This document shows positions 1 to 64,000 of a stretch of 64,000 nucleotides of DNA, piece by piece. The DNA is from Persephonella marina EX-H1 (GTDB lineage: Bacteria; Aquificota; Aquificia; Aquificales; Hydrogenothermaceae), in assembly GCF_000021565.1 (NCBI RefSeq), contig NC_012440.1, forward strand, positions 438,672-502,671. Reading direction: 5' to 3'. Position numbers and translations under genes: made by a program. The notes beneath the pieces are model-generated. The model worked only from the letters and a program-made list of their open reading frames with translations, had not been told where the DNA came from and ran no database searches. Numbering within the stretch: the stretch's first letter is position 1; each line of letters starts with the position of its first letter.

Positions 1-423
1 TTATTTAGTTAAAAACAAGTCTCTGTTTCTTACTACATGGAAAACAAACGGAAGAATTTCTTCTGTATAAGGGGTGAGTTTTAGGTTTGATAAATCTTCA
101 ATAGAGAACCATTGAGCATTCTTGTTTTTTATCTGTATTTTATCCTTCTGAATCTCACATATAAAAAGATTTAATATATAGTGCCTATTTAATTTAGTGT
201 CCTTAAAACAGAAACTACAGAATTGATTTACTTTGTTAATATTGTTTATTCCTGTTTCCTCATTTATCTCCCTAATTAAACATTCTTCGAGAGATTCATA
301 TTCTCTTTTTTTTCCTCCGGGTAACTCTAAATATCCGTTGTATCTGTTCGAATCTTCCCTCCTAACTAGTACAATATCGCTATTGTTTAAAATTATTCCT
401 TTACATATATTTACTAATTCCAT
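1..423 (-). CDS. NUDIX hydrolase
   Basis: This 140-aa protein is a single NUDIX domain that probably hydrolyses a nucleoside diphosphate-X substrate with Mg2+. The Nudix box G-x5-E-x7-RE-x2-EE-x-G is intact (GGKKREYESLEECLIREINE, then ETGI, from about residue 36). The ATG is preceded by AGGAGG at good spacing, so the start is secure. It is the last gene at the window edge; no same-strand partner is visible. Codon use and flanking DNA are more AT-rich than in the rest of the window, which hints at acquisition, but this is only an impression. Substrate (8-oxo-dGTP, ADP-ribose or other) cannot be told from sequence. Confidence 0.85.
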   Translation of the reverse strand: MELVNICKGIILNNSDIVLVRREDSNRYNGYLELPGGKKREYESLEECLIREINEETGINNINKVNQFCSFCFKDTKLNRHYILNLFICEIQKDKIQIKNKNAQWFSIEDLSNLKLTPYTEEILPFVFHVVRNRDLFLTK

Positions 424-901
424 TATCGTATCCTCCTGAATTATCTTTCAATAAATAAGAAAAATCTCTCGGAAAATTTGACTTAATTACCTTGTTTATA
501 ATGATTTTTTGAGATAATATGACGAAAATTACATAACATAGCTTCAAAGTTTTTCCTAAATATGAATATAAAATTCTGACCAAAAAGGATTTTGAGAATA
601 GAACTGAAAATTTGTAGAATAAAAAAAATTAAAAATAAGATACTTGTTTAAAACTCTCAAAGAAACAAATTACAATACCGGCTAATTGCAAGAAAAAAAG
701 TTAGGGACAGATGTTATAGAAATGCATGACGAACACGGAAAAATTACGATAGAATCTTTGAGAAGTTTTTATGGAGTATGCATAAATACGCAATAAAGAT
801 CAAATGAATAGAAGAAATTAACTGGACAGAAAAGGAATGTGTTGAAAAAAATAATATAATTATTCATCCCCCTGGTCAGATCAATCAGGTACAGGTTAAA
901 C
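424..901. other. AT-rich intergenic stretch without a convincing gene
   Basis: About 480 bases of AT-rich DNA lie between the NUDIX gene and the outer-membrane protein genes. ORFs here are short and lack ribosome sites. One reading on the plus strand near 700-800 gives a roughly 37-residue stretch containing ESLRSFYGV followed by several stops, which might be a decayed gene remnant. I could not identify a family. No tRNA, repeat array or clear terminator was seen. Confidence 0.4.
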
Positions 902-1522
902 TCAGAATGTTAGACCAAACTCAACGTTTACTACTGTTCCACCAAAATCGAAAGTTTCTTCGTACTTAGTAACATTACCGTATGAATCAATTTCATAAAA
1001 CTGAAAATCCTGATTGTTAGTAAAAAACTTGATAAATGTACCTATAAAAGCTTTTGGTGATATAGAGTATCTCATTCCTGCTTTTAAAACACCACCTGTT
1101 CCTCTACCGGCATCTTCATAGGTGTATTCATAGTATCCATCTGTAGCTGTTAAAGAGAGTTTATTCATATAAATGCCCAGTCCAATCCCAGCATAAAGCT
1201 CCAGTTTGTTGTTCTGATGGGAGAATATTCCGATAACTTCTATTCCTCTGGTCTGTATTTCACCTGATCCTGTTAGTCCAGTATCGTAAAGTTCAGCCTG
1301 TGTAGAATGCCCTGATAGGTCAAAGTGGAGATAAAAAGACTGTGAGACCCTTTTTGAAAGAGATACTGTAATGTCTGTTCCTTCATCCCAGCCGTCAAGA
1401 TCTTCAGAATTTGGATAAAAAATGCCTGCACTTAGAGAAACTCGGCTCTCGTAGGCATAGGGTTGAGAAAAGATTAGAAAAAACATAACAGGAACAAGAA
1501 AAAAGTTTTTGAATTTAAACAT
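902..1522 (-). CDS. Outer-membrane beta-barrel protein (OmpA/OMP_b-brl type)
   Basis: The 206-aa product has an N-terminal signal peptide (MFKFKNFFLVPVMFFLIFSQ, cleavage near YAYES). After it come alternating hydrophobic/polar strands rich in Tyr, Gly and Phe, ending in GLTF with a C-terminal Phe, as in an eight-stranded outer-membrane barrel. It is a tandem paralogue of the next gene upstream: both keep a first-strand pattern followed by D-L-x-x-W-D and an S-G-x-S turn. GGAGG precedes the ATG directly after a hairpin. Function is unknown; a small surface or adhesion-type barrel is likely. Confidence 0.7.
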   Translation of the reverse strand: MFKFKNFFLVPVMFFLIFSQPYAYESRVSLSAGIFYPNSEDLDGWDEGTDITVSLSKRVSQSFYLHFDLSGHSTQAELYDTGLTGSGEIQTRGIEVIGIFSHQNNKLELYAGIGLGIYMNKLSLTATDGYYEYTYEDAGRGTGGVLKAGMRYSISPKAFIGTFIKFFTNNQDFQFYEIDSYGNVTKYEETFDFGGTVVNVEFGLTF

Positions 1523-1534
1523 TAAAAGAACCTC

Positions 1535-1560
1535 CAGCGTTTTAATAATTAAGAACGCTG
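1535..1560 (-). promoter_or_regulatory. 5'-leader hairpin abutting the ribosome site
   Basis: A perfect 7-bp inverted repeat (CAGCGTT / AACGCTG) separated by 12 AT-rich bases lies just upstream of the 902-1522 barrel gene. On the coding strand its 3' arm runs straight into the GGAGG ribosome site. It could stabilise the mRNA or gate translation, for example thermally. Alternatively it may be a weak transcription attenuator. Confidence 0.4.
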
Positions 1561-1611
1561 AAGATAGAAGATACCTGACAGATCCTGATATTTTTTAAAG
1601 ATTTGATGAAG

Positions 1612-1635
1612 AAAAGCTGGCTTTAAAAGCCAGCT
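1612..1635 (-). terminator. Rho-independent terminator after the 1647-2225 gene
   Basis: An 8-bp stem AGCTGGCT/AGCCAGCT with a 5-base loop is followed on the minus strand by TTTCTTC. It sits 12 bases after the stop of the upstream barrel gene and separates the two tandem barrel genes into different transcripts. Confidence 0.65.
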
Positions 1636-1646
1636 AGATAAATTTT

Positions 1647-2225
1647 TTAAAAATGTATTCCAAGCTCTAATCCGTATGAAGTTCCTCCAAAGTTTGCTTT
1701 ATAGTATCTCCCATTTATATAATCATAAACTTCCTGATCGTTTGTGTTGTATTTTACAAATAAACCAAAAAACCCTCCCTTACTGTCTGATCTTACGCCA
1801 AACTTGGCAACATATCCTAAGGCTGAACCCGTGCTTGAGTTAGATATTGATAAAAATTTAACTTCTTCATCTAAGCTGTTCACATAATATCCAACTCCCC
1901 CAGCTGCGTAGACATATACACTACTTCCAAAAGTAACTGTAAAAAGAGCTTCAAGAGCTGTAGTATCAATTTTTCCATAATAGGAGGAAGAGTCATATTC
2001 TACACTGTACCCAGAAGCATCAATCATAATTCCATAACTATCTGTAATCTTTCTGAGAATTGAAATACCAAAAACTCCCGATCCATCCCAATCTTTCAGA
2101 TCACCAGTAGGTTTGAAGGTACCTCCAAATAAAGAAACTGCATATTTTTTTTCAGCAGCAGCTGATACACCGTATATTAGGGTTAATCCCATAATGAATG
2201 TCATAAAAAAGATGAATTTTCTCAT
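1647..2225 (-). CDS. Outer-membrane beta-barrel protein, tandem paralogue
   Basis: The 192-aa product has a signal peptide (MRKFIFFMTFIMGLTLIYG, cleavage near SAAAE) and amphipathic beta strands ending in GIHF with the terminal Phe expected for BAM-assembled barrels. It shares its layout with the neighbouring 902-1522 protein (FKPTGDLKDWDGSG versus FYPNSEDLDGWDEGT), so the pair is a diverged tandem duplication. GGAGGGAGTGCC precedes the ATG. The role is unknown; no enzymatic motif is seen. Confidence 0.7.
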   Translation of the reverse strand: MRKFIFFMTFIMGLTLIYGVSAAAEKKYAVSLFGGTFKPTGDLKDWDGSGVFGISILRKITDSYGIMIDASGYSVEYDSSSYYGKIDTTALEALFTVTFGSSVYVYAAGGVGYYVNSLDEEVKFLSISNSSTGSALGYVAKFGVRSDSKGGFFGLFVKYNTNDQEVYDYINGRYYKANFGGTSYGLELGIHF

Positions 2226-2246
2226 GGCACTCCCTCCTATATCAAA

Positions 2247-2984
2247 TTAAAAAAGCTTCTTTTTTGCTATCTCCTTCACCCTTTCTATTATTATCCTTAC
2301 AGCCTCTTCCATGATCAGTTTTCCGTACTTCTCTTTTGCGAGCCACGGGGCAGATTCCATTCTGCCGTCAGGGTAAAGCTTTTTGAACTCCTCCCCTGAC
2401 AGTGGAAAGTAACCGTCAGGCTTTTCAATCTTTTTCTTTTCCTTAGGTTTTGTCTCAAAAGCTTCCGGTCTTAAGAACTTTGTTACTGATACCTCTGAAG
2501 GTGTTGCATGAAAGCCGTTTTTGTCCTCAAAGATATCCCTTTCCATCTCCTGTATCTCAGGAAGTAAAAACCATGAGATTATCTCATATATACCTGGTTT
2601 GTTTTCATACTTTAGCTGTTCAAAAGCTGTTTTTACAGCATTTATATTCCCGCCGTGTCCGTTTATAAATATTATTCTCCTGAAACCCTGGTTTAACAGA
2701 GAGTTTATTATGTCCTTTACAAGGTTTATCAGTGTTACCGGGGATAATGTTACTGTTCCTTTAAAGGCTGAGTGATGCTGTGACATACCGTATGTTATTG
2801 TTGGAGCTACAAGTATGTCCATCCTTCTTCCAACTTCCCTCGCTATAGCCTCTGCTGTTATAAAGTCTGTTCCTATAAGACCGTAAGGGCTGTGCTGTTC
2901 TACAGATCCTATAGGTATAAGAATGATATCCTTCTCAACCAGATATGCTTCAACCTCAACGTAAGACAGATTTTCAAGTAACAT
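2247..2984 (-). CDS. Creatininase-family metalloamidohydrolase
   Basis: The 245-aa product is of normal family length and shows the creatininase fold motifs: SVEQHSPYGLIGTDFITAEA near residue 27 (Glu/His/Asp metal ligands) and FINGHGGN around residue 107. Members include creatininase, mycofactocin MftE and ArfB-type formamide hydrolases. No mycofactocin or flavin genes are nearby, so the substrate is open. It is the last gene of a minus-strand run herA-obgE-nurA-comEA, three bases after comEA. Confidence 0.8.
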   Translation of the reverse strand: MLLENLSYVEVEAYLVEKDIILIPIGSVEQHSPYGLIGTDFITAEAIAREVGRRMDILVAPTITYGMSQHHSAFKGTVTLSPVTLINLVKDIINSLLNQGFRRIIFINGHGGNINAVKTAFEQLKYENKPGIYEIISWFLLPEIQEMERDIFEDKNGFHATPSEVSVTKFLRPEAFETKPKEKKKIEKPDGYFPLSGEEFKKLYPDGRMESAPWLAKEKYGKLIMEEAVRIIIERVKEIAKKKLF

Positions 2985-2987
2985 CCT

Positions 2988-3293
2988 CTATTCCACCTTT
3001 AAGTAATTTTTAAATCTTCTGTAGTTCCTTAAACTCTTAAGCTCTGATACAGATTTAAAGTATCCCTTTTCCTCTCTTAATTTTAATATTTTTTCAGCTG
3101 TTTTTTCACCTATATAAGGGACTTTAATAAGCTCTTCCATTGTTGCTGTATTTATATCTATCTGAAAATCCTCTTTCTTTATTTTCGGTTCGGTGTAAAT
3201 GTTATTTTCTATAAATTTAAAAAGTAAAACTGAGAAAACTATCAGTGTTATTGATACCATCTGGACATTTAAAACTTTAAGATTTATCTTCAT
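2988..3293 (-). CDS. ComEA-like helix-hairpin-helix DNA-binding protein
   Basis: This 101-aa protein has an N-terminal membrane anchor (VSITLIVFSVLLFKFI, residues 13-28) and a C-terminal double helix-hairpin-helix domain with IDINTATMEELIKVPYIGEK and the second HhH ahead of LKSLRNYRRFKNYLKVE. That layout fits a ComEA-type DNA receptor held on the outer face of the inner membrane for transformation. Its start overlaps the end of nurA by four bases, indicating translational coupling with a DNA-repair nuclease. Confidence 0.8.
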   Translation of the reverse strand: MKINLKVLNVQMVSITLIVFSVLLFKFIENNIYTEPKIKKEDFQIDINTATMEELIKVPYIGEKTAEKILKLREEKGYFKSVSELKSLRNYRRFKNYLKVE

Positions 3294-4447
3294 TTCAGAC
3301 CTTCTCTGCCGTGTATCTCTCTTTTCAGATCAAGAAGATTCTCTATAAGATCCATATCTTTATTTGTTATTCTGACCTCGTTGTCAGCTTTTTTAAGGAG
3401 AAATGGATAGCCAATAACAGAGTAGTAGTTAAGAATATCAAGTATTCTCTCAGGTGTTACATCCTCTGTTAACTGGGGATTTTCATAAACCTCTATAAGT
3501 GATATCGTTCTTCCCCTGTCGTACTTTCCGTAAAAGTATTTTATGCTTATATCTTTAAGCTCAACGGCTATATCCTTCTCAAGATACTCAAAAACCTCAG
3601 AGAACTCCCATTTTTTCTGTTCAAGGTCAACATAAACAGGCTCACTGTATCCTGTCTCTTTTATGAACTGGTGAAATATTCTTATATCAGGCATTGATCT
3701 GTTGAATATCTCGGTAAGGTGTGATGTTTTTGCGACACCTATAACAACAGGATTCCAGTCAAGACCGTAAAACAGCCTGTGAAGGAGCAGAAGATACTCA
3801 AAGTAGGCAAGTTTTGAAAATGCAGCCTCTAAAACATCCCTTCTTCTTCCTTTCTCTCCTAAGATTTCTTCCAGCCTTTCTGAAACTTTCTGTTTTATCT
3901 GTTCAGAGAATGATGTTATATCCTCTTTCATAAGGTTATCTTTTATTTCTGGTATAAACTCACCTGATATCTGTGCTATCTTCCCTTCAAAGTCCTCGTT
4001 TGAGAACCAGTCTGTTTTTGGGAAGAATGTAATAAATCTACTGCTTAATGTTCCGTCCAGTATTATCACTGAAGGTTTTTCCTTTTCTGAAAGTCTCAGA
4101 ACAGCCTTTAACTCTGATAAGAACATAAGCATTCTGAAGTAGTCATCAACAAGGTCAGATCTTTTTATAACAGAGAGGTTTATATCACCTGTTACCTCTT
4201 CAACAAACTCTCCATCTTCTCTGTATCCTACAGCATATCCACACACAGAGTACAGGTAAAAACCAAGGTAATGTCTTTTGTTAAAAGATCCATCCTCAGC
4301 AACTGTGTATCTGTAAGTAGGTTTTGGGGTGTAAGTATTCCATTTTGATCTGACCTCTTTTTCTGTAACCTCACTGTTTAACGATAATGCAAGTGATGAT
4401 ATCTCGTTTTTCAGCCTGTATGTCTTACCAAGAAGTTCTGCTCTCAA
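3290..4447 (-). CDS. nurA: NurA 5'-3' nuclease domain protein
   Basis: The 385-aa product resembles the NurA nuclease family, which works with the HerA hexameric translocase in DNA end resection. Visible signs are an RNase H-like core with a beta-strand acid in VIILDGTLSSRF (near residue 128) and a second conserved patch at VVIGVAKTSHLTEIF (near 237). It lies two genes downstream of a HerA-type ATPase, with obgE between. NurA-HerA pairs are typical of archaea and thermophilic bacteria. The assignment rests on motif and context. Confidence 0.75.
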   Translation of the reverse strand: MRAELLGKTYRLKNEISSLALSLNSEVTEKEVRSKWNTYTPKPTYRYTVAEDGSFNKRHYLGFYLYSVCGYAVGYREDGEFVEEVTGDINLSVIKRSDLVDDYFRMLMFLSELKAVLRLSEKEKPSVIILDGTLSSRFITFFPKTDWFSNEDFEGKIAQISGEFIPEIKDNLMKEDITSFSEQIKQKVSERLEEILGEKGRRRDVLEAAFSKLAYFEYLLLLHRLFYGLDWNPVVIGVAKTSHLTEIFNRSMPDIRIFHQFIKETGYSEPVYVDLEQKKWEFSEVFEYLEKDIAVELKDISIKYFYGKYDRGRTISLIEVYENPQLTEDVTPERILDILNYYSVIGYPFLLKKADNEVRITNKDMDLIENLLDLKREIHGREGLK

Positions 4448-4467
4448 TTAAACACACCTTTTTTCAA

Positions 4468-5520
<1,053 letters not shown>

Positions 5521-5545
5521 TTATTCTGTGAAGGATTTTATTCAA

Positions 5546-7492
5546 TCATCCAAGTCTTATCTCTGTAACTATACCAAAAGGTACCCCAAGACCGGTTATA
5601 AATCCAGTTCCCGGTTTTAAGAATGGGAGAAGGCTGAATATATCCTCTTTTGAGTACTCAAAGAATACAGAAACAGCCTCAAGATCGTTTCTGTTTATAA
5701 GTTTAAATACAGCCTGTGTGTTGAGCTGTGATAGAACATACTTACTTATGTTTGCTGGTCTCTGTGTTATAGCTATAAGACCGAGGTTAAACTTTCTTCC
5801 CTCCGTGGCTATCTTCCTTGTCATCAGATATGACAGGTTTGTCATGCCTGCCTGTATCTCACCATACCCTTTCTCAGGTGCAAAGTTCTGTGCCTCTTCA
5901 AGTATAACAAGACTTTTATCTCTGGTATTTCTGGCATTTTTGTATATATACTTAAGTGTTATACCTGCTATATTTGTTCTTGATCTTGGATCTTCTATAT
6001 TCTGGAAGTTATAAACTGTAAAATTCTTTTTGCTGTGAACTGAGTTTTTTATATCTGTTATGATCTCTGGCTGTAAGGATAATGCATCCATACCGTAATC
6101 ATCCTTTAGCATATCAATAACGGTAAGTATCTCTTCTCTCAGAGGTGATCCAGGTGATAACACCTCTGATGATTCTAAAAGTAGATCCTCAAGGGATTTC
6201 TCCCTGTAACCTATAAAATCAATATCAGGTTTCAGATAAACTCTGAAAAATGATGAGACTCTCCTTTCATCAAGTGATCTTTCCTGAAGTGGAATTCCGT
6301 ATTCCCTCAGTATATCCCTAATATTCTCAACATTTATGGGGAATAGTATATTTGGAAGTGTTATAACTTCAGTTTTATCAGATGGTAAAAAATCTGTGTA
6401 CTCGCCGTAAAGATCAAATATAAATATCTTCTTTCCTTCAGGATCTATATTCTCCAATATCCTTTTTACAAATGTTGTTTTTCCCGATCCTGTTGTTCCA
6501 AGAACTGCCATATGCATTGTGTATATCTTTTCAAGGTCTATGTAAGCCTTCAGCTGAGTGTTGTAAAGCTTTCCAAAATTAACAGGCTCGCTCATCCTGT
6601 AGCCTGCGTGATTTATCATTAAAATATCTTCTATCTCCTTTTCATCTTTAAGCCTGAATACAGGACATCCGGATTCTGGTGGTTTTAAAGGAGTTTTCAG
6701 TATACTCTCTCCTTTTTCTATCCTTTTGGGGTTGAACTCTGTCAGTATCTCAACGGTTGCAACGGTTATCTCAGGATTTCTCTCATTCAGGTATGAAAGT
6801 AATGCAGCATTTCTCCATTCTCTATCTTTTTCCGAAAGTATCAGTCTTAGCTTGTCTCTATCTGACAGGAGAGATGGGGACAAAAAGTTTAGGAATGTGT
6901 TAAATACGGTGCTGCTCAGATTTTTAACTGTTGCTATTCTACCGAGGAGAAAACCGCTGTCTGAAGGTATCTTTATGTATGTCTGCTGGGGTAAAGATTC
7001 AAAAAGAAGGATCTCACAGTTTATGGAGTTTACAGAATTTAGAACAACCCCAGCTATCTCACCAAATATGTTTACAGATTTTTTTACAATCTGATCAAAC
7101 TGTTCCTCAAGCTTTCTTATCTGCTCTTTATCAGATAGGAAGACAGCTGTCTCTATATTACCATCTTCAAGAAGACCTGAAACTGTAAGGTTAGAAGAAC
7201 CTATTACAGCCTTTTCTCCATCTACAACAACAAACTTACTGTGAAGTTTATCATTAAGGTAAAGCTGACCGCCTGTCTTTTTTAACAGATCAAAAACCCT
7301 TCTGTCTGTGATAACAAGATCTTCAAGCTCTGAATTTCTTATAACAGCCTTAATCTTTATATCTTTTCTGTTTAAAAGCTTCTCTAATATCTCGTATTTT
7401 ATCCATGGGGATGATATAAGGATGTAATCTTTTGCTTCTGAAACCAGCTTTATCAGTAGAGGAAGTATCTCCTCTTTTTGAAGTATTCTCAT
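5546..7492 (-). CDS. herA: PLD-nuclease/HerA-type ATPase fusion
   Basis: A 648-aa two-module protein. Residues about 10-125 form a phospholipase D-like domain with one HxKx4D motif (LHSKFVVVD near residue 86, then IGSSNLT), so a dimer would be needed for a full active site. A linker and a possible HAS-type barrel follow. The HerA/DUF87 ATPase has Walker A GTTGSGKT near 332, FDLYGEY, Walker B SLVILEE near 529, and EGRKF then AITQRP. HerA is a hexameric DNA translocase. obgE and nurA lie downstream, suggesting a repair module that may carry two nucleases. The start is the ATG with AAGG seven bases upstream; a TTG two codons earlier is possible. Confidence 0.85.
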   Translation of the reverse strand: MRILQKEEILPLLIKLVSEAKDYILISSPWIKYEILEKLLNRKDIKIKAVIRNSELEDLVITDRRVFDLLKKTGGQLYLNDKLHSKFVVVDGEKAVIGSSNLTVSGLLEDGNIETAVFLSDKEQIRKLEEQFDQIVKKSVNIFGEIAGVVLNSVNSINCEILLFESLPQQTYIKIPSDSGFLLGRIATVKNLSSTVFNTFLNFLSPSLLSDRDKLRLILSEKDREWRNAALLSYLNERNPEITVATVEILTEFNPKRIEKGESILKTPLKPPESGCPVFRLKDEKEIEDILMINHAGYRMSEPVNFGKLYNTQLKAYIDLEKIYTMHMAVLGTTGSGKTTFVKRILENIDPEGKKIFIFDLYGEYTDFLPSDKTEVITLPNILFPINVENIRDILREYGIPLQERSLDERRVSSFFRVYLKPDIDFIGYREKSLEDLLLESSEVLSPGSPLREEILTVIDMLKDDYGMDALSLQPEIITDIKNSVHSKKNFTVYNFQNIEDPRSRTNIAGITLKYIYKNARNTRDKSLVILEEAQNFAPEKGYGEIQAGMTNLSYLMTRKIATEGRKFNLGLIAITQRPANISKYVLSQLNTQAVFKLINRNDLEAVSVFFEYSKEDIFSLLPFLKPGTGFITGLGVPFGIVTEIRLG

Positions 7493-7552
7493 TTTCAAAC
7501 CTTTTATTTTTTAAGATAGAAAAAGAAGAGGAGAAGAACAAGGAGGGTGTGT

Positions 7553-7584
7553 GTCAGATGAAGGGAGAGGTCTCCCTATCTGAC
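7553..7584 (-). terminator. Strong hairpin at the rpmB 3' end
   Basis: Two stacked 7-bp stems (GTCAGAT/ATCTGAC outside, AGGGAGA/TCTCCCT inside) overlap the rpmB stop codon. On the minus strand they are followed by a pyrimidine-rich tract rather than a clean T-run. It is probably an intrinsic terminator or 3'-end stabiliser separating rpmB from the HerA-type gene. Confidence 0.6.
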
Positions 7585-7770
7585 AGCTTTTCTGACCTTT
7601 CCTGCCTTAAGGCATTTGGCGCATACATAGATCTTTTTTGTTGTTCCGTCAGGAAGAACAGCCTTTACCTTCTGGAGATTAGGCTTCCATGTTCTCTTTG
7701 TTGTTGTAGCAGAGTGAGCTACCCTATTTCCGTGAGCTGTCTTTTTACCACATATCTGACAAACTGCCAT
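7576..7770 (-). CDS. rpmB: 50S ribosomal protein L28
   Basis: The 64-aa product begins MAVCQICGKKTAHGNRVAHS, the classic L28 N terminus with a CxxC pair. A second pair is present at VCAKCLKAGKV, so it is the zinc-binding form. The ATG at the right edge is chosen over a 14-codon longer ORF because GGAGGAAAGTG directly precedes it and it matches the family N terminus. It is monocistronic or leads into the HerA-type gene past a strong hairpin. Confidence 0.95.
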   Translation of the reverse strand: MAVCQICGKKTAHGNRVAHSATTTKRTWKPNLQKVKAVLPDGTTKKIYVCAKCLKAGKVRKAVR

Positions 7771-7906
7771 CACTTTCCTCCAATCTTTTATAACGAAATA
7801 AATATTATACAAAAATTCAGATCAAAAAACATCACTATTTTCAAGATTTAAGATAAAAAGGTATGATAAAATAAGTGTTTGTAAATAAACAATTTACAGG
7901 TGGAAA

Positions 7907-8809
7907 ATGTTATTTAAAGTAAAGGATTATATGAGTAAAGATCCCGTAACAGTTTCACCGGAATGCTCTTTTAAGGAAATTGTAGACATAATGAAAACAA
8001 AAAAGATAGGAAGTGTTCTTGTTGTTGATGCTGATAGAAGACTTAAGGATATAGTTACACAGAGTGATCTTATAATGCATCTTCTACACGGTAATCTTGA
8101 AGCCAAGGTTAAAAACTTTATAAGAGATAAAAAGCTTATAACAATTGATGAGAACTCCCATGTCTTTGATGCTGTTTCCTACTTTGAGAAATACAGGATA
8201 AAACATCTTCCTGTTCTGGATGGTGATAGTAGACTTGTGGGTATAATAACGGCAACAGATATACTTAAGAAGGTGGCCGGAATTGGTCTGATGGATCCTC
8301 TAACAGGACTGAACAACAGAAACTATTATGAGCTTTTAAAACAGAAATACTACTGCAAGCTTCTCAGTATATCTGTCATTATGGCGGACCTGGATGATTT
8401 TAAAAAGATAAATGATAGATACGGTCATCTTGTTGGGGATGAGGTCCTTAAAAAGGTTGGAAGTATTTTTAAGACCAACCTCAGAATTTATGATGAGATA
8501 ATAAGGTGGGGTGGTGAAGAGTTTTTAATACTCCTTCCAAGGACAAATATTAAAAGAGCTGTGATGATAGCTGGGAGATTGAAAGAGAAGATCTCAGCTA
8601 TAAGATTTAAAGATTATCTAGATTTAAAGATAAGTATAAGTATGGGTATAAGCCACTACGAAGGGGAAGGAAGATTCCTTGATACAGCTGTCAGGGAAGC
8701 TGATAAAGCCCTTTTGACAGCTAAAAAAGAAGGTAAAAACAGAATCGTTACAGGAAAAAATATACTTAATGTTATGGAAAAATCAGAAAAATTAGCCATT
8801 GAAAGATAA
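7907..8809 (+). CDS. CBS-domain diguanylate cyclase (GGDEF)
   Basis: This 300-aa protein joins two tandem CBS domains (residues about 5-125; VSPECSFKEIVDIMKTKKIG, then ITIDENSHVFDAV) to a GGDEF domain (about 130-290). The active loop is GGEEF at 202-206, and an inhibitory RxxD site (RIYD, 193-196) sits five residues before it. It should therefore make cyclic di-GMP with product inhibition, possibly tuned by adenine nucleotides or SAM bound to the CBS pair. No membrane segment is present, so it is cytosolic. It is divergent from rpmB. Confidence 0.9.
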   Translation: MLFKVKDYMSKDPVTVSPECSFKEIVDIMKTKKIGSVLVVDADRRLKDIVTQSDLIMHLLHGNLEAKVKNFIRDKKLITIDENSHVFDAVSYFEKYRIKHLPVLDGDSRLVGIITATDILKKVAGIGLMDPLTGLNNRNYYELLKQKYYCKLLSISVIMADLDDFKKINDRYGHLVGDEVLKKVGSIFKTNLRIYDEIIRWGGEEFLILLPRTNIKRAVMIAGRLKEKISAIRFKDYLDLKISISMGISHYEGEGRFLDTAVREADKALLTAKKEGKNRIVTGKNILNVMEKSEKLAIER

Positions 8810-8854
8810 AACCAATATAATATTTTGTCTTTATTAAAAATTCAGGGATATTCT

Positions 8855-10153
8855 ATGAAGATTGGTGTAATAAGTTTAGGCTGTCCAAAAAATCTTGTTG
8901 ATACTGAGCTTATACTCGGTAGGCTAAAAACAGATAAGGTTCAGATAGTGAGCGATCTGAATGATGCTGAGGTTATACTGGTAAACACCTGTGGTTTTAT
9001 AGATGAAGCGAAGGAGGAGTCTGTAAATACTATACTTGAGGTGGCACGTCTGAAAGAGAATGGAAACAAAAAGATTGTAGTTACAGGATGTCTTGTTGAG
9101 AGATATAAAAAAGAGCTTGAAAAAGAGATACCTGAAGTTGATATGTTTATAGATCTGAAGGAAGAGCTTTTGATCCCTGAGAAGCTGGGAATAAAAGTAG
9201 ATAACTTCTCCTCACCGTACCAGAAAAGATTACTGACAACACCGAAACATACAGCCTACCTTAAGATATCTGAGGGATGCGACCACACCTGTGGATTCTG
9301 TGCTATCCCATCAATAAGGGGAAAACACAGAAGCAGAACTATTGAGGATATTGTTGAAGAGGCAAAAAGGCTGGCAGATCTGGGAGTAAAAGAGCTGAAT
9401 ATTGTCTCACAGGATACAAGCTATTACGGGACTGATATCTATGGAAAACCTATGCTCTGGGAGCTAATAAGCAGGTTAGAAAAGATAGAAGGTGTAAGAT
9501 GGATAAGACTTTACTACCTTTATCCTACTACGGTGACAGAGGATTTTATAAAAAGGATGGCTGACAGTGAGAAGGTTGTTAAGTATTTTGAGATGCCTAT
9601 TCAACATACAGAGGACAGGATTCTGAAAGATATGATGAGGGGATACAGAAAAAGCAGAATTGAGAAAATACTTGAATGGAAGGATAGGTATATTCCTGAA
9701 GCTGCTGTCAGGTCTGCTGTGATTGTAGGTTTTCCTACAGAGACAGAGAGAGATTTTGAGAGTATGAAAGATTTTATAAAACAGGCTAAATTTGACTGGC
9801 TTGGTGTTTTTAAGTACTCACATGAGGAAGGAACACCTGCATATACAAAATATAGGGACTCTATCCCAGAGGAAGAGAAGATAAGAAGAAAAAATGAGAT
9901 AACACAGCTGCAGGAAGGTATAACAGAAGAGAAAAATAGAGATCTTATTGGAAAGGAGATAGAGGTAATTGTAGATGGTTTTTCTGAGGAGTGGGAAACA
10001 CTCCCTGTAGGCAGAACATACAGGAGTGCTTTTGAGATAGACGGTATCGTTTATATAGAAACGGAAAGACCTGTTAAGGTTGGTGATTTTGCAAAACTGA
10101 AAATAAAGGATCTTGCAGACAGTTATGATCTTGTTGGAGAGATATGTGAATAG
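8855..10153 (+). CDS. rimO: Ribosomal protein S12 methylthiotransferase RimO
   Basis: Radical-SAM enzyme that adds a methylthio group to S12 Asp (E. coli position 89). The N-terminal UPF0004 domain shows SLGCPKNLVDTE and VNTCGFIDEA; the radical SAM cluster is SEGCDHTCGFCAIPSIRGKH; the C-terminal TRAM domain starts near LIGKEIEVIVDG. The SPSIRG-like IPSIRGKHRSR and SLGCPKN features separate RimO from MiaB. The ATG giving MKIGVISLGC is chosen over a TTG ten codons upstream because it matches the family N terminus. Length of 432 aa is typical. Confidence 0.95.
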   Translation: MKIGVISLGCPKNLVDTELILGRLKTDKVQIVSDLNDAEVILVNTCGFIDEAKEESVNTILEVARLKENGNKKIVVTGCLVERYKKELEKEIPEVDMFIDLKEELLIPEKLGIKVDNFSSPYQKRLLTTPKHTAYLKISEGCDHTCGFCAIPSIRGKHRSRTIEDIVEEAKRLADLGVKELNIVSQDTSYYGTDIYGKPMLWELISRLEKIEGVRWIRLYYLYPTTVTEDFIKRMADSEKVVKYFEMPIQHTEDRILKDMMRGYRKSRIEKILEWKDRYIPEAAVRSAVIVGFPTETERDFESMKDFIKQAKFDWLGVFKYSHEEGTPAYTKYRDSIPEEEKIRRKNEITQLQEGITEEKNRDLIGKEIEVIVDGFSEEWETLPVGRTYRSAFEIDGIVYIETERPVKVGDFAKLKIKDLADSYDLVGEICE

Positions 10154-10225
10154 TACCTTAAAGATTTAAGACATTAAGGTATAATTTTTGCATAATCCTT
10201 TATCAGAAACATTCAGGAGGGTTTC

Positions 10226-11287
10226 TTGAGGAAGATAAAAGATATAAGACCTATACAGTTAAAGGATCATAAACTTTATGTTATAAACCAGTTAAAACTT
10301 CCAAAAGAAAAAGAGTGGCTTGAGCTCTCAACTTATCAGCAGGTTGCTGAAGCTATTGAGAAGATGATAATAAGGGGGGCTCCTCTTATAGGTATAGTTG
10401 GAGCTTACGGATTTGCTATAGGTGTTAAACAGATACTGGATGAGGGAAGGTCTCTTGATGATGTCAGGGATGTTTTTGACAGACTGAAAAATACAAGACC
10501 AACAGCTGTTAATCTTTTCTGGGCACTTGAGAGGGTATGGAAAAAGTTTGAGAGGTGGACAGAAGAGGGAAGGTCAGGAGAGGAACTTGTGAACCTTCTT
10601 TTTAAAGAGGCGGAAAGGATAGACCTTGAGGATTATCACGCAAATAAGGCTATTGGAGGATACGGTCAGGTTTTACTCCCTGAGAGATGTAATGTTCTTA
10701 CACACTGTAATACAGGAGCTCTTGCAACATCAGGATGGGGGACAGCCCTTGGTGTTATAAGAAGTGCATTTGAGAATGGAAAAGATATAACAGTTTATGT
10801 AGATGAGACAAGACCGTATCTTCAGGGATCAAGGCTTACAGCATGGGAGCTTGTTGAGGAAGGTATACCACATTACCTTATAACGGATAACTCAGCCGGT
10901 TTTTTGATGTCTAAAGGTATTATAGATGCGATCATAGTCGGTGCAGACAGAATAACAGCAAATGGGGATGTTGCAAACAAGATAGGAACTTACACCCTTG
11001 CAGTTCTTGCAGAAGCTCACGGTATTCCTTTTTATGTTGCTGCTCCGACATCAACATTTGATCTTGATACTGATAGCGGAAAGGATATCCCGATAGAGGA
11101 AAGATCCCAGTTAGAGGTAAAAAAATGTGGTGGGTGTGATATAGCACCTGAGGAAACGGAAGCTTTAAACTACTCATTTGATGTTACACCTGCATCTAAA
11201 ATAACGGCTATTATCACCGAAAAAGGTATAATATCTCACGTTGATAAGGAGCATATAACTAAATTTTTAAGATATAGAGGAGTTTGA
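10226..11287 (+). CDS. mtnA: Methylthioribose-1-phosphate isomerase
   Basis: Methionine-salvage isomerase converting methylthioribose-1-phosphate to methylthioribulose-1-phosphate. Family signatures are [15 protein letters not shown], the active-site Cys in [13 protein letters not shown] (near 160) and the catalytic Asp in [15 protein letters not shown] (near 240). At 353 aa it is full length. The start is TTG with AGGAGG seven bases before it. It runs straight into yvcK with one base between, so they are probably co-transcribed. eIF-2B alpha-type relatives are excluded by the Cys motif. Confidence 0.95.
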
Positions 11288-11288
11288 T

Positions 11289-12260
11289 ATGAGGGTTGTG
11301 GCAGTTGGTGGAGGAACAGGACTTTCTTCATTACTTAGAGGTATAAAACATCTTGTTCCTGACACCATAAGGGACCTTTCAGCTATTGTAACGGTTGCTG
11401 ATAACGGTGGAAGTTCAGGGAGACTTAGAGAGGAGATGCAGGTACCTGCTCCTGGAGATATAAGAAACTGTATCGTTGCTCTTGCTGAAGATGAGGATAT
11501 TCTTACTCAGGTTTTCCAGTACAGATTTTCAAACGGAAACGGTCTTAAAGGACACAGTTTTGGAAATCTTTTTCTCTCAGTTCTGACGAAGATAACAGGG
11601 GATTTTTTAGATGCTGTTGAAATAACATCAAATATCTTGAAGATAAAAGGTGAGATAATCCCTTCAACAGATAAACTTGTTGATATAGTTGCCCAGTTCA
11701 GTGACGGTGCGATCATAAAGGGAGAAACACAGATAACAGAGTATGGGAAGCAGCTTAAAGGAAAGATTGTCAGAATATGGATGGAACCGTCTGATGTAGA
11801 AGCACCACAGAAGGCTTTAGAGAAAATAAGAGATGCAGATTTTATAATACTTGGTCCTGGAAGTCTTTACACAAGTATTATCCCGAATCTTCTCGTTAAA
11901 GATATTAAGGAAGCTATACTAAACAGCAAAGCCTACAAAATATATATCTGCAATGTGATGACCCAGTACGGGGAAACGTACAAATTCTCAGCATCCCAGC
12001 ATATTAAGGCTATACATGAAACAGTTGGTGAGGAGTTTATAGATGCTGCTATAATAAATACAACATTACCACCACATGAGCTTATAGAGAAATATATGAG
12101 AGAAAATTCCCAGCCTGTTACAGCTGATGTTCCGGAGATAGTTGATATGGGAATAACAGTTTATGCAAAGGATCTTATTGAAGCAGGAGATTATGTAAGA
12201 CACAACCCTGAGAAGCTTACAGCGGTCCTGCTTGAAGTAATGGAAAAAGCAAGAGTGTAG
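11289..12260 (+). CDS. yvcK: YvcK/CofD-family gluconeogenesis factor
   Basis: The 323-aa product opens with VVAVGGGTGLSSLLRGIK, the nucleotide-sugar binding start of the YvcK/CofD-like family, and contains TVADNGGSSGRLR and LGPGSLYTSIIPNLLV. In Bacillus, YvcK binds UDP-GlcNAc and tunes carbon flux and cell-wall synthesis; that role is inferred here. True CofD (F420 synthesis) has a different context. It ends directly against the nadB ATG. Confidence 0.85.
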   Translation: MRVVAVGGGTGLSSLLRGIKHLVPDTIRDLSAIVTVADNGGSSGRLREEMQVPAPGDIRNCIVALAEDEDILTQVFQYRFSNGNGLKGHSFGNLFLSVLTKITGDFLDAVEITSNILKIKGEIIPSTDKLVDIVAQFSDGAIIKGETQITEYGKQLKGKIVRIWMEPSDVEAPQKALEKIRDADFIILGPGSLYTSIIPNLLVKDIKEAILNSKAYKIYICNVMTQYGETYKFSASQHIKAIHETVGEEFIDAAIINTTLPPHELIEKYMRENSQPVTADVPEIVDMGITVYAKDLIEAGDYVRHNPEKLTAVLLEVMEKARV

Positions 12261-13838
12261 ATGAGAAGGTATATCTCAAATTTTAATACAGCAGATTTAT
12301 CTGATGAGTATGTGGATACTATCATCATAGGTGCAGGTCTCGCCGGTCTTACAACAGCCCTTCAGCTTAAAAACCTTGGTATAGATCCTCTTATAATAAC
12401 AAGAAAAGAGACCGGCATCTCAAACTCATTCCTTGCCCAGGGTGGTATCGCAGCAGCTATAGGAAAGGATGATGATCCACAGATACACTATGAGGACACA
12501 ATAAAAGCTGGGAAAGGTCTCTGTATAGAGAGGAATGTTAGTGTTCTTGTTGAGGAAGGACTTGAAAGGGTTATAGATCTTATCAGATACGGTGTTCCAT
12601 TTGATAGGGATGAGAAAGGATACCTCAGGCTAACACAGGAAGGTGCCCACTCAAGAAAAAGGGTTCTTCATGTAAAGGATATGACAGGAAAAGAGATAGG
12701 AAAGACCGTTTACAGTATTCTATCAGAGAAAGGTATAAAAATAGAGACAGGCTATTTCCTTGAAGAGATACTGACGGATGATAACAGATTTGTAGGTATA
12801 ATCGTTTCAGACAGAAAAAATAAAAAACTTATAAGAGGTAAATCGCTTGTAATAGCAACAGGTGGTTACAGTGCCCTTTACTACAGAAACACATCAGCTT
12901 ACAACATTTCAGGAGACACACTTGGAACAGCTTACAGGGCAGGATGTATCCTGAAGGATCTTGAGTTTGTTCAGTTTCATCCAACAGCGATATATATAGA
13001 AGGTGAACCAGCCTATCTCATATCTGAGGCTGTAAGGGGAGAAGGAGCTCTCCTTGTTGATGATAGAGAGGAGAGATTTATAGATGAGCTGAAACCGAGG
13101 GATGAGGTAGCAAGGGCTATATTTAAAAAGTATACAGAAGGAAGAAGGGTTTTCCTTGACATATCTCCACTGAAGAAGAGAGGTATAGATATAAAGGAGA
13201 GATTTCCAACAATATTCAGTATGCTGAAATATTACGGGTATGGCGATAAAACTCTTATACCTGTAAGTCCAGCGGCACATTACACTATTGGTGGGATAGA
13301 GGCAACATCAAACGGTAAAACATCCGTTGAAGGTATATTTGCTGTTGGGGAGTCCTCATGTACAGGCGTTCACGGCGCAAACAGACTGGCAAGTAATTCA
13401 TTACTTGAGTGTGTTGTTTTTGGATATAAAACAGCTTACAGTGTTTTCAGTTACAATATGTATGCAGACGTAAATAAGAATATAAAAATAAAAAACAAAA
13501 TGAGAGGAGAAAAAATATTAACAAAGGAGAGAAAAAGATTTATATTAAATAAAATAAAAAAGGTTATGTGGGAAAAGGTAGGTTTGATCAGAAATAAAGA
13601 GGTTTTGAAAGAAGCTCTCTCTCAGATAAATTCTATAGAGGAAGAGATATCAGATTACTCAAACACAAGGTATCTTACAGATCTTATATACCTTTCAAAA
13701 GCTGTTATTCTTTCCGCATTGAATAGAGAAGAAAGCAGGGGAACACATTACAGGTCTGATTATCCGGATGAAAATCCAGAATTTAAGAAGCATACAAAGG
13801 TTTACGATGATTTTAAAATAAAACTGGAGGTAAATTAG
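12261..13838 (+). CDS. nadB: L-aspartate oxidase
   Basis: FAD enzyme oxidising L-aspartate to iminoaspartate for NAD synthesis. It has a Rossmann FAD site IIIGAGLAGLTTAL, NSFLAQGGIAAAIG, active-site regions GAHSRKRVLH and SPAAHYTIGG, and the C-terminal FAD contact ANRLASNSLLECVVFG. Length (525 aa) fits NadB rather than succinate dehydrogenase SdhA, and no Sdh partners are present. It starts immediately after the yvcK stop and ends two bases before the infC ATT start. Confidence 0.93.
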   Translation: MRRYISNFNTADLSDEYVDTIIIGAGLAGLTTALQLKNLGIDPLIITRKETGISNSFLAQGGIAAAIGKDDDPQIHYEDTIKAGKGLCIERNVSVLVEEGLERVIDLIRYGVPFDRDEKGYLRLTQEGAHSRKRVLHVKDMTGKEIGKTVYSILSEKGIKIETGYFLEEILTDDNRFVGIIVSDRKNKKLIRGKSLVIATGGYSALYYRNTSAYNISGDTLGTAYRAGCILKDLEFVQFHPTAIYIEGEPAYLISEAVRGEGALLVDDREERFIDELKPRDEVARAIFKKYTEGRRVFLDISPLKKRGIDIKERFPTIFSMLKYYGYGDKTLIPVSPAAHYTIGGIEATSNGKTSVEGIFAVGESSCTGVHGANRLASNSLLECVVFGYKTAYSVFSYNMYADVNKNIKIKNKMRGEKILTKERKRFILNKIKKVMWEKVGLIRNKEVLKEALSQINSIEEEISDYSNTRYLTDLIYLSKAVILSALNREESRGTHYRSDYPDENPEFKKHTKVYDDFKIKLEVN

Positions 13839-13840
13839 TC

Positions 13841-14353
13841 ATTCAGGAGTTAAGAGTTAACGAACAGATAAGGGTCAGGGAAGTCAGGCTTATTGATGAG
13901 AAAGGCCAGAACCTAGGTATAGTCCCTATTGATGAAGCATTAAGAATTGCTGAGGAGAAGGGGCTTGATCTTGTTGAGGTTTCACCAAACGCAAAACCTC
14001 CTGTGTGCAAGATAATGGACTACGGAAAGTACAAGTTTGAGCAGAAGAAGAAGGAGAAGGAGGCGAAGAAGAAGCAGAGAGCAAAGATGCAGAATGTGAA
14101 AGAGATAAAATTCAGAGTGAAGATTGAGGATCACGATTACAGGACTAAGGTAAAGCATATCAGGGAGTTTATTGAGGATGGAGACAAGGTTAAGGTCTGG
14201 ATATGGTTTAGAGGGAGAGAGAATGTACATCCTGAGATAGGTGAGAGACTTGCACACAGGATTATAGAGGATCTTTCAGACATAGCAAAGGTTGAAAAAC
14301 CACCAAAAAAAGAAGGAAGAAATATGATATTCACACTTGTTCCAAAACAGTAG
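13841..14353 (+). CDS. infC: Translation initiation factor IF-3 with ATT start
   Basis: The reading frame gives a 170-aa IF-3: the N domain starts IQELRVNEQIRVREVRLI, then LGIVPIDEALRIAEEKGLDL, VSPNAKPPVCKIMDYGKYK, the lysine-rich linker (KKKEKEAKKKQR) and the C domain ending IFTLVPKQ. No ATG, GTG or TTG exists at the family N terminus; the only in-frame candidate is ATT, ten bases after GGAGG. An AUU start is the known hallmark of E. coli infC, where IF-3 represses its own mRNA by rejecting it. An ORF caller would start at an internal GTG and lose 54 codons. The rpmI-rplT genes that often follow infC are absent. Confidence 0.92.
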   Translation: MQELRVNEQIRVREVRLIDEKGQNLGIVPIDEALRIAEEKGLDLVEVSPNAKPPVCKIMDYGKYKFEQKKKEKEAKKKQRAKMQNVKEIKFRVKIEDHDYRTKVKHIREFIEDGDKVKVWIWFRGRENVHPEIGERLAHRIIEDLSDIAKVEKPPKKEGRNMIFTLVPKQ

Positions 14354-14437
14354 CCTCCAATATTATAATATTAGCATATTGACAATTTTGTATATCCTGA
14401 TATATTAAGATAAACTACAGATCTCTGGAGGCTACTG
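14348..14437 (+). promoter_or_regulatory. 12-bp inverted repeat that can mask the next gene's ribosome site
   Basis: CAGTAGCCTCCA at the infC stop pairs perfectly with TGGAGGCTACTG, which holds the ribosome site and first base of the GTG start of the flavoprotein gene. RNA reading through from infC could fold and hide the GGAGG. RNA started at the promoter between the arms would lack the first arm. Confidence 0.55.
14379..14406 (+). promoter_or_regulatory. Sigma-70-type promoter for the SQR-like gene
   Basis: TTGACA and TATATT are separated by 16 bases, with a likely start near 14413, about 24 bases before the GTG start. It lies inside the 12-bp inverted repeat. Confidence 0.55.
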
Positions 14438-15609
14438 TGAAGAAGGTTCTTGTTTTAGGTGGTGGAACTGCCGGTGTTGAGACAGCTATATTTCTAAAAA
14501 AAGAAGGATTTGATGTTGAGCTTGTTTCTGACAGAGATTTTTTCTATATATATCCTATATCCATATGGATCCCAACAGGTGAGGTTGGTTTAGATAGTAT
14601 CTCCATTCCTTTGAAGGATCTATCAGAATCACACGGTTTTAAAGTTACAGTTGATGAGGTTGAAAGGATATCAGCCTCCGATATGAAGGTCTACCTTAAA
14701 AACTCAGGTGAGAGATCAGATTTTGATTATCTTGTTATAGCTCTAGGTCAATCTAAGATAAAACATGAAGGTATAGAACATACACTATCAATTTGTGGCT
14801 CTCCTCAGGAAGCTTTGAAAATAAGAGAAAGAATAGAGGACCTTATAAAAATAGGAAAAGGTAAGATAGCCTTTGGATTCGGTGGAAATCCAAGGGCAAA
14901 AGAGGCTGTTAGGGGTGGACCTGTTTTTGAGATTCTTTTTAACACACATAACTATCTTAAAAAACTTGGGATAAGGGATAATTTTGAGCTTATATTCTTT
15001 GCACCTATGGAAAAGCCCGGAGCTAGACTTGGGGAAAAAGCTTTAAAGATGCTTGATAGAATGTTTAATAAGATGGGAATAAAAAGATTCACAGGAAAAA
15101 AGATAAAAAGATTTACCCAGAACAGTGTTGTATTTGAAGATGGAAGCTCTGTTGAGGCTGATCTTATACTTTTCACACCTGGAGGAACAGGGCATCCTGT
15201 GATTAAAAACTCAGATCTTCCTCAAACTGAAGCAGGCTTTATAAAGATAGAGGATAGCTGTCAGGTTGTTGGTTTTGAGAATATATACGCAGCAGGTGAT
15301 GTTGTTTCAATAGAAGGACCTGAATGGAAGGCTAAGCAGGGTCATTTAGCAGAGGTAATGGGGAGAAATATAGCTCACAATATAGCTGTTAAAGAAGGAA
15401 TTAAAAGTGGTGAACCGAAAGGCTATAAGGAGCATATAAATATTTTCTGTCTTATGGATATGGGAAATGGCGGAGGACTTGCTTACAGATCGGAAAATAA
15501 GGCCTTATTAATTCCTCTGCCTGTTATTGGTCATTATCTGAAAAAAGGATGGGGTGTTTATTACAAGCTTTCAAAACTTGGTAAGATACCGAGAATACCG
15601 GGTATGTGA
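14437..15609 (+). CDS. FAD-dependent oxidoreductase, SQR/NDH-2-like
   Basis: A 390-aa flavoprotein of the sulfide:quinone reductase/flavocytochrome c sulfide dehydrogenase family. FAD sites are VLVLGGGTAGVETAIFL and ENIYAAGDVV (about 281-290); the C terminus has an amphipathic patch (IPLPVIGHYLKKGWGVYY) that could dock on the membrane. Cysteines are at about 120, 275 and 338. The middle Cys normally found in SQR near the CGGAPxK/E motif is replaced (FGFGGNPRAKEAVRGGPVFE), so classical sulfide oxidation is uncertain. It may be a polysulfide- or quinone-linked NADH-type enzyme. Start is GTG with GGAGG. Confidence 0.75.
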   Translation: MKKVLVLGGGTAGVETAIFLKKEGFDVELVSDRDFFYIYPISIWIPTGEVGLDSISIPLKDLSESHGFKVTVDEVERISASDMKVYLKNSGERSDFDYLVIALGQSKIKHEGIEHTLSICGSPQEALKIRERIEDLIKIGKGKIAFGFGGNPRAKEAVRGGPVFEILFNTHNYLKKLGIRDNFELIFFAPMEKPGARLGEKALKMLDRMFNKMGIKRFTGKKIKRFTQNSVVFEDGSSVEADLILFTPGGTGHPVIKNSDLPQTEAGFIKIEDSCQVVGFENIYAAGDVVSIEGPEWKAKQGHLAEVMGRNIAHNIAVKEGIKSGEPKGYKEHINIFCLMDMGNGGGLAYRSENKALLIPLPVIGHYLKKGWGVYYKLSKLGKIPRIPGM

Positions 15610-16185
15610 TCATAAAGATTTTTTATAAAAACAGATAACTCTCTGAAGAGCTGTTACAGCAGATCCAACAGCTATAATAGATACAGCGATCTCAAGATAA
15701 CCTGTAAATACAGCTATTATCAGGACGATTGATCTCTCAGCCCTCTCAAAAATACCAACCTTACAGTCTATTCCGAGACCCTCTGCCCTTGCCCTTGTGT
15801 AGCTGACCATATATGAGAACATTATTGCTAAAAGTGTGACTGAAAGAAAGAGAGTATTTTCACTGAATATAAGTGCTATAGCCATAAGGGGAAAAAAGTC
15901 TGAAAGTCTGTCAACGACAGAGTCTATAAAAGCCCCAAACCTTGTTATTTTTTTATGCTTTCTTGCCAGAGCTCCATCAAGGGCATCGCAAAGATTGCCT
16001 GCAAGTATTAAAAAGCCTGCCGTTATATACTCCTGAAGAAATAGAAAGTAAGATCCTGCAATAATAAATAAAAGACCTGAGAATGTTACAACATTTGGAG
16101 AGATATTTATCCTGTGAAGAAGGTCTACAACTGGAGATATCTTTTCCTCAAAGACAGGTTTTATCTGTTTTATTATCTGGCTCAA
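15610..16185 (-). CDS. CDP-alcohol phosphatidyltransferase family protein
   Basis: A 191-aa integral membrane enzyme with the family motif D-x2-DG-x2-AR-x8-G-x3-D-x3-D, seen as CDALDGALARKHKKITRFGA then FIDSVVDRLSD (about 66-98). Several hydrophobic helices follow. Family members make phosphatidylglycerol phosphate, phosphatidylinositol phosphate or archaetidyl lipids from CDP-diacylglycerol; the acceptor alcohol cannot be fixed from sequence. It ends head-to-head with the flavoprotein gene and follows trpF by one base. Confidence 0.85.
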   Translation of the reverse strand: MSQIIKQIKPVFEEKISPVVDLLHRINISPNVVTFSGLLFIIAGSYFLFLQEYITAGFLILAGNLCDALDGALARKHKKITRFGAFIDSVVDRLSDFFPLMAIALIFSENTLFLSVTLLAIMFSYMVSYTRARAEGLGIDCKVGIFERAERSIVLIIAVFTGYLEIAVSIIAVGSAVTALQRVICFYKKSL

Positions 16186-16186
16186 G

Positions 16187-16813
16187 CTAACTCTCCATTC
16201 TGGCTATTTTTATAAATCTTTCCACTTTTTCAAGATCTTTAATACCTGGTTTTATCTCGAGCTTTGAGGATGCATCAACGCCGTAAGGTTTTATATGATC
16301 AATCAGTCTCTTCAGGTTTTCAGGTGATAAACCACCTGATAGTATAATCCGATCGTAAATCTGTGTTACTTTTCTTGCTAGGTCTGGATCTATCTGTTTT
16401 CCTGTTCCTCCGTACTCACCTTCCTTATATGTGTCTATAAGAACAGGATAATTTTTCTCAAAGAAAGGGAACATCATGTTTATATCTTTTTCAGATTTTA
16501 TTCTGAATGCTTTTATAACCCTGTCCTCAGGAAATTTTGATAAAAACTCTACAGTCTCATTACCGTGAAACTGTACAATATCAACAGTTTTGAGAAGCTC
16601 CTCCACAATTTTTTCAGAAGGGTTCACTGTTACGGCGACGAGTCTCGTTTTTCCCTGAATGGATTTTCTGATCTCTCTTATCCTTTTAATATCTATATGT
16701 CTGGGACTTTTTTCAAAAAAAATCACCCCTATATGTGTGGCTCCAAGCTCTGACACTATTAAAGCCTGCTCAACCTGTGTAATTCCGCATATCTTTATAA
16801 ACTCTACAGCCAT
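16187..16813 (-). CDS. trpF: Phosphoribosylanthranilate isomerase
   Basis: Tryptophan-pathway TIM-barrel enzyme (208 aa). The catalytic Cys lies in FIKICGIT near residue 9; later motifs are LVAVTVNPS, VQFHGNE, the acid DTYKEGEYGGTGK and GGLSPENL, with GVDASSKLE in the phosphate-binding end. No other trp genes are adjacent, which suits the scattered biosynthetic genes of Aquificota. It overlaps the end of the lipoprotein gene by ten bases. Confidence 0.95.
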   Translation of the reverse strand: MAVEFIKICGITQVEQALIVSELGATHIGVIFFEKSPRHIDIKRIREIRKSIQGKTRLVAVTVNPSEKIVEELLKTVDIVQFHGNETVEFLSKFPEDRVIKAFRIKSEKDINMMFPFFEKNYPVLIDTYKEGEYGGTGKQIDPDLARKVTQIYDRIILSGGLSPENLKRLIDHIKPYGVDASSKLEIKPGIKDLEKVERFIKIARMES

Positions 16814-17400
16814 CTCACACTTTTTATGTATATTTTTATTATCTCTTCATCATCCTTTAAAATAAATATAGACCGTATTTTACCGGATTCATACCTGTAA
16901 CGGGCAGAAAAATTCTTGTAAAACACCTCTTCCGGTTTTAAACCTTTGAATTTTATAGTATATCTTCCTGTATTAACTATTATATGATCTTTCTTACATC
17001 TGTATCTGCTGTCTTCCGGGATGTAAAATCTGCCTGTAAGTAAGTCCTCTAAGCTGAATGGTATATCTGTCTTTATATACTCTGAGAGTATGTCAGTGTC
17101 AATACCGCAGTTTTCCTTGTCCTTAAGCAGTACACATACCTCTCTGTTCGTTCTGTATTTTACAGAAACAACCTTCTGTCCAAGAGGTGTAAATATACTG
17201 ATTTTTTTATCTTTTTCAAACTTTCCTGTAAAAAGGAAAAATACACCACCTGTAAATATTGTTCCTGAGATCTTAAAAGGTCTCACTTCCTCGCTGTTTT
17301 TCTTTAGTATGTGATAAAACTTTTCCTCACAGGTGATCTGCTTTTTTAACGGTGCACATGATGATAAAATGAGAATAACAAGAAGAAAAATGTATCTCAT
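16804..17400 (-). CDS. Lipoprotein, LolB-like/DUF4292-type candidate
   Basis: A 198-aa protein with a lipobox (LILSSCAPLKK, Cys near 15), so it should be lipid-anchored. The body is beta-rich, with GTIFTGGVFFLFTGKFEKDK and a hydrophobic cavity-like pattern reminiscent of LolB or LolA-like folds. It starts four bases before the TPR lipoprotein stop, so the two are translationally coupled and may act together in envelope assembly. The exact family is not recognised with confidence. Confidence 0.6.
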   Translation of the reverse strand: MRYIFLLVILILSSCAPLKKQITCEEKFYHILKKNSEEVRPFKISGTIFTGGVFFLFTGKFEKDKKISIFTPLGQKVVSVKYRTNREVCVLLKDKENCGIDTDILSEYIKTDIPFSLEDLLTGRFYIPEDSRYRCKKDHIIVNTGRYTIKFKGLKPEEVFYKNFSARYRYESGKIRSIFILKDDEEIIKIYIKSVRWL

Positions 17401-19082
17401 CTCTCAAGTTCTTTTATCTTTTCTAATATTCTTTTTTTCAGTCCAGGTTCCCCTTCATCCCCTGTTTTCTCAATTATCTCAAGGGCTTTTCTGTAAAGTT
17501 TTAAAGCCTCTTCTTTATTTCCTAAAGCCTCTTCAACCTCTGCGAGATGTTCGGTAACCACAGGGTCGTCAGGGGCTTTCTGGTATGCCTGTTTAATATA
17601 TTTTAATGCCTTCAGATACTCACCCTTTTTAAAGTATCCCCATCCGAGACTGTCAAGATAGGCTGCACTGTCAGGAACAAGCTCAAGAGCCTTTCTTATC
17701 ATATCCATAGCTCTGTCTATATCTCTGTTTCTTATTATTAGTGAGTAGCCGTAATAGTTAAGAGCATCTGGAAAGTCAGGTCTCAGTTCAAGGGCTTTTT
17801 TGAATGCTTCCTCCGCTTTGTCCCACTGGTCTAACTTCTCATAGTATATACCTTCAAAGAAGTATATTGTTGGATCTTTATCGTTTATACTTTTAGCTTC
17901 CTGTATGTAAGACAGAGCTGCATCAAGATTTCCCCTTTTATTCTCAATATCAGCCATTATAAGCAAAACTCTGTAATCCCTTGGATCAAGGGAGTACAAT
18001 CTGTTGAGAACATCAAGGGCTTTCTCATACTGTCCTGTTCTTGTGTAAACCTCAGCGAGCCTTTCCAGTATCTCTGAGTTTTCAGGTTCAAGCTTTAAAA
18101 CCTTCAGATAGATCTCTTCAGCCTTTTTGTATCTCTGTGCACTCTCATAAGCCATACCGAGTATTGATAGAACTGTGGGGTTATCTGGCTCTTCTTTTGC
18201 AAGTTCTTCAAGCTCTCTTATTATCTCCTCACCTTTATTCTCTCTCAGATAAAGTAAAAATTTCTTCAGAAGAGCGTCCTTGTTTGAAGGATCTATCTTT
18301 ACTATCCTGTTTATTATCTCTTCAGCCTTTTTAAACTGGTCAGCCTGAACATAAACCTGAAAGAGTCTGTTTAAAGCTTCAAGATCGTTTGGATCTTTCT
18401 CAAGAACTTTCAGGTATACCTTTTCTGCCTCTTTAAACTTCCTGTCCTGAAGATAGAGCTCACCTAATAGAACATAGGCAGGCTGGTAAAGGGGTTCTAT
18501 CTCAAGGGCTTTTTTTAGATGTTTGATGGCCTCTTCCTTGTTGTTCTGGAAGAGATATATCCTTGCAAGTGTGTAGTAAACCCTTGGCTTTTTCGGAGAT
18601 ATCTTTGCTATCTTAAAGAGAACCTCTTTTGCTTTTTCAGCGTCATTCTTCTTAAGATAGACATCAACAAGCTGGCTTAAGATCGCTTCATTATCAGGAA
18701 ATCTCTCTATACCTTTGAGTGCAACCTCTTCAGCTTTATCAAGATTGCCTAAATTTTTGTAAATCTTTGTTGCGAAAGAGTAGGTTTCAGGTTTATCAGG
18801 AAATCTTTTCACAAAATCCTCAAGTATCTTTACAGCCTCATCCTTCTTTTTAGCATGTAGGGCAAGGAGTATTGTTTCCTCGTATATGCTGTAAGCTTCG
18901 GGGGCGAGCTGAATAGTTTTTTTACAAAGCTGGAAAGCTGAAAGGGCATCTCCTGATTTTGAGGCATACTTACAGGCTGCATAGAAAAAATAAGGATTGT
19001 CATACTCTTTCTGTGCCTGTGTAGCAGAACATGAGGCTGTAATTATAAGAATCATAAAAAATATTAATTTCTTCAAAATCAT
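17397..19082 (-). CDS. TPR-repeat lipoprotein
   Basis: A 561-aa product with signal peptide and lipobox (LIITASCSATQ, Cys near 18) followed by about fourteen tetratricopeptide repeats (for example AREYSLYLKVLEKDPNDLEALN-like units). TPR arrays hold protein complexes together, here on the periplasmic side of a membrane. It is four bases from the upstream stress-protein gene and overlaps the next lipoprotein, forming one operon usp-TPR-lipoprotein-trpF-CDP-alcohol transferase. Confidence 0.85.
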   Translation of the reverse strand: MILKKLIFFMILIITASCSATQAQKEYDNPYFFYAACKYASKSGDALSAFQLCKKTIQLAPEAYSIYEETILLALHAKKKDEAVKILEDFVKRFPDKPETYSFATKIYKNLGNLDKAEEVALKGIERFPDNEAILSQLVDVYLKKNDAEKAKEVLFKIAKISPKKPRVYYTLARIYLFQNNKEEAIKHLKKALEIEPLYQPAYVLLGELYLQDRKFKEAEKVYLKVLEKDPNDLEALNRLFQVYVQADQFKKAEEIINRIVKIDPSNKDALLKKFLLYLRENKGEEIIRELEELAKEEPDNPTVLSILGMAYESAQRYKKAEEIYLKVLKLEPENSEILERLAEVYTRTGQYEKALDVLNRLYSLDPRDYRVLLIMADIENKRGNLDAALSYIQEAKSINDKDPTIYFFEGIYYEKLDQWDKAEEAFKKALELRPDFPDALNYYGYSLIIRNRDIDRAMDMIRKALELVPDSAAYLDSLGWGYFKKGEYLKALKYIKQAYQKAPDDPVVTEHLAEVEEALGNKEEALKLYRKALEIIEKTGDEGEPGLKKRILEKIKELER

Positions 19083-19966
19083 CTCCTTCTAACTATTAAG
19101 ACAGGAACAGGTGAGTTTTCAACCATACGCATAGCTGTTGTTCCAAGGAAAAATCTTTTTATATCCTTTCCTTTTCTTTTTCCTACTACAACAAGATCAG
19201 GTTTTATCTGTTCAACAGATTTTAGAAGTACATCCTCAGGTTTTCCCTTCTCAATCTTTATATCAACAGGAACGGAAAGCTCACTGCTTATCTCTTCCTT
19301 TATCTTTTCAAGAAGTCTGAGCTTCTTCTCAAAAACCTTTTCGTAAATATGTCTGAGATGTGCAAACCATTCATCGCTGTCAGCATGAACGATATAAACT
19401 TCACTTTTTGTGATTTTTGCTATCTCCTTTACCACCTCAAGGGCTTCAATGGAGTTTGGGAGAAAGTCGTAACCACACAGTATCTTATTTATTTCTGTAA
19501 GTGATGCCCCCTTTACAACAAGGGTTGATATCTTTGATTTGTTAACTATCTTCTCAGCCACGCTTCCAAGGAGAACTCTCTCAAGAAGACCTTTTTTATG
19601 GCTGCCGATAGCTATAAGATCAAACTCCTTCTCATCTGATATTTCAAGTATAGTTTCAGCTATATTACCAATCTCAACAGAAGAGGTGATATTCAGTCCT
19701 TCAGCCTTTCCTTTAAGTATGTACCTTTCCAGCTTTTCTTTCGCTTCCTCTTTCAGTATGGACTCTACCTCAAAAACTACCTGAAACTCTTCAGTCTGTA
19801 TTAGAGGTTCAAATCCCTCTTCCTGAAAAAGTGGGGATATAGGTTCTATAACATGTATAAGATGTATATCTGCATTGTAAAGCTTTCCTAAGAACAGTGC
19901 AGAATCAAATATACTGTCGGATATCTCTGAAAAATCAATACCTACAAGTATTTTCTTGAAAGGCAT
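19079..19966 (-). CDS. Tandem universal stress protein
   Basis: A 295-aa protein with two Usp domains (about 1-150 and 155-295). Each starts with a short strand (ILVGIDFSE; ILCGYDFLP) and ends with a nucleotide-loop-like segment (IGSHKKGLLERVLLGS; VVGKRKGKDIKRFFLGT). The spacing differs a little from the canonical G-2x-G-9x-G(S/T) ATP loop. It is cytosolic and probably ATP-binding; the client is unknown. It leads an operon with two lipoproteins. Confidence 0.88.
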   Translation of the reverse strand: MPFKKILVGIDFSEISDSIFDSALFLGKLYNADIHLIHVIEPISPLFQEEGFEPLIQTEEFQVVFEVESILKEEAKEKLERYILKGKAEGLNITSSVEIGNIAETILEISDEKEFDLIAIGSHKKGLLERVLLGSVAEKIVNKSKISTLVVKGASLTEINKILCGYDFLPNSIEALEVVKEIAKITKSEVYIVHADSDEWFAHLRHIYEKVFEKKLRLLEKIKEEISSELSVPVDIKIEKGKPEDVLLKSVEQIKPDLVVVGKRKGKDIKRFFLGTTAMRMVENSPVPVLIVRRR

Positions 19967-19971
19967 ATTTT

Positions 19972-20469
19972 TTATTCTCCTTTCAGTTTGTCTTTTGCAT
20001 ATTCCATAAGGCCGCCGGCCTCAAATACCTTCCTTAAACTTTCTGGTAAAGGTTTGAATGTGTACTCTTTTCCTTTTGTAACATTTCTTATGATACCCTT
20101 ATCCATGTCTATCTGGATTATATCTCCCTCTTCAGCATCTCTGGCAGCTTCTGGAGATTCTATAATGGGTAATCCTAAGTTTATGGCGTTTCTGTAAAAT
20201 ATCCTTGCGAAAGATTCCGCTATTATTGCTCCAATCTCTGCACCTTTAAGGGCTAAAGGGGCGTGTTCCCTTGATGATCCACATCCAAAATTCTTTCCTG
20301 CAACAATGATATCTCCAGGTTTTACCTTGTTTGGAAATTCAGGATCAGCATCCTCCATAACATGTTTTGCAAGCTCCTTGGGATCTGTAGTGATAAGGTA
20401 TCTTGCAGGGATTATCTCATCAGTGTTGATATCATCTCCAAACTTCCATACTTTACCTTCGATAACCAA
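19972..20469 (-). CDS. leuD: 3-isopropylmalate dehydratase small subunit
   Basis: The 165-aa LeuD swivel domain of leucine synthesis shows KVWKFGDDINTDEIIPARYL, NFGCGSSREHAPLALK and FYRNAINLGLPI. A longer ORF starts at an upstream codon, but I place the start at a TTG eight bases after AAGGAGG, giving MVIEGKVWKFG. This matches the family N terminus. LeuC is not in the window; it must lie elsewhere. Close relatives can serve homoaconitase or citraconate reactions. Confidence 0.9.
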   Translation of the reverse strand: MVIEGKVWKFGDDINTDEIIPARYLITTDPKELAKHVMEDADPEFPNKVKPGDIIVAGKNFGCGSSREHAPLALKGAEIGAIIAESFARIFYRNAINLGLPIIESPEAARDAEEGDIIQIDMDKGIIRNVTKGKEYTFKPLPESLRKVFEAGGLMEYAKDKLKGE

Positions 20470-20522
20470 AAGTACAACCTCCTTGATATCGTTAGATTTT
20501 AATTCACATAATACCATAAAAG

Positions 20523-20532
20523 CCAGTACTGG
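20523..20532. promoter_or_regulatory. CCAGTACTGG palindrome in the leuD/dehydrogenase gap
   Basis: This perfect 10-bp palindrome lies between the divergent leuD and hydroxyacid dehydrogenase genes. The same core occurs twice upstream of the sigma-54 promoter near 28.3 kb, so it may be a shared operator. It could also be coincidence. Confidence 0.35.
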
Positions 20533-20580
20533 TAAATTGGTGTAAGATATATATAGATTAAGATACAAAGGGGTGTGAGA

Positions 20581-21597
20581 ATGAAGATATACTTTTTCGG
20601 TATTGAGGACTGGGAAAAGCTTCATATAGAAAGGAAGCTTAAGGAAGCAGGTATTGAAGGGGATATAAAATTTACAAAAGAGCCTCTGAGCATAGACAAT
20701 GTTGATCTTTATAAGGATGCTGACATCATAAGTGTTTTTATCTACTCAAAGGTAACAAAAGAAGTTATAGACAGGATGGAAAATCTCAGACTTATAGTAA
20801 CAAGATCAGCCGGATACGATCATATAGATGTTTCTTACGCAAAGGAAAAAGGCATATATGTTGCTTATATTCCCGGATACGGAAATAACACCGTTGCGGA
20901 GTACACATTTGCTTTAATACTTGCCCTCTCAAGAAAGTTCAAACCTATGATTGACAGAACTGCAAGGGGTGTTTTCTCAAGGGAAGGTCTTATGGGTATA
21001 GATCTTCTTGGTAAAACGATAGGTATTATAGGAACAGGAAGGATAGGCTGTTATGTTGCGAGACTGGCACACGGTTTTGGTATGAAGATACTTGCTTATG
21101 ACAGGACAAAAAAGAAGGAGATTATTGAGAAATACGGTGTAGAGTATGTTGGCCTTGAGGAGCTTTTAATGAGGTCTGATATAGTTACGATACATCTACC
21201 GTACACAAAATCAACACATTACCTGATAAACAGGTTCAATATAAAACTTATGAAGCTTAACGCTATGCTTATAAACACATCAAGGGGAGCTGTTGTTGAG
21301 ATTGATGCAGTGGTTGAGGCACTTAAAGAGGGAAGGCTCGCTGGTGGTGTTGCTTTAGACACATTTGAGGCAGAAGAGGTACTGATTGAGGAGGAGTTCT
21401 TAAGGAGGGATGATATACCTGCTATAAAGCTAAAAAAAGCTATGGAAGCATACTACGTCCTCCATGAGGATAATGTTATAGTTTCTCCACACCTTGCTTA
21501 CTACACGAAGGATGCATCAGAGAGGATACTTGATATAGCTGTTGATGAGATAAAACATTTTCTTACAGAGGGAAAGCCTGTAAATATAGCACAGTAG
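20581..21597 (+). CDS. D-isomer-specific 2-hydroxyacid dehydrogenase
   Basis: A 338-aa NAD-dependent dehydrogenase, nearest in look to D-lactate dehydrogenase. The nucleotide site is TIGIIGTGRIGCYVARLAHG. Catalytic residues sit in NTSRGAVVEIDAV (Arg), DTFEAEEV (Glu) and the C-terminal SPHLAYYT (His). The ATG after AAGGGG is chosen over an in-frame GTG two codons earlier. It is divergent from leuD. Confidence 0.88.
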   Translation: MKIYFFGIEDWEKLHIERKLKEAGIEGDIKFTKEPLSIDNVDLYKDADIISVFIYSKVTKEVIDRMENLRLIVTRSAGYDHIDVSYAKEKGIYVAYIPGYGNNTVAEYTFALILALSRKFKPMIDRTARGVFSREGLMGIDLLGKTIGIIGTGRIGCYVARLAHGFGMKILAYDRTKKKEIIEKYGVEYVGLEELLMRSDIVTIHLPYTKSTHYLINRFNIKLMKLNAMLINTSRGAVVEIDAVVEALKEGRLAGGVALDTFEAEEVLIEEEFLRRDDIPAIKLKKAMEAYYVLHEDNVIVSPHLAYYTKDASERILDIAVDEIKHFLTEGKPVNIAQ

Positions 21598-21667
21598 GGA
21601 ATTAAGGAAATTAATATGGATTTATGATATAATATCTGATGTTTTAAATTTTTAGAGGGGTAAATCT

Positions 21668-22399
21668 TTGGATTTTAAAGGTAAATTAGTTCTCGTTACT
21701 GGATCAACAAGGGGAATAGGTAAGGCCATAGCTACAGCTTTCGCCCAGAAAGGGGCTGACGTTATAGTAACAGGAAGGAATAAGGCAAACGCAGAGCTTG
21801 TAGCCCAGAATATATCAAATGAGTTTGGTGTTAATGCCTACGGTGTTGAGCTTGATTTTTCTAAGGATATAAAAGAGCAGTGGAAGGAGATAGATAAGAT
21901 AGGTCATGTTGATATACTTGTTAACAACGCAGGTCTTACAAGGGATACACTTTTTATTAGAATGAAAGATGAGGACTGGAACGAGGTTATAAACGCAAAT
22001 CTGACAGGTACATTTAAGGTTACACAGCTTGCTGTAAAAGGTATGATGAAAAAGAGATGGGGAAGGATAATAAATATATCTTCAATTATTGGATTTATAG
22101 GGAATCCAGGTCAGGTTAACTACTCAACAACAAAAGCGGGACTTATAGGATTTACAAAATCACTTGCAAAAGAGCTTGCCTCAAGGAATATAACTGTAAA
22201 TGCTGTTGCACCAGGTTTTATAGAGACGGATATGACAGCTGAGTTACCTGCCGAGCTAAAAGAAAAGTATCTTGAGCAGATACCTCTTGGAAGATTTGGA
22301 AAAGCAGAAGATGTTGCAAATACTGTCCTTTTCTTAGCGTCAGATTACGCATCATACATAACAGGTGAGACCATTCATGTAAACGGTGGAATGTATTAA
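21668..22399 (+). CDS. fabG: 3-oxoacyl-ACP reductase
   Basis: Short-chain dehydrogenase of fatty-acid synthesis (243 aa). It has GSTRGIG NADPH site, NNAGLTRD, catalytic Ser in NISSIIG, YSTTKAG (Tyr/Lys) and C-terminal ITGETIHVNGGMY typical of FabG. The start is TTG with GAGGGG upstream; a TATAAT-like -10 lies near 21630. acpP, fabF and rnc follow closely, the classic fab-rnc cluster. Confidence 0.95.
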   Translation: MDFKGKLVLVTGSTRGIGKAIATAFAQKGADVIVTGRNKANAELVAQNISNEFGVNAYGVELDFSKDIKEQWKEIDKIGHVDILVNNAGLTRDTLFIRMKDEDWNEVINANLTGTFKVTQLAVKGMMKKRWGRIINISSIIGFIGNPGQVNYSTTKAGLIGFTKSLAKELASRNITVNAVAPGFIETDMTAELPAELKEKYLEQIPLGRFGKAEDVANTVLFLASDYASYITGETIHVNGGMY

Positions 22400-22437
22400 T
22401 TCTGAAATAAATAAAATCATTTGGAGGTTGTAAAGGA

Positions 22438-22668
22438 ATGGAAGAAAGAATTAAGGAGATTATTGCTGATCAGCTCGGAATTGATGTTGAGCAGATAAAG
22501 CCTGAATCAAAATTTGTTGATGATTTAGGTGCTGACTCCCTTGATGTTGTTGAGCTGATTATGGCATTTGAAGAGGAGTTTGATGTTGAAATTCCTGATG
22601 AGGATGCTGAAAAGATACAGACTGTTGGTGATGTGATCAACTACATCAAAGAAAAGAAAGGAGAATAA
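22438..22668 (+). CDS. acpP: Acyl carrier protein
   Basis: A 76-aa acidic protein with the 4'-phosphopantetheine attachment Ser in [14 protein letters not shown] (near 37). It carries acyl chains through the fab cycle. GGAGG lies upstream; fabG ends 38 bases before and fabF starts six bases after. Confidence 0.98.
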
Positions 22669-22674
22669 TAAAGA

Positions 22675-23919
22675 ATGAGAAGGGTCGTCGTTACCGGTAT
22701 AGGAGCAATAACACCTGTTGGGCATAATGTAAAAGATACATGGGAAGCCCTTATAAACGGGAAAAGCGGTATAGACGTTATAAAACGTTTTGATCCTTTT
22801 TCCTATAATCTGCCTGTTGTTATTGCCGGAGAGATAAAGGATTTTGACCCTAAAAAGTATATAAACCCTAAAGATGCAAAAAGGATGAGCGACTTTGTTA
22901 AGTTTGCTATGGTTGCAGCTAAGGAAGCTGTAGCCGACTCCGGCCTTGATCTGAACAGTATTGATCTTACAAGAGCAGGGGTTATAGTGGGAACCGGTAT
23001 CGGCGGCTTAAGGGATATAGAAGATCAGCAAACTCTTTTACTTGAGAAAGGAGCCAGAAGGGTATCTCCATTTTTCATCCCTTCTGGCATATCCAATATG
23101 GCTTCAGGCTATATCTCAATAGAGTTCGGGTTTAAAGGGCCTAACACATGTGTTGTTACAGCCTGTGCCACTGGAACACATGCCATAGGTGATGCCTTCA
23201 AGATAATACAGAGAGGTGACGCTGATATTATGATAGCTGGCGGAACAGAGTCAGCTGTTACACCTCTTGGTATTGCTGGATTTGCAAATATGAAAGCTTT
23301 ATCAACAAGGAATGACGAACCACAGAAGGCATCAAGACCTTTTGATGCTGAGAGAGATGGTTTTGTTATGGGAGAAGGAGCAGGAGTCCTTATACTTGAG
23401 GAGCTTGAACACGCCCTTAAGAGAGGGGCAAAGATATACGCTGAGGTTGTTGGATACGGTATGACAGGTGATGCATACCATATAACAGCTCCGTGTGCTG
23501 ATGCTGATGGGGCTATAAGGGTTATGGAGATGGCCCTTAATGATGCGAGGGTTAACCCGGACGAGGTTGATTATATAAACGCCCACGGAACATCCACACC
23601 ATTAAACGATAAAGTGGAAACACTTGCTGTAAAGCATGTTTTTAAGGATCATGCTTATAAGCTCAAACTCAGCTCTATAAAATCAATGATAGGTCATCTT
23701 CTTGGAGCAGCTGGTGCTGTTGAGGCTGTTGCCACAGTAAAGACAATAGAGACAGGGATAATTCCACCTACTATAAATCTTGAGAATCCTGATCCTGACT
23801 GTGATCTTGATTACGTTCCTAATAAGGCTGTTGAGTACCCTGTTAAGATCGCTGTTTCCAACTCATTTGGTTTTGGTGGAACAAACGCATCATTAGTATT
23901 CAAAGCTTATGAGCAGTAA
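22675..23919 (+). CDS. fabF: 3-oxoacyl-ACP synthase II
   Basis: A 414-aa condensing enzyme with the Cys-His-His triad: Cys in [13 protein letters not shown] (near 164), His in [11 protein letters not shown] (near 305) and His in [13 protein letters not shown] (near 342). The C-terminal [15 protein letters not shown] is typical of FabF. It overlaps rnc by eleven bases, indicating coupled translation. Confidence 0.97.
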
Positions 23920-24658
23920 TTTAGACAGAGAGTTTTTAGAGAGAATAAAAAAGCTTGAACAGAAGTTAGGGTATGTATTTAAAGACAAAAATCTCCCTTT
24001 AACAGCCCTCACACACAGCTCATTTGCAGCGGAGTATCATAAAGAGATAAAGGATTATGAGGTTCTTGAGTTTTTAGGTGATGCTGTTCTTTCACTTATA
24101 GTAAGTGAGATACTGATAAAAACATTCCCTGAAGCCTCTGAAGGCGAACTTTCACAGACAAGATCAGCTGTTATAAGTGAGGCTTATCTCTCAAGACTTG
24201 CAAGGATTCTCGGTCTTAATGAGCTTGTTTTACTCAGCAGAGGTGAGATAGCACAGAAAGGTATGGAAAGGGAGTCTCTCCTCTGTGATGTTTTTGAGTC
24301 TGTATTTGGTGCTGTTTATGTTGATTGTGATTATGATATTAAGATCCCGAGGGAGATATTCAACAGATTTTTTAAGGACTACCTTATAGAAAGTATAAAA
24401 AAAGGTAATATCCCGAGAGACTACAAATCTATACTCCAGATAATGACACAGAGACTTTTTGGGGTTGTACCGAAGTACAGTATGGTTTCTGCTGAAGGTC
24501 CTGAACACGAGAAGATTTTTACAATGGAATGTTCAGTGGACAATGTTGTAAGAACGTTTGGAACAGGTAAATCAAAAAAAGAAGCGGAAACGGAAGCGGC
24601 AAAAAAGGCTTACTTTTACCTTAAGGAAAGGTATAAGGATAAAAAGAAGAGGATCTAA
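23909..24658 (+). CDS. rnc: Ribonuclease III
   Basis: A 249-aa double-strand-specific endonuclease for rRNA processing. The signature [11 protein letters not shown]-type motif appears as [14 protein letters not shown], with a second acid site in [18 protein letters not shown]-terminal dsRBD (about 178-245) ends in [18 protein letters not shown]. It ends four bases past the end of the convergent glycosyltransferase gene. Confidence 0.96.
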
Positions 24659-26220
24659 TCCTTTCTGTTCGTTATAAGAACGGATATCTTTCTCTCAAAA
24701 AGATCCTTTACCTGCTTTAAAATAACAAGATCTTTTATACCCTTTAACTCATTTAGATATCTTTTCCTTGTCAGTATGTATACCTTCTCATCCGAGTGTA
24801 AAAATCCCTGTATCTCATCTTTTTTAAGAGGTTTTATCTCTTTTTTCAGATAAAAAACAAACGCCGGATTGAAATTTTTGTAGTATCTGATATCCCTATC
24901 TTTTTCTATCAGGGGCATCATCTGGTAAACAGGGTTTCTTTTATCAATCTTTGGAAACAGGTAGTAGAAGAAGAGAAATCCGAGGAATACAGAAAAGGCA
25001 GAGACTGTTAAAACCGGGATTATCCTGCTTTTTCTCAGCATAAAAATAGCCAGAATACCGCTTAAAGGAAGCAGGAGAAAATATAAAGAGAGATAGGACA
25101 GATCAGATATCTCAGGCTCATTTCTTATCCCGATAAAAAGACCTGCTGTCAGGATCAGTCCTATAATCGTATAAAAAGACAGACTTATATATAAAGATCT
25201 GTTAGAAAATCTGAAGATATTATCAAGGAAATACCCTGTCAGAATAGCAAGGGCAGGATAAAGTGGGACTGTGTAGTTAGGCAGTTTTGTTCCTGATATT
25301 GAGAAAAAAATCGTATAAACACCGACAATGATGAGTGATAACAGGATTATACTCTCTTTCCTGTTTTTCCATGCAAGCTTTAATGTTTGAGGTATAAAAA
25401 CTGAGAATGGGAGCATACCAAAAAATATAAAGAGAAGCGTAACTATAAATATCCCACCGTGACCTTCCATAGGCTCAGAGAATCTGTGTATGTTATGTTT
25501 AAAGATAAAATCATAAACCCATTTTCCATCTGTTTTTATATAAACAGCTATATACCATGGTAGAGATACTAAGGCTGTGACAATAAGACCTGAGGGTATA
25601 CGCAACTTCTTCAATGTTTTTATACTGGTATTTCCGGTGAATAAAAGATATAAAAGTATTATCCCAGAAGGAAGAACAACAGCTACAGGACCTTTTGTGA
25701 GAACACCTAATCCCATAAATATGTAAAAAAGGTAGATGAAAAGCTTTTTATCCTCTTTGAATCCTATAAGGAATGAAAAGAGGGCAGCATTTATCCAGAA
25801 TATAAGAAAAGGGTCTGGAACAGCCATATGGAACTGAATTGAGAAATGCAGTGAAGATATAAGGGCTATAAATGAAAAGAACGCAACACGGTAACCTAAA
25901 TATCTGTGTGATATTAAAAATGTTATCAGAACGGTAAAAGCACCAAAAAGAGAAGAGAAGAACCTTGCGGAGAACTCATTAACACCGAAAATACTGTATG
26001 AGATCATCATAAAGTAGTAATGTAATGGTGGTTTGTCAGTTCTCAGCTGGTAGTTAAATGTGGGAACTATGAGATCAGCTCTTTCAAGCATCTCCCTTGC
26101 ACACTCAGCATTTTTAGCCTCATCAAGCGAGTAAATTGACAGACCGCCTATGTTTGCTGAGAAGATTATAAACGAACTGATAAAAACAAACAGTGCTGCT
26201 GCCAGATCCCTGTTCAACAA
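24655..26220 (-). CDS. ArnT/PMT-type membrane glycosyltransferase
   Basis: A 521-aa polytopic protein of the GT83/dolichyl-phosphate-mannosyltransferase group. The first periplasmic loop carries the catalytic acid in LDEAKNAECAREML (near 36) and RTDKPPLHYYFMM follows; roughly a dozen hydrophobic helices come next. Such enzymes transfer sugars from polyprenyl phosphate, for example to lipid A or protein. The acceptor is unknown. It directly follows tRNA-Leu on the minus strand. Confidence 0.85.
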   Translation of the reverse strand: MLNRDLAAALFVFISSFIIFSANIGGLSIYSLDEAKNAECAREMLERADLIVPTFNYQLRTDKPPLHYYFMMISYSIFGVNEFSARFFSSLFGAFTVLITFLISHRYLGYRVAFFSFIALISSLHFSIQFHMAVPDPFLIFWINAALFSFLIGFKEDKKLFIYLFYIFMGLGVLTKGPVAVVLPSGIILLYLLFTGNTSIKTLKKLRIPSGLIVTALVSLPWYIAVYIKTDGKWVYDFIFKHNIHRFSEPMEGHGGIFIVTLLFIFFGMLPFSVFIPQTLKLAWKNRKESIILLSLIIVGVYTIFFSISGTKLPNYTVPLYPALAILTGYFLDNIFRFSNRSLYISLSFYTIIGLILTAGLFIGIRNEPEISDLSYLSLYFLLLPLSGILAIFMLRKSRIIPVLTVSAFSVFLGFLFFYYLFPKIDKRNPVYQMMPLIEKDRDIRYYKNFNPAFVFYLKKEIKPLKKDEIQGFLHSDEKVYILTRKRYLNELKGIKDLVILKQVKDLFERKISVLITNRKD

Positions 26221-26242
26221 CTAACCTCTCATATTTTGTAGA

Positions 26243-26326
26243 TGCCGGAGGCGGGATTCGAACCCGCACGCCCTTTCGGACAGGAGATTTTGAGTCTCCC
26301 GCGTCTTCCAGTTCCGCCACTCCGGC
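26243..26326 (-). tRNA. tRNA-Leu (CAA)
   Basis: An 84-nt class II tRNA folds fully. Acceptor arms are GCCGGAG/CTCCGGC with discriminator A. The anticodon stem is GGAGA/TCTCC with loop CTCAAAA, giving anticodon CAA. A variable arm (TGTCCGAAAGGGCG) and T-arm with GGTTCGAATCC are present. The 3' CCA is not encoded. The long variable arm and A73 confirm leucine. Confidence 0.97.
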
Positions 26327-26390
26327 ACAGAAGGTACAGATTTCAGGTATTAAATTTTATCACTTTAAGAATCTGTTACAAAGACTGATA

Positions 26391-27761
26391 TTAAAGACCG
26401 TACTTCTGAATCTTCTTTCTGAGTGTAGCTCTGTTTATGCCGAGAAGCTGAGATGCTTTTACCTGATTGTGTTTTGTGTACTCAAGGGCTGTCTGTACTA
26501 TTATTTTATCAATCTTTTCTTTAATCTCTTCTATACTTCCCTCTTCAAGTGATGCCAGAACTCTGTTCTTTAGAATCTCCTCAAAGTTGTCCTCAATCTG
26601 AGGTTTTACCCTCTTTTCCCTTAAAAATGTAAGATCGTTTACTGTAAGTATGTTGTCCCTGCAGAGGATCATTGATCTCACAACTGTGTTTTCAAGCTCC
26701 CTTATATTTCCTTCCCATCTCTGATCTTTAAGAACCTCCATATATTCCTTTGAAGCTCCGGCAATACTTTTACTTAGTTTCTGGTTGTACTTGTTCACTA
26801 TACATTCAACGATGTAAGGTATATCTTCCTTCCTTTCCCTTAAAGGTGGAAGATGGAGATGTATCAGGTTCAGCCTGTAGTATAGATCCTCCCTGAACTT
26901 CCCCTTTGCTACCATATCTTCTAGATCCCTGTTTGTTGCTGCCATAACCCTCACATCAACTTTTATCTCTTTATTTCCACCTACCCTGTAGAATGTTCCT
27001 TCCTGTAAAACTCTGAGAAGTTTAGACTGGGCGGACAATGGCAGCTCTCCTATCTCATCAAGGAATATTGTTCCTCCATCTGCAAGCTCAAACTTACCTT
27101 CCTTTGTTTTTTCGGCACCTGTGAATGCCCCTTTTTCATAGCCGAAAAGCTCAGACTCTAAAAGGTTTTCAGGAATCGCAGCACAGTTTATAGCTATAAA
27201 AGGTTTATTACTTCTCTTACTGAGCTTCCATATTCCCCTTGCAAGTAGTTCCTTCCCTGTTCCTGTTTCTCCGGTTATCAAAACAGGAAGGTCTGTAGGA
27301 GCAACCTCACCTGCTAATTTACATATTTCTCTGAGCTGAGGTGATGAACCTATTATTGAACATAGATACTGGCATAAAACACCGTCCTGTGCAGATCTGT
27401 TTCTGAAATAAATGAGCTTTTTCTCATTTTCTTCTTTCTGGTTTATCTTCTCAAGGATTGAGTTTAACTGTTTTTCTGAAAAAGGGAACTCTATATAATC
27501 AAAGTAGTTTTTACTCATTATTCTCATAATAAATGCGGCAAGATTTGTTTTGGATATACTTTTGTCTAAAATCGCTATAGGAAAGAGACCTTTCTTTACA
27601 TCAACAGGAACAATACCAAAATCTGATATATTGACAAAAACAACGCCTGATATCTTGCTTATCTTTTTAGGATCTTCCAGATAGACTATACCGTTCAGAT
27701 ACCTGCTAAAAATATCCCTGACCTTTTTATCTTTTGCCAGTATATAAACCTTTTTCGTCAA
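26391..27761 (-). CDS. Sigma-54-dependent enhancer-binding transcription activator
   Basis: A 456-aa NtrC/FleQ-type activator. The N-terminal (1-115) looks like a receiver domain but lacks a clear phospho-acceptor Asp, as in FleQ. The AAA+ core has Walker A GETGTGKE (164-171), the sigma-54 contact GAFTGA (211-216) and Walker B TIFLDE (231-236). The Fis-type HTH is at the C terminus ([20 protein letters not shown]). The start is TTG after GAGGTAG. Four sigma-54-type promoters in this window are natural targets. A terminator separates it from the thioredoxin-like gene upstream. Confidence 0.93.
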
Positions 27762-27801
27762 ATTCTACCTCTTTTTTTCTTAATCTTAGCTAAATTTATG
27801 G

Positions 27802-27830
27802 AAAAAGGGAAGATTTTCCACCTTCCCTTT
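27802..27830 (-). terminator. Terminator between the thioredoxin-like gene and the activator
   Basis: A 9-bp stem AAAGGGAAG/CTTCCCTTT with a 9-base loop is followed on the minus strand by TTTCC. It begins inside the stop codon of the thioredoxin-like gene, so the activator gene probably has its own promoter. Confidence 0.6.
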
Positions 27831-28281
27831 AGAAAAGATAGTTATCTTCCACTTTTACTTTGTATGCCCCTATCTTTTCAGCTTTTATCAGATACTCATC
27901 AGGATCAATTCCCTTTTTATGGAGATTTCTTGAGAAGTAGTTTATCAGATTTGCACATCTGCAGGGTTGTGAAAGATCAGTCACCGCGTAAAGAAGGCTT
28001 CCAGATTCAGGATTTATAAAGTAAACACCCTCTTTCTTCTCAATACCGTACCTGTTTACAAAATTATCAACCTGCGGGTCTTTAAGTGATATCTCTCTAA
28101 AATCAAAGCTTTTCTTAATTCTTTTTGAGAGATACTTGTCCTTCAGTATCTTGTTATGAATCTTTTGATATGCAGGGCTTCCATCACTATAGATGAATAC
28201 CACAAGGAGCTTATCCTTAGCAAAGGATGGAATGATAAGCAGTAAAGCCGCAGTCAAAATTAATGTTAATTTTTTCATCAT
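27829..28281 (-). CDS. Periplasmic thioredoxin-fold-like protein under sigma-54 control
   Basis: A 150-aa protein with a signal peptide (MKKLTLILTAALLLIIPSFA). The mature part has LLVVFIYSDGSPAYQKIH, where a CxxC motif would sit in thioredoxin, and VYFINPESGSLLY, like the cis-Pro side. A CRC pair is near 114 (LSQPCRCANL). It resembles thioredoxin-like proteins with a lost redox site, but the family is not certain. Two adjacent ATGs are possible; the second is better spaced from GGAGG. A sigma-54 promoter lies 35-50 bases upstream. Confidence 0.55.
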   Translation of the reverse strand: MMKKLTLILTAALLLIIPSFAKDKLLVVFIYSDGSPAYQKIHNKILKDKYLSKRIKKSFDFREISLKDPQVDNFVNRYGIEKKEGVYFINPESGSLLYAVTDLSQPCRCANLINYFSRNLHKKGIDPDEYLIKAEKIGAYKVKVEDNYLF

Positions 28282-28315
28282 AATACCTCCTGAAATTGAT
28301 TTTCAGGAAGTATTA

Positions 28316-28331
28316 AGCAAGGAGTGTGCCA
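28316..28331 (-). promoter_or_regulatory. Sigma-54 promoter of the thioredoxin-like gene
   Basis: On the minus strand TGGCACACTCCTTGCT matches the consensus TGGCAC-N5-TTGC(A/T) exactly, with correct GG-N10-GC spacing. The expected start is about 25 bases before the ATG. Confidence 0.8.
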
Positions 28332-28362
28332 TTATTGTAAGTTATTGATTTTAATAAAATAA

Positions 28363-28374
28363 ACCAGTACCGGT
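28363..28374. promoter_or_regulatory. Activator-site candidate 1 (ACCAGTACCGGT)
   Basis: This near-palindrome differs at one position from the ACCAGTACTGGT core of the second site 45 bases away. Its centre is about 60 bases upstream of the predicted start, a normal place for a sigma-54 activator site. Confidence 0.45.
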
Positions 28375-28404
28375 CTGTTTTTGTATCAATTTTCTGTATA
28401 TTTT

Positions 28405-28422
28405 TTAACCAGTACTGGTTAA
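28405..28422. promoter_or_regulatory. Activator-site candidate 2 (18-bp perfect palindrome)
   Basis: TTAACCAGTACTGGTTAA is a perfect 18-bp palindrome, centred about 110 bases upstream of the sigma-54 start and about 45 bases from site 1. It fits a dimeric Fis-HTH activator such as the one encoded at 26.4-27.8 kb. It also lies just downstream of the HAMP gene's stop codon. Confidence 0.55.
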
Positions 28423-28432
28423 TTTTTAGCCA

Positions 28433-28870
28433 CTACAGCTGTTCACTCTCTAACTTGTCTATTATAACTTTAAGGCTGACTCTCATCCTTTCAAAAGATT
28501 CCTGAAGGTTTCCTATCTCATCTTCCCTGTCAATCTTCATCTCTTCATCAAGCTCACCTACAGATATCTTTTCCATCCTGTCAGCGATATCGTTCAGCGG
28601 ATTGATTATCTCTGTTTTAACCAGAAAATAAGTCATAACTATAGGGATCAATGTTGCCTGAAATGTTATAAAACCAAGTAACATTGCAAAGTTAAGAGGG
28701 TGAGCTTTTGCGTATGCTATAAGCTGTTCAACAAGCTGGTAGGTCTGCTCGTTTGAAAAGATTATGAGGTAAACGATAACTGAGGCTATGGAAAAAACTA
28801 CAGCACCTGAAAGGGTAATAAAGAGGATTTTGTGAATTACAGACTTTTTTAGAAAGTTTTGCAGACTCAT
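28433..28870 (-). CDS. Membrane HAMP-domain protein without an output domain
   Basis: A 145-aa protein with two transmembrane helices (about 15-38 and 58-83) around a short periplasmic loop. A HAMP domain follows (IINPLNDIADRMEKISVGEL, then EIGNLQESFERMRVSLKVI). There is no kinase, GGDEF or methyl-accepting domain, so it resembles a truncated sensor or a helper protein. It lies 17 bases after the haem-motif gene, in the same direction as the sulfite reductase. Confidence 0.75.
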   Translation of the reverse strand: MSLQNFLKKSVIHKILFITLSGAVVFSIASVIVYLIIFSNEQTYQLVEQLIAYAKAHPLNFAMLLGFITFQATLIPIVMTYFLVKTEIINPLNDIADRMEKISVGELDEEMKIDREDEIGNLQESFERMRVSLKVIIDKLESEQL

Positions 28871-28887
28871 ATCTACCCCCTACTCTT

Positions 28888-29250
28888 TTATTCGTCTAAT
28901 AATATAACTTCTCGGCATGCTTTATCCTTTCCGAAAAATAGATTTATCTTTTCCTTCTTTCCTTCAGAGTTTTCATAGATGATCTCAAAGTATCCTCTCT
29001 TTATATCAATGTTAAGTATTTTTTTAACATCAAATTTAACGTCAAGTATGCTTTTTGCTTCGTAGGGGGTGATTGAGTGGCAGGCTGCACAGTCACCTAT
29101 ACAGCCCTCTACAACTACATCTGAGCTTCCGCTTCCCTCAACATTTAAAGGAACTGTTATATCTTCCTTCTGGTGTTGAAAAGGGAAGGAAAAGGCAACA
29201 GAAAATATAAGAAGAGAGCCTATTATAGCTTTTTTACTTTTTATATTCAT
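28888..29250 (-). CDS. Small periplasmic protein with a CxxCH haem-type motif
   Basis: A 120-aa protein with a signal peptide (KKAIIGSLLIFSVAFSF) and one CAACH motif in VEGCIGDCAACHSITPYEAK (about 54-58), suggesting covalent haem c. The rest (LNIDIKRGYFEIIYENSEGK) resembles the N-terminal dimerisation part of DsbC-like proteins that carry a CHxLT segment in some anaerobes. It could be a mono-haem cytochrome or redox sensor. It sits 65 bases after the sulfite reductase gene. Confidence 0.55.
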   Translation of the reverse strand: MNIKSKKAIIGSLLIFSVAFSFPFQHQKEDITVPLNVEGSGSSDVVVEGCIGDCAACHSITPYEAKSILDVKFDVKKILNIDIKRGYFEIIYENSEGKKEKINLFFGKDKACREVILLDE

Positions 29251-29315
29251 ACTACACCGTAATTTTTCCCAGGTAATAATAATCTATAATATACAAAAAT
29301 TACTGATTTGTATAG

Positions 29316-31604
29316 TTATCTTTTTCTTACCACCACGGTGTAGTAGCCGTTCTCCTCCTGAATATCAATTATCTCATGACCGTCATCCCTTATACTCTGT
29401 GGAACGCTTCTTATAGACTCTTCACCATCTATTGTAAGAACAAGTATTGATCCTGTATCCATCTCTTTCAACTTCATTTTTGCCTTTACGTAGTTAAACG
29501 GACACTCAACACCTCTAAGATCAAGAAACTCCTTCCTTGCTGTTTCCTCTTTCTTCTCTTCCTTTTTCTTCTCTGTGTCCCTTCTCAGTTTAAGGTATGT
29601 TCTCTTTGCGTCCTGATAGAACTTTTTAGATTCTTCCAGAAGCTTATCAATATCTTTTATCTCCCCTGTTAAAAGGGATATGTATCTCTCATCTATAAGT
29701 TTTCTTCCTATAATATGTTCTATGAATCTGTCTATAGCATCTTTCCCTTCAGCTTTTACTCCAAAAGGAATTAAAAGTCCTGATGCTATAATCTGTACAG
29801 CCTTTTCAATATGTGGATAAGCATCATCTTTAAATCCTTTACTAATATGGCTTTCAGCCTGCTTTATAAGTCTCTCACCTTCTTTTAAAGCTGTCTCAAC
29901 CTTATCAGCTATTATACCTGCACACTCCCCAGTACCGAGATCTTCAAGAGAGAACTCCTTATCAGAACCCCAGTCCTTGTTGTACTCTATACCTTCCTTC
30001 AGTTCCTGATATACAGAAAGCTCTTCCTTTATCCTGTCTATCCCGTACTCTTCAACAAACCTTTCAAAAGGTCTTCCCTCACCATAGTTCAGGTAAAGAT
30101 CTATAAGATGTTTTACAACATCAGGAACATTTTTAGCCGGGATCTTAAGGACAGTATGTCCTATTTTTGCCCCATCTATATCACCTGAACCTCCAAGATG
30201 AAGTACGTAAGCTGGTATAAGTGTTTCTCCTATTTTCATAGCTATACCGTGGAAACCTATTGATGCAACATGATGATGGGCACAGGAGTTAGGACATCCG
30301 CTCACCTTTATCGTTATATCTTTTATCTTTTCAAATGTCTCCCTGTCCTTTGGAAGTATGTCGTAAATAGCCCTTGAAAGTTCCCTCGCAGCTGTTATAC
30401 CGAGACTGCATGTCTCTGAGCCTGGGCATGATGTTATATCCAGGTATGATGATGCTCCTACAGCATCGAGAGCTGAGAGTTTAAGCTGTGTATACACACT
30501 CTCAAGATCTTCCTCAGGTATATTTAGTAGAGCTACATTTTGATCGTGTGTTGCTTTTACCGTTAGAGAATACTCTTCAGCTATATCGGCAAGAGATCTC
30601 AGTTTTCCTGTTGTTATATTTCCAAGACTTAATTTTACCAGAGCTGTGTATAACCCTTCCTGTCTCTGTGGTAGGATGTTGCTCTCAAGCCAGAAATTAA
30701 ACTGCGGCTCTTCAGAGTATGGAAGTTTTCTTTCAACAGTTTTTGTCCCGTTTATTGTAATATCACAGCTGAAACTTTCCTCTACGGATCTTGCCCTCTC
30801 TATACTATCCTGTAAAAGCTCTAAGAATCTTTCAAAACCAAGTTTTTCTATAAGAAATTTAAGTCTGTTATGTCTCTTGTTTTTTCTGTCCCCATACCTG
30901 TCAAATAGATCCATAACGGCGGAGATTATGATAGTCAGGTCTTCTATAGGGAGGAAATCTGTGTACTTATGGGCGTATTTTGGTCTGTCTCCAAGACCAC
31001 CGCCTATATAAACCTCAAAACCTGCTTTTCCGTCCTTTACAACGGGTATAAACCCGAGATCATTAAACGGTATAAGGAATGAATGTTTTCTACAGCAGGC
31101 AAATGCTATCTTAAACTTCCTGGGAAGATCCTCATACCTTCCTATCAGGAGTTCTGTGATTTTCAGGGCTATTCTTTCAACTTCAAAGGGCTCGTAAGGA
31201 CATACACCTGAAAGGTAGCTTGCTGTTATATTTCTGAGTGTGTTTCCACAGGCATCCTTTGTTGTGAGACCTGCCTCATTTATCCTCTGTATGATAACAG
31301 GAACGTCATCAAGCTTTATCCAGTGGTACTGTATATCCTGTCTTGTTGTTACATGTGCAACGCCGTTTGAAAATTGATCACCTATATCTGCTATCTCTCT
31401 AATCTGATCAGGTGTTAGAACACCTGCAGGTATCTTTATTCTTACCATATGAAATTCCTGCTGTCTCTGTCCATATATACCGTTGTTAAGCCTGAAAGCC
31501 TTAAAATCACTCTCAAAAGCCTCGCCTTTTTTATACTGATCGTACAGCTGATTAAATCTTTCTATATCCTTAAGGTAATCTCTGTAAATCCCGTTTTTGA
31601 TCAT
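29316..31604 (-). CDS. Siroheme sulfite/nitrite reductase with C-terminal TusA domain
   Basis: A 762-aa fusion. Residues 1-520 are the duplicated nitrite/sulfite reductase fold, with 4Fe-4S/siroheme Cys at C393, C399, C437 and C441 (CPGSETC and CPNSC). A helical linker (about 550-680) follows, then a TusA-like sulfur-carrier domain (from about 690) with CPFN, Cys about 701. Sulfite reduction with sulfide handed to a TusA Cys is plausible; the TusA part favours sulfite over nitrite. Electron donor would be ferredoxin, as no flavin subunit is present. GGAGGAG precedes the ATG, and a sigma-54 promoter lies upstream. Confidence 0.88.
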   Translation of the reverse strand: MIKNGIYRDYLKDIERFNQLYDQYKKGEAFESDFKAFRLNNGIYGQRQQEFHMVRIKIPAGVLTPDQIREIADIGDQFSNGVAHVTTRQDIQYHWIKLDDVPVIIQRINEAGLTTKDACGNTLRNITASYLSGVCPYEPFEVERIALKITELLIGRYEDLPRKFKIAFACCRKHSFLIPFNDLGFIPVVKDGKAGFEVYIGGGLGDRPKYAHKYTDFLPIEDLTIIISAVMDLFDRYGDRKNKRHNRLKFLIEKLGFERFLELLQDSIERARSVEESFSCDITINGTKTVERKLPYSEEPQFNFWLESNILPQRQEGLYTALVKLSLGNITTGKLRSLADIAEEYSLTVKATHDQNVALLNIPEEDLESVYTQLKLSALDAVGASSYLDITSCPGSETCSLGITAARELSRAIYDILPKDRETFEKIKDITIKVSGCPNSCAHHHVASIGFHGIAMKIGETLIPAYVLHLGGSGDIDGAKIGHTVLKIPAKNVPDVVKHLIDLYLNYGEGRPFERFVEEYGIDRIKEELSVYQELKEGIEYNKDWGSDKEFSLEDLGTGECAGIIADKVETALKEGERLIKQAESHISKGFKDDAYPHIEKAVQIIASGLLIPFGVKAEGKDAIDRFIEHIIGRKLIDERYISLLTGEIKDIDKLLEESKKFYQDAKRTYLKLRRDTEKKKEEKKEETARKEFLDLRGVECPFNYVKAKMKLKEMDTGSILVLTIDGEESIRSVPQSIRDDGHEIIDIQEENGYYTVVVRKR

Positions 31605-31639
31605 ACTTTCTCCTCCTTACATTTACTCAGTAATGATAA

Positions 31640-31655
31640 AGCAATGAATGTGCCA
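31640..31655 (-). promoter_or_regulatory. Sigma-54 promoter of the sulfite reductase gene
   Basis: On the minus strand TGGCACATTCATTGCT fits the -24/-12 consensus exactly. The predicted start is about 24 bases before the ATG, the same distance as at the thioredoxin-like gene. Confidence 0.82.
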
Positions 31656-31726
31656 ATAGGGTAAGTTCCTGTAATTAAAGGCTTTTAATATTTTCAGCTT
31701 TGTTGTGATGTTCAAAATTTCGCCAG

Positions 31727-31736
31727 ATTGATCAAT
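31727..31736. promoter_or_regulatory. Palindrome midway between divergent sigma-54 promoters
   Basis: ATTGATCAAT lies about 70 bases from both divergent sigma-54 elements, where one activator could serve both. It is short and AT-rich, so chance is a fair alternative. It differs from the ACCAGTACTGGT core. Confidence 0.3.
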
Positions 31737-31798
31737 TTTTTTCCATAAAAAGAGACGGTTATATACAAAAATCTTTTATTTTCAAAGACTTATCATTA

Positions 31799-31814
31799 TG
31801 GCATGCCGTTTGCA
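31799..31814 (+). promoter_or_regulatory. Sigma-54 promoter of the TrpD2-like/cysH/tauE operon
   Basis: TGGCATGCCGTTTGCA matches TGGCA(C/T)-N5-TTGCA with GG-N10-GC spacing. The expected start is about 20 bases before the ATG; AAAGGAGG lies between. Confidence 0.75.
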
Positions 31815-31843
31815 ATAATGGATGGTGAAAGGAGGTTGTTGAG

Positions 31844-32851
31844 ATGAACGGAAGATTTTTTAGAACATTTTTTGGAAGTTATAAGGAAGAAAGTTTAACG
31901 GGAAGTACAAAGGATATACTGCATAAAATACTTGAAGGTAAGCTTTCTGATGTAAAGACAGCTTCTTTCCTTGTTTTTTTGAAGTATAACGGATCTCCTT
32001 ACATTTTTGGTAAGGCTGTTGATGTTTTAAGGGAAAAGATTGAGAAGATAGACCTGTTTCTTCCAGACAGTATAGAGATTGGTTATCCTTATAAACTGAA
32101 AAAAAATTCACCATACTTCCTTATCCCTGCTTCTGTTGTTCTCTCCCTTCTTCCAAAAAGTGAGATAAAGGCTGTTTTCCATGGTGATAATCTTGGGAAA
32201 GGTTCAACAAAGGATATCTTTGATCATCTTGGTATAACAGTTCTCACAAATGAGGACAGTGAGAGCATGCTTAAAAATCTGAATATAGGCTTTTTCAACA
32301 GATCGCTTTTTCTGCCTTCACTTTCTGATCTGAATGGTCTGAGGGAAGAGCTGAATATAGATGATCTTTTTAACTATACGGAAAAGTTTGTAAATCCTGT
32401 AGGTTCTATGTATCACATAACAGGAGCTAAAGAGTCAGAGATAGATTTTTATATAGATCTGTTGAAAGAAAGATACAGAAGATTTGGCGTGGTTACAGGT
32501 GTAGATGGATACCCGGATATTACAGGGAGATCAAAGCTGTATATCTATTCTGATGGAAAACTTGAAAGATATGATCTGGATATAGATAACTTTGAACTTA
32601 AAGGGAGATTCAGTCCGAGGGATCACTCCGAGTTCATAACAGAGCTTCTCTCAAAGAGATTAAAGGATTATGAAAGGTATCTTTTTATAAATGGGGCTGT
32701 TTTACTACTGGTTAGAGGAACTGTCAGATCTATAGAAGAAGGCTATAAGATAACGGAGGATCTTTTCCACAGATACGATTACAGCCAGATATTGAGAAAC
32801 ATACAGAGATACTCAGACTATCTAAACTACAAAAATATTTATGAGTTATAA
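31844..32851 (+). CDS. TrpD2/YbiB-like phosphoribosyltransferase-fold protein
   Basis: A 335-aa protein resembling the anthranilate phosphoribosyltransferase fold: an N-terminal helical bundle with ILEGKLSDVKTASFLVFLKY (TrpD-like), then HGDNLGKGSTKDIFDHLGI (near 113), like the GN-S-(A/S) PRPP loop of TrpD. Key TrpD substrate residues are not obvious, so it belongs with YbiB/TrpD2-type proteins, some of which bind nucleic acid. It is the first gene of the cysH-tauE operon, twelve bases before cysH, so a link to sulfur assimilation is inferred. Confidence 0.7.
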   Translation: MNGRFFRTFFGSYKEESLTGSTKDILHKILEGKLSDVKTASFLVFLKYNGSPYIFGKAVDVLREKIEKIDLFLPDSIEIGYPYKLKKNSPYFLIPASVVLSLLPKSEIKAVFHGDNLGKGSTKDIFDHLGITVLTNEDSESMLKNLNIGFFNRSLFLPSLSDLNGLREELNIDDLFNYTEKFVNPVGSMYHITGAKESEIDFYIDLLKERYRRFGVVTGVDGYPDITGRSKLYIYSDGKLERYDLDIDNFELKGRFSPRDHSEFITELLSKRLKDYERYLFINGAVLLLVRGTVRSIEEGYKITEDLFHRYDYSQILRNIQRYSDYLNYKNIYEL

Positions 32852-32863
32852 AGGAGGTGTTGT

Positions 32864-33571
32864 ATGTTTACAAAAGAGTTTGTTAAAGAGAGAAGTGATC
32901 ATTTTGAGAACCTGCCAGCCCAGGATCTTTTGAAGTGGGTTTACCAGAACTTTAAAAATGTTGGTTTCACATCATCTTTCAGTGCGGATGATGTCTCTAT
33001 TATCCATATGATAAAGGAGATAAAACCGGATGCTCTGATCATATTCATTGATACGGATTATCACTTTCCTGAGACGTATGAGCTTGTTAAGAAGATAAAA
33101 GAAGAATGGGATATAAATCTGAAGATAATAAAACCTCTTATAACTGTTGAGGAACAGGATAGACTCTATGGGGAAAAACTTTACGAGAAAGATCCTGACA
33201 AATGCTGTCAGATAAGGAAGGTTGAACCTCTAAAAAGGGTTCTTGAGGAGCTTGATGTATGGATAACAGGTATGAGAAGGGATCAGTCCCCTACAAGGGC
33301 AAATATTGGAAAGGTTGAGACACACAGGCTCCCTTCAGGAAAGACAATACTGAAGGTAAATCCTATAGCAGACTGGACAAGGAAGGATGTATGGAAGTAC
33401 GTTCATGAAAACAACCTCCCTTATAATCCCCTTTACGATCAGAACTACCTCAGTATAGGATGTGCACCATGTACGAGACCTGTCCTTGAAGGTGAGGATG
33501 AGAGAGCTGGAAGATGGGCAGGTAAAGGAAAGCTTGAGTGTGGATTACATACATTCACAGAGAAGGAATAG
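32864..33571 (+). CDS. cysH: APS reductase (CysH, iron-sulfur form)
   Basis: A 235-aa adenylyl-sulfate reductase giving sulfite, AMP and oxidised thiol donor. PP-loop-type SSFSADDVSIIHMI opens it; CCQIRKVEPL (C114/C115) and IGCAPCTRPV (C200/C203) ligate a 4Fe-4S cluster; the catalytic Cys is in ECGLH (C226). The CC...CxxC pattern marks the APS- rather than PAPS-using form. GGAGG precedes the ATG. The adjacent sulfite reductase completes sulfate-to-sulfide assimilation. Confidence 0.93.
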   Translation: MFTKEFVKERSDHFENLPAQDLLKWVYQNFKNVGFTSSFSADDVSIIHMIKEIKPDALIIFIDTDYHFPETYELVKKIKEEWDINLKIIKPLITVEEQDRLYGEKLYEKDPDKCCQIRKVEPLKRVLEELDVWITGMRRDQSPTRANIGKVETHRLPSGKTILKVNPIADWTRKDVWKYVHENNLPYNPLYDQNYLSIGCAPCTRPVLEGEDERAGRWAGKGKLECGLHTFTEKE

Positions 33572-34336
33572 ATGGAGTTAGTAATAGCCGGTGTTATTCT
33601 TGGCTTGATCATAGGGCTTACAGGGATCGGAGGTGGGATGCTGACAACTCCTGTCCTTACGATTTTTATGGGGGTTCCTATCAGCACAGCTGTGGGAACC
33701 AGCCTTCTTTTTTCTGCTATAACAAAGATATTTGCCTCAGGTATATACATAAAAAGAGGTCTTGTTTGCAGAAAGCTCACACTTCTACTTGCCTCTGGAA
33801 GTATCCCTGGAGCTTTTCTTGGAAGTTATGCTTTCCACTGCTTTTTTGACAGATATCCTGCTATTGCTGGAAAGGTTATCCCTGCCTTCATAATCTTTAT
33901 GATACTTGTATCATGCACATTCTCTTACTACAGGATGTTCTCAAAATCTGAGAAGATAGCTAACTTTGATATAAGAAACAGACCTTTCCTTATTCCTGTT
34001 ATAGGACTGGTTGTTGGTTTTGATATAGGTTTTACATCTGTTGGAGCAGGTGTTATAGTCGCCTCAATACTCCTTGCCCTCTGTCCTATGAATCCATCAA
34101 GGATAATAGGGACGGATATTGTCCACGGTTTTATTCTCAGTGTTTTTGCAGGTGGACTCCATTACTCATTTGGAGGGGTTGATACTGATGTTCTGTTCAA
34201 ACTCCTTCAGGGTGGTATATTCGGTGTTATATTAGGCTCTCTTGTATCCCCTTATTTACCTCAAAAACCTTTCAGGTTTGCTCTGAACTCAGCTGTTCTC
34301 GTTTTTGCCATCATGTTTATAAAGAAGGTGTTCTGA
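33572..34336 (+). CDS. TauE/SafE-family sulfite or sulfur-anion exporter
   Basis: A 254-aa membrane protein with about eight helices and two repeats of the family motif, seen as GLTGIGGGMLTTPVL (near 15) and DIGFTSVGAGVIVASILL. TauE/SafE proteins move sulfite, sulfoacetate or related organic anions. It starts right after the cysH stop, so a sulfite-detoxifying or sulfate/sulfite transport role fits. Its 3' end overlaps the convergent rsmA by 48 bases. Confidence 0.85.
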   Translation: MELVIAGVILGLIIGLTGIGGGMLTTPVLTIFMGVPISTAVGTSLLFSAITKIFASGIYIKRGLVCRKLTLLLASGSIPGAFLGSYAFHCFFDRYPAIAGKVIPAFIIFMILVSCTFSYYRMFSKSEKIANFDIRNRPFLIPVIGLVVGFDIGFTSVGAGVIVASILLALCPMNPSRIIGTDIVHGFILSVFAGGLHYSFGGVDTDVLFKLLQGGIFGVILGSLVSPYLPQKPFRFALNSAVLVFAIMFIKKVF

Positions 34337-35086
34337 GAAAAGTCTTATAAAATCATCAACTGAAAGCTCCTCAGCCCTTGCTTTTGGATCTATCCCCGCT
34401 CTTTCAAGAATATCTTTATCTATCTTTGATCTGAGCATCTTTCTTCTGTTTGAAAAAAGCATTGAGACGAAGTTTTTATACTTTTTCATATGATCTAAGG
34501 ATACAGGTAATTTCTCCTTAGGGATCATCCTTATAACAGCTGATGTAACCTTAGGAGGTGGGCTGAAAAATCTTGCAGGAACGCTCATTACATAATCAAT
34601 ATCAAAGAATGTCTGGAGAAAAACAGACATGAATGTGTAATCCTTTGTTTTTGGTTTTCCTACTAACTTCTGTGCAACCTCTTTCTGTATCATGAATACA
34701 GCAAGCTGAAGAATATCTATATAAAAAGCTGTATTTACAAGTATGTGAGAGGCAACATTGTATGGAAGATTTCCTGTAAGCTTTATCTTCCCGTCTGTCA
34801 GTTTTCTAAGATCAACATCAAAGAAGTCTTCCTTTATAAGAACAAAGTTTTTAAAATCTTTAAATCTCTCTTCTATTATGGGATAAACTGTCTTATCTAT
34901 CTCTATGCCGTAAACTATCTTTGGATTTCTCCTCAGTATCTCCTCTGTGAGCTGTCCTGTTCCTACACCTATCTCAACAACCGTATCATCTTCTTTTATA
35001 TCAAGGCATTCAACAATTTTTTGTATAACACCTTTTGAGATCAGAAGGTGCTGACCGAACCTCTTTTTTGGTCTGAAATTTCCCAT
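34289..35086 (-). CDS. rsmA: 16S rRNA dimethyladenosine transferase
   Basis: A 265-aa KsgA methylating A1518/A1519 of 16S rRNA. It has RPKKRFGQHLLI, SAM motif VVEIGVGTGQLTEEIL, and the catalytic NLPYNVAS. The C-terminal helical domain starts near FSPPPKVTSAVIRM. It ends inside the tauE 3' end and starts one base from galU. Confidence 0.96.
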   Translation of the reverse strand: MGNFRPKKRFGQHLLISKGVIQKIVECLDIKEDDTVVEIGVGTGQLTEEILRRNPKIVYGIEIDKTVYPIIEERFKDFKNFVLIKEDFFDVDLRKLTDGKIKLTGNLPYNVASHILVNTAFYIDILQLAVFMIQKEVAQKLVGKPKTKDYTFMSVFLQTFFDIDYVMSVPARFFSPPPKVTSAVIRMIPKEKLPVSLDHMKKYKNFVSMLFSNRRKMLRSKIDKDILERAGIDPKARAEELSVDDFIRLFSEHLLYKHDGKNENS

Positions 35087-35964
35087 TACTGGAGTTCTTT
35101 AGCTTTTGAGATGATAAGCTGTTTTATAAAATCTTTTGTGTCTTCCCTTTCAAGGGCAAAGTCTATTATAGCTTTTATATAACCTAACTTATTTCCTGTA
35201 TCATGCCTTATCCCTTCTATATCCTTTGCATAAACAGCCTCTTCCTTTCTTAAAGTCATAAGAGCGTCAGTAAGCTGGAGCTCTCCTCCTTTACCAAATG
35301 GTGTTCTTTTGAGAGCATCAAATATGTTTGGTGTCAGTATGTATCTCCCTATGATAGCTGATGTGGATGGTGCCTCTTCAGGTTCAGGTTTCTCAACAAG
35401 GTAGTTAACCAGCTTAATTCCATCCTCTATCTCCGTTCCTTCAACGATCCCGTACTTGTATGTCTCTTCCTTTGGAACCTCTGTTGTTCCAAGGACAGAT
35501 TTACCAAATTTCTGGTAAACCTCTATGAGCTGTTTTATTCCAGGCTGTTCTTCATTTATTATAAGCTCATCTCCGAGAAGAACGGCGAAAGGTTCATTTC
35601 CTATAACATGCTGTGCTGTCAGGATAGCATGTCCAAGTCCAAGCTGTTCTTTCTGTCTTATATAAACGAAGTTTGCCATATCACTTATCTCTCTGATAAT
35701 ATTCACATACTCATCCTTTCCTGATTTCTCAAGTGTGTACTCAAGTTCAGGGGCGTAATCAAAATGATCCTCAATAGCCCTTTTGTGCCTTCCTGTAACA
35801 AAGATTATTGTGTCTATCCCTGATTTTACAGCCTCTTCAACGATATACTGTATGATAGGCTTATCAACGATTGGCATCATTTCTTTAGGTGTTGCCTTGG
35901 TTGCAGGGAGAAACCTTGTTCCAAATCCTGCAACAGGTATTACAGCTTTTTTAACCTGGAGCAT
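35086..35964 (-). CDS. galU: UTP-glucose-1-phosphate uridylyltransferase
   Basis: A 292-aa GalU making UDP-glucose. It has the nucleotide-binding GFGTRFLPATKATPKEMMPI and VDKPIIQYIVEEA, LLGDELI and VEKPEPEEAPS. It supplies surface sugars such as LPS precursors, in line with the nearby heptosyltransferase. It shares a base with rsmA and lies three bases after purC. Confidence 0.95.
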   Translation of the reverse strand: MLQVKKAVIPVAGFGTRFLPATKATPKEMMPIVDKPIIQYIVEEAVKSGIDTIIFVTGRHKRAIEDHFDYAPELEYTLEKSGKDEYVNIIREISDMANFVYIRQKEQLGLGHAILTAQHVIGNEPFAVLLGDELIINEEQPGIKQLIEVYQKFGKSVLGTTEVPKEETYKYGIVEGTEIEDGIKLVNYLVEKPEPEEAPSTSAIIGRYILTPNIFDALKRTPFGKGGELQLTDALMTLRKEEAVYAKDIEGIRHDTGNKLGYIKAIIDFALEREDTKDFIKQLIISKAKELQ

Positions 35965-35967
35965 ATC

Positions 35968-36684
35968 TTACTCTCCTTCTTTCTTCTGTATCTTTTCAAG
36001 GATCTTTGTATATCCTTCTATAAGATCTCCAAGATCAAACCTGAATCTGTCTTTGTCTAATTTCTCACCTGTTTTTGCATCCCAGAATCTGCATGTGTCA
36101 GGTGATATCTCATCTGCAAGAATTATCTGTCCGTCTTTTCTTCCAAACTCAAGTTTGAAATCTACAAGAATAATCCCCTGTTCTCTCATAAACTCTCTTA
36201 GAACATCATTTACCTTGAGAGCAAGCTCCTTCATCTTCTGAACTTCCTCAGGCTTTGCAAGATCCATAGCGTAAATATGCTGTTCACATATTATAGGGTC
36301 GTGGAGCTCATCATTTTTAAGATAAAACTCAACAAGTGGGGGATCAAACTCCTTTTTCTCGGGTATGCCCAGTCTTTTAACAATACTTCCAGCAGCGATA
36401 TTTCTTACAACAACCTCAACAGGTATTATATCAACCTTATAAATGAGCATCTCCCTGTCTGAGATCTGTTTTATGAAATGTGTAGGAATACCTTTCTCAT
36501 TGAGAAGCTGAAAGAAGAAAGATGCTATTTTGTTGTTGAGAACACCCTTTCCTTCAATCGTTGCCTTTTTTATAGCATCAAAAGCTGTTGCTGAATCTTT
36601 ATAGTAAGCTATAACCTTATCAGGCTCATCAGTTGCGTATATGATCTTAGCTTTTCCTTCGTAAAGCTTTTCTCTTTTTTCCAT
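35968..36684 (-). CDS. purC: SAICAR synthetase
   Basis: A 238-aa purine-pathway ligase joining CAIR and aspartate. It has KLYEGKAKIIYAT, PVEVVVRNIAAGSIVKRLG, VDFKLEFGRKDGQIILADEI and SPDTCRFWD, all family marks. It has AGGAGG before the ATG, and galU follows directly. Confidence 0.97.
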   Translation of the reverse strand: MEKREKLYEGKAKIIYATDEPDKVIAYYKDSATAFDAIKKATIEGKGVLNNKIASFFFQLLNEKGIPTHFIKQISDREMLIYKVDIIPVEVVVRNIAAGSIVKRLGIPEKKEFDPPLVEFYLKNDELHDPIICEQHIYAMDLAKPEEVQKMKELALKVNDVLREFMREQGIILVDFKLEFGRKDGQIILADEISPDTCRFWDAKTGEKLDKDRFRFDLGDLIEGYTKILEKIQKKEGE

Positions 36685-36696
36685 ACTTCCTCCTTT

Positions 36697-37371
36697 TTAA
36701 AGATTTTCTTCAGCTATCTTTTTAAAGTAGTTGTACTTTGAAAGTTCTGTTATCTGTCTGAATATATCCTCCGGGTTTTTACCTTCTTTTTTAAGTATGA
36801 ATCCCTTTAGAAGTAAAGCTGATATATAGTTGTAATACTTCTGGTCTATCTGATCTAAAACAGTCAGAGCCTCTTTGTTCTTACCTTTTGAATGTAAAGT
36901 ATATGCATAAAACTCTTTAAGGCCAGATCTGATCTGTTCTGAGTTTATATGTTTTTCTACTTCTTTTATCTTATCTTCCGATACGTTATTTTTCTCTTTC
37001 TGAATCAGAAGTTCGTATGCAAGGACTAACTTGAGATATGGAGTGTCTGAGTATCTCTCCTTGAACTTTTTAATAAGATTATCTGCTTTATCATACTTTT
37101 TATCAATATAGGAAGCCCTTATGTCATAAACAACGCCTGAAGCCTCATTTAACAGTTTTTCCCTTTCTGATTTTAGATAAACAAAACCTATTATAAGGAG
37201 TATAAAGGCTACAAAACCGGCAATTATAAACAGTTTGTACTTTTTCAGTTTGTCAAAAAGCATATATATCTTGTATTCAAACTCAAGGTCAACATCTTCT
37301 TTTATAGGTACCTCTTTTACAGGAATATCTTTTTTCTGTTCAGGAGTGAGGGATACTTTTCTCTTCTTCAT
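36697..37371 (-). CDS. Single-pass membrane TPR-like protein (YfgM-like)
   Basis: A 224-aa protein with a cytoplasmic N terminus, one transmembrane helix (about 48-66, LFIIAGFVAFILLIIGFVYL) and a helical C-terminal domain resembling tetratricopeptide or YfgM-type repeats (YLKLVLAYELLIQKEKNN). YfgM is a membrane chaperone linked to SecYEG; the match is by shape only. It lies between purC and a heptosyltransferase. Confidence 0.6.
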   Translation of the reverse strand: MKKRKVSLTPEQKKDIPVKEVPIKEDVDLEFEYKIYMLFDKLKKYKLFIIAGFVAFILLIIGFVYLKSEREKLLNEASGVVYDIRASYIDKKYDKADNLIKKFKERYSDTPYLKLVLAYELLIQKEKNNVSEDKIKEVEKHINSEQIRSGLKEFYAYTLHSKGKNKEALTVLDQIDQKYYNYISALLLKGFILKKEGKNPEDIFRQITELSKYNYFKKIAEENL

Positions 37372-37415
37372 AAAAAAACCTCACGGTATGTTTGTAAATA
37401 ATTATACCAGAAAGG

Positions 37416-38378
37416 CTATTTTACAGTTGAGAGACTTTTCTCAACAATTAGCTCAGGAGGGATATCAAGACATTCTGTGTTTCCTTTTTTACATTCCTTT
37501 TTTCCGTGGAGATCACATGGCTGACATGGAATACCTTTAATTATATAAACTCCCTCATCTGGAAGAGGGGCAAATCCAAAGTATGGATGTGTTGCACCGT
37601 ACACTACAGATACAGGTGTACCTACAGCCCTTGACATATGGGCTACTGCAGAGTCATTGCTTATTGTAAGAAAAGCAATGGATATCACTGAAAGACTCTC
37701 CCGTATTGATAGCTTTCCCCTCAGATCTATAACTTTTTCTGGATATACATTTTTATCATTTTTCCTGTCTTCAGAAGATCCTACAAGAACAACATTAAAA
37801 CCTTTTTTTATCAGTATCTCAGAAACCCTGTCATAATTTTTGTATATCTTATTTTTGTACCTTGCTCCTGTTCCGATAACGATAAATTTATCTGGCAGGT
37901 ATTCTTTAACCTTGTTCTTCTCCTCCTCAGTCAGTATAACCTCAGGTCTGCAGTCTGAGCATCTTATCCCTAACCTTTCTAAAGTCTCAGTGTACGCTGT
38001 TACTACATTAAACTTATCTTTTATAAATTTTCTGAATATGGGATATATGTAAAGCCTTCTTTTTATGCTGTTTTTTCTGTATCTGACCGTTCTCTTTGAG
38101 TATGTAAGAACTGAAGATCTTAGATTTCTGTGAAGATCAATTATGATATCGTAATCACTTATTTTTTCTCTGAATTTTAAGATAGAAAGTCCTTTAAGCT
38201 CCCTTTTTTCAGGGGAAAGAACATCTTTCACTCTGTAGTCTTTTTTAAATATCTGATCAAATGGTTTAAATGTTAAAAAGTCCACAGTATACCCGGCTTC
38301 GTACAGTGGCCTCAATACAGAGGTAGACAGGATAACATCACCAAGTGAAGAAAATCTGATTAAAAGAACCTTTTTCAA
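37416..38378 (-). CDS. ADP-heptose:LPS heptosyltransferase-like GT9
   Basis: A 320-aa GT-B enzyme of family 9: the N-terminal LLIRFSSLGDVILSTSVLRPL and the C-terminal FLTISNDSAVAHMSRAVGTPVSVVYG and YGATHPYFGFAP are typical. It adds heptose or a similar sugar to the LPS core on the inner face of the inner membrane. Four cysteines near the C terminus (CQPCDLHGKKECKKGNTEC) are common in this group. It overlaps the TPR gene by four bases. Confidence 0.88.
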   Translation of the reverse strand: MKKVLLIRFSSLGDVILSTSVLRPLYEAGYTVDFLTFKPFDQIFKKDYRVKDVLSPEKRELKGLSILKFREKISDYDIIIDLHRNLRSSVLTYSKRTVRYRKNSIKRRLYIYPIFRKFIKDKFNVVTAYTETLERLGIRCSDCRPEVILTEEEKNKVKEYLPDKFIVIGTGARYKNKIYKNYDRVSEILIKKGFNVVLVGSSEDRKNDKNVYPEKVIDLRGKLSIRESLSVISIAFLTISNDSAVAHMSRAVGTPVSVVYGATHPYFGFAPLPDEGVYIIKGIPCQPCDLHGKKECKKGNTECLDIPPELIVEKSLSTVK

Positions 38379-38704
38379 TTTTTTCCTATCTTACCTTTAA
38401 GTATCTCTATCTCCTGACTGAACTCTTTTTCCATTGAGGCATGTTTGTATTTTTTTGCCTGTTCTATACCTCTCTCATAAGCCTCAATGGCTTTTTCTAT
38501 ATCTCCAAGCTTTACATAGCACTGGGCAAGTGCTCTGTAACCTGCCCCCTGATCATCATAAACGGAAAGATACTTTTTCAGATAGACTATAGCATCCTCA
38601 AAATTTCCCATTTTCATATACTCCATACCAAGTCCGTAAAGTCCAAGTGGATTTTCAGGATCTTTTTCTAAAGCTTTTTTCAGCATATCTATTCTATCTG
38701 ACAT
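38375..38704 (-). CDS. Small TPR protein
   Basis: A 109-aa cytosolic protein made of about three tetratricopeptide repeats (NPLGLYGLGMEYMKMGNFED; QGAGYRALAQCYVKLGDIEK). The ATG giving MSDRIDMLKK is chosen over one 14 codons upstream because GGAGG lies six bases before it. It is coupled to the heptosyltransferase downstream. The role is a scaffold at most. Confidence 0.75.
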   Translation of the reverse strand: MSDRIDMLKKALEKDPENPLGLYGLGMEYMKMGNFEDAIVYLKKYLSVYDDQGAGYRALAQCYVKLGDIEKAIEAYERGIEQAKKYKHASMEKEFSQEIEILKGKIGKN

Positions 38705-38833
38705 CTTTATCCTCCATATATTATTGGAAAATATATTATATGCCATAAATGGTTATTTTTGAGTGTAGACTGTCGTTCAATAGGTCGTATTATTAAAAAT
38801 ATATAAAATATATTTCTGTCAGGAGGAGTCGGT

Positions 38834-39328
38834 ATGAAATATATATCAGCATATTTGACAGTTCTGTTTTTATTTTTTACAGCTTTCAGTTATGAGGATT
38901 TTGTCCAGTATGAAAGGGGTTACTACTACGTTATCATTAAACAGGGCTCATTTAAAGCTATTAATGGTGAGCTCAAATCTCAGATAATGGATCACGGATG
39001 GGATATAGTTCACACGATAAATGTTGACAAAACTGTAAAATCTAAAAAACCGTACAAAACACACCTACTGTGTAAGGCTTCCTACCTTAAAAAAGGGGTA
39101 AAGCTGTTTGATCCTATAGGTGTTATCATACCCTGTAAGATGGCTATAAAGGTTGAAGGATCATATGTAAAAATAATGGTTGAGGATGTATCTGAATACT
39201 CAAAGATATACGCTCCAGGAAATGAGCAGTTCAGTAAGTTTCTTGATAAGGTCAGAAAAGAGATGATAGATATTCTGAATAAGACAGCGTCAAAATTTAT
39301 GAAAAGTAAATACACACCTTATGAGTAA
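38834..39328 (+). CDS. Exported DUF302 protein
   Basis: A 164-aa protein with a signal peptide (MKYISAYLTVLFLFFTAFS) and a DUF302-like domain (LKSQIMDHGWDIVHTINV through CKMAIKVEGSYVKIMVEDVSEY). DUF302 proteins occur widely in sulfur-oxidising and thermophilic bacteria with no fixed function. GGAGGAG precedes the ATG. It is alone between two minus-strand operons and ends at a bidirectional terminator. Confidence 0.75.
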   Translation: MKYISAYLTVLFLFFTAFSYEDFVQYERGYYYVIIKQGSFKAINGELKSQIMDHGWDIVHTINVDKTVKSKKPYKTHLLCKASYLKKGVKLFDPIGVIIPCKMAIKVEGSYVKIMVEDVSEYSKIYAPGNEQFSKFLDKVRKEMIDILNKTASKFMKSKYTPYE

Positions 39329-39352
39329 AAAGGGGCTGTATAGCCCCTTTTA
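39327..39352. terminator. Bidirectional terminator
   Basis: A stem AAAGGGGCT/AGCCCCTTT with GTAT loop and T/A runs on both sides sits between the convergent DUF302 and porB genes, so it serves both strands. Confidence 0.88.
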
Positions 39353-40375
39353 TTAATCTTCAGGAACTTTGAAAAGCTCCTCGTAATCTATACCTTCATC
39401 TTCAGCTAACTTTTTGGACATCTCCTCAAGGTGGAGAAGTAGGTTCCACTTTTCATCTATCTCTTTCTGTATTCTTTCCAGTACTTCAGGATACTTGAGA
39501 ACATGCTTCCATCTAGGCTGTGCAGCTATATACTCCTCTATAGGCTTAGGTCTTTTTGGTTTTATATTAACTTTCCAGTACTTTCCATGGATAACCTCGT
39601 AAACAGGCCAGTATCTTGTTTCAACAGCAAGCTTGGCCAGCCTCATTGTATCATCTGGAGAGAATCTCCATGAAAGTGTACACGGCTCAAGTACATTTAT
39701 AAATTTAGGTCCTTTGAATGTCATAGCTTTTTTTGTTTTTCTTGTAAGATCTCTGAATATATGAGGGGAAGCCTGGGCAACGTAAGGGATTCCGTGAGCC
39801 GCCATGATCATGGTAAGATCCTTTCTTGGCTCCTGTTTTCCAACCCTTTCTTTACCTACAGGTGTTGTTTTTGTGTATGCACCTATAGGTGTTGCTGAGG
39901 ACTTCTGGTAACCTGTGTTCTGGTAACCTTCGTTGTTGTAGCATACATAGAGGAAGTTGTGACCTCTTTCCACAGATGCAGATAGAGACTGAAATCCTAT
40001 GTCGTATGTTCCTCCGTCTCCACCAAATGCTACAAACTCAATATCTAGATCTTCCGGTAGTACTCCTTTTTTCTTTAGAACCTTGTATGCTGATTCAACC
40101 CCTGTTATAACAGTTGCAGCAGACTGGAAGTTAACATGAATCCACGGAACGTTCCATGCAGTAACAGGGTAAACACCTGTTGTAACCTCAAGACAGCCAG
40201 TTGCGTTTGAAACGATAACAGGTTTGTTTATCGCAAGTAGTATCTCATTTACAATAGGTGGGATACCGCAACCGATACACATTCTGTGTCCCGGTGCTAT
40301 TGGCATATCACCGCCAAAAGTCTCTTTATGTGATGCAAGTTCTGAAAGTAGTGCTATAGGTCTCTTTTTTGCCAT
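39353..40375 (-). CDS. porB: 2-oxoacid:ferredoxin oxidoreductase beta subunit
   Basis: A 340-aa TPP-binding subunit: MCIGCGIPP (4Fe-4S Cys), the TPP motif GDGGTYDIGFQSLSAS and NNEGYQNTGYQKSSATPIGA. With porA, porD and porG it forms a pyruvate (or 2-oxobutyrate/2-oxoglutarate) ferredoxin oxidoreductase that, run in reverse, fixes CO2 in the reductive TCA cycle. Pyruvate is favoured by the QNTGxQ-SATP pattern. It is the last gene of the operon. Confidence 0.9.
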   Translation of the reverse strand: MAKKRPIALLSELASHKETFGGDMPIAPGHRMCIGCGIPPIVNEILLAINKPVIVSNATGCLEVTTGVYPVTAWNVPWIHVNFQSAATVITGVESAYKVLKKKGVLPEDLDIEFVAFGGDGGTYDIGFQSLSASVERGHNFLYVCYNNEGYQNTGYQKSSATPIGAYTKTTPVGKERVGKQEPRKDLTMIMAAHGIPYVAQASPHIFRDLTRKTKKAMTFKGPKFINVLEPCTLSWRFSPDDTMRLAKLAVETRYWPVYEVIHGKYWKVNIKPKRPKPIEEYIAAQPRWKHVLKYPEVLERIQKEIDEKWNLLLHLEEMSKKLAEDEGIDYEELFKVPED

Positions 40376-40377
40376 GG

Positions 40378-41571
40378 TTACTCCCTCACTTGTAAGTATT
40401 CAACAAAGTTTTCTCTCGTTTCTATGCCTTTCTCAAGGCGTTCAAGCCTGTTAAATGCCTTTATAAAGTCCTCTTCAAGAACCTCTCTTCCACCTAAGCC
40501 GTATATAAAGTTGTGAACAAAAGGTCTATTTGTTGTTCCAAGTAATGCAGATGCAACATCCTTGAATAAAGGACCGCCAATACCATCAAATGAGTCGGCT
40601 CTATCTAAAACAGCAACACCTTTTGCATTGGAGAGAGCCTTTGCGATCTCTTTTACAGGGAAAGGTCTGTAGAGTCTGATTTTTATTGCTCCAACCTTTT
40701 TACCCTGTTCTCTTAATGTATCTACAGTATCTTTAAGTGTTCCAAATGAAGATCCCATTGAAATTCCTATATACTCAGCATCCTCAGTTTTATACTCCTC
40801 TATAAAGTCATACTTCCTTCCTACTATCTGTCCAAACTCCTCAAAAACCTCTCTAACAACATCGTAAACCTTTAGAAAGTCAACATGCTGCTGGTATTTA
40901 CACTCTGTGTAGTAGTCAGGTTGTGCTGTGGCTCCGTATGTTACAGGATTTTTGATATCTAAAAGTGGGTGAGGAATTCTGTGTATATCAGAAGGTCCAA
41001 CAAAGTTTCTTACAGTCTCATCATCAAGTATCTCAACATCCTCAATAGAGTGTGAAACTATATATCCATCATAGTTAACTATTATCGGGAACATAGCCTT
41101 TTCAGATATCTTAACTGACATGATGATTGAGTGGTACGCTTCCTGTGCGTTTTCACAGAATATTGAGATCCAGCCTGTATCCCTTGTAAGCATTGAGTCT
41201 GCATGGTCACAGTGGATTGAGAGAGGTGCAGAAAGAGCTCTGTTAACATCAAGTAATACTATAGGGACCCTCATTCCAGATGCGACATAAAGGTTTTCAA
41301 CCATATAGGCTATACCCGGTCCAGCTGATGCTGTTATCGTTCTTGCACCTGCAGCAGCTGCCCCTATACATGTGGCCATAGCTGAGTGCTCACCATCAAC
41401 AGCTATCATCTCTGTGTCAACTTCACCGTTTGCAACGTACTCTGCAAAAAATCCCATAAGTTCTGTCTGTGGTGATATAGGATAAACTGCTGCAATATCA
41501 AAGTTTATCTGTCTCATAGCCTCTGCAGCAGCCTGGTTACCTGTTAAAGCAACAACTTTTGTTTGAGCCAT
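40378..41571 (-). CDS. porA: 2-oxoacid:ferredoxin oxidoreductase alpha subunit
   Basis: A 397-aa subunit with LTGNQAAAEAMRQINFDIAAV, the pyruvate-family YPISPQTELMGFF near 31, SAMATCIGAAAAGARTITASA and the C-terminal transketolase-like domain from about 250. It makes the active site with porB. It is two bases from porB. Confidence 0.92.
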   Translation of the reverse strand: MAQTKVVALTGNQAAAEAMRQINFDIAAVYPISPQTELMGFFAEYVANGEVDTEMIAVDGEHSAMATCIGAAAAGARTITASAGPGIAYMVENLYVASGMRVPIVLLDVNRALSAPLSIHCDHADSMLTRDTGWISIFCENAQEAYHSIIMSVKISEKAMFPIIVNYDGYIVSHSIEDVEILDDETVRNFVGPSDIHRIPHPLLDIKNPVTYGATAQPDYYTECKYQQHVDFLKVYDVVREVFEEFGQIVGRKYDFIEEYKTEDAEYIGISMGSSFGTLKDTVDTLREQGKKVGAIKIRLYRPFPVKEIAKALSNAKGVAVLDRADSFDGIGGPLFKDVASALLGTTNRPFVHNFIYGLGGREVLEEDFIKAFNRLERLEKGIETRENFVEYLQVRE

Positions 41572-41590
41572 ATTTGAAACCTCCCTGTTT

Positions 41591-41908
41591 TTAGCCTAAT
41601 TCTTCAAGTTCTTTTAGTTTGATTTCCATTTCTGGAACCATCTCAAGAGCATCGTAAGGACATTCTGTAGCACATATTCCACATCCTTTACAGTACTCAA
41701 AATCCGTCTCAAATCTCTCCTGAGGTGTTACAGGAATTGAGTCGTCAGGACAGAAGATCCAGCAGATAAGGCAGTGTGTACATTTATCTGTATGTAAAAC
41801 AGGTCTGAGCATTCTCCATGATCCTGTGTGATTTATCTTACTGGATCCTGCTTCTGTAACTATTGAACCTATAGGTATCTCATGCCATGGTTTAAGTTCG
41901 TAACTCAT
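41591..41908 (-). CDS. porD: 2-oxoacid:ferredoxin oxidoreductase delta subunit
   Basis: A 105-aa ferredoxin-like subunit with two 4Fe-4S motifs: CTHCLICWIFCPDD and CKGCGICATECPYD. It passes electrons between the TPP site and ferredoxin. It lies between porG and porA. Confidence 0.92.
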   Translation of the reverse strand: MSYELKPWHEIPIGSIVTEAGSSKINHTGSWRMLRPVLHTDKCTHCLICWIFCPDDSIPVTPQERFETDFEYCKGCGICATECPYDALEMVPEMEIKLKELEELG

Positions 41909-41986
41909 TTATATAAACCTCCTTTTTTATTGAGTAGATCTTCAAATTATGTGGGATTTAGCCCCATTAAAATATGAGGAAAAGCA

Positions 41987-42586
41987 TTAATCTGCCTTGT
42001 AAACCTCGTTGTATCCTCTCTCAAGCGCTTTCAGGTTCTGTGGAATAAGTGCTCTCAGTTTTGAGCTTGCTGAGAATGCCTCTTCAATCTCCTGTTTTAG
42101 GGCGTCTAGATCAACGATTCCTGTTGCCTTTGCAACAGCACCTAAAACAGCTGTGTTTGGTATGTTTCTTCCGAACTCCTCAAGGGCGATCTTTGAAGCG
42201 TCAACTATCCACAGTTCATTTTTTGGTATATCAAGTATCTTTCTCACTTTGTCTGGTGGGAAGTTTGTATTTACGATAAAAACTGTGTTCTCATCAGTTC
42301 CAGCTTTTATTATATCCTTTATAGTAAACATAAGAGAAGGATCTGTTATTATAACGATCTCAGGATGTTCAACAGGAGCCCTTGTATTGATTATATGATC
42401 ACTTATTCTTGTGGATACCTTAACAGGTGTTCCTGATCTTTCCAGACCAAACTCTGGCATAGCCTGACCGTGTTTACCTCTTATAATAGCTGCAGATGCA
42501 AGCATTTTTGCAGCTGTAACAGTTCCCTGCCCACCTCTTCCATGCCATCTGATCTCTCTCATAGCTTTGTCTGTAGCGGTTGCCAT
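41987..42586 (-). CDS. porG: 2-oxoacid:ferredoxin oxidoreductase gamma subunit
   Basis: A 199-aa subunit with IRWHGRGGQGTVTAAKML and MPEFGLERSGTPVKVSTRIS. The first ATG after AAGGAGG is chosen. It starts the porGDAB operon. The fifth subunit, PorE, known in some Aquificota enzymes, is not adjacent. Confidence 0.92.
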   Translation of the reverse strand: MATATDKAMREIRWHGRGGQGTVTAAKMLASAAIIRGKHGQAMPEFGLERSGTPVKVSTRISDHIINTRAPVEHPEIVIITDPSLMFTIKDIIKAGTDENTVFIVNTNFPPDKVRKILDIPKNELWIVDASKIALEEFGRNIPNTAVLGAVAKATGIVDLDALKQEIEEAFSASSKLRALIPQNLKALERGYNEVYKAD

Positions 42587-42657
42587 TATATAAACCTCCT
42601 TATTTTATAACGCTGTTATATAAATGATAGCATAAAGGCAATGAAAAACAAAGGAAA

Positions 42658-43266
42658 TCAGATGATAGTTTTGTGTTCCAGGGCTTTTGAAAGTGTGAAA
42701 TCGTCTGCATTTTCTAAGACAGCACCAAAAGGAAGACCATAGGCTATACGGGAGATGATAACATCCCTGTCCTTTAGCAGATTGTGTATATATGATGCTG
42801 TTGCTTCTCCCTCAACTGTTGGGTTTGTTGCAAGGATGATCTCCTTTACACCGTTTTTGTCTACCCTTTCAACAAGCTTTTCAATATTCAGATCTTCAGC
42901 TGTAATACCTTCAAGGGGTGATAATCTGCCGCCTATAACATGGTAGACCCCTTTAAACTTCCCTGTTTTTTCTATAGCAAATGCATCAAATGTCTCCTCA
43001 ACAACACATATAACTGATCTGTCCCTTTCCTCAGATGAGCATATACTGCAGATCTCCTCTTCTGTGTAAAGGCCGCACTCAGAACATGGATGTATCTTCT
43101 CAAGCATATCAAACAGTGTTTTAATTATCTGGATAGCCTCACCACGGGGCATATCAAGAAGGTTTACGGCAAACCTTTTTGCCGATTTCTCACCATAACC
43201 TGGAAGCTCAGATATCTTCTCTACAGCCTCTTTTAAAGTTGACGGTATGATATCTATATCTTTCAA
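42658..43266 (-). CDS. recR: Recombination protein RecR
   Basis: A 202-aa protein of RecFOR repair. It has an HhH (SELPGYGEKSAKRFAVNLL), a Cys4 zinc motif (CSECGLYTEEEICSIC) and a Toprim domain (VCVVEETFDAFAIEKTGKFK). The start is TTG and overlaps the ybaB stop (TTGA), showing coupled translation. dnaX-ybaB-recR is the standard bacterial order. Confidence 0.95.
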   Translation of the reverse strand: MKDIDIIPSTLKEAVEKISELPGYGEKSAKRFAVNLLDMPRGEAIQIIKTLFDMLEKIHPCSECGLYTEEEICSICSSEERDRSVICVVEETFDAFAIEKTGKFKGVYHVIGGRLSPLEGITAEDLNIEKLVERVDKNGVKEIILATNPTVEGEATASYIHNLLKDRDVIISRIAYGLPFGAVLENADDFTLSKALEHKTII

Positions 43267-43595
43267 AACAGATTACCCAGCCCTGGAATGTTTGATGGAA
43301 GCCCCGCAGCCTGTGTCATCTTCTCTCCCATAACCTCTTTAGTCCTTCTGTTTGCCTCATTAAATGCAGCAACTAAAAGATCCTGTAGTATCTCATGGTT
43401 ATCTTCTGTCAGGAGTGTTTTATCTATGAGAACATCCTTTATCTCACCAAGACCGTTAAGTATAACCTTAACCATTCCACCTCCAACCTCTACAACTATC
43501 TCCTCTTTTCTCAGCTCCTCCTTAGCCTTTTCTATGTTCTCCTGCATTGATTTCATCATCTTCATCATCTCGCCTAAATTTCCAAGGTTAAACAT
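43263..43595 (-). CDS. ybaB: YbaB/EbfC nucleoid-associated protein
   Basis: A 110-aa DNA-binding protein: MFNLGNLGEMMKMMKSMQEN, then VEVGGGMVKVILNGLGEIK. It forms dimers on DNA. AAGGAGG lies in the end of dnaX, one base before its start. It is coupled with recR. Confidence 0.93.
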   Translation of the reverse strand: MFNLGNLGEMMKMMKSMQENIEKAKEELRKEEIVVEVGGGMVKVILNGLGEIKDVLIDKTLLTEDNHEILQDLLVAAFNEANRRTKEVMGEKMTQAAGLPSNIPGLGNLF

Positions 43596-45035
43596 CTACT
43601 CCTCCTTGTAAGTTATTATTTTTCCTTTAAACAGCTCAAGTACTTTGTCCACAGCTTCATCCCTTTTCTTTGATCTTCTTTCCTGTTTTACCTCTTTGCC
43701 CTCAATTTTTACAGGTTTACCGAAATATTTTTCAATGATCTTTATCTTTTCCTGAAGTGTGTCTTTCAGACTTTTTTCTACAGTTATAGTTATATGCTGA
43801 TCTTCATCTTTTATTGAGGCTTTTTTCAGTATCGCAGATACAATACCACCTGCTTCTTTACCTATCTTCAAGATCGCTGTCTGTATATCTAACTGCTCTT
43901 TGCTCTCCTCTTTTTTTTCAGGTTGAGCTTTTAACTGCTCCTTTGAGATCTTTAATCCCTTCTCGTATATCTCCCTTAAAGATACTAAGTTTTTAATGTA
44001 CTTCAGCTTAAGTATGGCAAGCTGGTATATATGTTTAGGGTTTGGAAAGTTTCTCCCTTCAACAACAGCTTTACTGAATACAGTCTGGATATATATAAGA
44101 TCCTCAAGATCTTTCTCTTCAAAAAATGAGGAACTTCCATCAATAGAAAGGTTTACAAGCTCTCTATGTATGAGATCATTTATCTGTTTCCAGAAAACAT
44201 TTAGATCATACCCTTCAGACTCCAACTTTTCTGTTATAAGGATCATCTCCTTTATATTTTTTTCCTTAAGATGATTGACAAAATCTTTAATAACAGTTTC
44301 AGGTATAAGACCTAAAAGCTGTTCAACAGACTTGATATCAACCTTACCTTTTCCAAATGTTACAGCCTGATCAAGAAGGCTTGCGGAATCTCTTATCCCA
44401 CCTTCACTTGCCTCCGCTAAAAGATCAAGGGCTCTCTCTTCATATTCTATCTTCTCCTCATTAAGTATCCTTTTGAGATACTCCTTTATCTGTGATGATG
44501 TTGGTGGTCTGAATATAAATGTCTGACATCTTGATCTTATGGTATCAGGTATCTTGTGAAGTTCTGTTGTTGCAAGTATGAATATGTTATGAGGTGGTGG
44601 TTCCTCAAGTGTTTTTAAAAGTGCGTTAAACGCTTCCCTTGTAAGCATGTGGGCTTCATCTATTATGTATACCTTGTATCTTCCCTTTATAGGTGCGTAG
44701 TTCACATTGTCCCTTAGTGATCTTATATCGTCAATTCCTCTATTGGATGCTGCATCTATCTCGTACATATCTGGAAATGAGCCTTTCTCTATCTCTACAC
44801 AGTTCTCACATTTTCCACACGGCTGCGGTGTTACACCTTTCTCACAGTTAAGTGATTTTGTGAGAATTCTTGATACTGTTGTTTTTCCAAGACCTCTTGA
44901 GCCTGCAAATATGTACGCATGTGATATTCTTTCAAGCTCTATGGCGTTTTTTAATGTTTTTACAACAGATTCTTGCCCTATGACCTGCTCAAAGTTTTTA
45001 GGTCTGTACTTTCTTGCAAATGCTTCGTAAGCCAA
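43596..45035 (-). CDS. dnaX: DNA polymerase III subunits gamma/tau
   Basis: A 479-aa clamp-loader ATPase. It has KYRPKNFEQVIGQ, Walker A GSRGLGKTT, a Cys4 zinc site (CEKGVTPQPCGKCENC), DEAH as IDEAHML, and the sensor SRC (TIRSRCQTF). The start is TTG after AGGAGATAAATT. Near residue 373 the coding strand has eight As; slippage there would give a shorter gamma-like product, as in Thermus. ybaB and recR follow. Confidence 0.94.
   Translation of the reverse strand: MAYEAFARKYRPKNFEQVIGQESVVKTLKNAIELERISHAYIFAGSRGLGKTTVSRILTKSLNCEKGVTPQPCGKCENCVEIEKGSFPDMYEIDAASNRGIDDIRSLRDNVNYAPIKGRYKVYIIDEAHMLTREAFNALLKTLEEPPPHNIFILATTELHKIPDTIRSRCQTFIFRPPTSSQIKEYLKRILNEEKIEYEERALDLLAEASEGGIRDSASLLDQAVTFGKGKVDIKSVEQLLGLIPETVIKDFVNHLKEKNIKEMILITEKLESEGYDLNVFWKQINDLIHRELVNLSIDGSSSFFEEKDLEDLIYIQTVFSKAVVEGRNFPNPKHIYQLAILKLKYIKNLVSLREIYEKGLKISKEQLKAQPEKKEESKEQLDIQTAILKIGKEAGGIVSAILKKASIKDEDQHITITVEKSLKDTLQEKIKIIEKYFGKPVKIEGKEVKQERRSKKRDEAVDKVLELFKGKIITYKEE
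43911..43918 (-). promoter_or_regulatory. dnaX: dnaX slippery A8 run (frameshift candidate)
   Basis: On the coding strand CCT-GAA-AAA-AAA-GAG holds eight As. A -1 shift reaches TAA after about 17 codons; the other frame reaches TAG after about 7. AAGGAG lies about 19 bases upstream, like the internal Shine-Dalgarno that stimulates E. coli dnaX frameshifting. Either ribosomal or transcriptional slippage could yield gamma. Confidence 0.5.
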
Positions 45036-45090
45036 AATTTATCTCCTGACAAATATATTTATATTATTTTAAGCTAATTTATATTTTTTT

Positions 45091-45870
45091 CTATATCCAG
45101 TAAGCCTTTATATTTCCTTTAATCCAGTCCCACAGAACTTTCTTTGCTGTCCTGTCAATATCAACCTCACCACCTGAAACTCTGTAGTTCAGTCTCTCTC
45201 CTATCCTTTTAAGAGTTTCGTAAGGATCCTGAGAAGGTTCAACGCCGTAACTTTCCTTTATCGCCTCAGGTCTCTTCTCCTGAATTTTCTTTATGAGCTT
45301 CTGTGCTATCTCAACAGGCTGTTCCAGTTTCTCAGGTATCCATGAGCCTTTTAATGCAAGATCTTCCTGAAACTCAAGTGTTATTATCCCTGGTGTGTCT
45401 ATAAGAAAAACGTTTGGTGCAAGTTTAACAAGCTGTTCTCCTCTTGTCATGCCGGGTTTTGGTGATGTTGTTGCCACCTTTTTTCCTTTAAGCTTATTTA
45501 TAACTGATGATTTGCCAACATTTGGATATCCAAGAACACCTATCTTTATCAGTCTGTTCTCTTTAGAAAGCTTCCTTATAAGATTTTCTATCTCCCTTTT
45601 ACCTGTGCTTTTATGTGCTGAGAAAAGTATAACAGGTACTTCCTTTTCTATCTCCTTTTTAACCTTTTTTGCAAAACTTTCCGGAACGAGATCAACCTTG
45701 TTCATTATAATAAACAGTCTCTTGTTTCTTTCTTTAGCTAATTTCTCAACAACACTGTTCCTTGTCTCAAAAGGTATCCTCGCATCAATAACCTCAAATA
45801 TAACATCTGACTTTGAGAGTATCTTTTTTGCGATACTTTTTTCCCTGAGCCATTCCCTTGGTTTTTCCAT
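45091..45870 (-). CDS. ylqF: Ribosome biogenesis GTPase YlqF/RbgA
   Basis: A 259-aa circularly permuted GTPase for 50S assembly: G4 NKVDLVP near residue 57 precedes G1 GYPNVGKSSVINKLKGKK near 114, then DTPGI (G3). The N-terminal REWLREKSIAKKILSKSD and IDARIPFETRN are typical. It is divergent from lptD. Confidence 0.93.
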   Translation of the reverse strand: MEKPREWLREKSIAKKILSKSDVIFEVIDARIPFETRNSVVEKLAKERNKRLFIIMNKVDLVPESFAKKVKKEIEKEVPVILFSAHKSTGKREIENLIRKLSKENRLIKIGVLGYPNVGKSSVINKLKGKKVATTSPKPGMTRGEQLVKLAPNVFLIDTPGIITLEFQEDLALKGSWIPEKLEQPVEIAQKLIKKIQEKRPEAIKESYGVEPSQDPYETLKRIGERLNYRVSGGEVDIDRTAKKVLWDWIKGNIKAYWI

Positions 45871-45929
45871 CCCTATCTCCGAAATGTTTTATAATATTAA
45901 ACCTGCTAAATACAGGCTAAGGAGCATCT

Positions 45930-47978
45930 TTGAAAAAAAAGTTAACAACTATTTTAACACTCATATATATATGCTTTTTTTCAGTTTATGGGCAGTCCCA
46001 GAATATTCCCGTTTCAATAGAGGCTGACAGGATAGAGAGGGATCTGTCAGGAAGACTTATAGCAGAAGGTAATGTTGTTGTCCATTACAGGGATTACACA
46101 CTTTATGCTGACAGGATCATATACGACCAGGAGAAGGACATCATAAATCTTGAGAGAAATATAAGAATTAAAGCGAAAAACTTTGATCTGATGGGTGAGA
46201 AGGGATGGTGGAATGTAAAGGATGAGACAGGTGAGATATACAGGATCCACGGTATTATGTATGGTAAGTACTATGTCAAAGCAAGATCTTTAAAAAAGAA
46301 GGGAGACCGTTTTTATTTTAAAAAAGGTGAGTTCTCACTCTGTCCTTTTGATCAGTACGACTGGTATTTTAAATCCTCAAGTGGAAGTATAAAGGAGAAT
46401 GATAAACTCCTTGCTTACAATCTCACATTCAGGTTCTGTAAGATACCACTTCTTTACACACCTATATTTTACTACCCTACAGGTTCAAGACAGTCTGGAT
46501 TTCTGATCCCTATCATAGGTCAGGATACATACAACGATTTTACGCTGAAGATCCCTTTTTACCTTGTTACAGGAAGAAGCTCAGATCTCACATTCACATT
46601 TGATTACAGGAACAATCAGGGACAGGGACTTGATGTTGAGTACAGGTATAGATTCAGCAGATACAGTATGTTCAGAGGTGATATCTTTTACTTTAAGGAG
46701 AAGGGAAAGGGCTTCTGGTGGGAAGGGAGAGATATATCCCCTTTAAAAAATAGATGGAGATTATACGGAAATACAAGGTTTAAATGGGAAGATTTTAAGG
46801 TTTTCTTCAATATTGAGATACCAAGCGATCCTTACTTTTATGAGGATTTTTACAACACATCAACACTTTACAAAAGGTACAGATCTTATACAAAATCACA
46901 GCTTCTTGCTATATATGAGGATAAGGATTACTCAGTAGAGCTAAACTTTGATTTTCTTTATGATCTTAGTAAGCCTACAAATGAGGAGACACTTCAAAGA
47001 CTTCCAGAACTTAGATTCTATCTGAAGAAAAGAAATCTGTGGGAAAAAGTTCCACTTTACTTTGATTTCCTGTCTGTGAACACAAACTTTTACAGAGAGA
47101 AGGGAGATACAGGCATAAGGAGTGACAACCTTTTTAATCTCTCTCTTTACACAAACTTTATGAAGGTCTCAAACATACTTGAACTTCACCAGAGAACAAC
47201 AGTTTATGTTGGCCTTAAGGATATGAACAAAGGTAATGCTATAAGAAATCTTTTCCATATAAGAAATATAACAAGAATGGTTGAGTACAGGAAGTATAAT
47301 AGATTCACACACAGCATCATCCCACAGATAACATTCAACTATATATCAAAGGTGAAACAGGATGATCTTCCATACTTTGACAGGGATGACAGGATACCAT
47401 CAGTAAAGGATGTTGATATATCACTGTTTAATATTCTGAATTTCAACAGTAACGATTTTTTAAGATGGGAGATAGGAACAGGGTATACATTTCTGGATCA
47501 GTATTATGTAGGAGATAAGCAGTATAAGGGAAATGTTAAACCTGCAAAGAACAGTCTTTACTTTAAAATTGATGGTATCACAGGTGAGAACACTCTCTTT
47601 TATGATTTTGACAGAAACCAGATAACAAGATCAATCTCTTCCCTTGTAATACCTTTTTATGGGCTTTTTACCTATTCTGTAGCACACACTTTTGATAAAG
47701 GTTCAGATACAAGATCATTACACCAGATCAGTAATACGGTCTCTTTCAGTATAAGAAATATCAGTTTCAGAGGGACTATCCTTAATAACCTTAAAGACGG
47801 TTATGTCCAGCAGAAAAGGGTCGGGATAGTTTTAAACAGAAAATGCTGGAGTCTAACATTTACATACATTGAGGATTACAAAAAAACAACAGGAAAAACA
47901 TACCAGACATACTACCTGACGCTGAATATACTTGATATAAGGTACAATCTTCCTTTCCTGATGTCTAAGCCTCAGTAG
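45930..47978 (+). CDS. lptD: LPS-assembly protein LptD
   Basis: A 682-aa outer-membrane protein with signal peptide (KKLTTILTLIYICFFSVYG), an OstA-like periplasmic domain (VSIEADRIERDLSGRLIAEG) and a C-terminal barrel rich in aromatic strands. The region FRFCKIPLLYTPIFYYPTGS is a typical LptD junction. The start is TTG with AAGGAG. Its 3' end overlaps the convergent iclR-type gene by 14 bases. Its presence implies LPS. Confidence 0.92.
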   Translation: MKKKLTTILTLIYICFFSVYGQSQNIPVSIEADRIERDLSGRLIAEGNVVVHYRDYTLYADRIIYDQEKDIINLERNIRIKAKNFDLMGEKGWWNVKDETGEIYRIHGIMYGKYYVKARSLKKKGDRFYFKKGEFSLCPFDQYDWYFKSSSGSIKENDKLLAYNLTFRFCKIPLLYTPIFYYPTGSRQSGFLIPIIGQDTYNDFTLKIPFYLVTGRSSDLTFTFDYRNNQGQGLDVEYRYRFSRYSMFRGDIFYFKEKGKGFWWEGRDISPLKNRWRLYGNTRFKWEDFKVFFNIEIPSDPYFYEDFYNTSTLYKRYRSYTKSQLLAIYEDKDYSVELNFDFLYDLSKPTNEETLQRLPELRFYLKKRNLWEKVPLYFDFLSVNTNFYREKGDTGIRSDNLFNLSLYTNFMKVSNILELHQRTTVYVGLKDMNKGNAIRNLFHIRNITRMVEYRKYNRFTHSIIPQITFNYISKVKQDDLPYFDRDDRIPSVKDVDISLFNILNFNSNDFLRWEIGTGYTFLDQYYVGDKQYKGNVKPAKNSLYFKIDGITGENTLFYDFDRNQITRSISSLVIPFYGLFTYSVAHTFDKGSDTRSLHQISNTVSFSIRNISFRGTILNNLKDGYVQQKRVGIVLNRKCWSLTFTYIEDYKKTTGKTYQTYYLTLNILDIRYNLPFLMSKPQ

Positions 47979-48633
47979 CTGAGAGCTTTTCAGTTATCTT
48001 TTTTGCTGCTTTTACAAGTTTTACTTTGTAAAACTCAAGCTGTGTCTGGTTTAATCTGTAAGAAGGTGCCACTATAGAGATTGCAGCAACAGGTGAGCCT
48101 GTTTCATCCCTTATTACAGTTGCAAGCTCACTAACCTCAGGTTCGCTTTTTTCCATATCGTAATCAACAACAAAACCTTTTTCCTTTTTTGATCTTATAA
48201 GCGTTCTTCCTGCTGCCGTATCTTCAGCTTTATACCTTTTTGCTATTCTTGATGTTACGATAACTGGTTTTTTACTCTCTTCAGCATAAAGGTATATAAC
48301 ACTGTTCTCATGAAGTATTGATATATAAACCGTCTCACCTATCTCGTTTCTGAGCTCCCTTAAAGTTCCTCTCGCTTTTTTGAGAAATGATAGATGTTTT
48401 ATGTATGAGTGTTCTAAATGCAGGAATTTCATACCAAGTCTGTAATGTCCCGTTTCCTGATCCTGCTCTATAAGCCCTTTAACCTCAAGTGTGGCAAGTA
48501 GTCTGAACACATTGTTCTTGTTCAAGCCCAATATATTACTCAGCTCTGTAACACCAAGATTGTCATTCTCCTTTAACGCCTCTATTAGATCAAGTGCTTT
48601 TTCTATAGATGTTTTTGTTCCTTTTTTTTTCAT
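47965..48633 (-). CDS. IclR-family transcription regulator
   Basis: A 222-aa regulator with N-terminal winged HTH (LGVTELSNILGLNKNNVFRLLATLEVKGLI) and a C-terminal GAF-like effector domain (VYISILHENSVIYLYAEES; AAISIVAPSYRL). IclR proteins bind small acids or aromatics. The ligand is unknown. A 24-bp inverted repeat in its promoter is a candidate operator. It is divergent from miaA. Confidence 0.9.
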   Translation of the reverse strand: MKKKGTKTSIEKALDLIEALKENDNLGVTELSNILGLNKNNVFRLLATLEVKGLIEQDQETGHYRLGMKFLHLEHSYIKHLSFLKKARGTLRELRNEIGETVYISILHENSVIYLYAEESKKPVIVTSRIAKRYKAEDTAAGRTLIRSKKEKGFVVDYDMEKSEPEVSELATVIRDETGSPVAAISIVAPSYRLNQTQLEFYKVKLVKAAKKITEKLSATEA

Positions 48634-48662
48634 TATCCTGCCCTTTGTTTTATTCTTATTCC

Positions 48663-48686
48663 TGAATATTTTATATTAAATATTCA
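48663..48686. promoter_or_regulatory. Inverted repeat, operator candidate for the IclR regulator
   Basis: TGAATATTT and AAATATTCA form perfect 9-bp arms around TATATT, midway between the IclR-type gene and miaA. It may serve autoregulation. AT-richness lowers its specificity. Confidence 0.5.
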
Positions 48687-48709
48687 ATAAAAGTGTGAAA
48701 AAGTAGAGT

Positions 48710-49630
48710 ATGGAAAAAATTTTAGTGATAACAGGTGTCACAGCAACAGGTAAGACAGATCTATCTATTGAGCTTGCGAAGAGACTTGATGGTGAGATCG
48801 TTAGTGCTGACTCTATGATGGTTTACAGGTATATGGACATCGGGACAGCAAAGCCTTCTAAAGAGGAGATGGAGGAAGTCCCGCACCATCTTATAGATGT
48901 TGTGGATCCATCTTACGATTTCTCAGTTAAGGATTTTATAGAGCTTTCTCAAGAAAGCATTAAAGATATTGTTGGAAGAGGAAAACTTCCTATAGTTGTT
49001 GGTGGGACATGGCTTTATATCCAGTCATTACTTTACGGACTGACGGATGCACCAGAAGGAGACTGGAAGATAAGGGAACAGCTTTACAGAAGGGACACGG
49101 AAGATCTTTACAACGAACTACAGAATGTTGATAGGGAGTATGCTGAGAAGATACACCCAAATGACAAGAGAAGAATAGTCAGAGCCCTTGAGGTTTACTA
49201 TATCTCAAAAAAGCCTTTCTCCTACTTTATAAACAGACATAAGTTCAGAGAGAACAGATATGATTTTGTAGGTTTTGTACTTGAAAGGGAAAGGGAAGAA
49301 CTTATGGAGAGGATAGAAAAGAGGGTTGACAGGATGTTTGAACAGGGTCTTGTTGATGAGGTGAGAAAGCTTTTAGATATGGGATATGAGAATGCCATAA
49401 CATCAAAACAGGCTATAGGCTACAAAGAGGTTTTGCCGTATCTTGAGGGAGAGATATCTCTTGAACAGGCAAGGGAAGAAATTATCAGGAATACAAAGGA
49501 TTTTGCCAAAAGACAGATCAGAACGTTCAGATCAAAATTCAGGGATGGTGAAAAGTGGGAAAGGTTAAATATATCTAACTATACAAACGGTGAACTTTTA
49601 TATAAAATTATAGAAAAATATAAAAGTTAA
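48710..49630 (+). CDS. miaA: tRNA dimethylallyltransferase
   Basis: A 306-aa enzyme adding dimethylallyl to A37 of tRNAs reading UNN codons. It has P-loop GVTATGKTDLSIELA, DSMMVYRYMDIGTAKPS, VVGGTWLYIQSLLYGL and the C-terminal QAIGYKEVLPYLEG. hfq follows 17 bases on, the common miaA-hfq-hflX order. Confidence 0.96.
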   Translation: MEKILVITGVTATGKTDLSIELAKRLDGEIVSADSMMVYRYMDIGTAKPSKEEMEEVPHHLIDVVDPSYDFSVKDFIELSQESIKDIVGRGKLPIVVGGTWLYIQSLLYGLTDAPEGDWKIREQLYRRDTEDLYNELQNVDREYAEKIHPNDKRRIVRALEVYYISKKPFSYFINRHKFRENRYDFVGFVLEREREELMERIEKRVDRMFEQGLVDEVRKLLDMGYENAITSKQAIGYKEVLPYLEGEISLEQAREEIIRNTKDFAKRQIRTFRSKFRDGEKWERLNISNYTNGELLYKIIEKYKS

Positions 49631-49647
49631 GAGGAGGAATATAAGAA

Positions 49648-49839
49648 ATGAACATACAGGATGAACTTCTTGAAGAACTGAAAGAAGAAGGAAAAGAAGT
49701 TACAATCTATCTTATCAGAGGAACAAGAATAACAGGAAAGATCGTCGGTGCTGATCAGTTTACAATCTTACTTGATGTAAATGGTGAGAAACAGCTTATC
49801 TACAAACACGCTATAAGCACAATAGTTGCAGAAACCTGA
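49648..49839 (+). CDS. hfq: RNA chaperone Hfq, minimal form
   Basis: A 63-aa Sm-like core with no C-terminal tail. The Sm2 motif appears as IYKHAISTIV and the proximal-site DQFTILLD precedes it; GTRITGKIVGAD replaces the usual NGIKLQGQIESFD. It probably forms a hexamer binding sRNAs or mRNAs. At this size it lacks the disordered tail of E. coli Hfq. GAGGAGG lies upstream. Confidence 0.92.
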   Translation: MNIQDELLEELKEEGKEVTIYLIRGTRITGKIVGADQFTILLDVNGEKQLIYKHAISTIVAET

Positions 49840-49860
49840 TTTAAGATTATATTTCCCAGT

Positions 49861-50982
49861 ATGAGATGCATTTTAGTAGGTATAAAAACCAAGGAAAAGA
49901 AAGATAAAGAGTTAAAACAGTCTTTATCAGAACTTGAAGGGCTTGTAGAGGCTGTAGAGGGCGTAACCTTAGGAAAACTATACCAGAAAAAGGATATTCC
50001 GGATCCTTCTACCTTTATAGGAAAGGGGAAGGTAAAACAGCTTAAAGAGCTTATAGAGGGTACAAAGGCTGATACCGTTGTATTTGATGCCGATCTGACT
50101 CCTGTCCAGATAACAAATATTGAGAAGATAACACAGGCAAATGTTCTTGACAGAACTGATCTTATTCTCCAGATATTCTCACAGAGGGCAAAAACAAGAC
50201 AGGCTAAACTTCAGGTTGAGCTTGCCACACTCCAGCATGAGCTTCCACGTGTTTACGGTCAGAAAGGAAAAGCTCTCTCCCGTATAGGTGGAGGTATGAA
50301 AACAAAGGGGGCAGGTGAAAAGATAGGTGAGATAAAGGTAAGAACGATAAAGGATAGAATATCAAAGATAAAGAAAGAGCTTGAAAAGATTAAAAAACAG
50401 CGTTACCAGCAGAGAAAATGGAGAAATAAGGATCCTAACATCCTGAAAGTCTCTCTCGTTGGTTACACAAACGCTGGAAAATCAACTCTTCTTAAAAAAC
50501 TCACAAAAAGGGATACCTTTGTATCTGATCAGCTTTTCGCAACACTTGATACGAAAACATCATACATAGCATTTCCTGATATAGGTAAAAAGGTTCTCAT
50601 CACAGATACAGTCGGTTTTGTAAAAAATATGCCTAAGGAACTGATGGACGCATTTATGGCGACACTTGAAGAGCTTGAGGATGCAGACCTTATTCTCCAC
50701 GTTATAGATATATCTGATGAAAACTGGGTTGAAAAGATGGAAGCCGTTGAGGATATATTGAAAAAGATCAATGTGTCTGATAAACCTTTGGTGGTAGTAT
50801 TAAACAAGATAGATAAGCTTGTTCCTTCTCCTGAGTATATAGAAGAGGCAGATCACACAATGCTTACAGGAGATAGGGAAACTGTGGTAATATCAACAGA
50901 AAAGGGCTGGAATATTGATAAACTGCATAATATACTAAGAAAGTATGCATTGAGAAAAGATACCGTTTCTGTAGGAGGTTGA
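49861..50982 (+). CDS. hflX: Ribosome-binding GTPase HflX
   Basis: A 373-aa stress GTPase that splits stalled ribosomes. The N-terminal HflX domain has DPSTFIGKGKVKQLKE and LDRTDLILQIFSQRAKTRQAKLQ; the G domain has GYTNAGKSTLLKKLT, DTVGF and NKID. No good ribosome site precedes the ATG, so translation may be coupled to hfq. Confidence 0.94.
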   Translation: MRCILVGIKTKEKKDKELKQSLSELEGLVEAVEGVTLGKLYQKKDIPDPSTFIGKGKVKQLKELIEGTKADTVVFDADLTPVQITNIEKITQANVLDRTDLILQIFSQRAKTRQAKLQVELATLQHELPRVYGQKGKALSRIGGGMKTKGAGEKIGEIKVRTIKDRISKIKKELEKIKKQRYQQRKWRNKDPNILKVSLVGYTNAGKSTLLKKLTKRDTFVSDQLFATLDTKTSYIAFPDIGKKVLITDTVGFVKNMPKELMDAFMATLEELEDADLILHVIDISDENWVEKMEAVEDILKKINVSDKPLVVVLNKIDKLVPSPEYIEEADHTMLTGDRETVVISTEKGWNIDKLHNILRKYALRKDTVSVGG

Positions 50983-50983
50983 G

Positions 50984-51331
50984 ATGTCAGAATGTGTTTT
51001 CTGTAAGATAGTTAATAAAGAGATACCGGCAGATATAGTTTATGAAGATGATCTTATATTGGCATTTAAAGATATCGCTCCTCAGGCAAAGGTTCATGTA
51101 CTCATTATTCCTAAGGAACATATACCTAACAATCTTTACCTTGAGGGAAGGCATAAACCTGTTGTTGGCCACATCATACTTAAGGTAAATGAGATAGCGA
51201 AACAGCTCGGAATAGCTGAAACAGGTTTCAGACTGATTGTTAATTCAGGTAAGGACTCAGGACAGGAAGTTTACCATTTACACTGGCATTTACTTGGTGG
51301 AGAACCTTTAGGGAGGCTCATATGCAAGTAA
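50984..51331 (+). CDS. HIT-family nucleotide hydrolase
   Basis: A 115-aa protein with CVFCKIVNKEIPADIVYEDD, then the histidine triad EVYHLHWHLLGG near residue 100. HinT-type members cleave adenosine phosphoramidates and aminoacyl-AMP. It starts one base after hflX and overlaps the next gene by ten. Confidence 0.95.
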   Translation: MSECVFCKIVNKEIPADIVYEDDLILAFKDIAPQAKVHVLIIPKEHIPNNLYLEGRHKPVVGHIILKVNEIAKQLGIAETGFRLIVNSGKDSGQEVYHLHWHLLGGEPLGRLICK

Positions 51332-51924
51332 AAGAGAAGGAAAATGTTGAGACAACAGTTGATACAAGGGGTCTTTTCTGTCCACTCCCATTAACTATAG
51401 TCTCTAAAAAGCTTAAGGAGATCCCTGAAGGAAAAAGGCTTAAAGTTCTAGCAGATGATAAAGCATTTAAAAAGGATGTAAAGTTCTGGTGTCAGGAGAC
51501 GGGGAACAAGCTTATAGATTTTAAAGAGGTTGATGGACATTACGAGGCTATTATAGAAAGGGGTAAAGGTTTCCACGGTGAGGGATTGTGGGAGAAGATA
51601 AAGTTTATATCACTCGGTATAAAGCTTCATATAATACAGCATATACTTGATCTTCTGCCGTCAAAGAAACCTAAATACCTTATAACTTTCGTTTCTATAG
51701 CTGAAGGTCTGAGAGCTGATAAATGGCTGAAGGAAAGGGGAATAGATGATTATGTTCTTCTCCCTGTTCCAGATGAGATATACCCCCACTGTGGACTTGT
51801 TTTCGGTCTTAGAAGCAAGGAAAAGGCTGTTGAGATATTCAACACATTAAAAGAGAACAAGTTTGCAGTTGAGGATATACATATAGTTGACAGGGATAAA
51901 AAGTACCCTGTTCTACAGATATAG
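51322..51924 (+). CDS. TusA-DUF3343 fusion, predicted sulfur/selenium carrier
   Basis: A 200-aa protein with an N-terminal TusA domain (TRGLFCPLPLTIVSKKLKEI, with C20-P-L-P) and a C-terminal DUF3343-like domain (about 118-200; YLITFVSIAEGLRADKWLKE, then PVPDEIYPHCGLVFGLR with a Cys). Both modules are linked to sulfur or selenium delivery. The joined pair could pass a persulfide from one Cys to the other. It overlaps the HIT gene by ten bases. Substrate is inference. Confidence 0.8.
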   Translation: MQVKEKENVETTVDTRGLFCPLPLTIVSKKLKEIPEGKRLKVLADDKAFKKDVKFWCQETGNKLIDFKEVDGHYEAIIERGKGFHGEGLWEKIKFISLGIKLHIIQHILDLLPSKKPKYLITFVSIAEGLRADKWLKERGIDDYVLLPVPDEIYPHCGLVFGLRSKEKAVEIFNTLKENKFAVEDIHIVDRDKKYPVLQI

Positions 51925-51925
51925 G

Positions 51926-52534
51926 TTATTTTAGGTCGTCAAGTTTAAATGTTACATTCTGCTGGGGAGCACAGCAGCTTTTTATATTTATATTCATCTT
52001 GTTTGTTATCTCATTGTATGCCTCAACGAATGTCATAACCTTTCCACCAAATCCTTTCTGGAATTTCTCTGCATCTTCCCTTGATGCGAAGGGTATAACA
52101 CTTGGACTGCAGCATGGAACAGCAGAGCTACCAACAACAAAGAATGCGTTTAAGGCACTTATAGGGTTTTCTGTTATGAAGTCGTAGGTTATTGCTGAGA
52201 CCTCTTTATCTGCGTATTTCTGGTGTAAGAGAAGTCCGCAGTGTTCACAGCATGCCTCTATAACTTTTGTGTTTTCTACTATTATCTTGTAAGGATGAGA
52301 TCTTGTAATAGGCTTTTCACATATTGGACATGTGTCAACCGTGAGTGTTTCCCTGTTTTCTTTAGTGTTCAGTAAAACAGAGCCATGTTTTCTCTTTATC
52401 TCTCCTTCCTTTTCAAGCTCCTTTATATCCCTGTATATCGTCATCTCGGAAACTTTAAATATATTGCTCAGCTCCTTTACGGTAACCTCTTTTTTCTCCC
52501 TTAATATTTCAAGAATCTTTTCTTTTCTGCTCAT
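51926..52534 (-). CDS. DeoR-type HTH regulator with Cys-rich TRASH/NosL-like sensor
   Basis: A 202-aa protein. Residues 1-58 are a DeoR winged HTH (VTVKELSNIFKVSEMTIYRDIKEL). The rest is not the usual sugar-phosphate sensor; it has nine cysteines: CPIC (69/72), CCEHC (95/96/99), CC (141/142) and a C-terminal CC (187/188). The GFGGKVMTFVEAY segment is NosL-like. A copper or other soft-metal sensor is the best guess. Its target is unknown; hisB upstream is 12 bases away. Confidence 0.7.
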   Translation of the reverse strand: MSRKEKILEILREKKEVTVKELSNIFKVSEMTIYRDIKELEKEGEIKRKHGSVLLNTKENRETLTVDTCPICEKPITRSHPYKIIVENTKVIEACCEHCGLLLHQKYADKEVSAITYDFITENPISALNAFFVVGSSAVPCCSPSVIPFASREDAEKFQKGFGGKVMTFVEAYNEITNKMNINIKSCCAPQQNVTFKLDDLK

Positions 52535-52546
52535 ACTTCCTCCTCT

Positions 52547-53131
52547 TTATAAACTTCCTTTAGTGGAAGGTGTGTCTTTTCTTCTTGGATCTATCTCTAT
52601 AGCCTGTCTTAAAGCAACAGCAAGTGATTTTGTAAGACTTTCTGCAATGTGGTGGAGGTTTTTCCCTGAAAGAGCTTTAAGATGAACTGTTATACCTGAG
52701 TAAAGGGTGAACCCTTTAAAGAACTCCTCCATAAGCTCAAAATCAAAGTTTGTTATTTTGCCTCTAAGGCCAAGATCATCATAAAAAAGTAGAGGTCTGC
52801 CAGATATATCTATAGAGCAAAGGGATAGAGCTTCATCCATAGGTACTATAGCATATCCAAATCTTCTTATACCTTTCTTGTCACCTAAAGCCTCTTTGAC
52901 AGCCATGCCGAGAACGATCCCAACATCCTCTACGGTATGGTGGTGGCTTACATGAACATCACCTGAAGCTAAAACTTCCAGATCTATAAGTGAATGTTTT
53001 GAGAATGTCTCAAGCATATGATTTAAAAATCCAACAGGAGTATCTATACTGTACTTACCAGAACCGTCAAGGTTCAAACTCAGCTCTATCTGTGTTTCCT
53101 TAGTTTCCCTTTTTATTGAAGCTTTTCTCAT
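52547..53131 (-). CDS. hisB: Imidazoleglycerol-phosphate dehydratase
   Basis: A 194-aa histidine-pathway enzyme (sixth step) with [48 protein letters not shown] and [18 protein letters not shown] metal-binding histidines. It is the HisB dehydratase only, without the phosphatase domain. The ATG giving MRKASIKRE is chosen since AAAGGAGG precedes it; an ATG five codons earlier overlaps the dnaC-like stop. Confidence 0.95.
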
Positions 53132-53142
53132 ACTTCCTCCTT

Positions 53143-53868
53143 TCATTTCTTATGCTGGAGCTGTATTAGCTTTGAGGTTCTCATGTCTTGCCCTTTTACC
53201 GTTATTATCTGACACATCTCTGACAGTCTTGAGGCTATTGCTCCTCCCATTCTTTCTTCAAGTGTTTCTTTAACATCATTCTCAACTTTTTTTGCCTTTA
53301 TCTCTATGTTAGAGGTTATTATAACAGGTCTCAGCTCATTATACCTGTTTATTATTATGTAGTGTAGTATGTCTCTAGCCCATTCTGAAAGTCTTTCAGA
53401 ACCAAGATCATCAAGAACAAGAATAGGTGTTTTCACAACCTCCTCAAGTATCTCCCTTCCTGATGCTGATCCATCAAATGTTGCTTTAAGATCAAAAAGG
53501 AGTGAACGTGTATCGTAAAAAAGGCCAACAATCTTTCTCCTTCTGAAAAACTCCTTAAGAATACTTACAGCAAGATGTGTTTTACCTACACCTGGAGGTC
53601 CGACGAAAAATATACCTTTTCCTTCTAAATAGTCGTCCGAGTTAATATACTCCTCAACTTTGCTGATTATAAGATCATGTTTATATGCCTTGTTTATAAT
53701 AAAATTTGATAGTTCCTTGTCCTGATATCTCTTCGGGATATTCATTCTTCTGAATATGTTTTCTGTGAGGAGAGAGTACATACAGGTGCATTTTTTTACA
53801 CCGTTTTTATCCTGTATCCATCCTAATCCTTTACACAGAGGGCATTCTTTTTCTTCTGATATTTTCAT
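53143..53868 (-). CDS. DnaC-like helicase loader ATPase
   Basis: A 241-aa AAA+ protein with an N-terminal zinc motif ([21 protein letters not shown]), Walker [16 protein letters not shown] (near 88) and Walker [11 protein letters not shown]. It matches DnaC/DnaI/IstB loaders of DnaB helicase. No IstA or other transposon gene is nearby, so replication is favoured over IS21. It leads hisB and the DeoR-type gene. Confidence 0.88.
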
Positions 53869-53931
53869 TACAAATCCTGGTTTTTATTTTATACAAATAA
53901 GATATATAAAAAAGGTGAATTTAACAATAAT

Positions 53932-54252
53932 TTACTTTTGATTTTCACTGTCCTTTTCTGACAGTTCTTTCAGTTTTTCCTTGAGCTGATCTAACTTCTT
54001 CTGAAGAGCCTCTTTCTTTTCATCCCAGTCCTGATTTTTTATTTTTTCTTCAAGCTCTTTTATCTTCTCTTTTAATTTTTTTATCTTCTCCTCAGTTTCC
54101 TCTTTACTGAGCTTTTCCTTGATTCCTGAGAATACCTCAGAGATTCCCTCCTTTATTTTCTGGAAACCTTCCTCTATCTTGCTTTTGTCTTCTTCACCGT
54201 ATGATAAAGCTGTAAGAAATATAAAGAGAAGAAAAGCTATAATCCTTATCAT
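53932..54252 (-). CDS. Exported coiled-coil protein
   Basis: A 106-aa protein with signal peptide (MIRIIAFLLFIFLTALSYG) and a long Lys/Glu heptad-repeat helix (EEKIKKLKEKIKELEEKIKN). It probably forms a periplasmic coiled coil. No family recognised. It overlaps the tetR stop by four bases, so it may be part of its regulon. Confidence 0.65.
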   Translation of the reverse strand: MIRIIAFLLFIFLTALSYGEEDKSKIEEGFQKIKEGISEVFSGIKEKLSKEETEEKIKKLKEKIKELEEKIKNQDWDEKKEALQKKLDQLKEKLKELSEKDSENQK

Positions 54253-54851
54253 CTTGTCATAATACCGTAGAATACTTCTGATATAAATATATCAGGATTT
54301 TCTATTATAGGACCTTCTTTCCCACTCATTATGTAAGCAAAAACCTTTGCCTGAATAAGACCTATAAAAAGCATAGCTGTATCCTCTGGATCAAGCTCGG
54401 GCCTTATACATCCTTCCTTCTGACCTTCTCTTACAAGAGCTGAAATCCTTTCTTTATAACTGTTTAAAAACTTTAAGAGGATCTCGTGGAACTTTTTTTC
54501 TTCTGTTCTTGAAAACTCAAAGCATAAAACAGGAACAGCACCTCTTGTCTCTTCAAGAACTCTTATATGAGCTCTCAGAACATGTTCTAACTTCTCTTTA
54601 ACATTTTCACCTTTTTTTGTTGCTTCCTCTGCACTTTTTGAACATTCGGAAACATATCTTTCTATTATCTCAAGTATGATGTCATCCATTGAACCAAAAT
54701 GTTTGAATATAGCAGCATCCGTAATATTAAGTCTGTCTGCTATATTTTTTGCCGTAAACTTTTTAAGACCTTCCTTGACTATTATATCTGCACTTACCCT
54801 AATGATTTTTTCTCTGGTAGGAAGCTTTTCAAAATCTTCTATGTTTATCAT
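54249..54851 (-). CDS. TetR-family transcription regulator
   Basis: A 200-aa regulator with HTH (LKKFTAKNIADRLNITDAAIFKHFGSMDDII) and a helical ligand domain (TetR_C type; VPVLCFEFSRTEEKKFHEIL). The ligand is unknown. It is coupled by four-base overlaps to the DHH gene above and the coiled-coil gene below. The inverted repeat before the DHH gene is a candidate operator. Confidence 0.9.
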   Translation of the reverse strand: MINIEDFEKLPTREKIIRVSADIIVKEGLKKFTAKNIADRLNITDAAIFKHFGSMDDIILEIIERYVSECSKSAEEATKKGENVKEKLEHVLRAHIRVLEETRGAVPVLCFEFSRTEEKKFHEILLKFLNSYKERISALVREGQKEGCIRPELDPEDTAMLFIGLIQAKVFAYIMSGKEGPIIENPDIFISEVFYGIMTR

Positions 54852-55729
54852 TTCTCTCCTCCGTCTTGAAAAATTACCATACTGAAAAACTGTTTTAATG
54901 GTATTAAAGCTCCTGCGGCATTTCTATGACCACCGCCACCTAATATCTTTGCAAGCTCAAGAGCTGAAGGTTCCTGTCCCTCACAGCTCCTGAAACTCAA
55001 TTTCACATTATAACCTGATATATTGAACAATACCACAGCCTCTCCGTATTTTTCTGACAGGATATTTCCTATCTCTGACTGGAACAGTCCAGTATTATAA
55101 CCTTTTACTTTATAACTTCCTATCTGGAGAAATGTTTCCTCTGATTTTTCTACAAATCTATTTATAAGATAATCTATGAACTGGGATACTATCTTTCCTT
55201 TTTCAAGAATATCGTTAATATCTCCGTCTATAAGTTCTTTTACCTCTTCAGGTTTGTTTGTCAGCAGGATCAGATATGCATTTGCATATTTTGTTTCATC
55301 TCCGTATCTCCATTTCCATATATCTTTATCCTCAACGAGTTTTATAAGTTTTGGAATATCCTCTCCAAATAAATACATGTAAGTTAAGGAAGCTCCTGAG
55401 TGATCGTTGTCAAAATAGAACTCAAACTTAGCATTTTCTTCTGATAACTGTTTTAACTGATCTTTAATACCTATATGATGATCAATATTTATGACCTTTT
55501 TAGCTTTTTCTATAAGTTTCAAATTGTCTTCTTTTCTCAGAGAAAAATCAGTTATATAAACGACAGTGTCGCTATCAACCTGGTCAAGGATTTCCTGAAA
55601 ATCCTCAGGTTTGTATCCATGTTCAAGAGGGAAGGCTTTACATTTCGGATATTTTTTCATTAAGACAGCAGCGGACACAGTTCCATCGGTACAGTTTTTA
55701 TGGTATATACATACAACCTTTTCTTCCAT
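54848..55729 (-). CDS. DHH-family phosphoesterase
   Basis: A 293-aa protein with YHKNCTDGTVSAAVLMK, ITDFSLRK, NIDHHIG (the DHH motif) and the C-terminal DHHA1 glycine-rich GGGGHRNAAGA. Family members cleave nanoRNA, c-di-AMP or 3'-phosphoadenosine phosphate. The CTDG form of the first motif is nearest to oligoribonuclease/NrnA-like or archaeal RecJ-like types. It starts the DHH-tetR-coiled coil operon. Confidence 0.85.
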   Translation of the reverse strand: MEEKVVCIYHKNCTDGTVSAAVLMKKYPKCKAFPLEHGYKPEDFQEILDQVDSDTVVYITDFSLRKEDNLKLIEKAKKVINIDHHIGIKDQLKQLSEENAKFEFYFDNDHSGASLTYMYLFGEDIPKLIKLVEDKDIWKWRYGDETKYANAYLILLTNKPEEVKELIDGDINDILEKGKIVSQFIDYLINRFVEKSEETFLQIGSYKVKGYNTGLFQSEIGNILSEKYGEAVVLFNISGYNVKLSFRSCEGQEPSALELAKILGGGGHRNAAGALIPLKQFFSMVIFQDGGEK

Positions 55730-55740
55730 ATCTCACCTCT

Positions 55741-55758
55741 GGTTAGAATACACTAACC
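55741..55758. promoter_or_regulatory. GGTTAG-N6-CTAACC inverted repeat
   Basis: Perfect 6-bp arms with a 6-base spacer sit just upstream of the DHH-tetR operon's ribosome site. The layout fits a TetR operator; a leader hairpin is the alternative. Confidence 0.45.
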
Positions 55759-55853
55759 CATTCTTTTTTATCATACAAAATATTTTAAATGATTTCATCT
55801 TTTTTTCCGATATGAGTATTCCAAGTCATTGAAATTTTTAATTATATTTTAAG

Positions 55854-55882
55854 TTGACAAGCACAATATACAGTGTTATCCT
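55854..55882 (+). promoter_or_regulatory. nrdB: Sigma-70 promoter of nrdB
   Basis: TTGACA and TATCCT are spaced by 17 bases. The first NrdR box lies in the spacer, so NrdR binding would block polymerase. Confidence 0.65.
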
Positions 55883-55907
55883 TAAATAAAAACACAATAT
55901 ATAGTAT
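55861..55907 (+). promoter_or_regulatory. Two NrdR boxes before nrdB
   Basis: GCACAATATACAGTGT (55861-55876) and ACACAATATATAGTAT (55892-55907) match the NrdR consensus acaCwAtATaTwgtgt. Their starts are 31 bases apart, about three turns, the usual spacing for a NrdR pair. NrdR represses RNR genes when dATP is high. nrdR itself is not in the window. Confidence 0.8.
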
Positions 55908-55928
55908 ACCAACCATAAGGAGGAGATC

Positions 55929-56918
55929 ATGAAAAAGCTTCAGTTCATCGGTAAAACGTCTGTTAAGGATAATATAAGATTAACAGAAAATCCAAGATAC
56001 CCTGTTTTTAAAGAGATATATACAAAACAGAAAAAGGCTGTATGGTTTCCTGAAGAGCTAAATATACAGCAGGATGTTCTTGATTACAAATCTTTAACAC
56101 CGACAGAGAAGGATCTTTTTGATACGTCTGTTGGCTATTTTGCATCCTCTGAGCTTCTTGTTCAGAATGTTCTCGGTAACGGATTTTTCCCTGTTTTAAC
56201 GGATCCTTACGCTAAGATGAGTTTTTCTACACAGATGTTTATGGAGAATATACACTCAGACTTTTTTGAGATCATACTTAACACATTTGAGATGGACAGG
56301 AAGAGAATATACAACATAACCCTTGAAGACAAACTGCTTATGGAAAAGCAGGAGCTTATAATAAGAGCTGTTGACAGAATAACATACGGAAAAGCTGATC
56401 CAGACACACTTGAAGGTAAGAAGCAGATACTGACAGCTATACTTCTTAACAATATCATTCAGGAAGGAATGTTTTTCTACTCAGCGTTTGCCCATTTCTT
56501 TGCTATGAAGGACACAGGGAAGATGAAAAATGTTGTTTCAGGGGTTGAGCTGATACTGATAGATGAGTCTCTCCACCTCCAGAACGGAATTGAAGCAATA
56601 CTCACAATAGTTGAGGAAAATCCAGAGATTGTAGATGATGAAAAGTTTGTTGAGAACATAAAGGAAACAATAATTGATGCTGTTGAGCTTGAGCTTAACT
56701 ACCTTAAAACTAAGTTCGGTGGAACAACGATCTTTGGTGTATCTTACAAGGAACTTGAGAAATACATGAAATATATCGCTGACAGAAGACTTGAGGAACT
56801 TGGGTTTGATCCACAGTTCAAGATAGATCAGAACCCGCTGAAGTTCTTGCAGAAGGAAGATGTTAAGAAACTAACCAATTTCTTTGAAGTCTCAAGCACT
56901 GAGTATACTAATTTCTAG
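55929..56918 (+). CDS. nrdB: Ribonucleotide reductase R2 subunit, class Ic-like
   Basis: A 329-aa class I R2 protein. Predicted metal ligands are E75 (SSELLV), E106 and H109 (MENIHS), E179 (IIQEGM), E213 and H216 (IDESLH). The spacing matches E. coli NrdB (84/115/118/204/238/241). Two positions differ: the first ligand is Glu instead of Asp, and the radical Tyr (H+4) is F113 (IHSDFFE). Both are the class Ic signature, where a Mn/Fe centre replaces the tyrosyl radical, as in Chlamydia. The C-terminal Tyr needed for radical transfer is present near the end (SSTEYTNF). GGAGGAG precedes the ATG. Confidence 0.92.
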   Translation: MKKLQFIGKTSVKDNIRLTENPRYPVFKEIYTKQKKAVWFPEELNIQQDVLDYKSLTPTEKDLFDTSVGYFASSELLVQNVLGNGFFPVLTDPYAKMSFSTQMFMENIHSDFFEIILNTFEMDRKRIYNITLEDKLLMEKQELIIRAVDRITYGKADPDTLEGKKQILTAILLNNIIQEGMFFYSAFAHFFAMKDTGKMKNVVSGVELILIDESLHLQNGIEAILTIVEENPEIVDDEKFVENIKETIIDAVELELNYLKTKFGGTTIFGVSYKELEKYMKYIADRRLEELGFDPQFKIDQNPLKFLQKEDVKKLTNFFEVSSTEYTNF

Positions 56919-56944
56919 AAACTTCAAAGAAGTTTTTTATCTAA

Positions 56945-57094
56945 ATGAGAGGGGAAAATCTTATAAAGCTTTCAAAAATGTTAACCCCCAGAGGACTGGG
57001 GGTGAAAGTTTCTAAAAGCCCTATATTGAAAAAGAAGCTATATGAATTAACATCTTTTCTTCCTGAAGATGTCTCACAATCTCTGAGAATTTGA
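56945..57094 (+). CDS. Possible 49-aa protein between nrdB and nrdA
   Basis: An ATG-started ORF in the nrdB-nrdA gap encodes a basic 49-aa peptide (MRGENLIKLSKMLTPRGLGV at the start, FLPEDVSQSLRI at the end). No family is recognised and there is no good ribosome site. A 7-bp GC hairpin lies inside it. It could be a real small protein, a fragment, or chance. Confidence 0.3.
   Translation: MRGENLIKLSKMLTPRGLGVKVSKSPILKKKLYELTSFLPEDVSQSLRI
56985..57002 (+). other. GC-rich hairpin in the nrdB-nrdA gap
   Basis: CCCCCAG-AGGA-CTGGGGG is a perfect 7-bp stem with a 4-base loop, strikingly GC-rich for this genome. There is no T-run, so it is not a plain terminator. It may be an RNA-processing or stability element between the two RNR genes. 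A weaker stem (AAACTTC/GAAGTTT plus Ts) just after the nrdB stop may attenuate transcription. Confidence 0.5.
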
Positions 57095-57143
57095 AATTAG
57101 AATAGCAAAGAGGAAGACATTATAAAAATTTAGGAGGTTATTC

Positions 57144-59558
57144 ATGCAGAGGATCGTTGTAAAAAGGGATGGAACTGAAGAAAAGTTCCAGATGAAAAAG
57201 CTTATAAATGCTATTTTTGCCCTTCTTGAGGGAATGGATATACCTGATGATTATGAGATAGTTTTCAAAGTGGCAAAGGAGCTGGATCTTAAAATACCTG
57301 AAAGAGTCACAACCCAGGAGCTAGATACACTTGTTCTGAAAGCTATAGAACAGCTGATACCAAAACATTACATATACGATACTTTAGCAGCAAAACAGCT
57401 TTTAAAGCTTATAAACAGAGAGATAGACAAGAGATTTTCCTCATTTAAGGAAGCTATTGAGTTTGGAGTGAATGAAAATCTTTACAAACCTGAACTTCTT
57501 GATTTTGATCTTGACAGGCTTGAAGATGCTTTAGATTACTCAAGGGACGCTTTACTTGATTATTTTGGTATGACGACACTGAAAGACAGGTATTTTACAA
57601 GGGACAGGGAAGGGAACATCATAGAAAAGCCTCAATGGTTCTTTATGAGAGTTGCTATGGGAATAGGTAACAACGAGGATGAGGTAATAAAGGTTTATAA
57701 CAAGATATCAAAACTTGAGTACCTCCACTCAACACCAACACTTTATAACTCAGGAACGATCACCCATCAGTATAGCTCCTGTTATGTAAACGTTATAGAT
57801 GACTCTCTTGAATCCATAATGGATAAAGCAAAGGAAACAGCATTTTTAGCGAAGTATGCAGGTGGTGTTGGAACAGATGTTACAAGAATAAGAGCCACAG
57901 GATCAAAGATACATTCTCTAAATGCAAAATCTTCGGGAGTGATACCTTTTATCAAAATATTTGATACTATTGTCAACGCTATTCAGCAGGGCGGAAGAAG
58001 AAGATCCTCACAGGTTATGTATCTCCAGCCGTGGCATCTTGATATAGACGCATTCTTAGACCTTAGAGAAACTACAGGAAACCCATATTTTAGAACACCT
58101 TCTCTAAATACTGCAGTATGGATGCCTGATGAGATAATGAGAAGAATAAAAGAGGGAGAGCCTCTATATCTTTTTGATCCTGCTGAATGTCCAGAACTTG
58201 TAACAGCATGGGGAGAAGAGTTTACGAAAAAATACTTTGAGTGTATAGAAAAAGCAGAAACAGGACATTTAAAACTGTGGAAAAAGATAGACTCAAGAGA
58301 GTGGTTTAACAGATATCTTTTCAAACTTGCAAAAACAGGTCATCCCTGGCTTACCTTTAAAGACAGACACAATGAACATAACCCCTGCCCAGAGTATGGG
58401 GTAATAAACTCAAGTAACCTTTGTACAGAGATATCAATCCCTAACTCCCCTGAATCAACCGCTGTCTGTACACTTGCTTCTGTTAATCTTGCAAAGCATC
58501 TAAATGAAGATAGGACAGATATAGACTGGGATAAGCTTAAAGACACGATAGAAACAATGGTCTTAGCCCTTGATAATATTCTTGATAAGAACTTCTATCC
58601 TTCAGAGGAATCCCGCAAGAATACTATGGATCTGAGACCTCTTGGTATTGGTCTTATGGGATTTGCAGAAACACTTGTTGAACTTGGAATACCTTATGAC
58701 AGCGATACAGCTGTTGAATTTGCAGAGAAGGTTGCAAAATTCATGAGAGATACAGCTTATAGAAAGTCTGAAGAACTTGCGAAAGAAAGAGGTCCATTCC
58801 CACATTATGAAGAGATGAAGGAAAAAGGAAAACCTTACCCATACCCACCGAGAAGAAATGCTGTTTTACTTGCTATAGCTCCGACAGCTTCCATATCAAT
58901 CATTGCAGGAACTACATCATCAATTGACAGCTACTTCTCTAACGTTTTCTCAAGGGATACACTCTCAGGTAAATTCATCGTTGTAAACAAACAGCTTATG
59001 AAAAAACTTGAAGAGCTTGATATGTGGAATGAAGAGATGGCAGAAAAGATAAAAGCACACGGTGGATCTGTTCAGTTTATAGATGAGCTTGAAGGAAAGA
59101 TAGATAAAAGACTTTTTAAAGGGGCTTATGAGATCCACCCATTCAGACAGATAGATATAGCAGCAGCATTCCAGAAGTATGTGGATCAGGCTGTTTCAAA
59201 GTCTATCTACATTGAGGAAGAACTCAGAGGAGATATGTTTGATATATACATGTATGCATGGGAGAAAGGTCTCAAATCAACATACTACTGCTTTATTGAT
59301 AAAACAGTTAAAGGTGAGAAATACACCCAGAAAGTTAACAAGAGAGGAACAAGAAGAGGTTTTGGTCTTAGAAAAGCTGCATCCGAGGAGAGTGAAACTG
59401 TAAAAACACAGACAACAGTAGAAGAGGATATTGAGCAGATAGAAAGAATGGCAAGGGAAAAATACGGAGATGAGGTTGTGGATAAAGTAAAATCAGGAAA
59501 TATAGATGCCTGTCCAACAGACCCACTTTTAAATAAAATCTGTCCAAGCTGTGAATAA
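57144..59558 (+). CDS. nrdA: Ribonucleotide reductase R1 (alpha) subunit
   Basis: An 804-aa class I R1 with N-terminal ATP-cone (IVVKRDGTEEKFQMKKLINA; one cone). The active site has YSSCYVNVIDDS, NSSNLCTEISIPN (Asn/Cys/Glu) and VCTLASVNLAKHL. The specificity-site region FAKYAGGVGTDVTRIRATGS is present. The C-terminal redox CPSCE tail reduces the active-site disulfide. GGAGG precedes the ATG. It pairs with the Mn/Fe-type NrdB; the ATP-cone gives dATP inhibition. Confidence 0.95.
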   Translation: MQRIVVKRDGTEEKFQMKKLINAIFALLEGMDIPDDYEIVFKVAKELDLKIPERVTTQELDTLVLKAIEQLIPKHYIYDTLAAKQLLKLINREIDKRFSSFKEAIEFGVNENLYKPELLDFDLDRLEDALDYSRDALLDYFGMTTLKDRYFTRDREGNIIEKPQWFFMRVAMGIGNNEDEVIKVYNKISKLEYLHSTPTLYNSGTITHQYSSCYVNVIDDSLESIMDKAKETAFLAKYAGGVGTDVTRIRATGSKIHSLNAKSSGVIPFIKIFDTIVNAIQQGGRRRSSQVMYLQPWHLDIDAFLDLRETTGNPYFRTPSLNTAVWMPDEIMRRIKEGEPLYLFDPAECPELVTAWGEEFTKKYFECIEKAETGHLKLWKKIDSREWFNRYLFKLAKTGHPWLTFKDRHNEHNPCPEYGVINSSNLCTEISIPNSPESTAVCTLASVNLAKHLNEDRTDIDWDKLKDTIETMVLALDNILDKNFYPSEESRKNTMDLRPLGIGLMGFAETLVELGIPYDSDTAVEFAEKVAKFMRDTAYRKSEELAKERGPFPHYEEMKEKGKPYPYPPRRNAVLLAIAPTASISIIAGTTSSIDSYFSNVFSRDTLSGKFIVVNKQLMKKLEELDMWNEEMAEKIKAHGGSVQFIDELEGKIDKRLFKGAYEIHPFRQIDIAAAFQKYVDQAVSKSIYIEEELRGDMFDIYMYAWEKGLKSTYYCFIDKTVKGEKYTQKVNKRGTRRGFGLRKAASEESETVKTQTTVEEDIEQIERMAREKYGDEVVDKVKSGNIDACPTDPLLNKICPSCE

Positions 59559-59562
59559 TCTG

Positions 59563-59583
59563 AGCCCCTTTAAGGGGCTTTTA
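59563..59583 (+). terminator. Rho-independent terminator after nrdA
   Basis: AGCCCC/GGGGCT stem with a TTTAA loop followed by TTTT, four bases after the nrdA stop. Confidence 0.9.
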
Positions 59584-59603
59584 TCTTATCTTGAGGAAAT
59601 AAA

Positions 59604-59768
59604 ATGATAGAGATAAAAGAGAAAAAGGGACATACTGCGTATAACCCTGATGATTATTTTTGCCAGATATGTGTTTATAAATCATGCTTGAGGCAGAATA
59701 AGGGGAGAGAGATAATAAGGAACAGGATGAAACAGATAGAAAAGAAAAAAACGGGCTCTGATCTTTAG
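59604..59768 (+). CDS. Small Cys-rich protein (54 aa)
   Basis: This ORF has an ATG with TTGAGGAAAT upstream, at good spacing. The product carries DDYFCQICVYKSCLRQNKGR, a CxxC-x4-C cluster, then a basic helix (REIIRNRMKQIEKKK). It may bind zinc or iron-sulfur. The ORF is intact and is missed because it is short. No family recognised. A sigma-54 promoter starts 72 bases after it. Confidence 0.6.
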   Translation: MIEIKEKKGHTAYNPDDYFCQICVYKSCLRQNKGREIIRNRMKQIEKKKTGSDL

Positions 59769-59839
59769 TTTTTTTGCAAAAACTCAAATACTCTTTTTAT
59801 TAAAACAGTGAAATATCAGCATATTTATAAATATAAAAT

Positions 59840-59855
59840 TGGCATATTTATTGCT
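59840..59855 (+). promoter_or_regulatory. Sigma-54 promoter of the major porin
   Basis: TGGCATATTTATTGCT fits TGGCA(C/T)-N5-TTGC(A/T) with correct spacing. The predicted start is about 160 bases before the porin ATG, so the mRNA would have a long leader. Local AT-richness makes this slightly less certain than the other sites. Confidence 0.65.
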
Positions 59856-60027
59856 TATAAAACAATACGGCTATAACTAAAGAAGATAAAGCTTGAATAC
59901 GAAAGATATTTTATGGTAAAAATAGAAACATAAAATAAATATGCGATTGAAAATAAAATTAGAATATAATAAAATTTATGATGGGGTACTTTAAAACTAA
60001 ATAAAACTATTTTAAGGAGGTTTCAGC

Positions 60028-61074
60028 ATGAAAAAAGTGATGGGTTTAGCAGCAGCAGGATTATTGGCTGCAGGGGTAGCTAATGCAGGATCTTTAACAG
60101 TAGCAAACAGTGATATTACACTTTACGGTGGTGTATCAGCTGGATACCAGTATTTAACTACAGAACATTCTGCAGGAAGCCTAACTAACAATGATTACTT
60201 CAGCGTAAATAACGTAATCATTGGTCTTAAAAAAGACGCAGATGCAAACAGCCCAATCGGATTTAATGCAGCTTTTGGTAACTTCACAGTTCCTACAGTT
60301 ATCGCATCTTCAGCGACAGTAAACAGCAATAATCTCATTGCTTACGGTAAAACTTCTTCATTTATGCCTTGGCTTGCTTATGTAACAATTGCTCCTGTTC
60401 AGGGATTATCTGTTGATGCTGGTCTTCTCTGGAACAAATTTGGAGAGGCTCCAATCACAATACTCAACTCAAATATCAACAGAGGTATACTCTTCACAGG
60501 ACACCCAGTTCTCTTCGCAGGTGCAAGAGTTAACTATGATGCAGGAGTTGCAAAAGTTTATGTTGGATACAACCAGGGTGGTGGATTACTTCAGGCAGGA
60601 GTTTCTGATGCTATAGAAGCTGGTGCTATGGCAGATCTCGGAGCTGCTAAAGTTGGACTCCACGTTTATGACGAAGCAAGCGGAAGAAATATTTATGTTC
60701 TCTGCGTAAAATCAGATTTAGGAGTTGCAAAAGTAGGACTTGAGATAGACTATACAACATTAGATACAGCTCCAGCAGGTGCTGATGATTCAGCTTATGG
60801 TGTTGCACTTAACTTAGATCCAGCAGTATCTAACACAGTATCTGTTCCAATAAGAATTGAGTACATTGATAACAAAAACTCTGGAATTTACTTAACAGGA
60901 AAAGACAATGCAATGTCTCTCACAGTTACACCAACATACAAGCCAACTGGAAACACATTTGTAAGAGCAGAAATCGCTTACACTTCAACAGATGCGAAAG
61001 TATTTGTTGATGACTCAGGATCTGCAAAAGACAACAGAACTTACCTCGGATTTGAGGCTGGATTCTTATTCTAA
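60028..61074 (+). CDS. Major outer-membrane porin-like protein
   Basis: A 348-aa protein with a signal peptide (MKKVMGLAAAGLLAAGVANA) and a 16-strand-like barrel pattern ending in GFEAGFLF with terminal Phe. It resembles Aquificota/epsilonproteobacterial major porins. Codon use differs from its neighbours (more CTC, AAC, TAC), a mark of high expression. AAGGAGG precedes the ATG, a strong terminator follows, and a sigma-54 promoter lies upstream. Pore specificity is unknown. Confidence 0.85.
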   Translation: MKKVMGLAAAGLLAAGVANAGSLTVANSDITLYGGVSAGYQYLTTEHSAGSLTNNDYFSVNNVIIGLKKDADANSPIGFNAAFGNFTVPTVIASSATVNSNNLIAYGKTSSFMPWLAYVTIAPVQGLSVDAGLLWNKFGEAPITILNSNINRGILFTGHPVLFAGARVNYDAGVAKVYVGYNQGGGLLQAGVSDAIEAGAMADLGAAKVGLHVYDEASGRNIYVLCVKSDLGVAKVGLEIDYTTLDTAPAGADDSAYGVALNLDPAVSNTVSVPIRIEYIDNKNSGIYLTGKDNAMSLTVTPTYKPTGNTFVRAEIAYTSTDAKVFVDDSGSAKDNRTYLGFEAGFLF

Positions 61075-61100
61075 GATTTTTAACGGTTAAAGATATACAA

Positions 61101-61128
61101 GCCCTGCCTTTTCAGGCAGGGCTTTTTT
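61101..61128 (+). terminator. Strong terminator after the porin gene
   Basis: GCCCTGCCT/AGGCAGGGC, a perfect 9-bp stem with a TTTC loop, followed by six Ts. Confidence 0.95.
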
Positions 61129-61136
61129 ATTTTGTA

Positions 61137-61164
61137 TTGACTTTTCTACTAATTCGTGTAGTAT
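61137..61164 (+). promoter_or_regulatory. Sigma-70 promoter with internal inverted repeat
   Basis: TTGACT and TAGTAT are 16 bases apart (or TATATA at 19). TACTA-N7-TAGTA lies across the spacer and -10, suited to a repressor such as a metal-sensing regulator. It drives the TRASH-type protein. Confidence 0.45.
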
Positions 61165-61190
61165 ATATCTAAAAGCTGTGGAGGGTTAAG

Positions 61191-61541
61191 ATGAGATCTA
61201 AGATTTTTTCTATTGTTTTAATGCTTCTTTTAATATCAGGTTTATCCTACGCTATTGATAGCCTTGTAAAGCCTGAAAATGTCTGTATGGTAAACAACAG
61301 ATACCTTGGGGTTAAACAGATACCTGTTGAGGTTGATGGGAAGGTTTATTACGGTTGCTGTAAGATGTGTGTTGGTAGGATTAAGAATAATGAGAGCATA
61401 AGATATGCTATAGACCCTGTGTCTGGGAAAAAAGTTGATAAGGCAACAGCTTTAATACTCGCTCTGAAAGATGGAAGGGTTCTGTATTTTGAGAGTCGTG
61501 AAAATGTTGAGAGATTTCTGAAAAGTTTTAAGATCCATTAA
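61191..61541 (+). CDS. Exported TRASH/YHS-type Cys-rich protein
   Basis: A 116-aa protein with a signal peptide (KIFSIVLMLLLISGLSYA) and Cys at 32, 56, 57 and 60 (NVCMVNNRYLG; YYGCCKMCVGR). A second part (IDPVSGKKVDKATALI, then YFESRENVERFLKSF) looks like a YHS-type fold. It likely binds copper or another soft metal in the periplasm. The CCxxC pattern echoes the DeoR-TRASH regulator at 52 kb. Confidence 0.65.
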   Translation: MRSKIFSIVLMLLLISGLSYAIDSLVKPENVCMVNNRYLGVKQIPVEVDGKVYYGCCKMCVGRIKNNESIRYAIDPVSGKKVDKATALILALKDGRVLYFESRENVERFLKSFKIH

Positions 61542-61563
61542 TTTTTTGCTTATCGTAAATAAA

Positions 61564-61579
61564 CCACCCAACAGGGTGG
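61564..61579. terminator. Bidirectional terminator between TRASH protein and gatB
   Basis: CCACCC/GGGTGG stem with an AACA loop; A/T runs on both sides serve both convergent genes. Confidence 0.85.
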
Positions 61580-61583
61580 CTCT

Positions 61584-63008
61584 TTATTTTAGAAGTTCTT
61601 GAAGGATCTTGTTTACAAGTTTTGGATTTGCTTTTCCTCTGGTAGCTTTCATTACCTGTCCTACAAAGAATCCCATTAATTTTTGGTTTCCAGCTTTATA
61701 CTTTTCAACTTCAGCAGGATGATTGTTCAGGACTTCTTCAACGATCTTTCTGATCTCCCCTTCGTCCGATACCTGCTTTAATCCTTTTTCCTCTACTATA
61801 GTTTTTGGTGATTTTCCTGTTTTGAAGACTTCTTCAAAAACCTCTTTACCGATCTTTGATGATATATCTCCTTTATCTATCAGTTGAACAAGTTCTGCTA
61901 TATGTTCAGGTCTGACAGGACTGTTAGAGATCTCTATTCCTTCCTCATTTAACTTTCCAAGAAGCTCATTTATTATCCAGTTTGCTATGGATTTTGGATT
62001 TTCAGAATATACGCTGACAGCTTTTTCAAAGAATAGGGCTCTATCTTTATCTGCAACTAAGACCTCAGCGTCATACTCGGTTAGTTTCAGCTCTTTCACA
62101 TATCTTTCTGCTTTCTGATCAGGCAGTTCAGGTAAACTCTTTCTGATCTCTTCTATATATTCTTTTGTTATTCTGACAGGTATGAGATCAGGGTCTGGGA
62201 AGTATCTGTAATCGTGTGCCTCTTCCTTCGTTCTCATTGTGAATGTTTTTCCGGTTTTCTCATCAAAGAGTCTTGTTTCCTGAACGATCTCACCACCTTT
62301 TCTTAAAATTCTTGCCTGCCTTTCTATCTCATACTCAATAGCTTTCTGAACAAACCTGAATGAGTTTATATTTTTTATTTCAACCTTTGTCCCGAACTTT
62401 TCTTCTCCTTTCGGTCTGAGGGATATGTTAACATCACACCTGAGCTGTCCCTTCTCCATGTCTGCGTCGGATACACCTATATACCTCATAATATTTCTCA
62501 GTTTTTCAAGATAGAGTCTTGCTCCAACCGCTGATCTTATATCAGGTTCTGAGACTATCTCCATTAGAGGTGTTCCGGCTCTGTTAAGGTCAACATAGGA
62601 ATAACTTCCCTTGTGAATGGTTTTTCCCGCATCTTCTTCCATATGAAGTCTGTGAATTCTAATTCTCTCTGTTTTATCGTTTACTTTTATATCAATGTAT
62701 CCATTTGTTGCTAAAGGTTTGTCATACTGTGAGATCTGATAGCCTTTTGGGAGATCTGGATAGAAATAATTTTTTCTTGCGAAAACTGAAAGCTCGTGGA
62801 CTTCGCAGTTTAAAGCCAGTGATGCTTTTATGGCATACTCAAGGGCTTTTTTATTTAAAACTGGTAAGCTTCCCGGCATTCCAAGACACACCGGACAAAC
62901 ATTTGTGTTAGGTTCAGCTCCAAACTCTATCTTGCATGAGCAGAAACATTTTGTATTGGTTGACATCTGAACGTGAACTTCAAGTCCTATAACCGGTTCA
63001 AACTCCAT
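61584..63008 (-). CDS. gatB: Aspartyl/glutamyl-tRNA amidotransferase subunit B
   Basis: A 474-aa GatB of the GatCAB complex that makes Gln-tRNA (and Asn-tRNA) by transamidation. It has EPVIGLEVHVQMSTNTKCFC, CPVCLGMPGSLPVLN (zinc Cys), FYPDLPKGYQISQ and the C-terminal YqeY/tail domain (GKANPKLVNKILQELL). The ATG giving MEFEPVIG is chosen because GAGGT precedes it; an ATG four codons earlier lacks a ribosome site. gatA and gatC are elsewhere. Confidence 0.95.
   Translation of the reverse strand: MEFEPVIGLEVHVQMSTNTKCFCSCKIEFGAEPNTNVCPVCLGMPGSLPVLNKKALEYAIKASLALNCEVHELSVFARKNYFYPDLPKGYQISQYDKPLATNGYIDIKVNDKTERIRIHRLHMEEDAGKTIHKGSYSYVDLNRAGTPLMEIVSEPDIRSAVGARLYLEKLRNIMRYIGVSDADMEKGQLRCDVNISLRPKGEEKFGTKVEIKNINSFRFVQKAIEYEIERQARILRKGGEIVQETRLFDEKTGKTFTMRTKEEAHDYRYFPDPDLIPVRITKEYIEEIRKSLPELPDQKAERYVKELKLTEYDAEVLVADKDRALFFEKAVSVYSENPKSIANWIINELLGKLNEEGIEISNSPVRPEHIAELVQLIDKGDISSKIGKEVFEEVFKTGKSPKTIVEEKGLKQVSDEGEIRKIVEEVLNNHPAEVEKYKAGNQKLMGFFVGQVMKATRGKANPKLVNKILQELLK

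Positions 63009-64000
<992 letters not shown>

Follow-up and report, generated by a model that had tools for sequence, protein, structure and literature searches.

The genes for assimilatory sulfate reduction in Persephonella marina EX-H1 most likely form a sigma-54 regulon with an activator of its own, which acts at the promoters of the sulfite reductase gene (sir), of the trpD2-cysH-tauE operon and of a thioredoxin-like gene (trx). We put the probability of this reading at about 0.87. The three promoters are assigned to one regulon because of a cognate activator and a common tandem binding site. Sigma-54 control of APS reductase and sulfite reductase had been proposed in the initial annotation of the window, by which we mean the whole stretch of 64,000 nucleotides analysed here, and it is supported by the conservation of the promoter elements, the cognate activator and the common tandem site. 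The mechanism is ordinary sigma-54 activation; the news lies in the target pathway, in the activator subfamily and in the binding site. All features are located in Table 1.

Table 1 Features of the sulfur cluster of P. marina, in positions of the window
Feature	Position	Strand	Basis
Sigma-54 activator (EBP): degenerate receiver, C130-x3-C134, AAA+ with GAFTGA, Fis-type HTH	26391..27761	-	Pfam Sigma54_activat 3e-76
Exported thioredoxin-like protein (trx)	27829..28281	-	ORF, signal-peptide-like start
Hairpin pairing the trx Shine-Dalgarno	28281..28315	-	-18.5 kcal/mol, z -5.9; covariation in 9 sequences
-24/-12 element TGGCACACTCCTTGCT, trx-like gene	28316..28331	-	exact match; predicted +1 near 28305
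Tandem palindromic candidate enhancer sites before trx	28395-28411, 28416-28432	.	matrix rank 3 and 1 in 64-kb window; alignment-conserved
HAMP-domain membrane protein	28433..28870	-	Pfam HAMP 2e-11
Exported 120-aa protein, CxxCxxC/CxxCH motifs	28888..29250	-	ORF; no family match
Siroheme-type sulfite reductase with C-terminal TusA sulfur carrier fusion (sir)	29316..31604	-	NIR_SIR 2e-53, TusA 6e-17
-24/-12 element TGGCACATTCATTGCT, sir operon	31640..31655	-	exact match
Tandem palindromic candidate enhancer sites, divergent region	31709-31725, 31729-31745	.	matrix rank 2 and 4; 53 bp from each divergent -24
-24/-12 element TGGCATGCCGTTTGCA, trpD2-cysH-tauE operon	31799..31814	+	exact match
TrpD2-like protein	31844..32851	+	Glycos_transf_3 1.4e-8; below TrpD cut-off
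CysH, probably APS reductase	32864..33571	+	PAPS_reduct 2.5e-54; KCCQIRK and GCAPC motifs
TauE/SafE-family permease	33572..34336	+	TauE 3.8e-38

Results

Promoter elements in the window and the genome

The window contains four exact matches to TGGCAY-N5-TTGCW compared with 0.07 expected from dinucleotide shuffling, and none of 100 such shuffles of the window had four or more. If one mismatch is tolerated, the excess is less striking (6 matches versus 2.8 expected). The elements of trx, sir and trpD2 are exact and lie where they had been claimed, and all three have the GG and GC dinucleotides in the correct spacing. Their distances to the start codons are similar, as had been described: 34, 35 and 29 nt, respectively. 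The fourth exact element of the window, 59840-59855(+), lies about 170 bases upstream of a porin-like gene starting near 60028.

In the whole genome the pattern occurs exactly 14 times and the reversed pattern twice. The other exact sites are mostly intergenic and upstream of plausible sigma-54 targets, with a CO dehydrogenase-type gene, a pilin, a rhodanese and a nitrite reductase-like gene behind them; two exact sites of the genome scan lie deep within coding sequence. The rhodanese is exported, and the element before its gene, at genome position 610241 (L045), is possibly a second link to sulfur. One rpoN (PF04552, 3e-58) and nine clear enhancer-binding proteins (EBPs) are encoded in the genome.

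Genes of the sulfur cluster

CysH carries the CC and CxxC iron-sulfur cysteines of an assimilatory APS reductase. It scores above the cut-off of NF002537 and, with 234.7 against 235.3, falls 0.6 bits short of that of TIGR02055 (APS_reductase). The sulfite reductase has the siroheme/4Fe-4S motif Cx5C...Cx3C and an operon context with sat and cysH, both in keeping with an assimilatory enzyme; because no NCBIfam equivalog reached its cut-off for this protein, the assignment of the substrate rests on the context. The thioredoxin-like ortholog gave a weak, below-cut-off match to Thioredoxin_2 (E 0.0016).

The operon of Aquificaceae reads sir-cysH-tauE-(cobA)-sat, and its first two genes are frequently fused. 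In most genomes of the Hydrogenothermaceae genus g7 the ATP sulfurylase gene is the first gene after the sir promoter. As the clusters of relatives add ATP sulfurylase and cobA (siroheme), the whole assimilation route is covered. The ATP sulfurylase gene of P. marina lies elsewhere, and scans for -24/-12 elements and for the palindromes described below found neither there, which places the first step of the pathway outside the regulon in this organism.

Fusions of sulfite reductase with a sulfur carrier were seen in both families, with TusA in Hydrogenothermaceae (in the window at 29316-31604) and in g21, and in other Aquificaceae with a ThiS-like, LAGG-containing domain between sulfite reductase and CysH (L082, 5906-8548; L099, 9122-11038). 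In G033 a MoeB/ThiF-like gene follows directly after sat (L083, 12029-12844). Together these observations suggest that the sulfide is carrier-bound.

Conservation in Aquificota

Conservation in relatives had been named as one of two points on which the proposal would stand or fall, and the -24/-12 elements are kept in 28 of 28 assessable Aquificota genomes from two families, Hydrogenothermaceae and Aquificaceae, with GG and GC intact at every sir and cysH promoter of the relatives. Both divergent elements are exact in 12 of 12 assessable Hydrogenothermaceae and lie 138-145 bp apart where this was measured. In Aquificaceae an element with intact GG and GC is found upstream of sir in all 17 assessable loci (12 exact, 5 with one mismatch outside GG/GC). 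Since loci from the same genus share their history, all these counts overstate the number of independent events. G018, G048 and G053 were not assessable, as the relevant contig ends too early. Orthologs of sir occur in 16 and CysH in 35 of the 136 Aquificota genomes. The four genomes of family f5 have a lone CysH without activator, element or binding site. In G107 (L078) an intact cysH and promoter pair stand beside broken frames of sir, sat, trpD2 and the activator; the breaks may reflect draft quality or decay.

The proposed set of three elements persists in relatives for sir and trpD2-cysH-tauE, but not in full for trx. There, the -24 sequence TGGCAC is conserved in 10 loci and the paired palindromes are kept, but the -12 GC reads GA or GT in eight of nine relatives, which makes the trx-like gene the least secure member of the regulon.

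The cluster activator

The predicted activator with GAFTGA exists, but its gene lies just outside the region 28316-31814 to which the initial annotation had referred. Its AAA+ domain has Walker A, Walker B and GAFTGA and is 52-53% identical to that of Aquifex aeolicus NtrC1 (TM to target 0.92), and a Fis-type HTH forms the C-terminus (HTH_8, 2.9e-11). The N-terminal domain is predicted to be an alternating alpha-beta domain; it matches Response_reg only at E 0.0085-0.014, below the cut-off, and the best full-length counterparts are receiver-AAA+ activators. In Hydrogenothermaceae the phospho-acceptor position holds N or D and the K before the conserved P is missing, and in Aquificaceae these features are partly kept. 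A C-x3-C motif stands directly N-terminal to AAA+ in 26 of 26 cluster activators and in none of the six comparable other EBPs of the genome. C130, L133, C134 and G138 are invariant in the alignment. In a tree with the six other EBPs, the 26 cluster activators form one clade (support 93/93).

Nearly every assessable Aquificota locus has the gene of an orthologous sigma-54 activator within the cluster or next to it; in G005 this gene immediately follows sir, and in Aquificaceae it is the divergent neighbour of the operon. The activator N-domain and CysH are both present in 28 genomes and both absent from 99, while 2 have the activator only and 7 CysH only; the corresponding Fisher p of 3e-20 is too small owing to the relatedness among the genomes. 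G031 contains two copies of each. A partial match to the N-domain in a genome without CysH (G035:C18:906-1049) is possibly a remnant.

Tandem palindromes

Alignment of the intergenic regions revealed conserved tandem 17-bp palindromes, TGGTTA-N5-TAACCA, 20-23 bp apart from centre to centre, between the divergent promoters and again upstream of trx. Aquificaceae have pairs of TGTTTA-N5-TAWACA at the same position. The half-site, TGGTTA or TGTTTA, thus varies between the families in step with the activator clade. A matrix derived solely from relatives gave exactly the four palindromes as the four best matches of the window. As tandems they scored 35.5 and 28.0, whereas unrelated sequence stayed at about 12 and the genome's other sigma-54 loci did not exceed 10.7. 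When the genome was scanned for the palindrome allowing 3 mismatches at most, 26 hits were obtained versus 17 in the control, barely more, so that specificity comes only from the pairing and the relatives-trained matrix.

The pair of the divergent region is centred: in ten genomes either -24 is 50-53 bp away. Its second site is weak in G020, G107 and G099. Across lineages the centre of the nearer palindrome lies 51, 59-64, 72-74 or 83 bp from the -24. These steps of about 11 bp correspond to one helical turn and match the prediction of helical phasing, with a p of about 1e-3 that is indicative only, the lineage set having been hand-chosen and ambiguous registers left out.

Two nitrite reductase-like paralogs, at P. 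marina position 850651 (L046) and at L086 4577, also have exact sigma-54 elements. The paired palindromes are absent from both, and a different activator is therefore likely for them. Among the scanned NirA-like paralogs of relatives some have sigma-54-like sites but no paired palindromes.

Discussion

We propose that E-sigma54 would bind the -24/-12 elements of sir and trpD2-cysH-tauE and, more weakly, that of trx. The cluster activator would use its Fis-type HTH to bind the pair of 17-bp palindromes some 60 bp upstream, and its AAA+ GAFTGA ring would then open the promoters. A single, central binding site would serve sir and trpD2-cysH-tauE in the divergent region. The activator probably raises its own synthesis, as its gene is located downstream of regulon promoters. 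Our best guess for the signal is a shortage of reduced sulfur, at which the genes would be switched on, sensed around C130-x3-C134 rather than via phosphorylation. We tentatively hypothesize, with the odds somewhat against us, that the cluster activators constitute a new subfamily of EBPs in which reduced sulfur (as sulfide, persulfide or thiol redox) is sensed directly by the invariant C130-x3-C134 at the hinge leading to the AAA+ ring, the ancestral phospho-receiver having been replaced and sigma-54 thereby coupled to sulfur status.

Other explanations differ in what they make of the same elements. That these are chance matches or sites of another DNA-binding protein, and that the genes use the housekeeping sigma factor, is hardly credible given their exact conservation in two families, the fixed geometry with paired palindromes and the adjacent activator. 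The promoters might also depend on sigma-54 and be driven by another EBP of the genome, for example a nitrogen regulator, with the cluster EBP serving other genes. The presence of nine clear EBPs and the exact -24/-12 element of a nitrite reductase paralog would fit such an arrangement, but the cluster activator tends to be present where CysH is and, in two families, is linked to cysH and sir, and the palindrome pair is absent from nitrite reductase and the other sigma-54 loci; we therefore consider it very improbable.

The purpose of the regulon could instead be dissimilatory sulfur metabolism or a response to sulfite or thiol stress, sir detoxifying sulfite and TauE exporting it. TauE/SafE proteins do include sulfite exporters, and among the products of the Hydrogenothermaceae cluster are a thioredoxin-like protein that is exported and one with CxxC motifs. 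However, these thiol proteins are absent from G005 and from the clusters of Aquificaceae, whereas ATP sulfurylase and CysH are encoded in the same operons, in several together with cobA (siroheme), which makes a stress or dissimilatory role improbable.

The activator has its closest known relatives in the NtrC family (A. aeolicus NtrC1, PDB 1ny5 and 1ny6; FleQ), with which it shares the receiver-like N-domain, the AAA+ domain with GAFTGA and the Fis-type HTH. Unlike these, it has no dependable phospho-acceptor in the N-domain (N or D in Hydrogenothermaceae, where the receiver lysine is lost as well), and it has the invariant C-x3-C before AAA+ and sulfate assimilation as target. The cysteine pair is a concrete and testable candidate for a sulfur sensor. 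SfnR of Pseudomonas and Acinetobacter is a sigma-54 activator of organosulfur use that controls the use of sulfones and sulfonates. It resembles the proposed system in connecting sigma-54 with sulfur nutrition, but the target of the cluster activator is the inorganic route of Sat, APS reductase and sulfite reductase. This same pathway is under dedicated activators elsewhere too, the LysR-type proteins CysB, CysL and Cbl, which work with sigma-70, whereas Aquificota would use sigma-54 and an AAA+ activator.

The textbook roles of sigma-54 are in nitrogen metabolism, motility and carbon uses. In two families of the heat-loving, deep-branching phylum Aquificota, our findings would bring the whole route of inorganic sulfur assimilation (ATP sulfurylase, APS reductase, sulfite reductase and siroheme methylase) under sigma-54 and an activator of its own, a use of sigma-54 hardly described before. 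With the palindromic site the regulon can be traced in any Aquificota genome. The initial annotation had called such control notable. This holds, but COG0155 (sulfite reductase) had already been reported as sigma-54-enriched in Aquificia in a 2025 PSSM survey (PMC12316311). In the passages covered, the survey gives no activator or binding site and its text names neither COG0175 (cysH) nor COG2046 (sat) (PMC12316311). Beyond this remark on COG0155, a search of freely accessible literature did not find sigma-54 control of cysH or of sulfate assimilation. Sigma-54 elements also occur at nitrite reductases, which belong to this superfamily too, and the COG0155 entry may therefore mix sulfite and nitrite reductases and be partly about nitrogen; we suggest splitting it accordingly.

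A further layer of control is conceivable at trx, where the predicted +1 lies within the 5' arm of the hairpin (Table 1) and an RNA that begins at this +1 has a folding energy of just -1.2 kcal/mol. In the simplest reading, read-through RNA from sir would stay untranslated at trx and RNA from the trx promoter would be translated. Hairpins of the phage T4 lysozyme and IS10 type hide the ribosome site in read-through RNA in this way, and transcripts from the gene's own promoter begin within the 5' arm. The trx hairpin resembles them and differs in its association with a sulfur regulon and a sigma-54 promoter.

Follow-up and report, generated by a model that had tools for sequence, protein, structure and literature searches.

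The genome of Persephonella marina EX-H1 encodes a class I ribonucleotide reductase (RNR) small subunit, NrdB, in which the first metal ligand is glutamate and the residue at the radical position is phenylalanine. NrdB is probably an active small subunit that would, as in class Ic, depend on a metal-centred oxidant, its Glu/Phe state having apparently been reached outside the Chlamydia-type lineage; Mn(IV)/Fe(III) is our best guess for the cofactor, judging from the residues of the metal site. The motif, its conservation, the pairing with nrdA, the length of the C-terminal tail and the family tree were all computed.

Diagnostic residues of NrdB

The window, meaning the whole 64,000-nucleotide stretch of DNA that was analysed, belongs to a genome of 1,983,966 bases in two contigs. 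Its nrdB gene (55929..56918, forward strand, as are all features below) is an open reading frame of 329 amino acids plus stop, with one Pfam domain, PF00268 (220.9 bits against a cut-off of 33.6), and a metal site of the Glu/Phe, class Ic type. In the alignment with Escherichia coli NrdB and Chlamydia trachomatis R2, the first-ligand place is occupied by E75 (56151..56153), where E. coli has Asp84 and Chlamydia has glutamate, and the place of the radical tyrosine, Tyr122 of E. coli, is occupied by F113 (56265..56267), as it is by phenylalanine in Chlamydia. The remaining ligands are in register with both proteins: the E106-x-x-H109 pair (56244..56255); E179 (56463..56465); and E213 and H216 of the second ExxH pair, which lie with D212, the aspartate of the radical-transfer triad, at 56562..56576. 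W39, D212 and Y326 are in register as well, and D212 is preceded by I211, where most R2 proteins have arginine. A sequence-only reading had proposed that E75 replaces the first aspartate ligand, that F113 occupies the tyrosyl radical site and that the other ligands are intact; the alignment agrees on all of this, and the numbering of the two residues was exact. E75, F113, E106, H109, E179, E213, H216 and Y326 are invariant in 14 aligned sequences of the clade to which NrdB belongs (hereafter, the clade), and because the Glu/Phe motif is conserved across genomes, a chance origin is excluded. Since the class Ic-type motif is present, a radical of the Tyr122 type cannot form.

Partner subunit, predicted regulation and gene neighbourhood

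The gene for the catalytic subunit, nrdA (57144..59558), lies downstream of nrdB and encodes a protein of 804 amino acids with an ATP-cone, the catalytic cysteine, the Tyr-Tyr dyad and the C-terminal cysteine pair. It retains the equivalents of Cys225, Asn437, Cys439, Glu441, Cys462, Tyr730-Tyr731 and Cys754/759 (E. coli numbers), and these key residues match E. coli in 7/7 clade sequences (that of the window and six others). On the same strand, nrdA follows nrdB in 41 of 51 clade loci, and several of the other ten end soon after nrdB. In two genomes (G033 and G030) of genus g14 of Aquificota family f2, a genus that we take to be Hydrogenobaculum-like, nrdA is not adjacent to nrdB.

Upstream of nrdB are two palindromes (55861..55876 and, 31 bases downstream, 55892..55907) that resemble NrdR boxes, scored against the consensus ACACTATATATAGTGT; they are the only sites in the 64-kb window with four or fewer mismatches to it. 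Paired sites of this kind, 30-31 bases apart, precede nrdB in ten of the 11 other Hydrogenothermaceae loci examined, the remaining one (L035) having one box, and in 0/5 loci from outside the Aquificota. The P. marina genome also contains a gene for NrdR itself (159 bits; cut-off 124.65), and together the paired sites and the regulator gene support a true RNR role for NrdB.

That NrdB might instead be an R2lox-like oxidase, and not an RNR subunit, is barely credible. The nrdA partner and the NrdR-type sites speak against it, as does asparagine at clade position 174, which we take to be the place of the R2lox cross-link tyrosine. According to PMC3824934, R2lox proteins have neither a C-terminal tyrosine nor an R1 partner, and NrdB differs from them in both respects, having Y326 and the adjacent nrdA; in addition, Phe183 of the clade sits where R2lox has a channel alanine (PMC4118035). 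On the other side, R2lox also has glutamate as first ligand (PMC4118035), and three proteins labelled R2lox-like by the analysis (L164-L166) have phenylalanine at the tyrosine place.

In the gap between nrdB and nrdA, 49 codons (56945..57094) are left over from a homing-endonuclease-like gene, recognized by blastp through its similarity to L080 (69% over 45 amino acids, E 6e-19) and to L039 and L043 (53-63%). In these three loci, an intact homing-endonuclease-like gene of about 570 codons lies between nrdB and nrdA, and the product in L039 has a DUF7487 domain and a sub-threshold REase match. A different open reading frame of about 314-323 codons occupies the gap in L035, L048 and L078, with a sub-threshold match to LAGLIDADG_3 in L048; two invaders, seemingly unrelated, have entered the one site. 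The NrdA proteins of L032, L044 and L052, and those of L048, L074 and L077, carry in-frame, intein-like insertions of about 345-430 amino acids at positions corresponding to residue 428 or 215 of the window's NrdA, which has none.

Distribution of the Glu/Phe protein

PF00268 matches were found in 119 of the 136 Aquificota genomes searched, and the gene was read and scored in all 119. In the Hydrogenothermaceae (family f1), NrdB has Glu/Phe in 37/39 genomes; of the other two, one has Asp/Tyr and one yields a fragment that lacks both diagnostic sites and still has the C-terminus of the clade. The Asp/Tyr protein (L068, genome G077) is an E. coli-like NrdB in place of the clade's. Within family f2, Glu/Phe is found in 5/5 genomes of genus g14, and Asp/Tyr in 52/53 genomes outside it, with one fragment; family f3 (7/7) and family f5 (16/16) have Asp/Tyr throughout. 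The Glu/Phe NrdB is thus a family character of the Hydrogenothermaceae. Four genomes of family f5, genus g26 (G123-G126) yielded neither a class I small subunit nor a PF02867 large subunit, and their NrdD matches read through in-frame TGA or TAA codons.

Close relatives outside the Aquificota, 67-74% identical, occur in Bacteroidota, Balneolota and KSB1, with carriers that include Mariniphaga and Fodinibius, and all 17 of these aligned sequences have Glu/Phe (L053-L056, L058, L087-L098). In the phylum of genome G138, the clade's NrdB was found in 12/296 sampled genomes (E <= 1e-40); in that of genome G136, any PF00268 match was found in 2/79 sampled genomes, and both belong to the clade. The clade's NrdB is present in nearly all members of one Aquificota family and has a scattered distribution beyond it, a pattern most likely due to horizontal transfer. 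Searches of phage records (3513/3513) and plasmid records (547/547) gave matches below 60% identity only, and scanning viral sequences with the clade alignment gave 55 pattern matches, none of which was confirmed, and found no relative. An R2 protein of Bacteroidota (L160) has glutamate as first ligand and leucine at the radical place.

The metal site had also been called sensible for an oxidant-rich vent niche. This argument is unsupported: members of the clade are also found in Bacteroidota and Balneolota, other Aquificota have Asp/Tyr, and the R2 protein of Aquifex is of class Ia with a tyrosyl radical, its enzyme activity peaking at 79 °C (PMC8772380). P. marina also encodes a class II NrdJ (L103, G000:C2:817193-818689; TIGR02504, 718.8 bits) and a class III NrdD (L104, G000:C2:271199-272926; TIGR02487, 581.7 bits), so the class I enzyme is one of three RNRs.

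A short C-terminal tail

According to both alignment and census, the last codons of nrdB (56904..56918) specify Y326, the pathway tyrosine equivalent to Y356 of E. coli, followed by T-N-F and the stop codon. Because NrdB ends three residues past this tyrosine, the usual alpha-docking extension is missing; PMC9248007 describes residues 341-375, the corresponding tail in E. coli, as essential to the interaction of the subunits. Three residues follow the pathway tyrosine in all 33 readable Glu/Phe proteins of the Hydrogenothermaceae (four were not readable), and the g14 proteins end on the tyrosine itself in 4/4 readable cases (one was not readable). The census gives 15 residues for family f3 and 12 for family f5; the Asp/Tyr tails of family f2, left out of the census tail count because the motif did not fit, have eight residues in the sequences aligned, and the class Ic proteins of Haladaptatus and Methylocella have nine. 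Loss of the tyrosine and loss of the tail coincide in both Aquificota lineages.

The clade ends in the conserved motif NFFEVS(S/N)TEY(T/Q)N(F/Y), and 21 of the last 28 alignment columns are invariant, compared with 161/329 overall; this richness in invariant residues indicates that the end is kept by selection. We considered whether the tail might resume beyond a frameshift or be supplied by a second gene, and set this aside: the DNA past the stop codon is what is left of another gene, and where relatives have unlike DNA downstream, their proteins stop at the same residue. A naturally cut tail offers a testable case of alpha-beta contact without a docking peptide, which is relevant to inhibitors aimed at the subunit contact.

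Phylogeny of the Glu/Phe state

Trees were computed from 52 NrdB sequences, with and without the two diagnostic columns, and from 64 sequences after addition of class Id-type, R2lox-like and further Bacteroidota proteins (seven near-duplicates removed; 19 of 46 Bacteroidota sequences kept); the intein-bearing L069 was left out. The 52-sequence tree requires three changes to Glu/Phe. In it, the Chlamydia-type proteins nest among Asp/Tyr proteins from Acidithiobacillus, Acaryochloris and Teredinibacter, apart from the window's clade, with bootstrap support of 98% (96% with the diagnostic columns out; 96-100% across all three trees). In the 64-sequence tree, Glu/Phe is scattered within the Chlamydia-type group, and the nesting needs more than one change inside that group. 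With 52 sequences, AU tests reject a single clade of all 27 Glu/Phe sequences with the diagnostic columns out (p 0.003) and with both columns in (p 0.02).

That NrdB is an ordinary descendant of Chlamydia-type class Ic, split off by long-branch effects, is unlikely, but the Chlamydia-type proteins are its best matches in sequence and fold, and its clade sits on a stem of about 2.6-3 changes per site. Stems in the trees range over 2-4 changes per site, a long-branch warning that goes with weak deep nodes and modest sampling. Against common descent stand the nesting of the Chlamydia-type proteins with Asp/Tyr proteins and, subject to the long-branch caveat, the rejection by AU tests of a joint clade in both taxon sets with the trait columns out (p 0.0009 with 52 sequences; 0.002 with 64). 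Given these rejections, the tree comparisons support a separate origin of the Glu/Phe state in the window's clade, with long branches as a caveat. Inside the Aquificota, one or two origins of Glu/Phe fit the tree tests alike: joining the window's clade with g14 is not rejected (p 0.12 with 52 sequences; 0.25 with 64), and the grouping is not supported either. Hogbom 2010 may include these species. Class Ic (R2c) is polyphyletic according to Lundin 2010, as quoted in PMC3824934. If the separate origin is true, class I RNRs exchanged the tyrosyl radical for a metal-centred oxidant on more than one occasion.

Structure, second sphere and proposed mechanism

Among solved structures, 6y2n and C. 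trachomatis R2 (1syy/4d8f) come closest in sequence. An AlphaFold model built from 14 sequences is of middling quality (pLDDT 67, pTM 0.71), with residues 1-50 and 307-329 poor; its best fold match is C. trachomatis R2c (Z 28.4 over 261-289 residues, rmsd 2.5-3.4), followed by E. coli (26.3) and Aquifex (25.6), values within 1 of each other counting as tied. In the second sphere, every readable clade sequence has leucine at the place of C. trachomatis Tyr222, an activation-specific electron relay, and isoleucine at the place of the arginine before the Asp-Glu pair (mouse Arg265), which takes part in proton-coupled transfer. Both substitutions count against an Mn/Fe centre; if the clade is Mn/Fe, the activation electron must come by a route other than Tyr222, and the clade proteins could serve to find out which residues of the second sphere Mn/Fe chemistry really requires, since they keep neither of the two.

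In the absence of a radical-bearing tyrosine, the oxidizing power is probably stored in the metal pair. The sequence-only reading had proposed a Mn/Fe or dimanganese centre and no tyrosyl radical; the class Ic-type motif is real and a metal-centred oxidant sensible, but the glutamate ligand leaves the metal unfixed, in keeping with the statement in PMC4118035 that glutamate at ligand 1 does not itself fix metal choice. Judged by its residues, the NrdB centre may sensibly be taken as more likely Mn/Fe than Mn2, and C. trachomatis R2 is a known case of Mn/Fe chemistry (PMC8463856). A search for an Nramp-type Mn importer, the only type searched for, found none in the P. marina genome, which is weak evidence. 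For metal identity, redox states, electron route and docking mode, we infer the following scheme: O2 or peroxide would oxidize Mn(II)/Fe(II) to Mn(IV)/Fe(III) at E75/E106/H109-E179/E213/H216; the hole would then reach the Tyr-Tyr dyad and the catalytic cysteine of NrdA by way of W39/D212 and C-terminal Y326; and NrdB would dock to NrdA by its conserved end, with no extension past the tyrosine.

Two other metal centres come into question. A dimanganese metal-centred enzyme without tyrosine, with class Id-like chemistry, is distinctly unlikely: class Id-type proteins (L158, L159, L161-L163) do share with the clade a glutamate first ligand and the lack of arginine before Asp-Glu, but class Id keeps its tyrosine and its studied members have lysine four residues after the glutamate (PMC6754362), where the clade has phenylalanine and, at position 79, Gln/Gly (14/14 sequences), and the AU test gives a mild rejection of a grouping of the two (p 0.028, 64 sequences). 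A diiron enzyme, with a high-valent iron centre or a radical on another aromatic residue, is very unlikely; we know of no R2 with phenylalanine at this site that functions best on iron alone, which counts against it, and in its favour metal choice is unreadable from the ligands (PMC4118035). A Mn/Fe centre is our preferred assignment for NrdB.

Comparison with known ribonucleotide reductases

NrdB is not of class Ia, having E75 and F113 and not an aspartate first ligand with a radical tyrosine; the Aquifex aeolicus R2 protein (NrdBh; 7aik/7ail) comes from the same phylum and has the same fold (27% identity). Class Ib was set aside after a search for NrdI (PF07972), which gave no match in the P. 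marina genome and did match in the E. coli, B. subtilis and L. lactis controls. Class Id NrdB (NrdBi) resembles the clade in its glutamate first ligand and in having no arginine before Asp-Glu, and is known for its Mn2 cofactor (PMC6754362); it is rejected for NrdB, which has F113 and no lysine four residues after the glutamate, a lysine seen in L158, L161 and L162.

A phenylalanine site with a cut tail has already been published for phage class O, whose proteins have Phe/Leu at the radical site, end one residue past the tyrosine and lack the alpha-binding extension of about ten residues (PMC9531940); here both traits are found together in Aquificota proteins that are class I subunits of full length. 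The lengths after the tyrosine (three in NrdB, none in g14, one in class O) are close, not identical. Class O proteins of cyanophages are ferritin-like, of about 240 amino acids, with a minimal alpha subunit (412 amino acids on average; PMC9531940) that has no ATP-cone, whereas P. marina has 329 amino acids and an 804-residue NrdA with an ATP-cone. Homology was sought with one class O protein, that of S-CBP4, which showed none to the clade (hhalign probability 0.3%); in its annotated form, this protein has no tyrosine close to the C-terminus, contrary to the description in PMC9531940. Docking without a peptide is a class O question too, and heat-stable proteins from these thermophiles may be easier to handle than class O proteins, called unstable in PMC9531940. 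Literature searches found no earlier account of the phenylalanine site with a cut tail in full-length class I subunits and no paper pairing 'ribonucleotide reductase' with 'Persephonella'; pairing with 'Hydrogenothermaceae' gave only papers that appear off topic, and nothing on this RNR group was among the matches listed.

The g14 proteins (L061-L064) are like NrdB in their Glu/Phe site and cut tail, but are 30% identical to it and have tryptophan at the Tyr222 place. Among the closest known systems is class Ic (C. trachomatis R2c; 1syy, 4d8f, 4m1i), with which NrdB shares the glutamate first ligand, the phenylalanine radical site, the other ligands and the C-terminal tyrosine; of the features of class Ic, it has the R2 fold, the six ligands with E75, no radical-site tyrosine, Y326 and nrdA downstream. 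It differs from R2c in identity (26-30% over the fold match), in belonging to a separate clade, in its tail (three residues after the pathway tyrosine against about eight in the 346-residue R2c chain) and in the replacement of Tyr222 by leucine and of the arginine by isoleucine. A tentative possibility is that the clade forms a separate class I subclass, with a metal-centred oxidant independent of Chlamydia, the docking extension gone, and an altered alpha-beta contact and electron-transfer gating, which by analogy might resemble what is suspected for class O. A published network mixes Ic-like motifs among Ia-like homologues (PMC8463856), so Ic-like sequences as such were already known. NrdB is a variant of class Ic-like RNR and no new kind of system.
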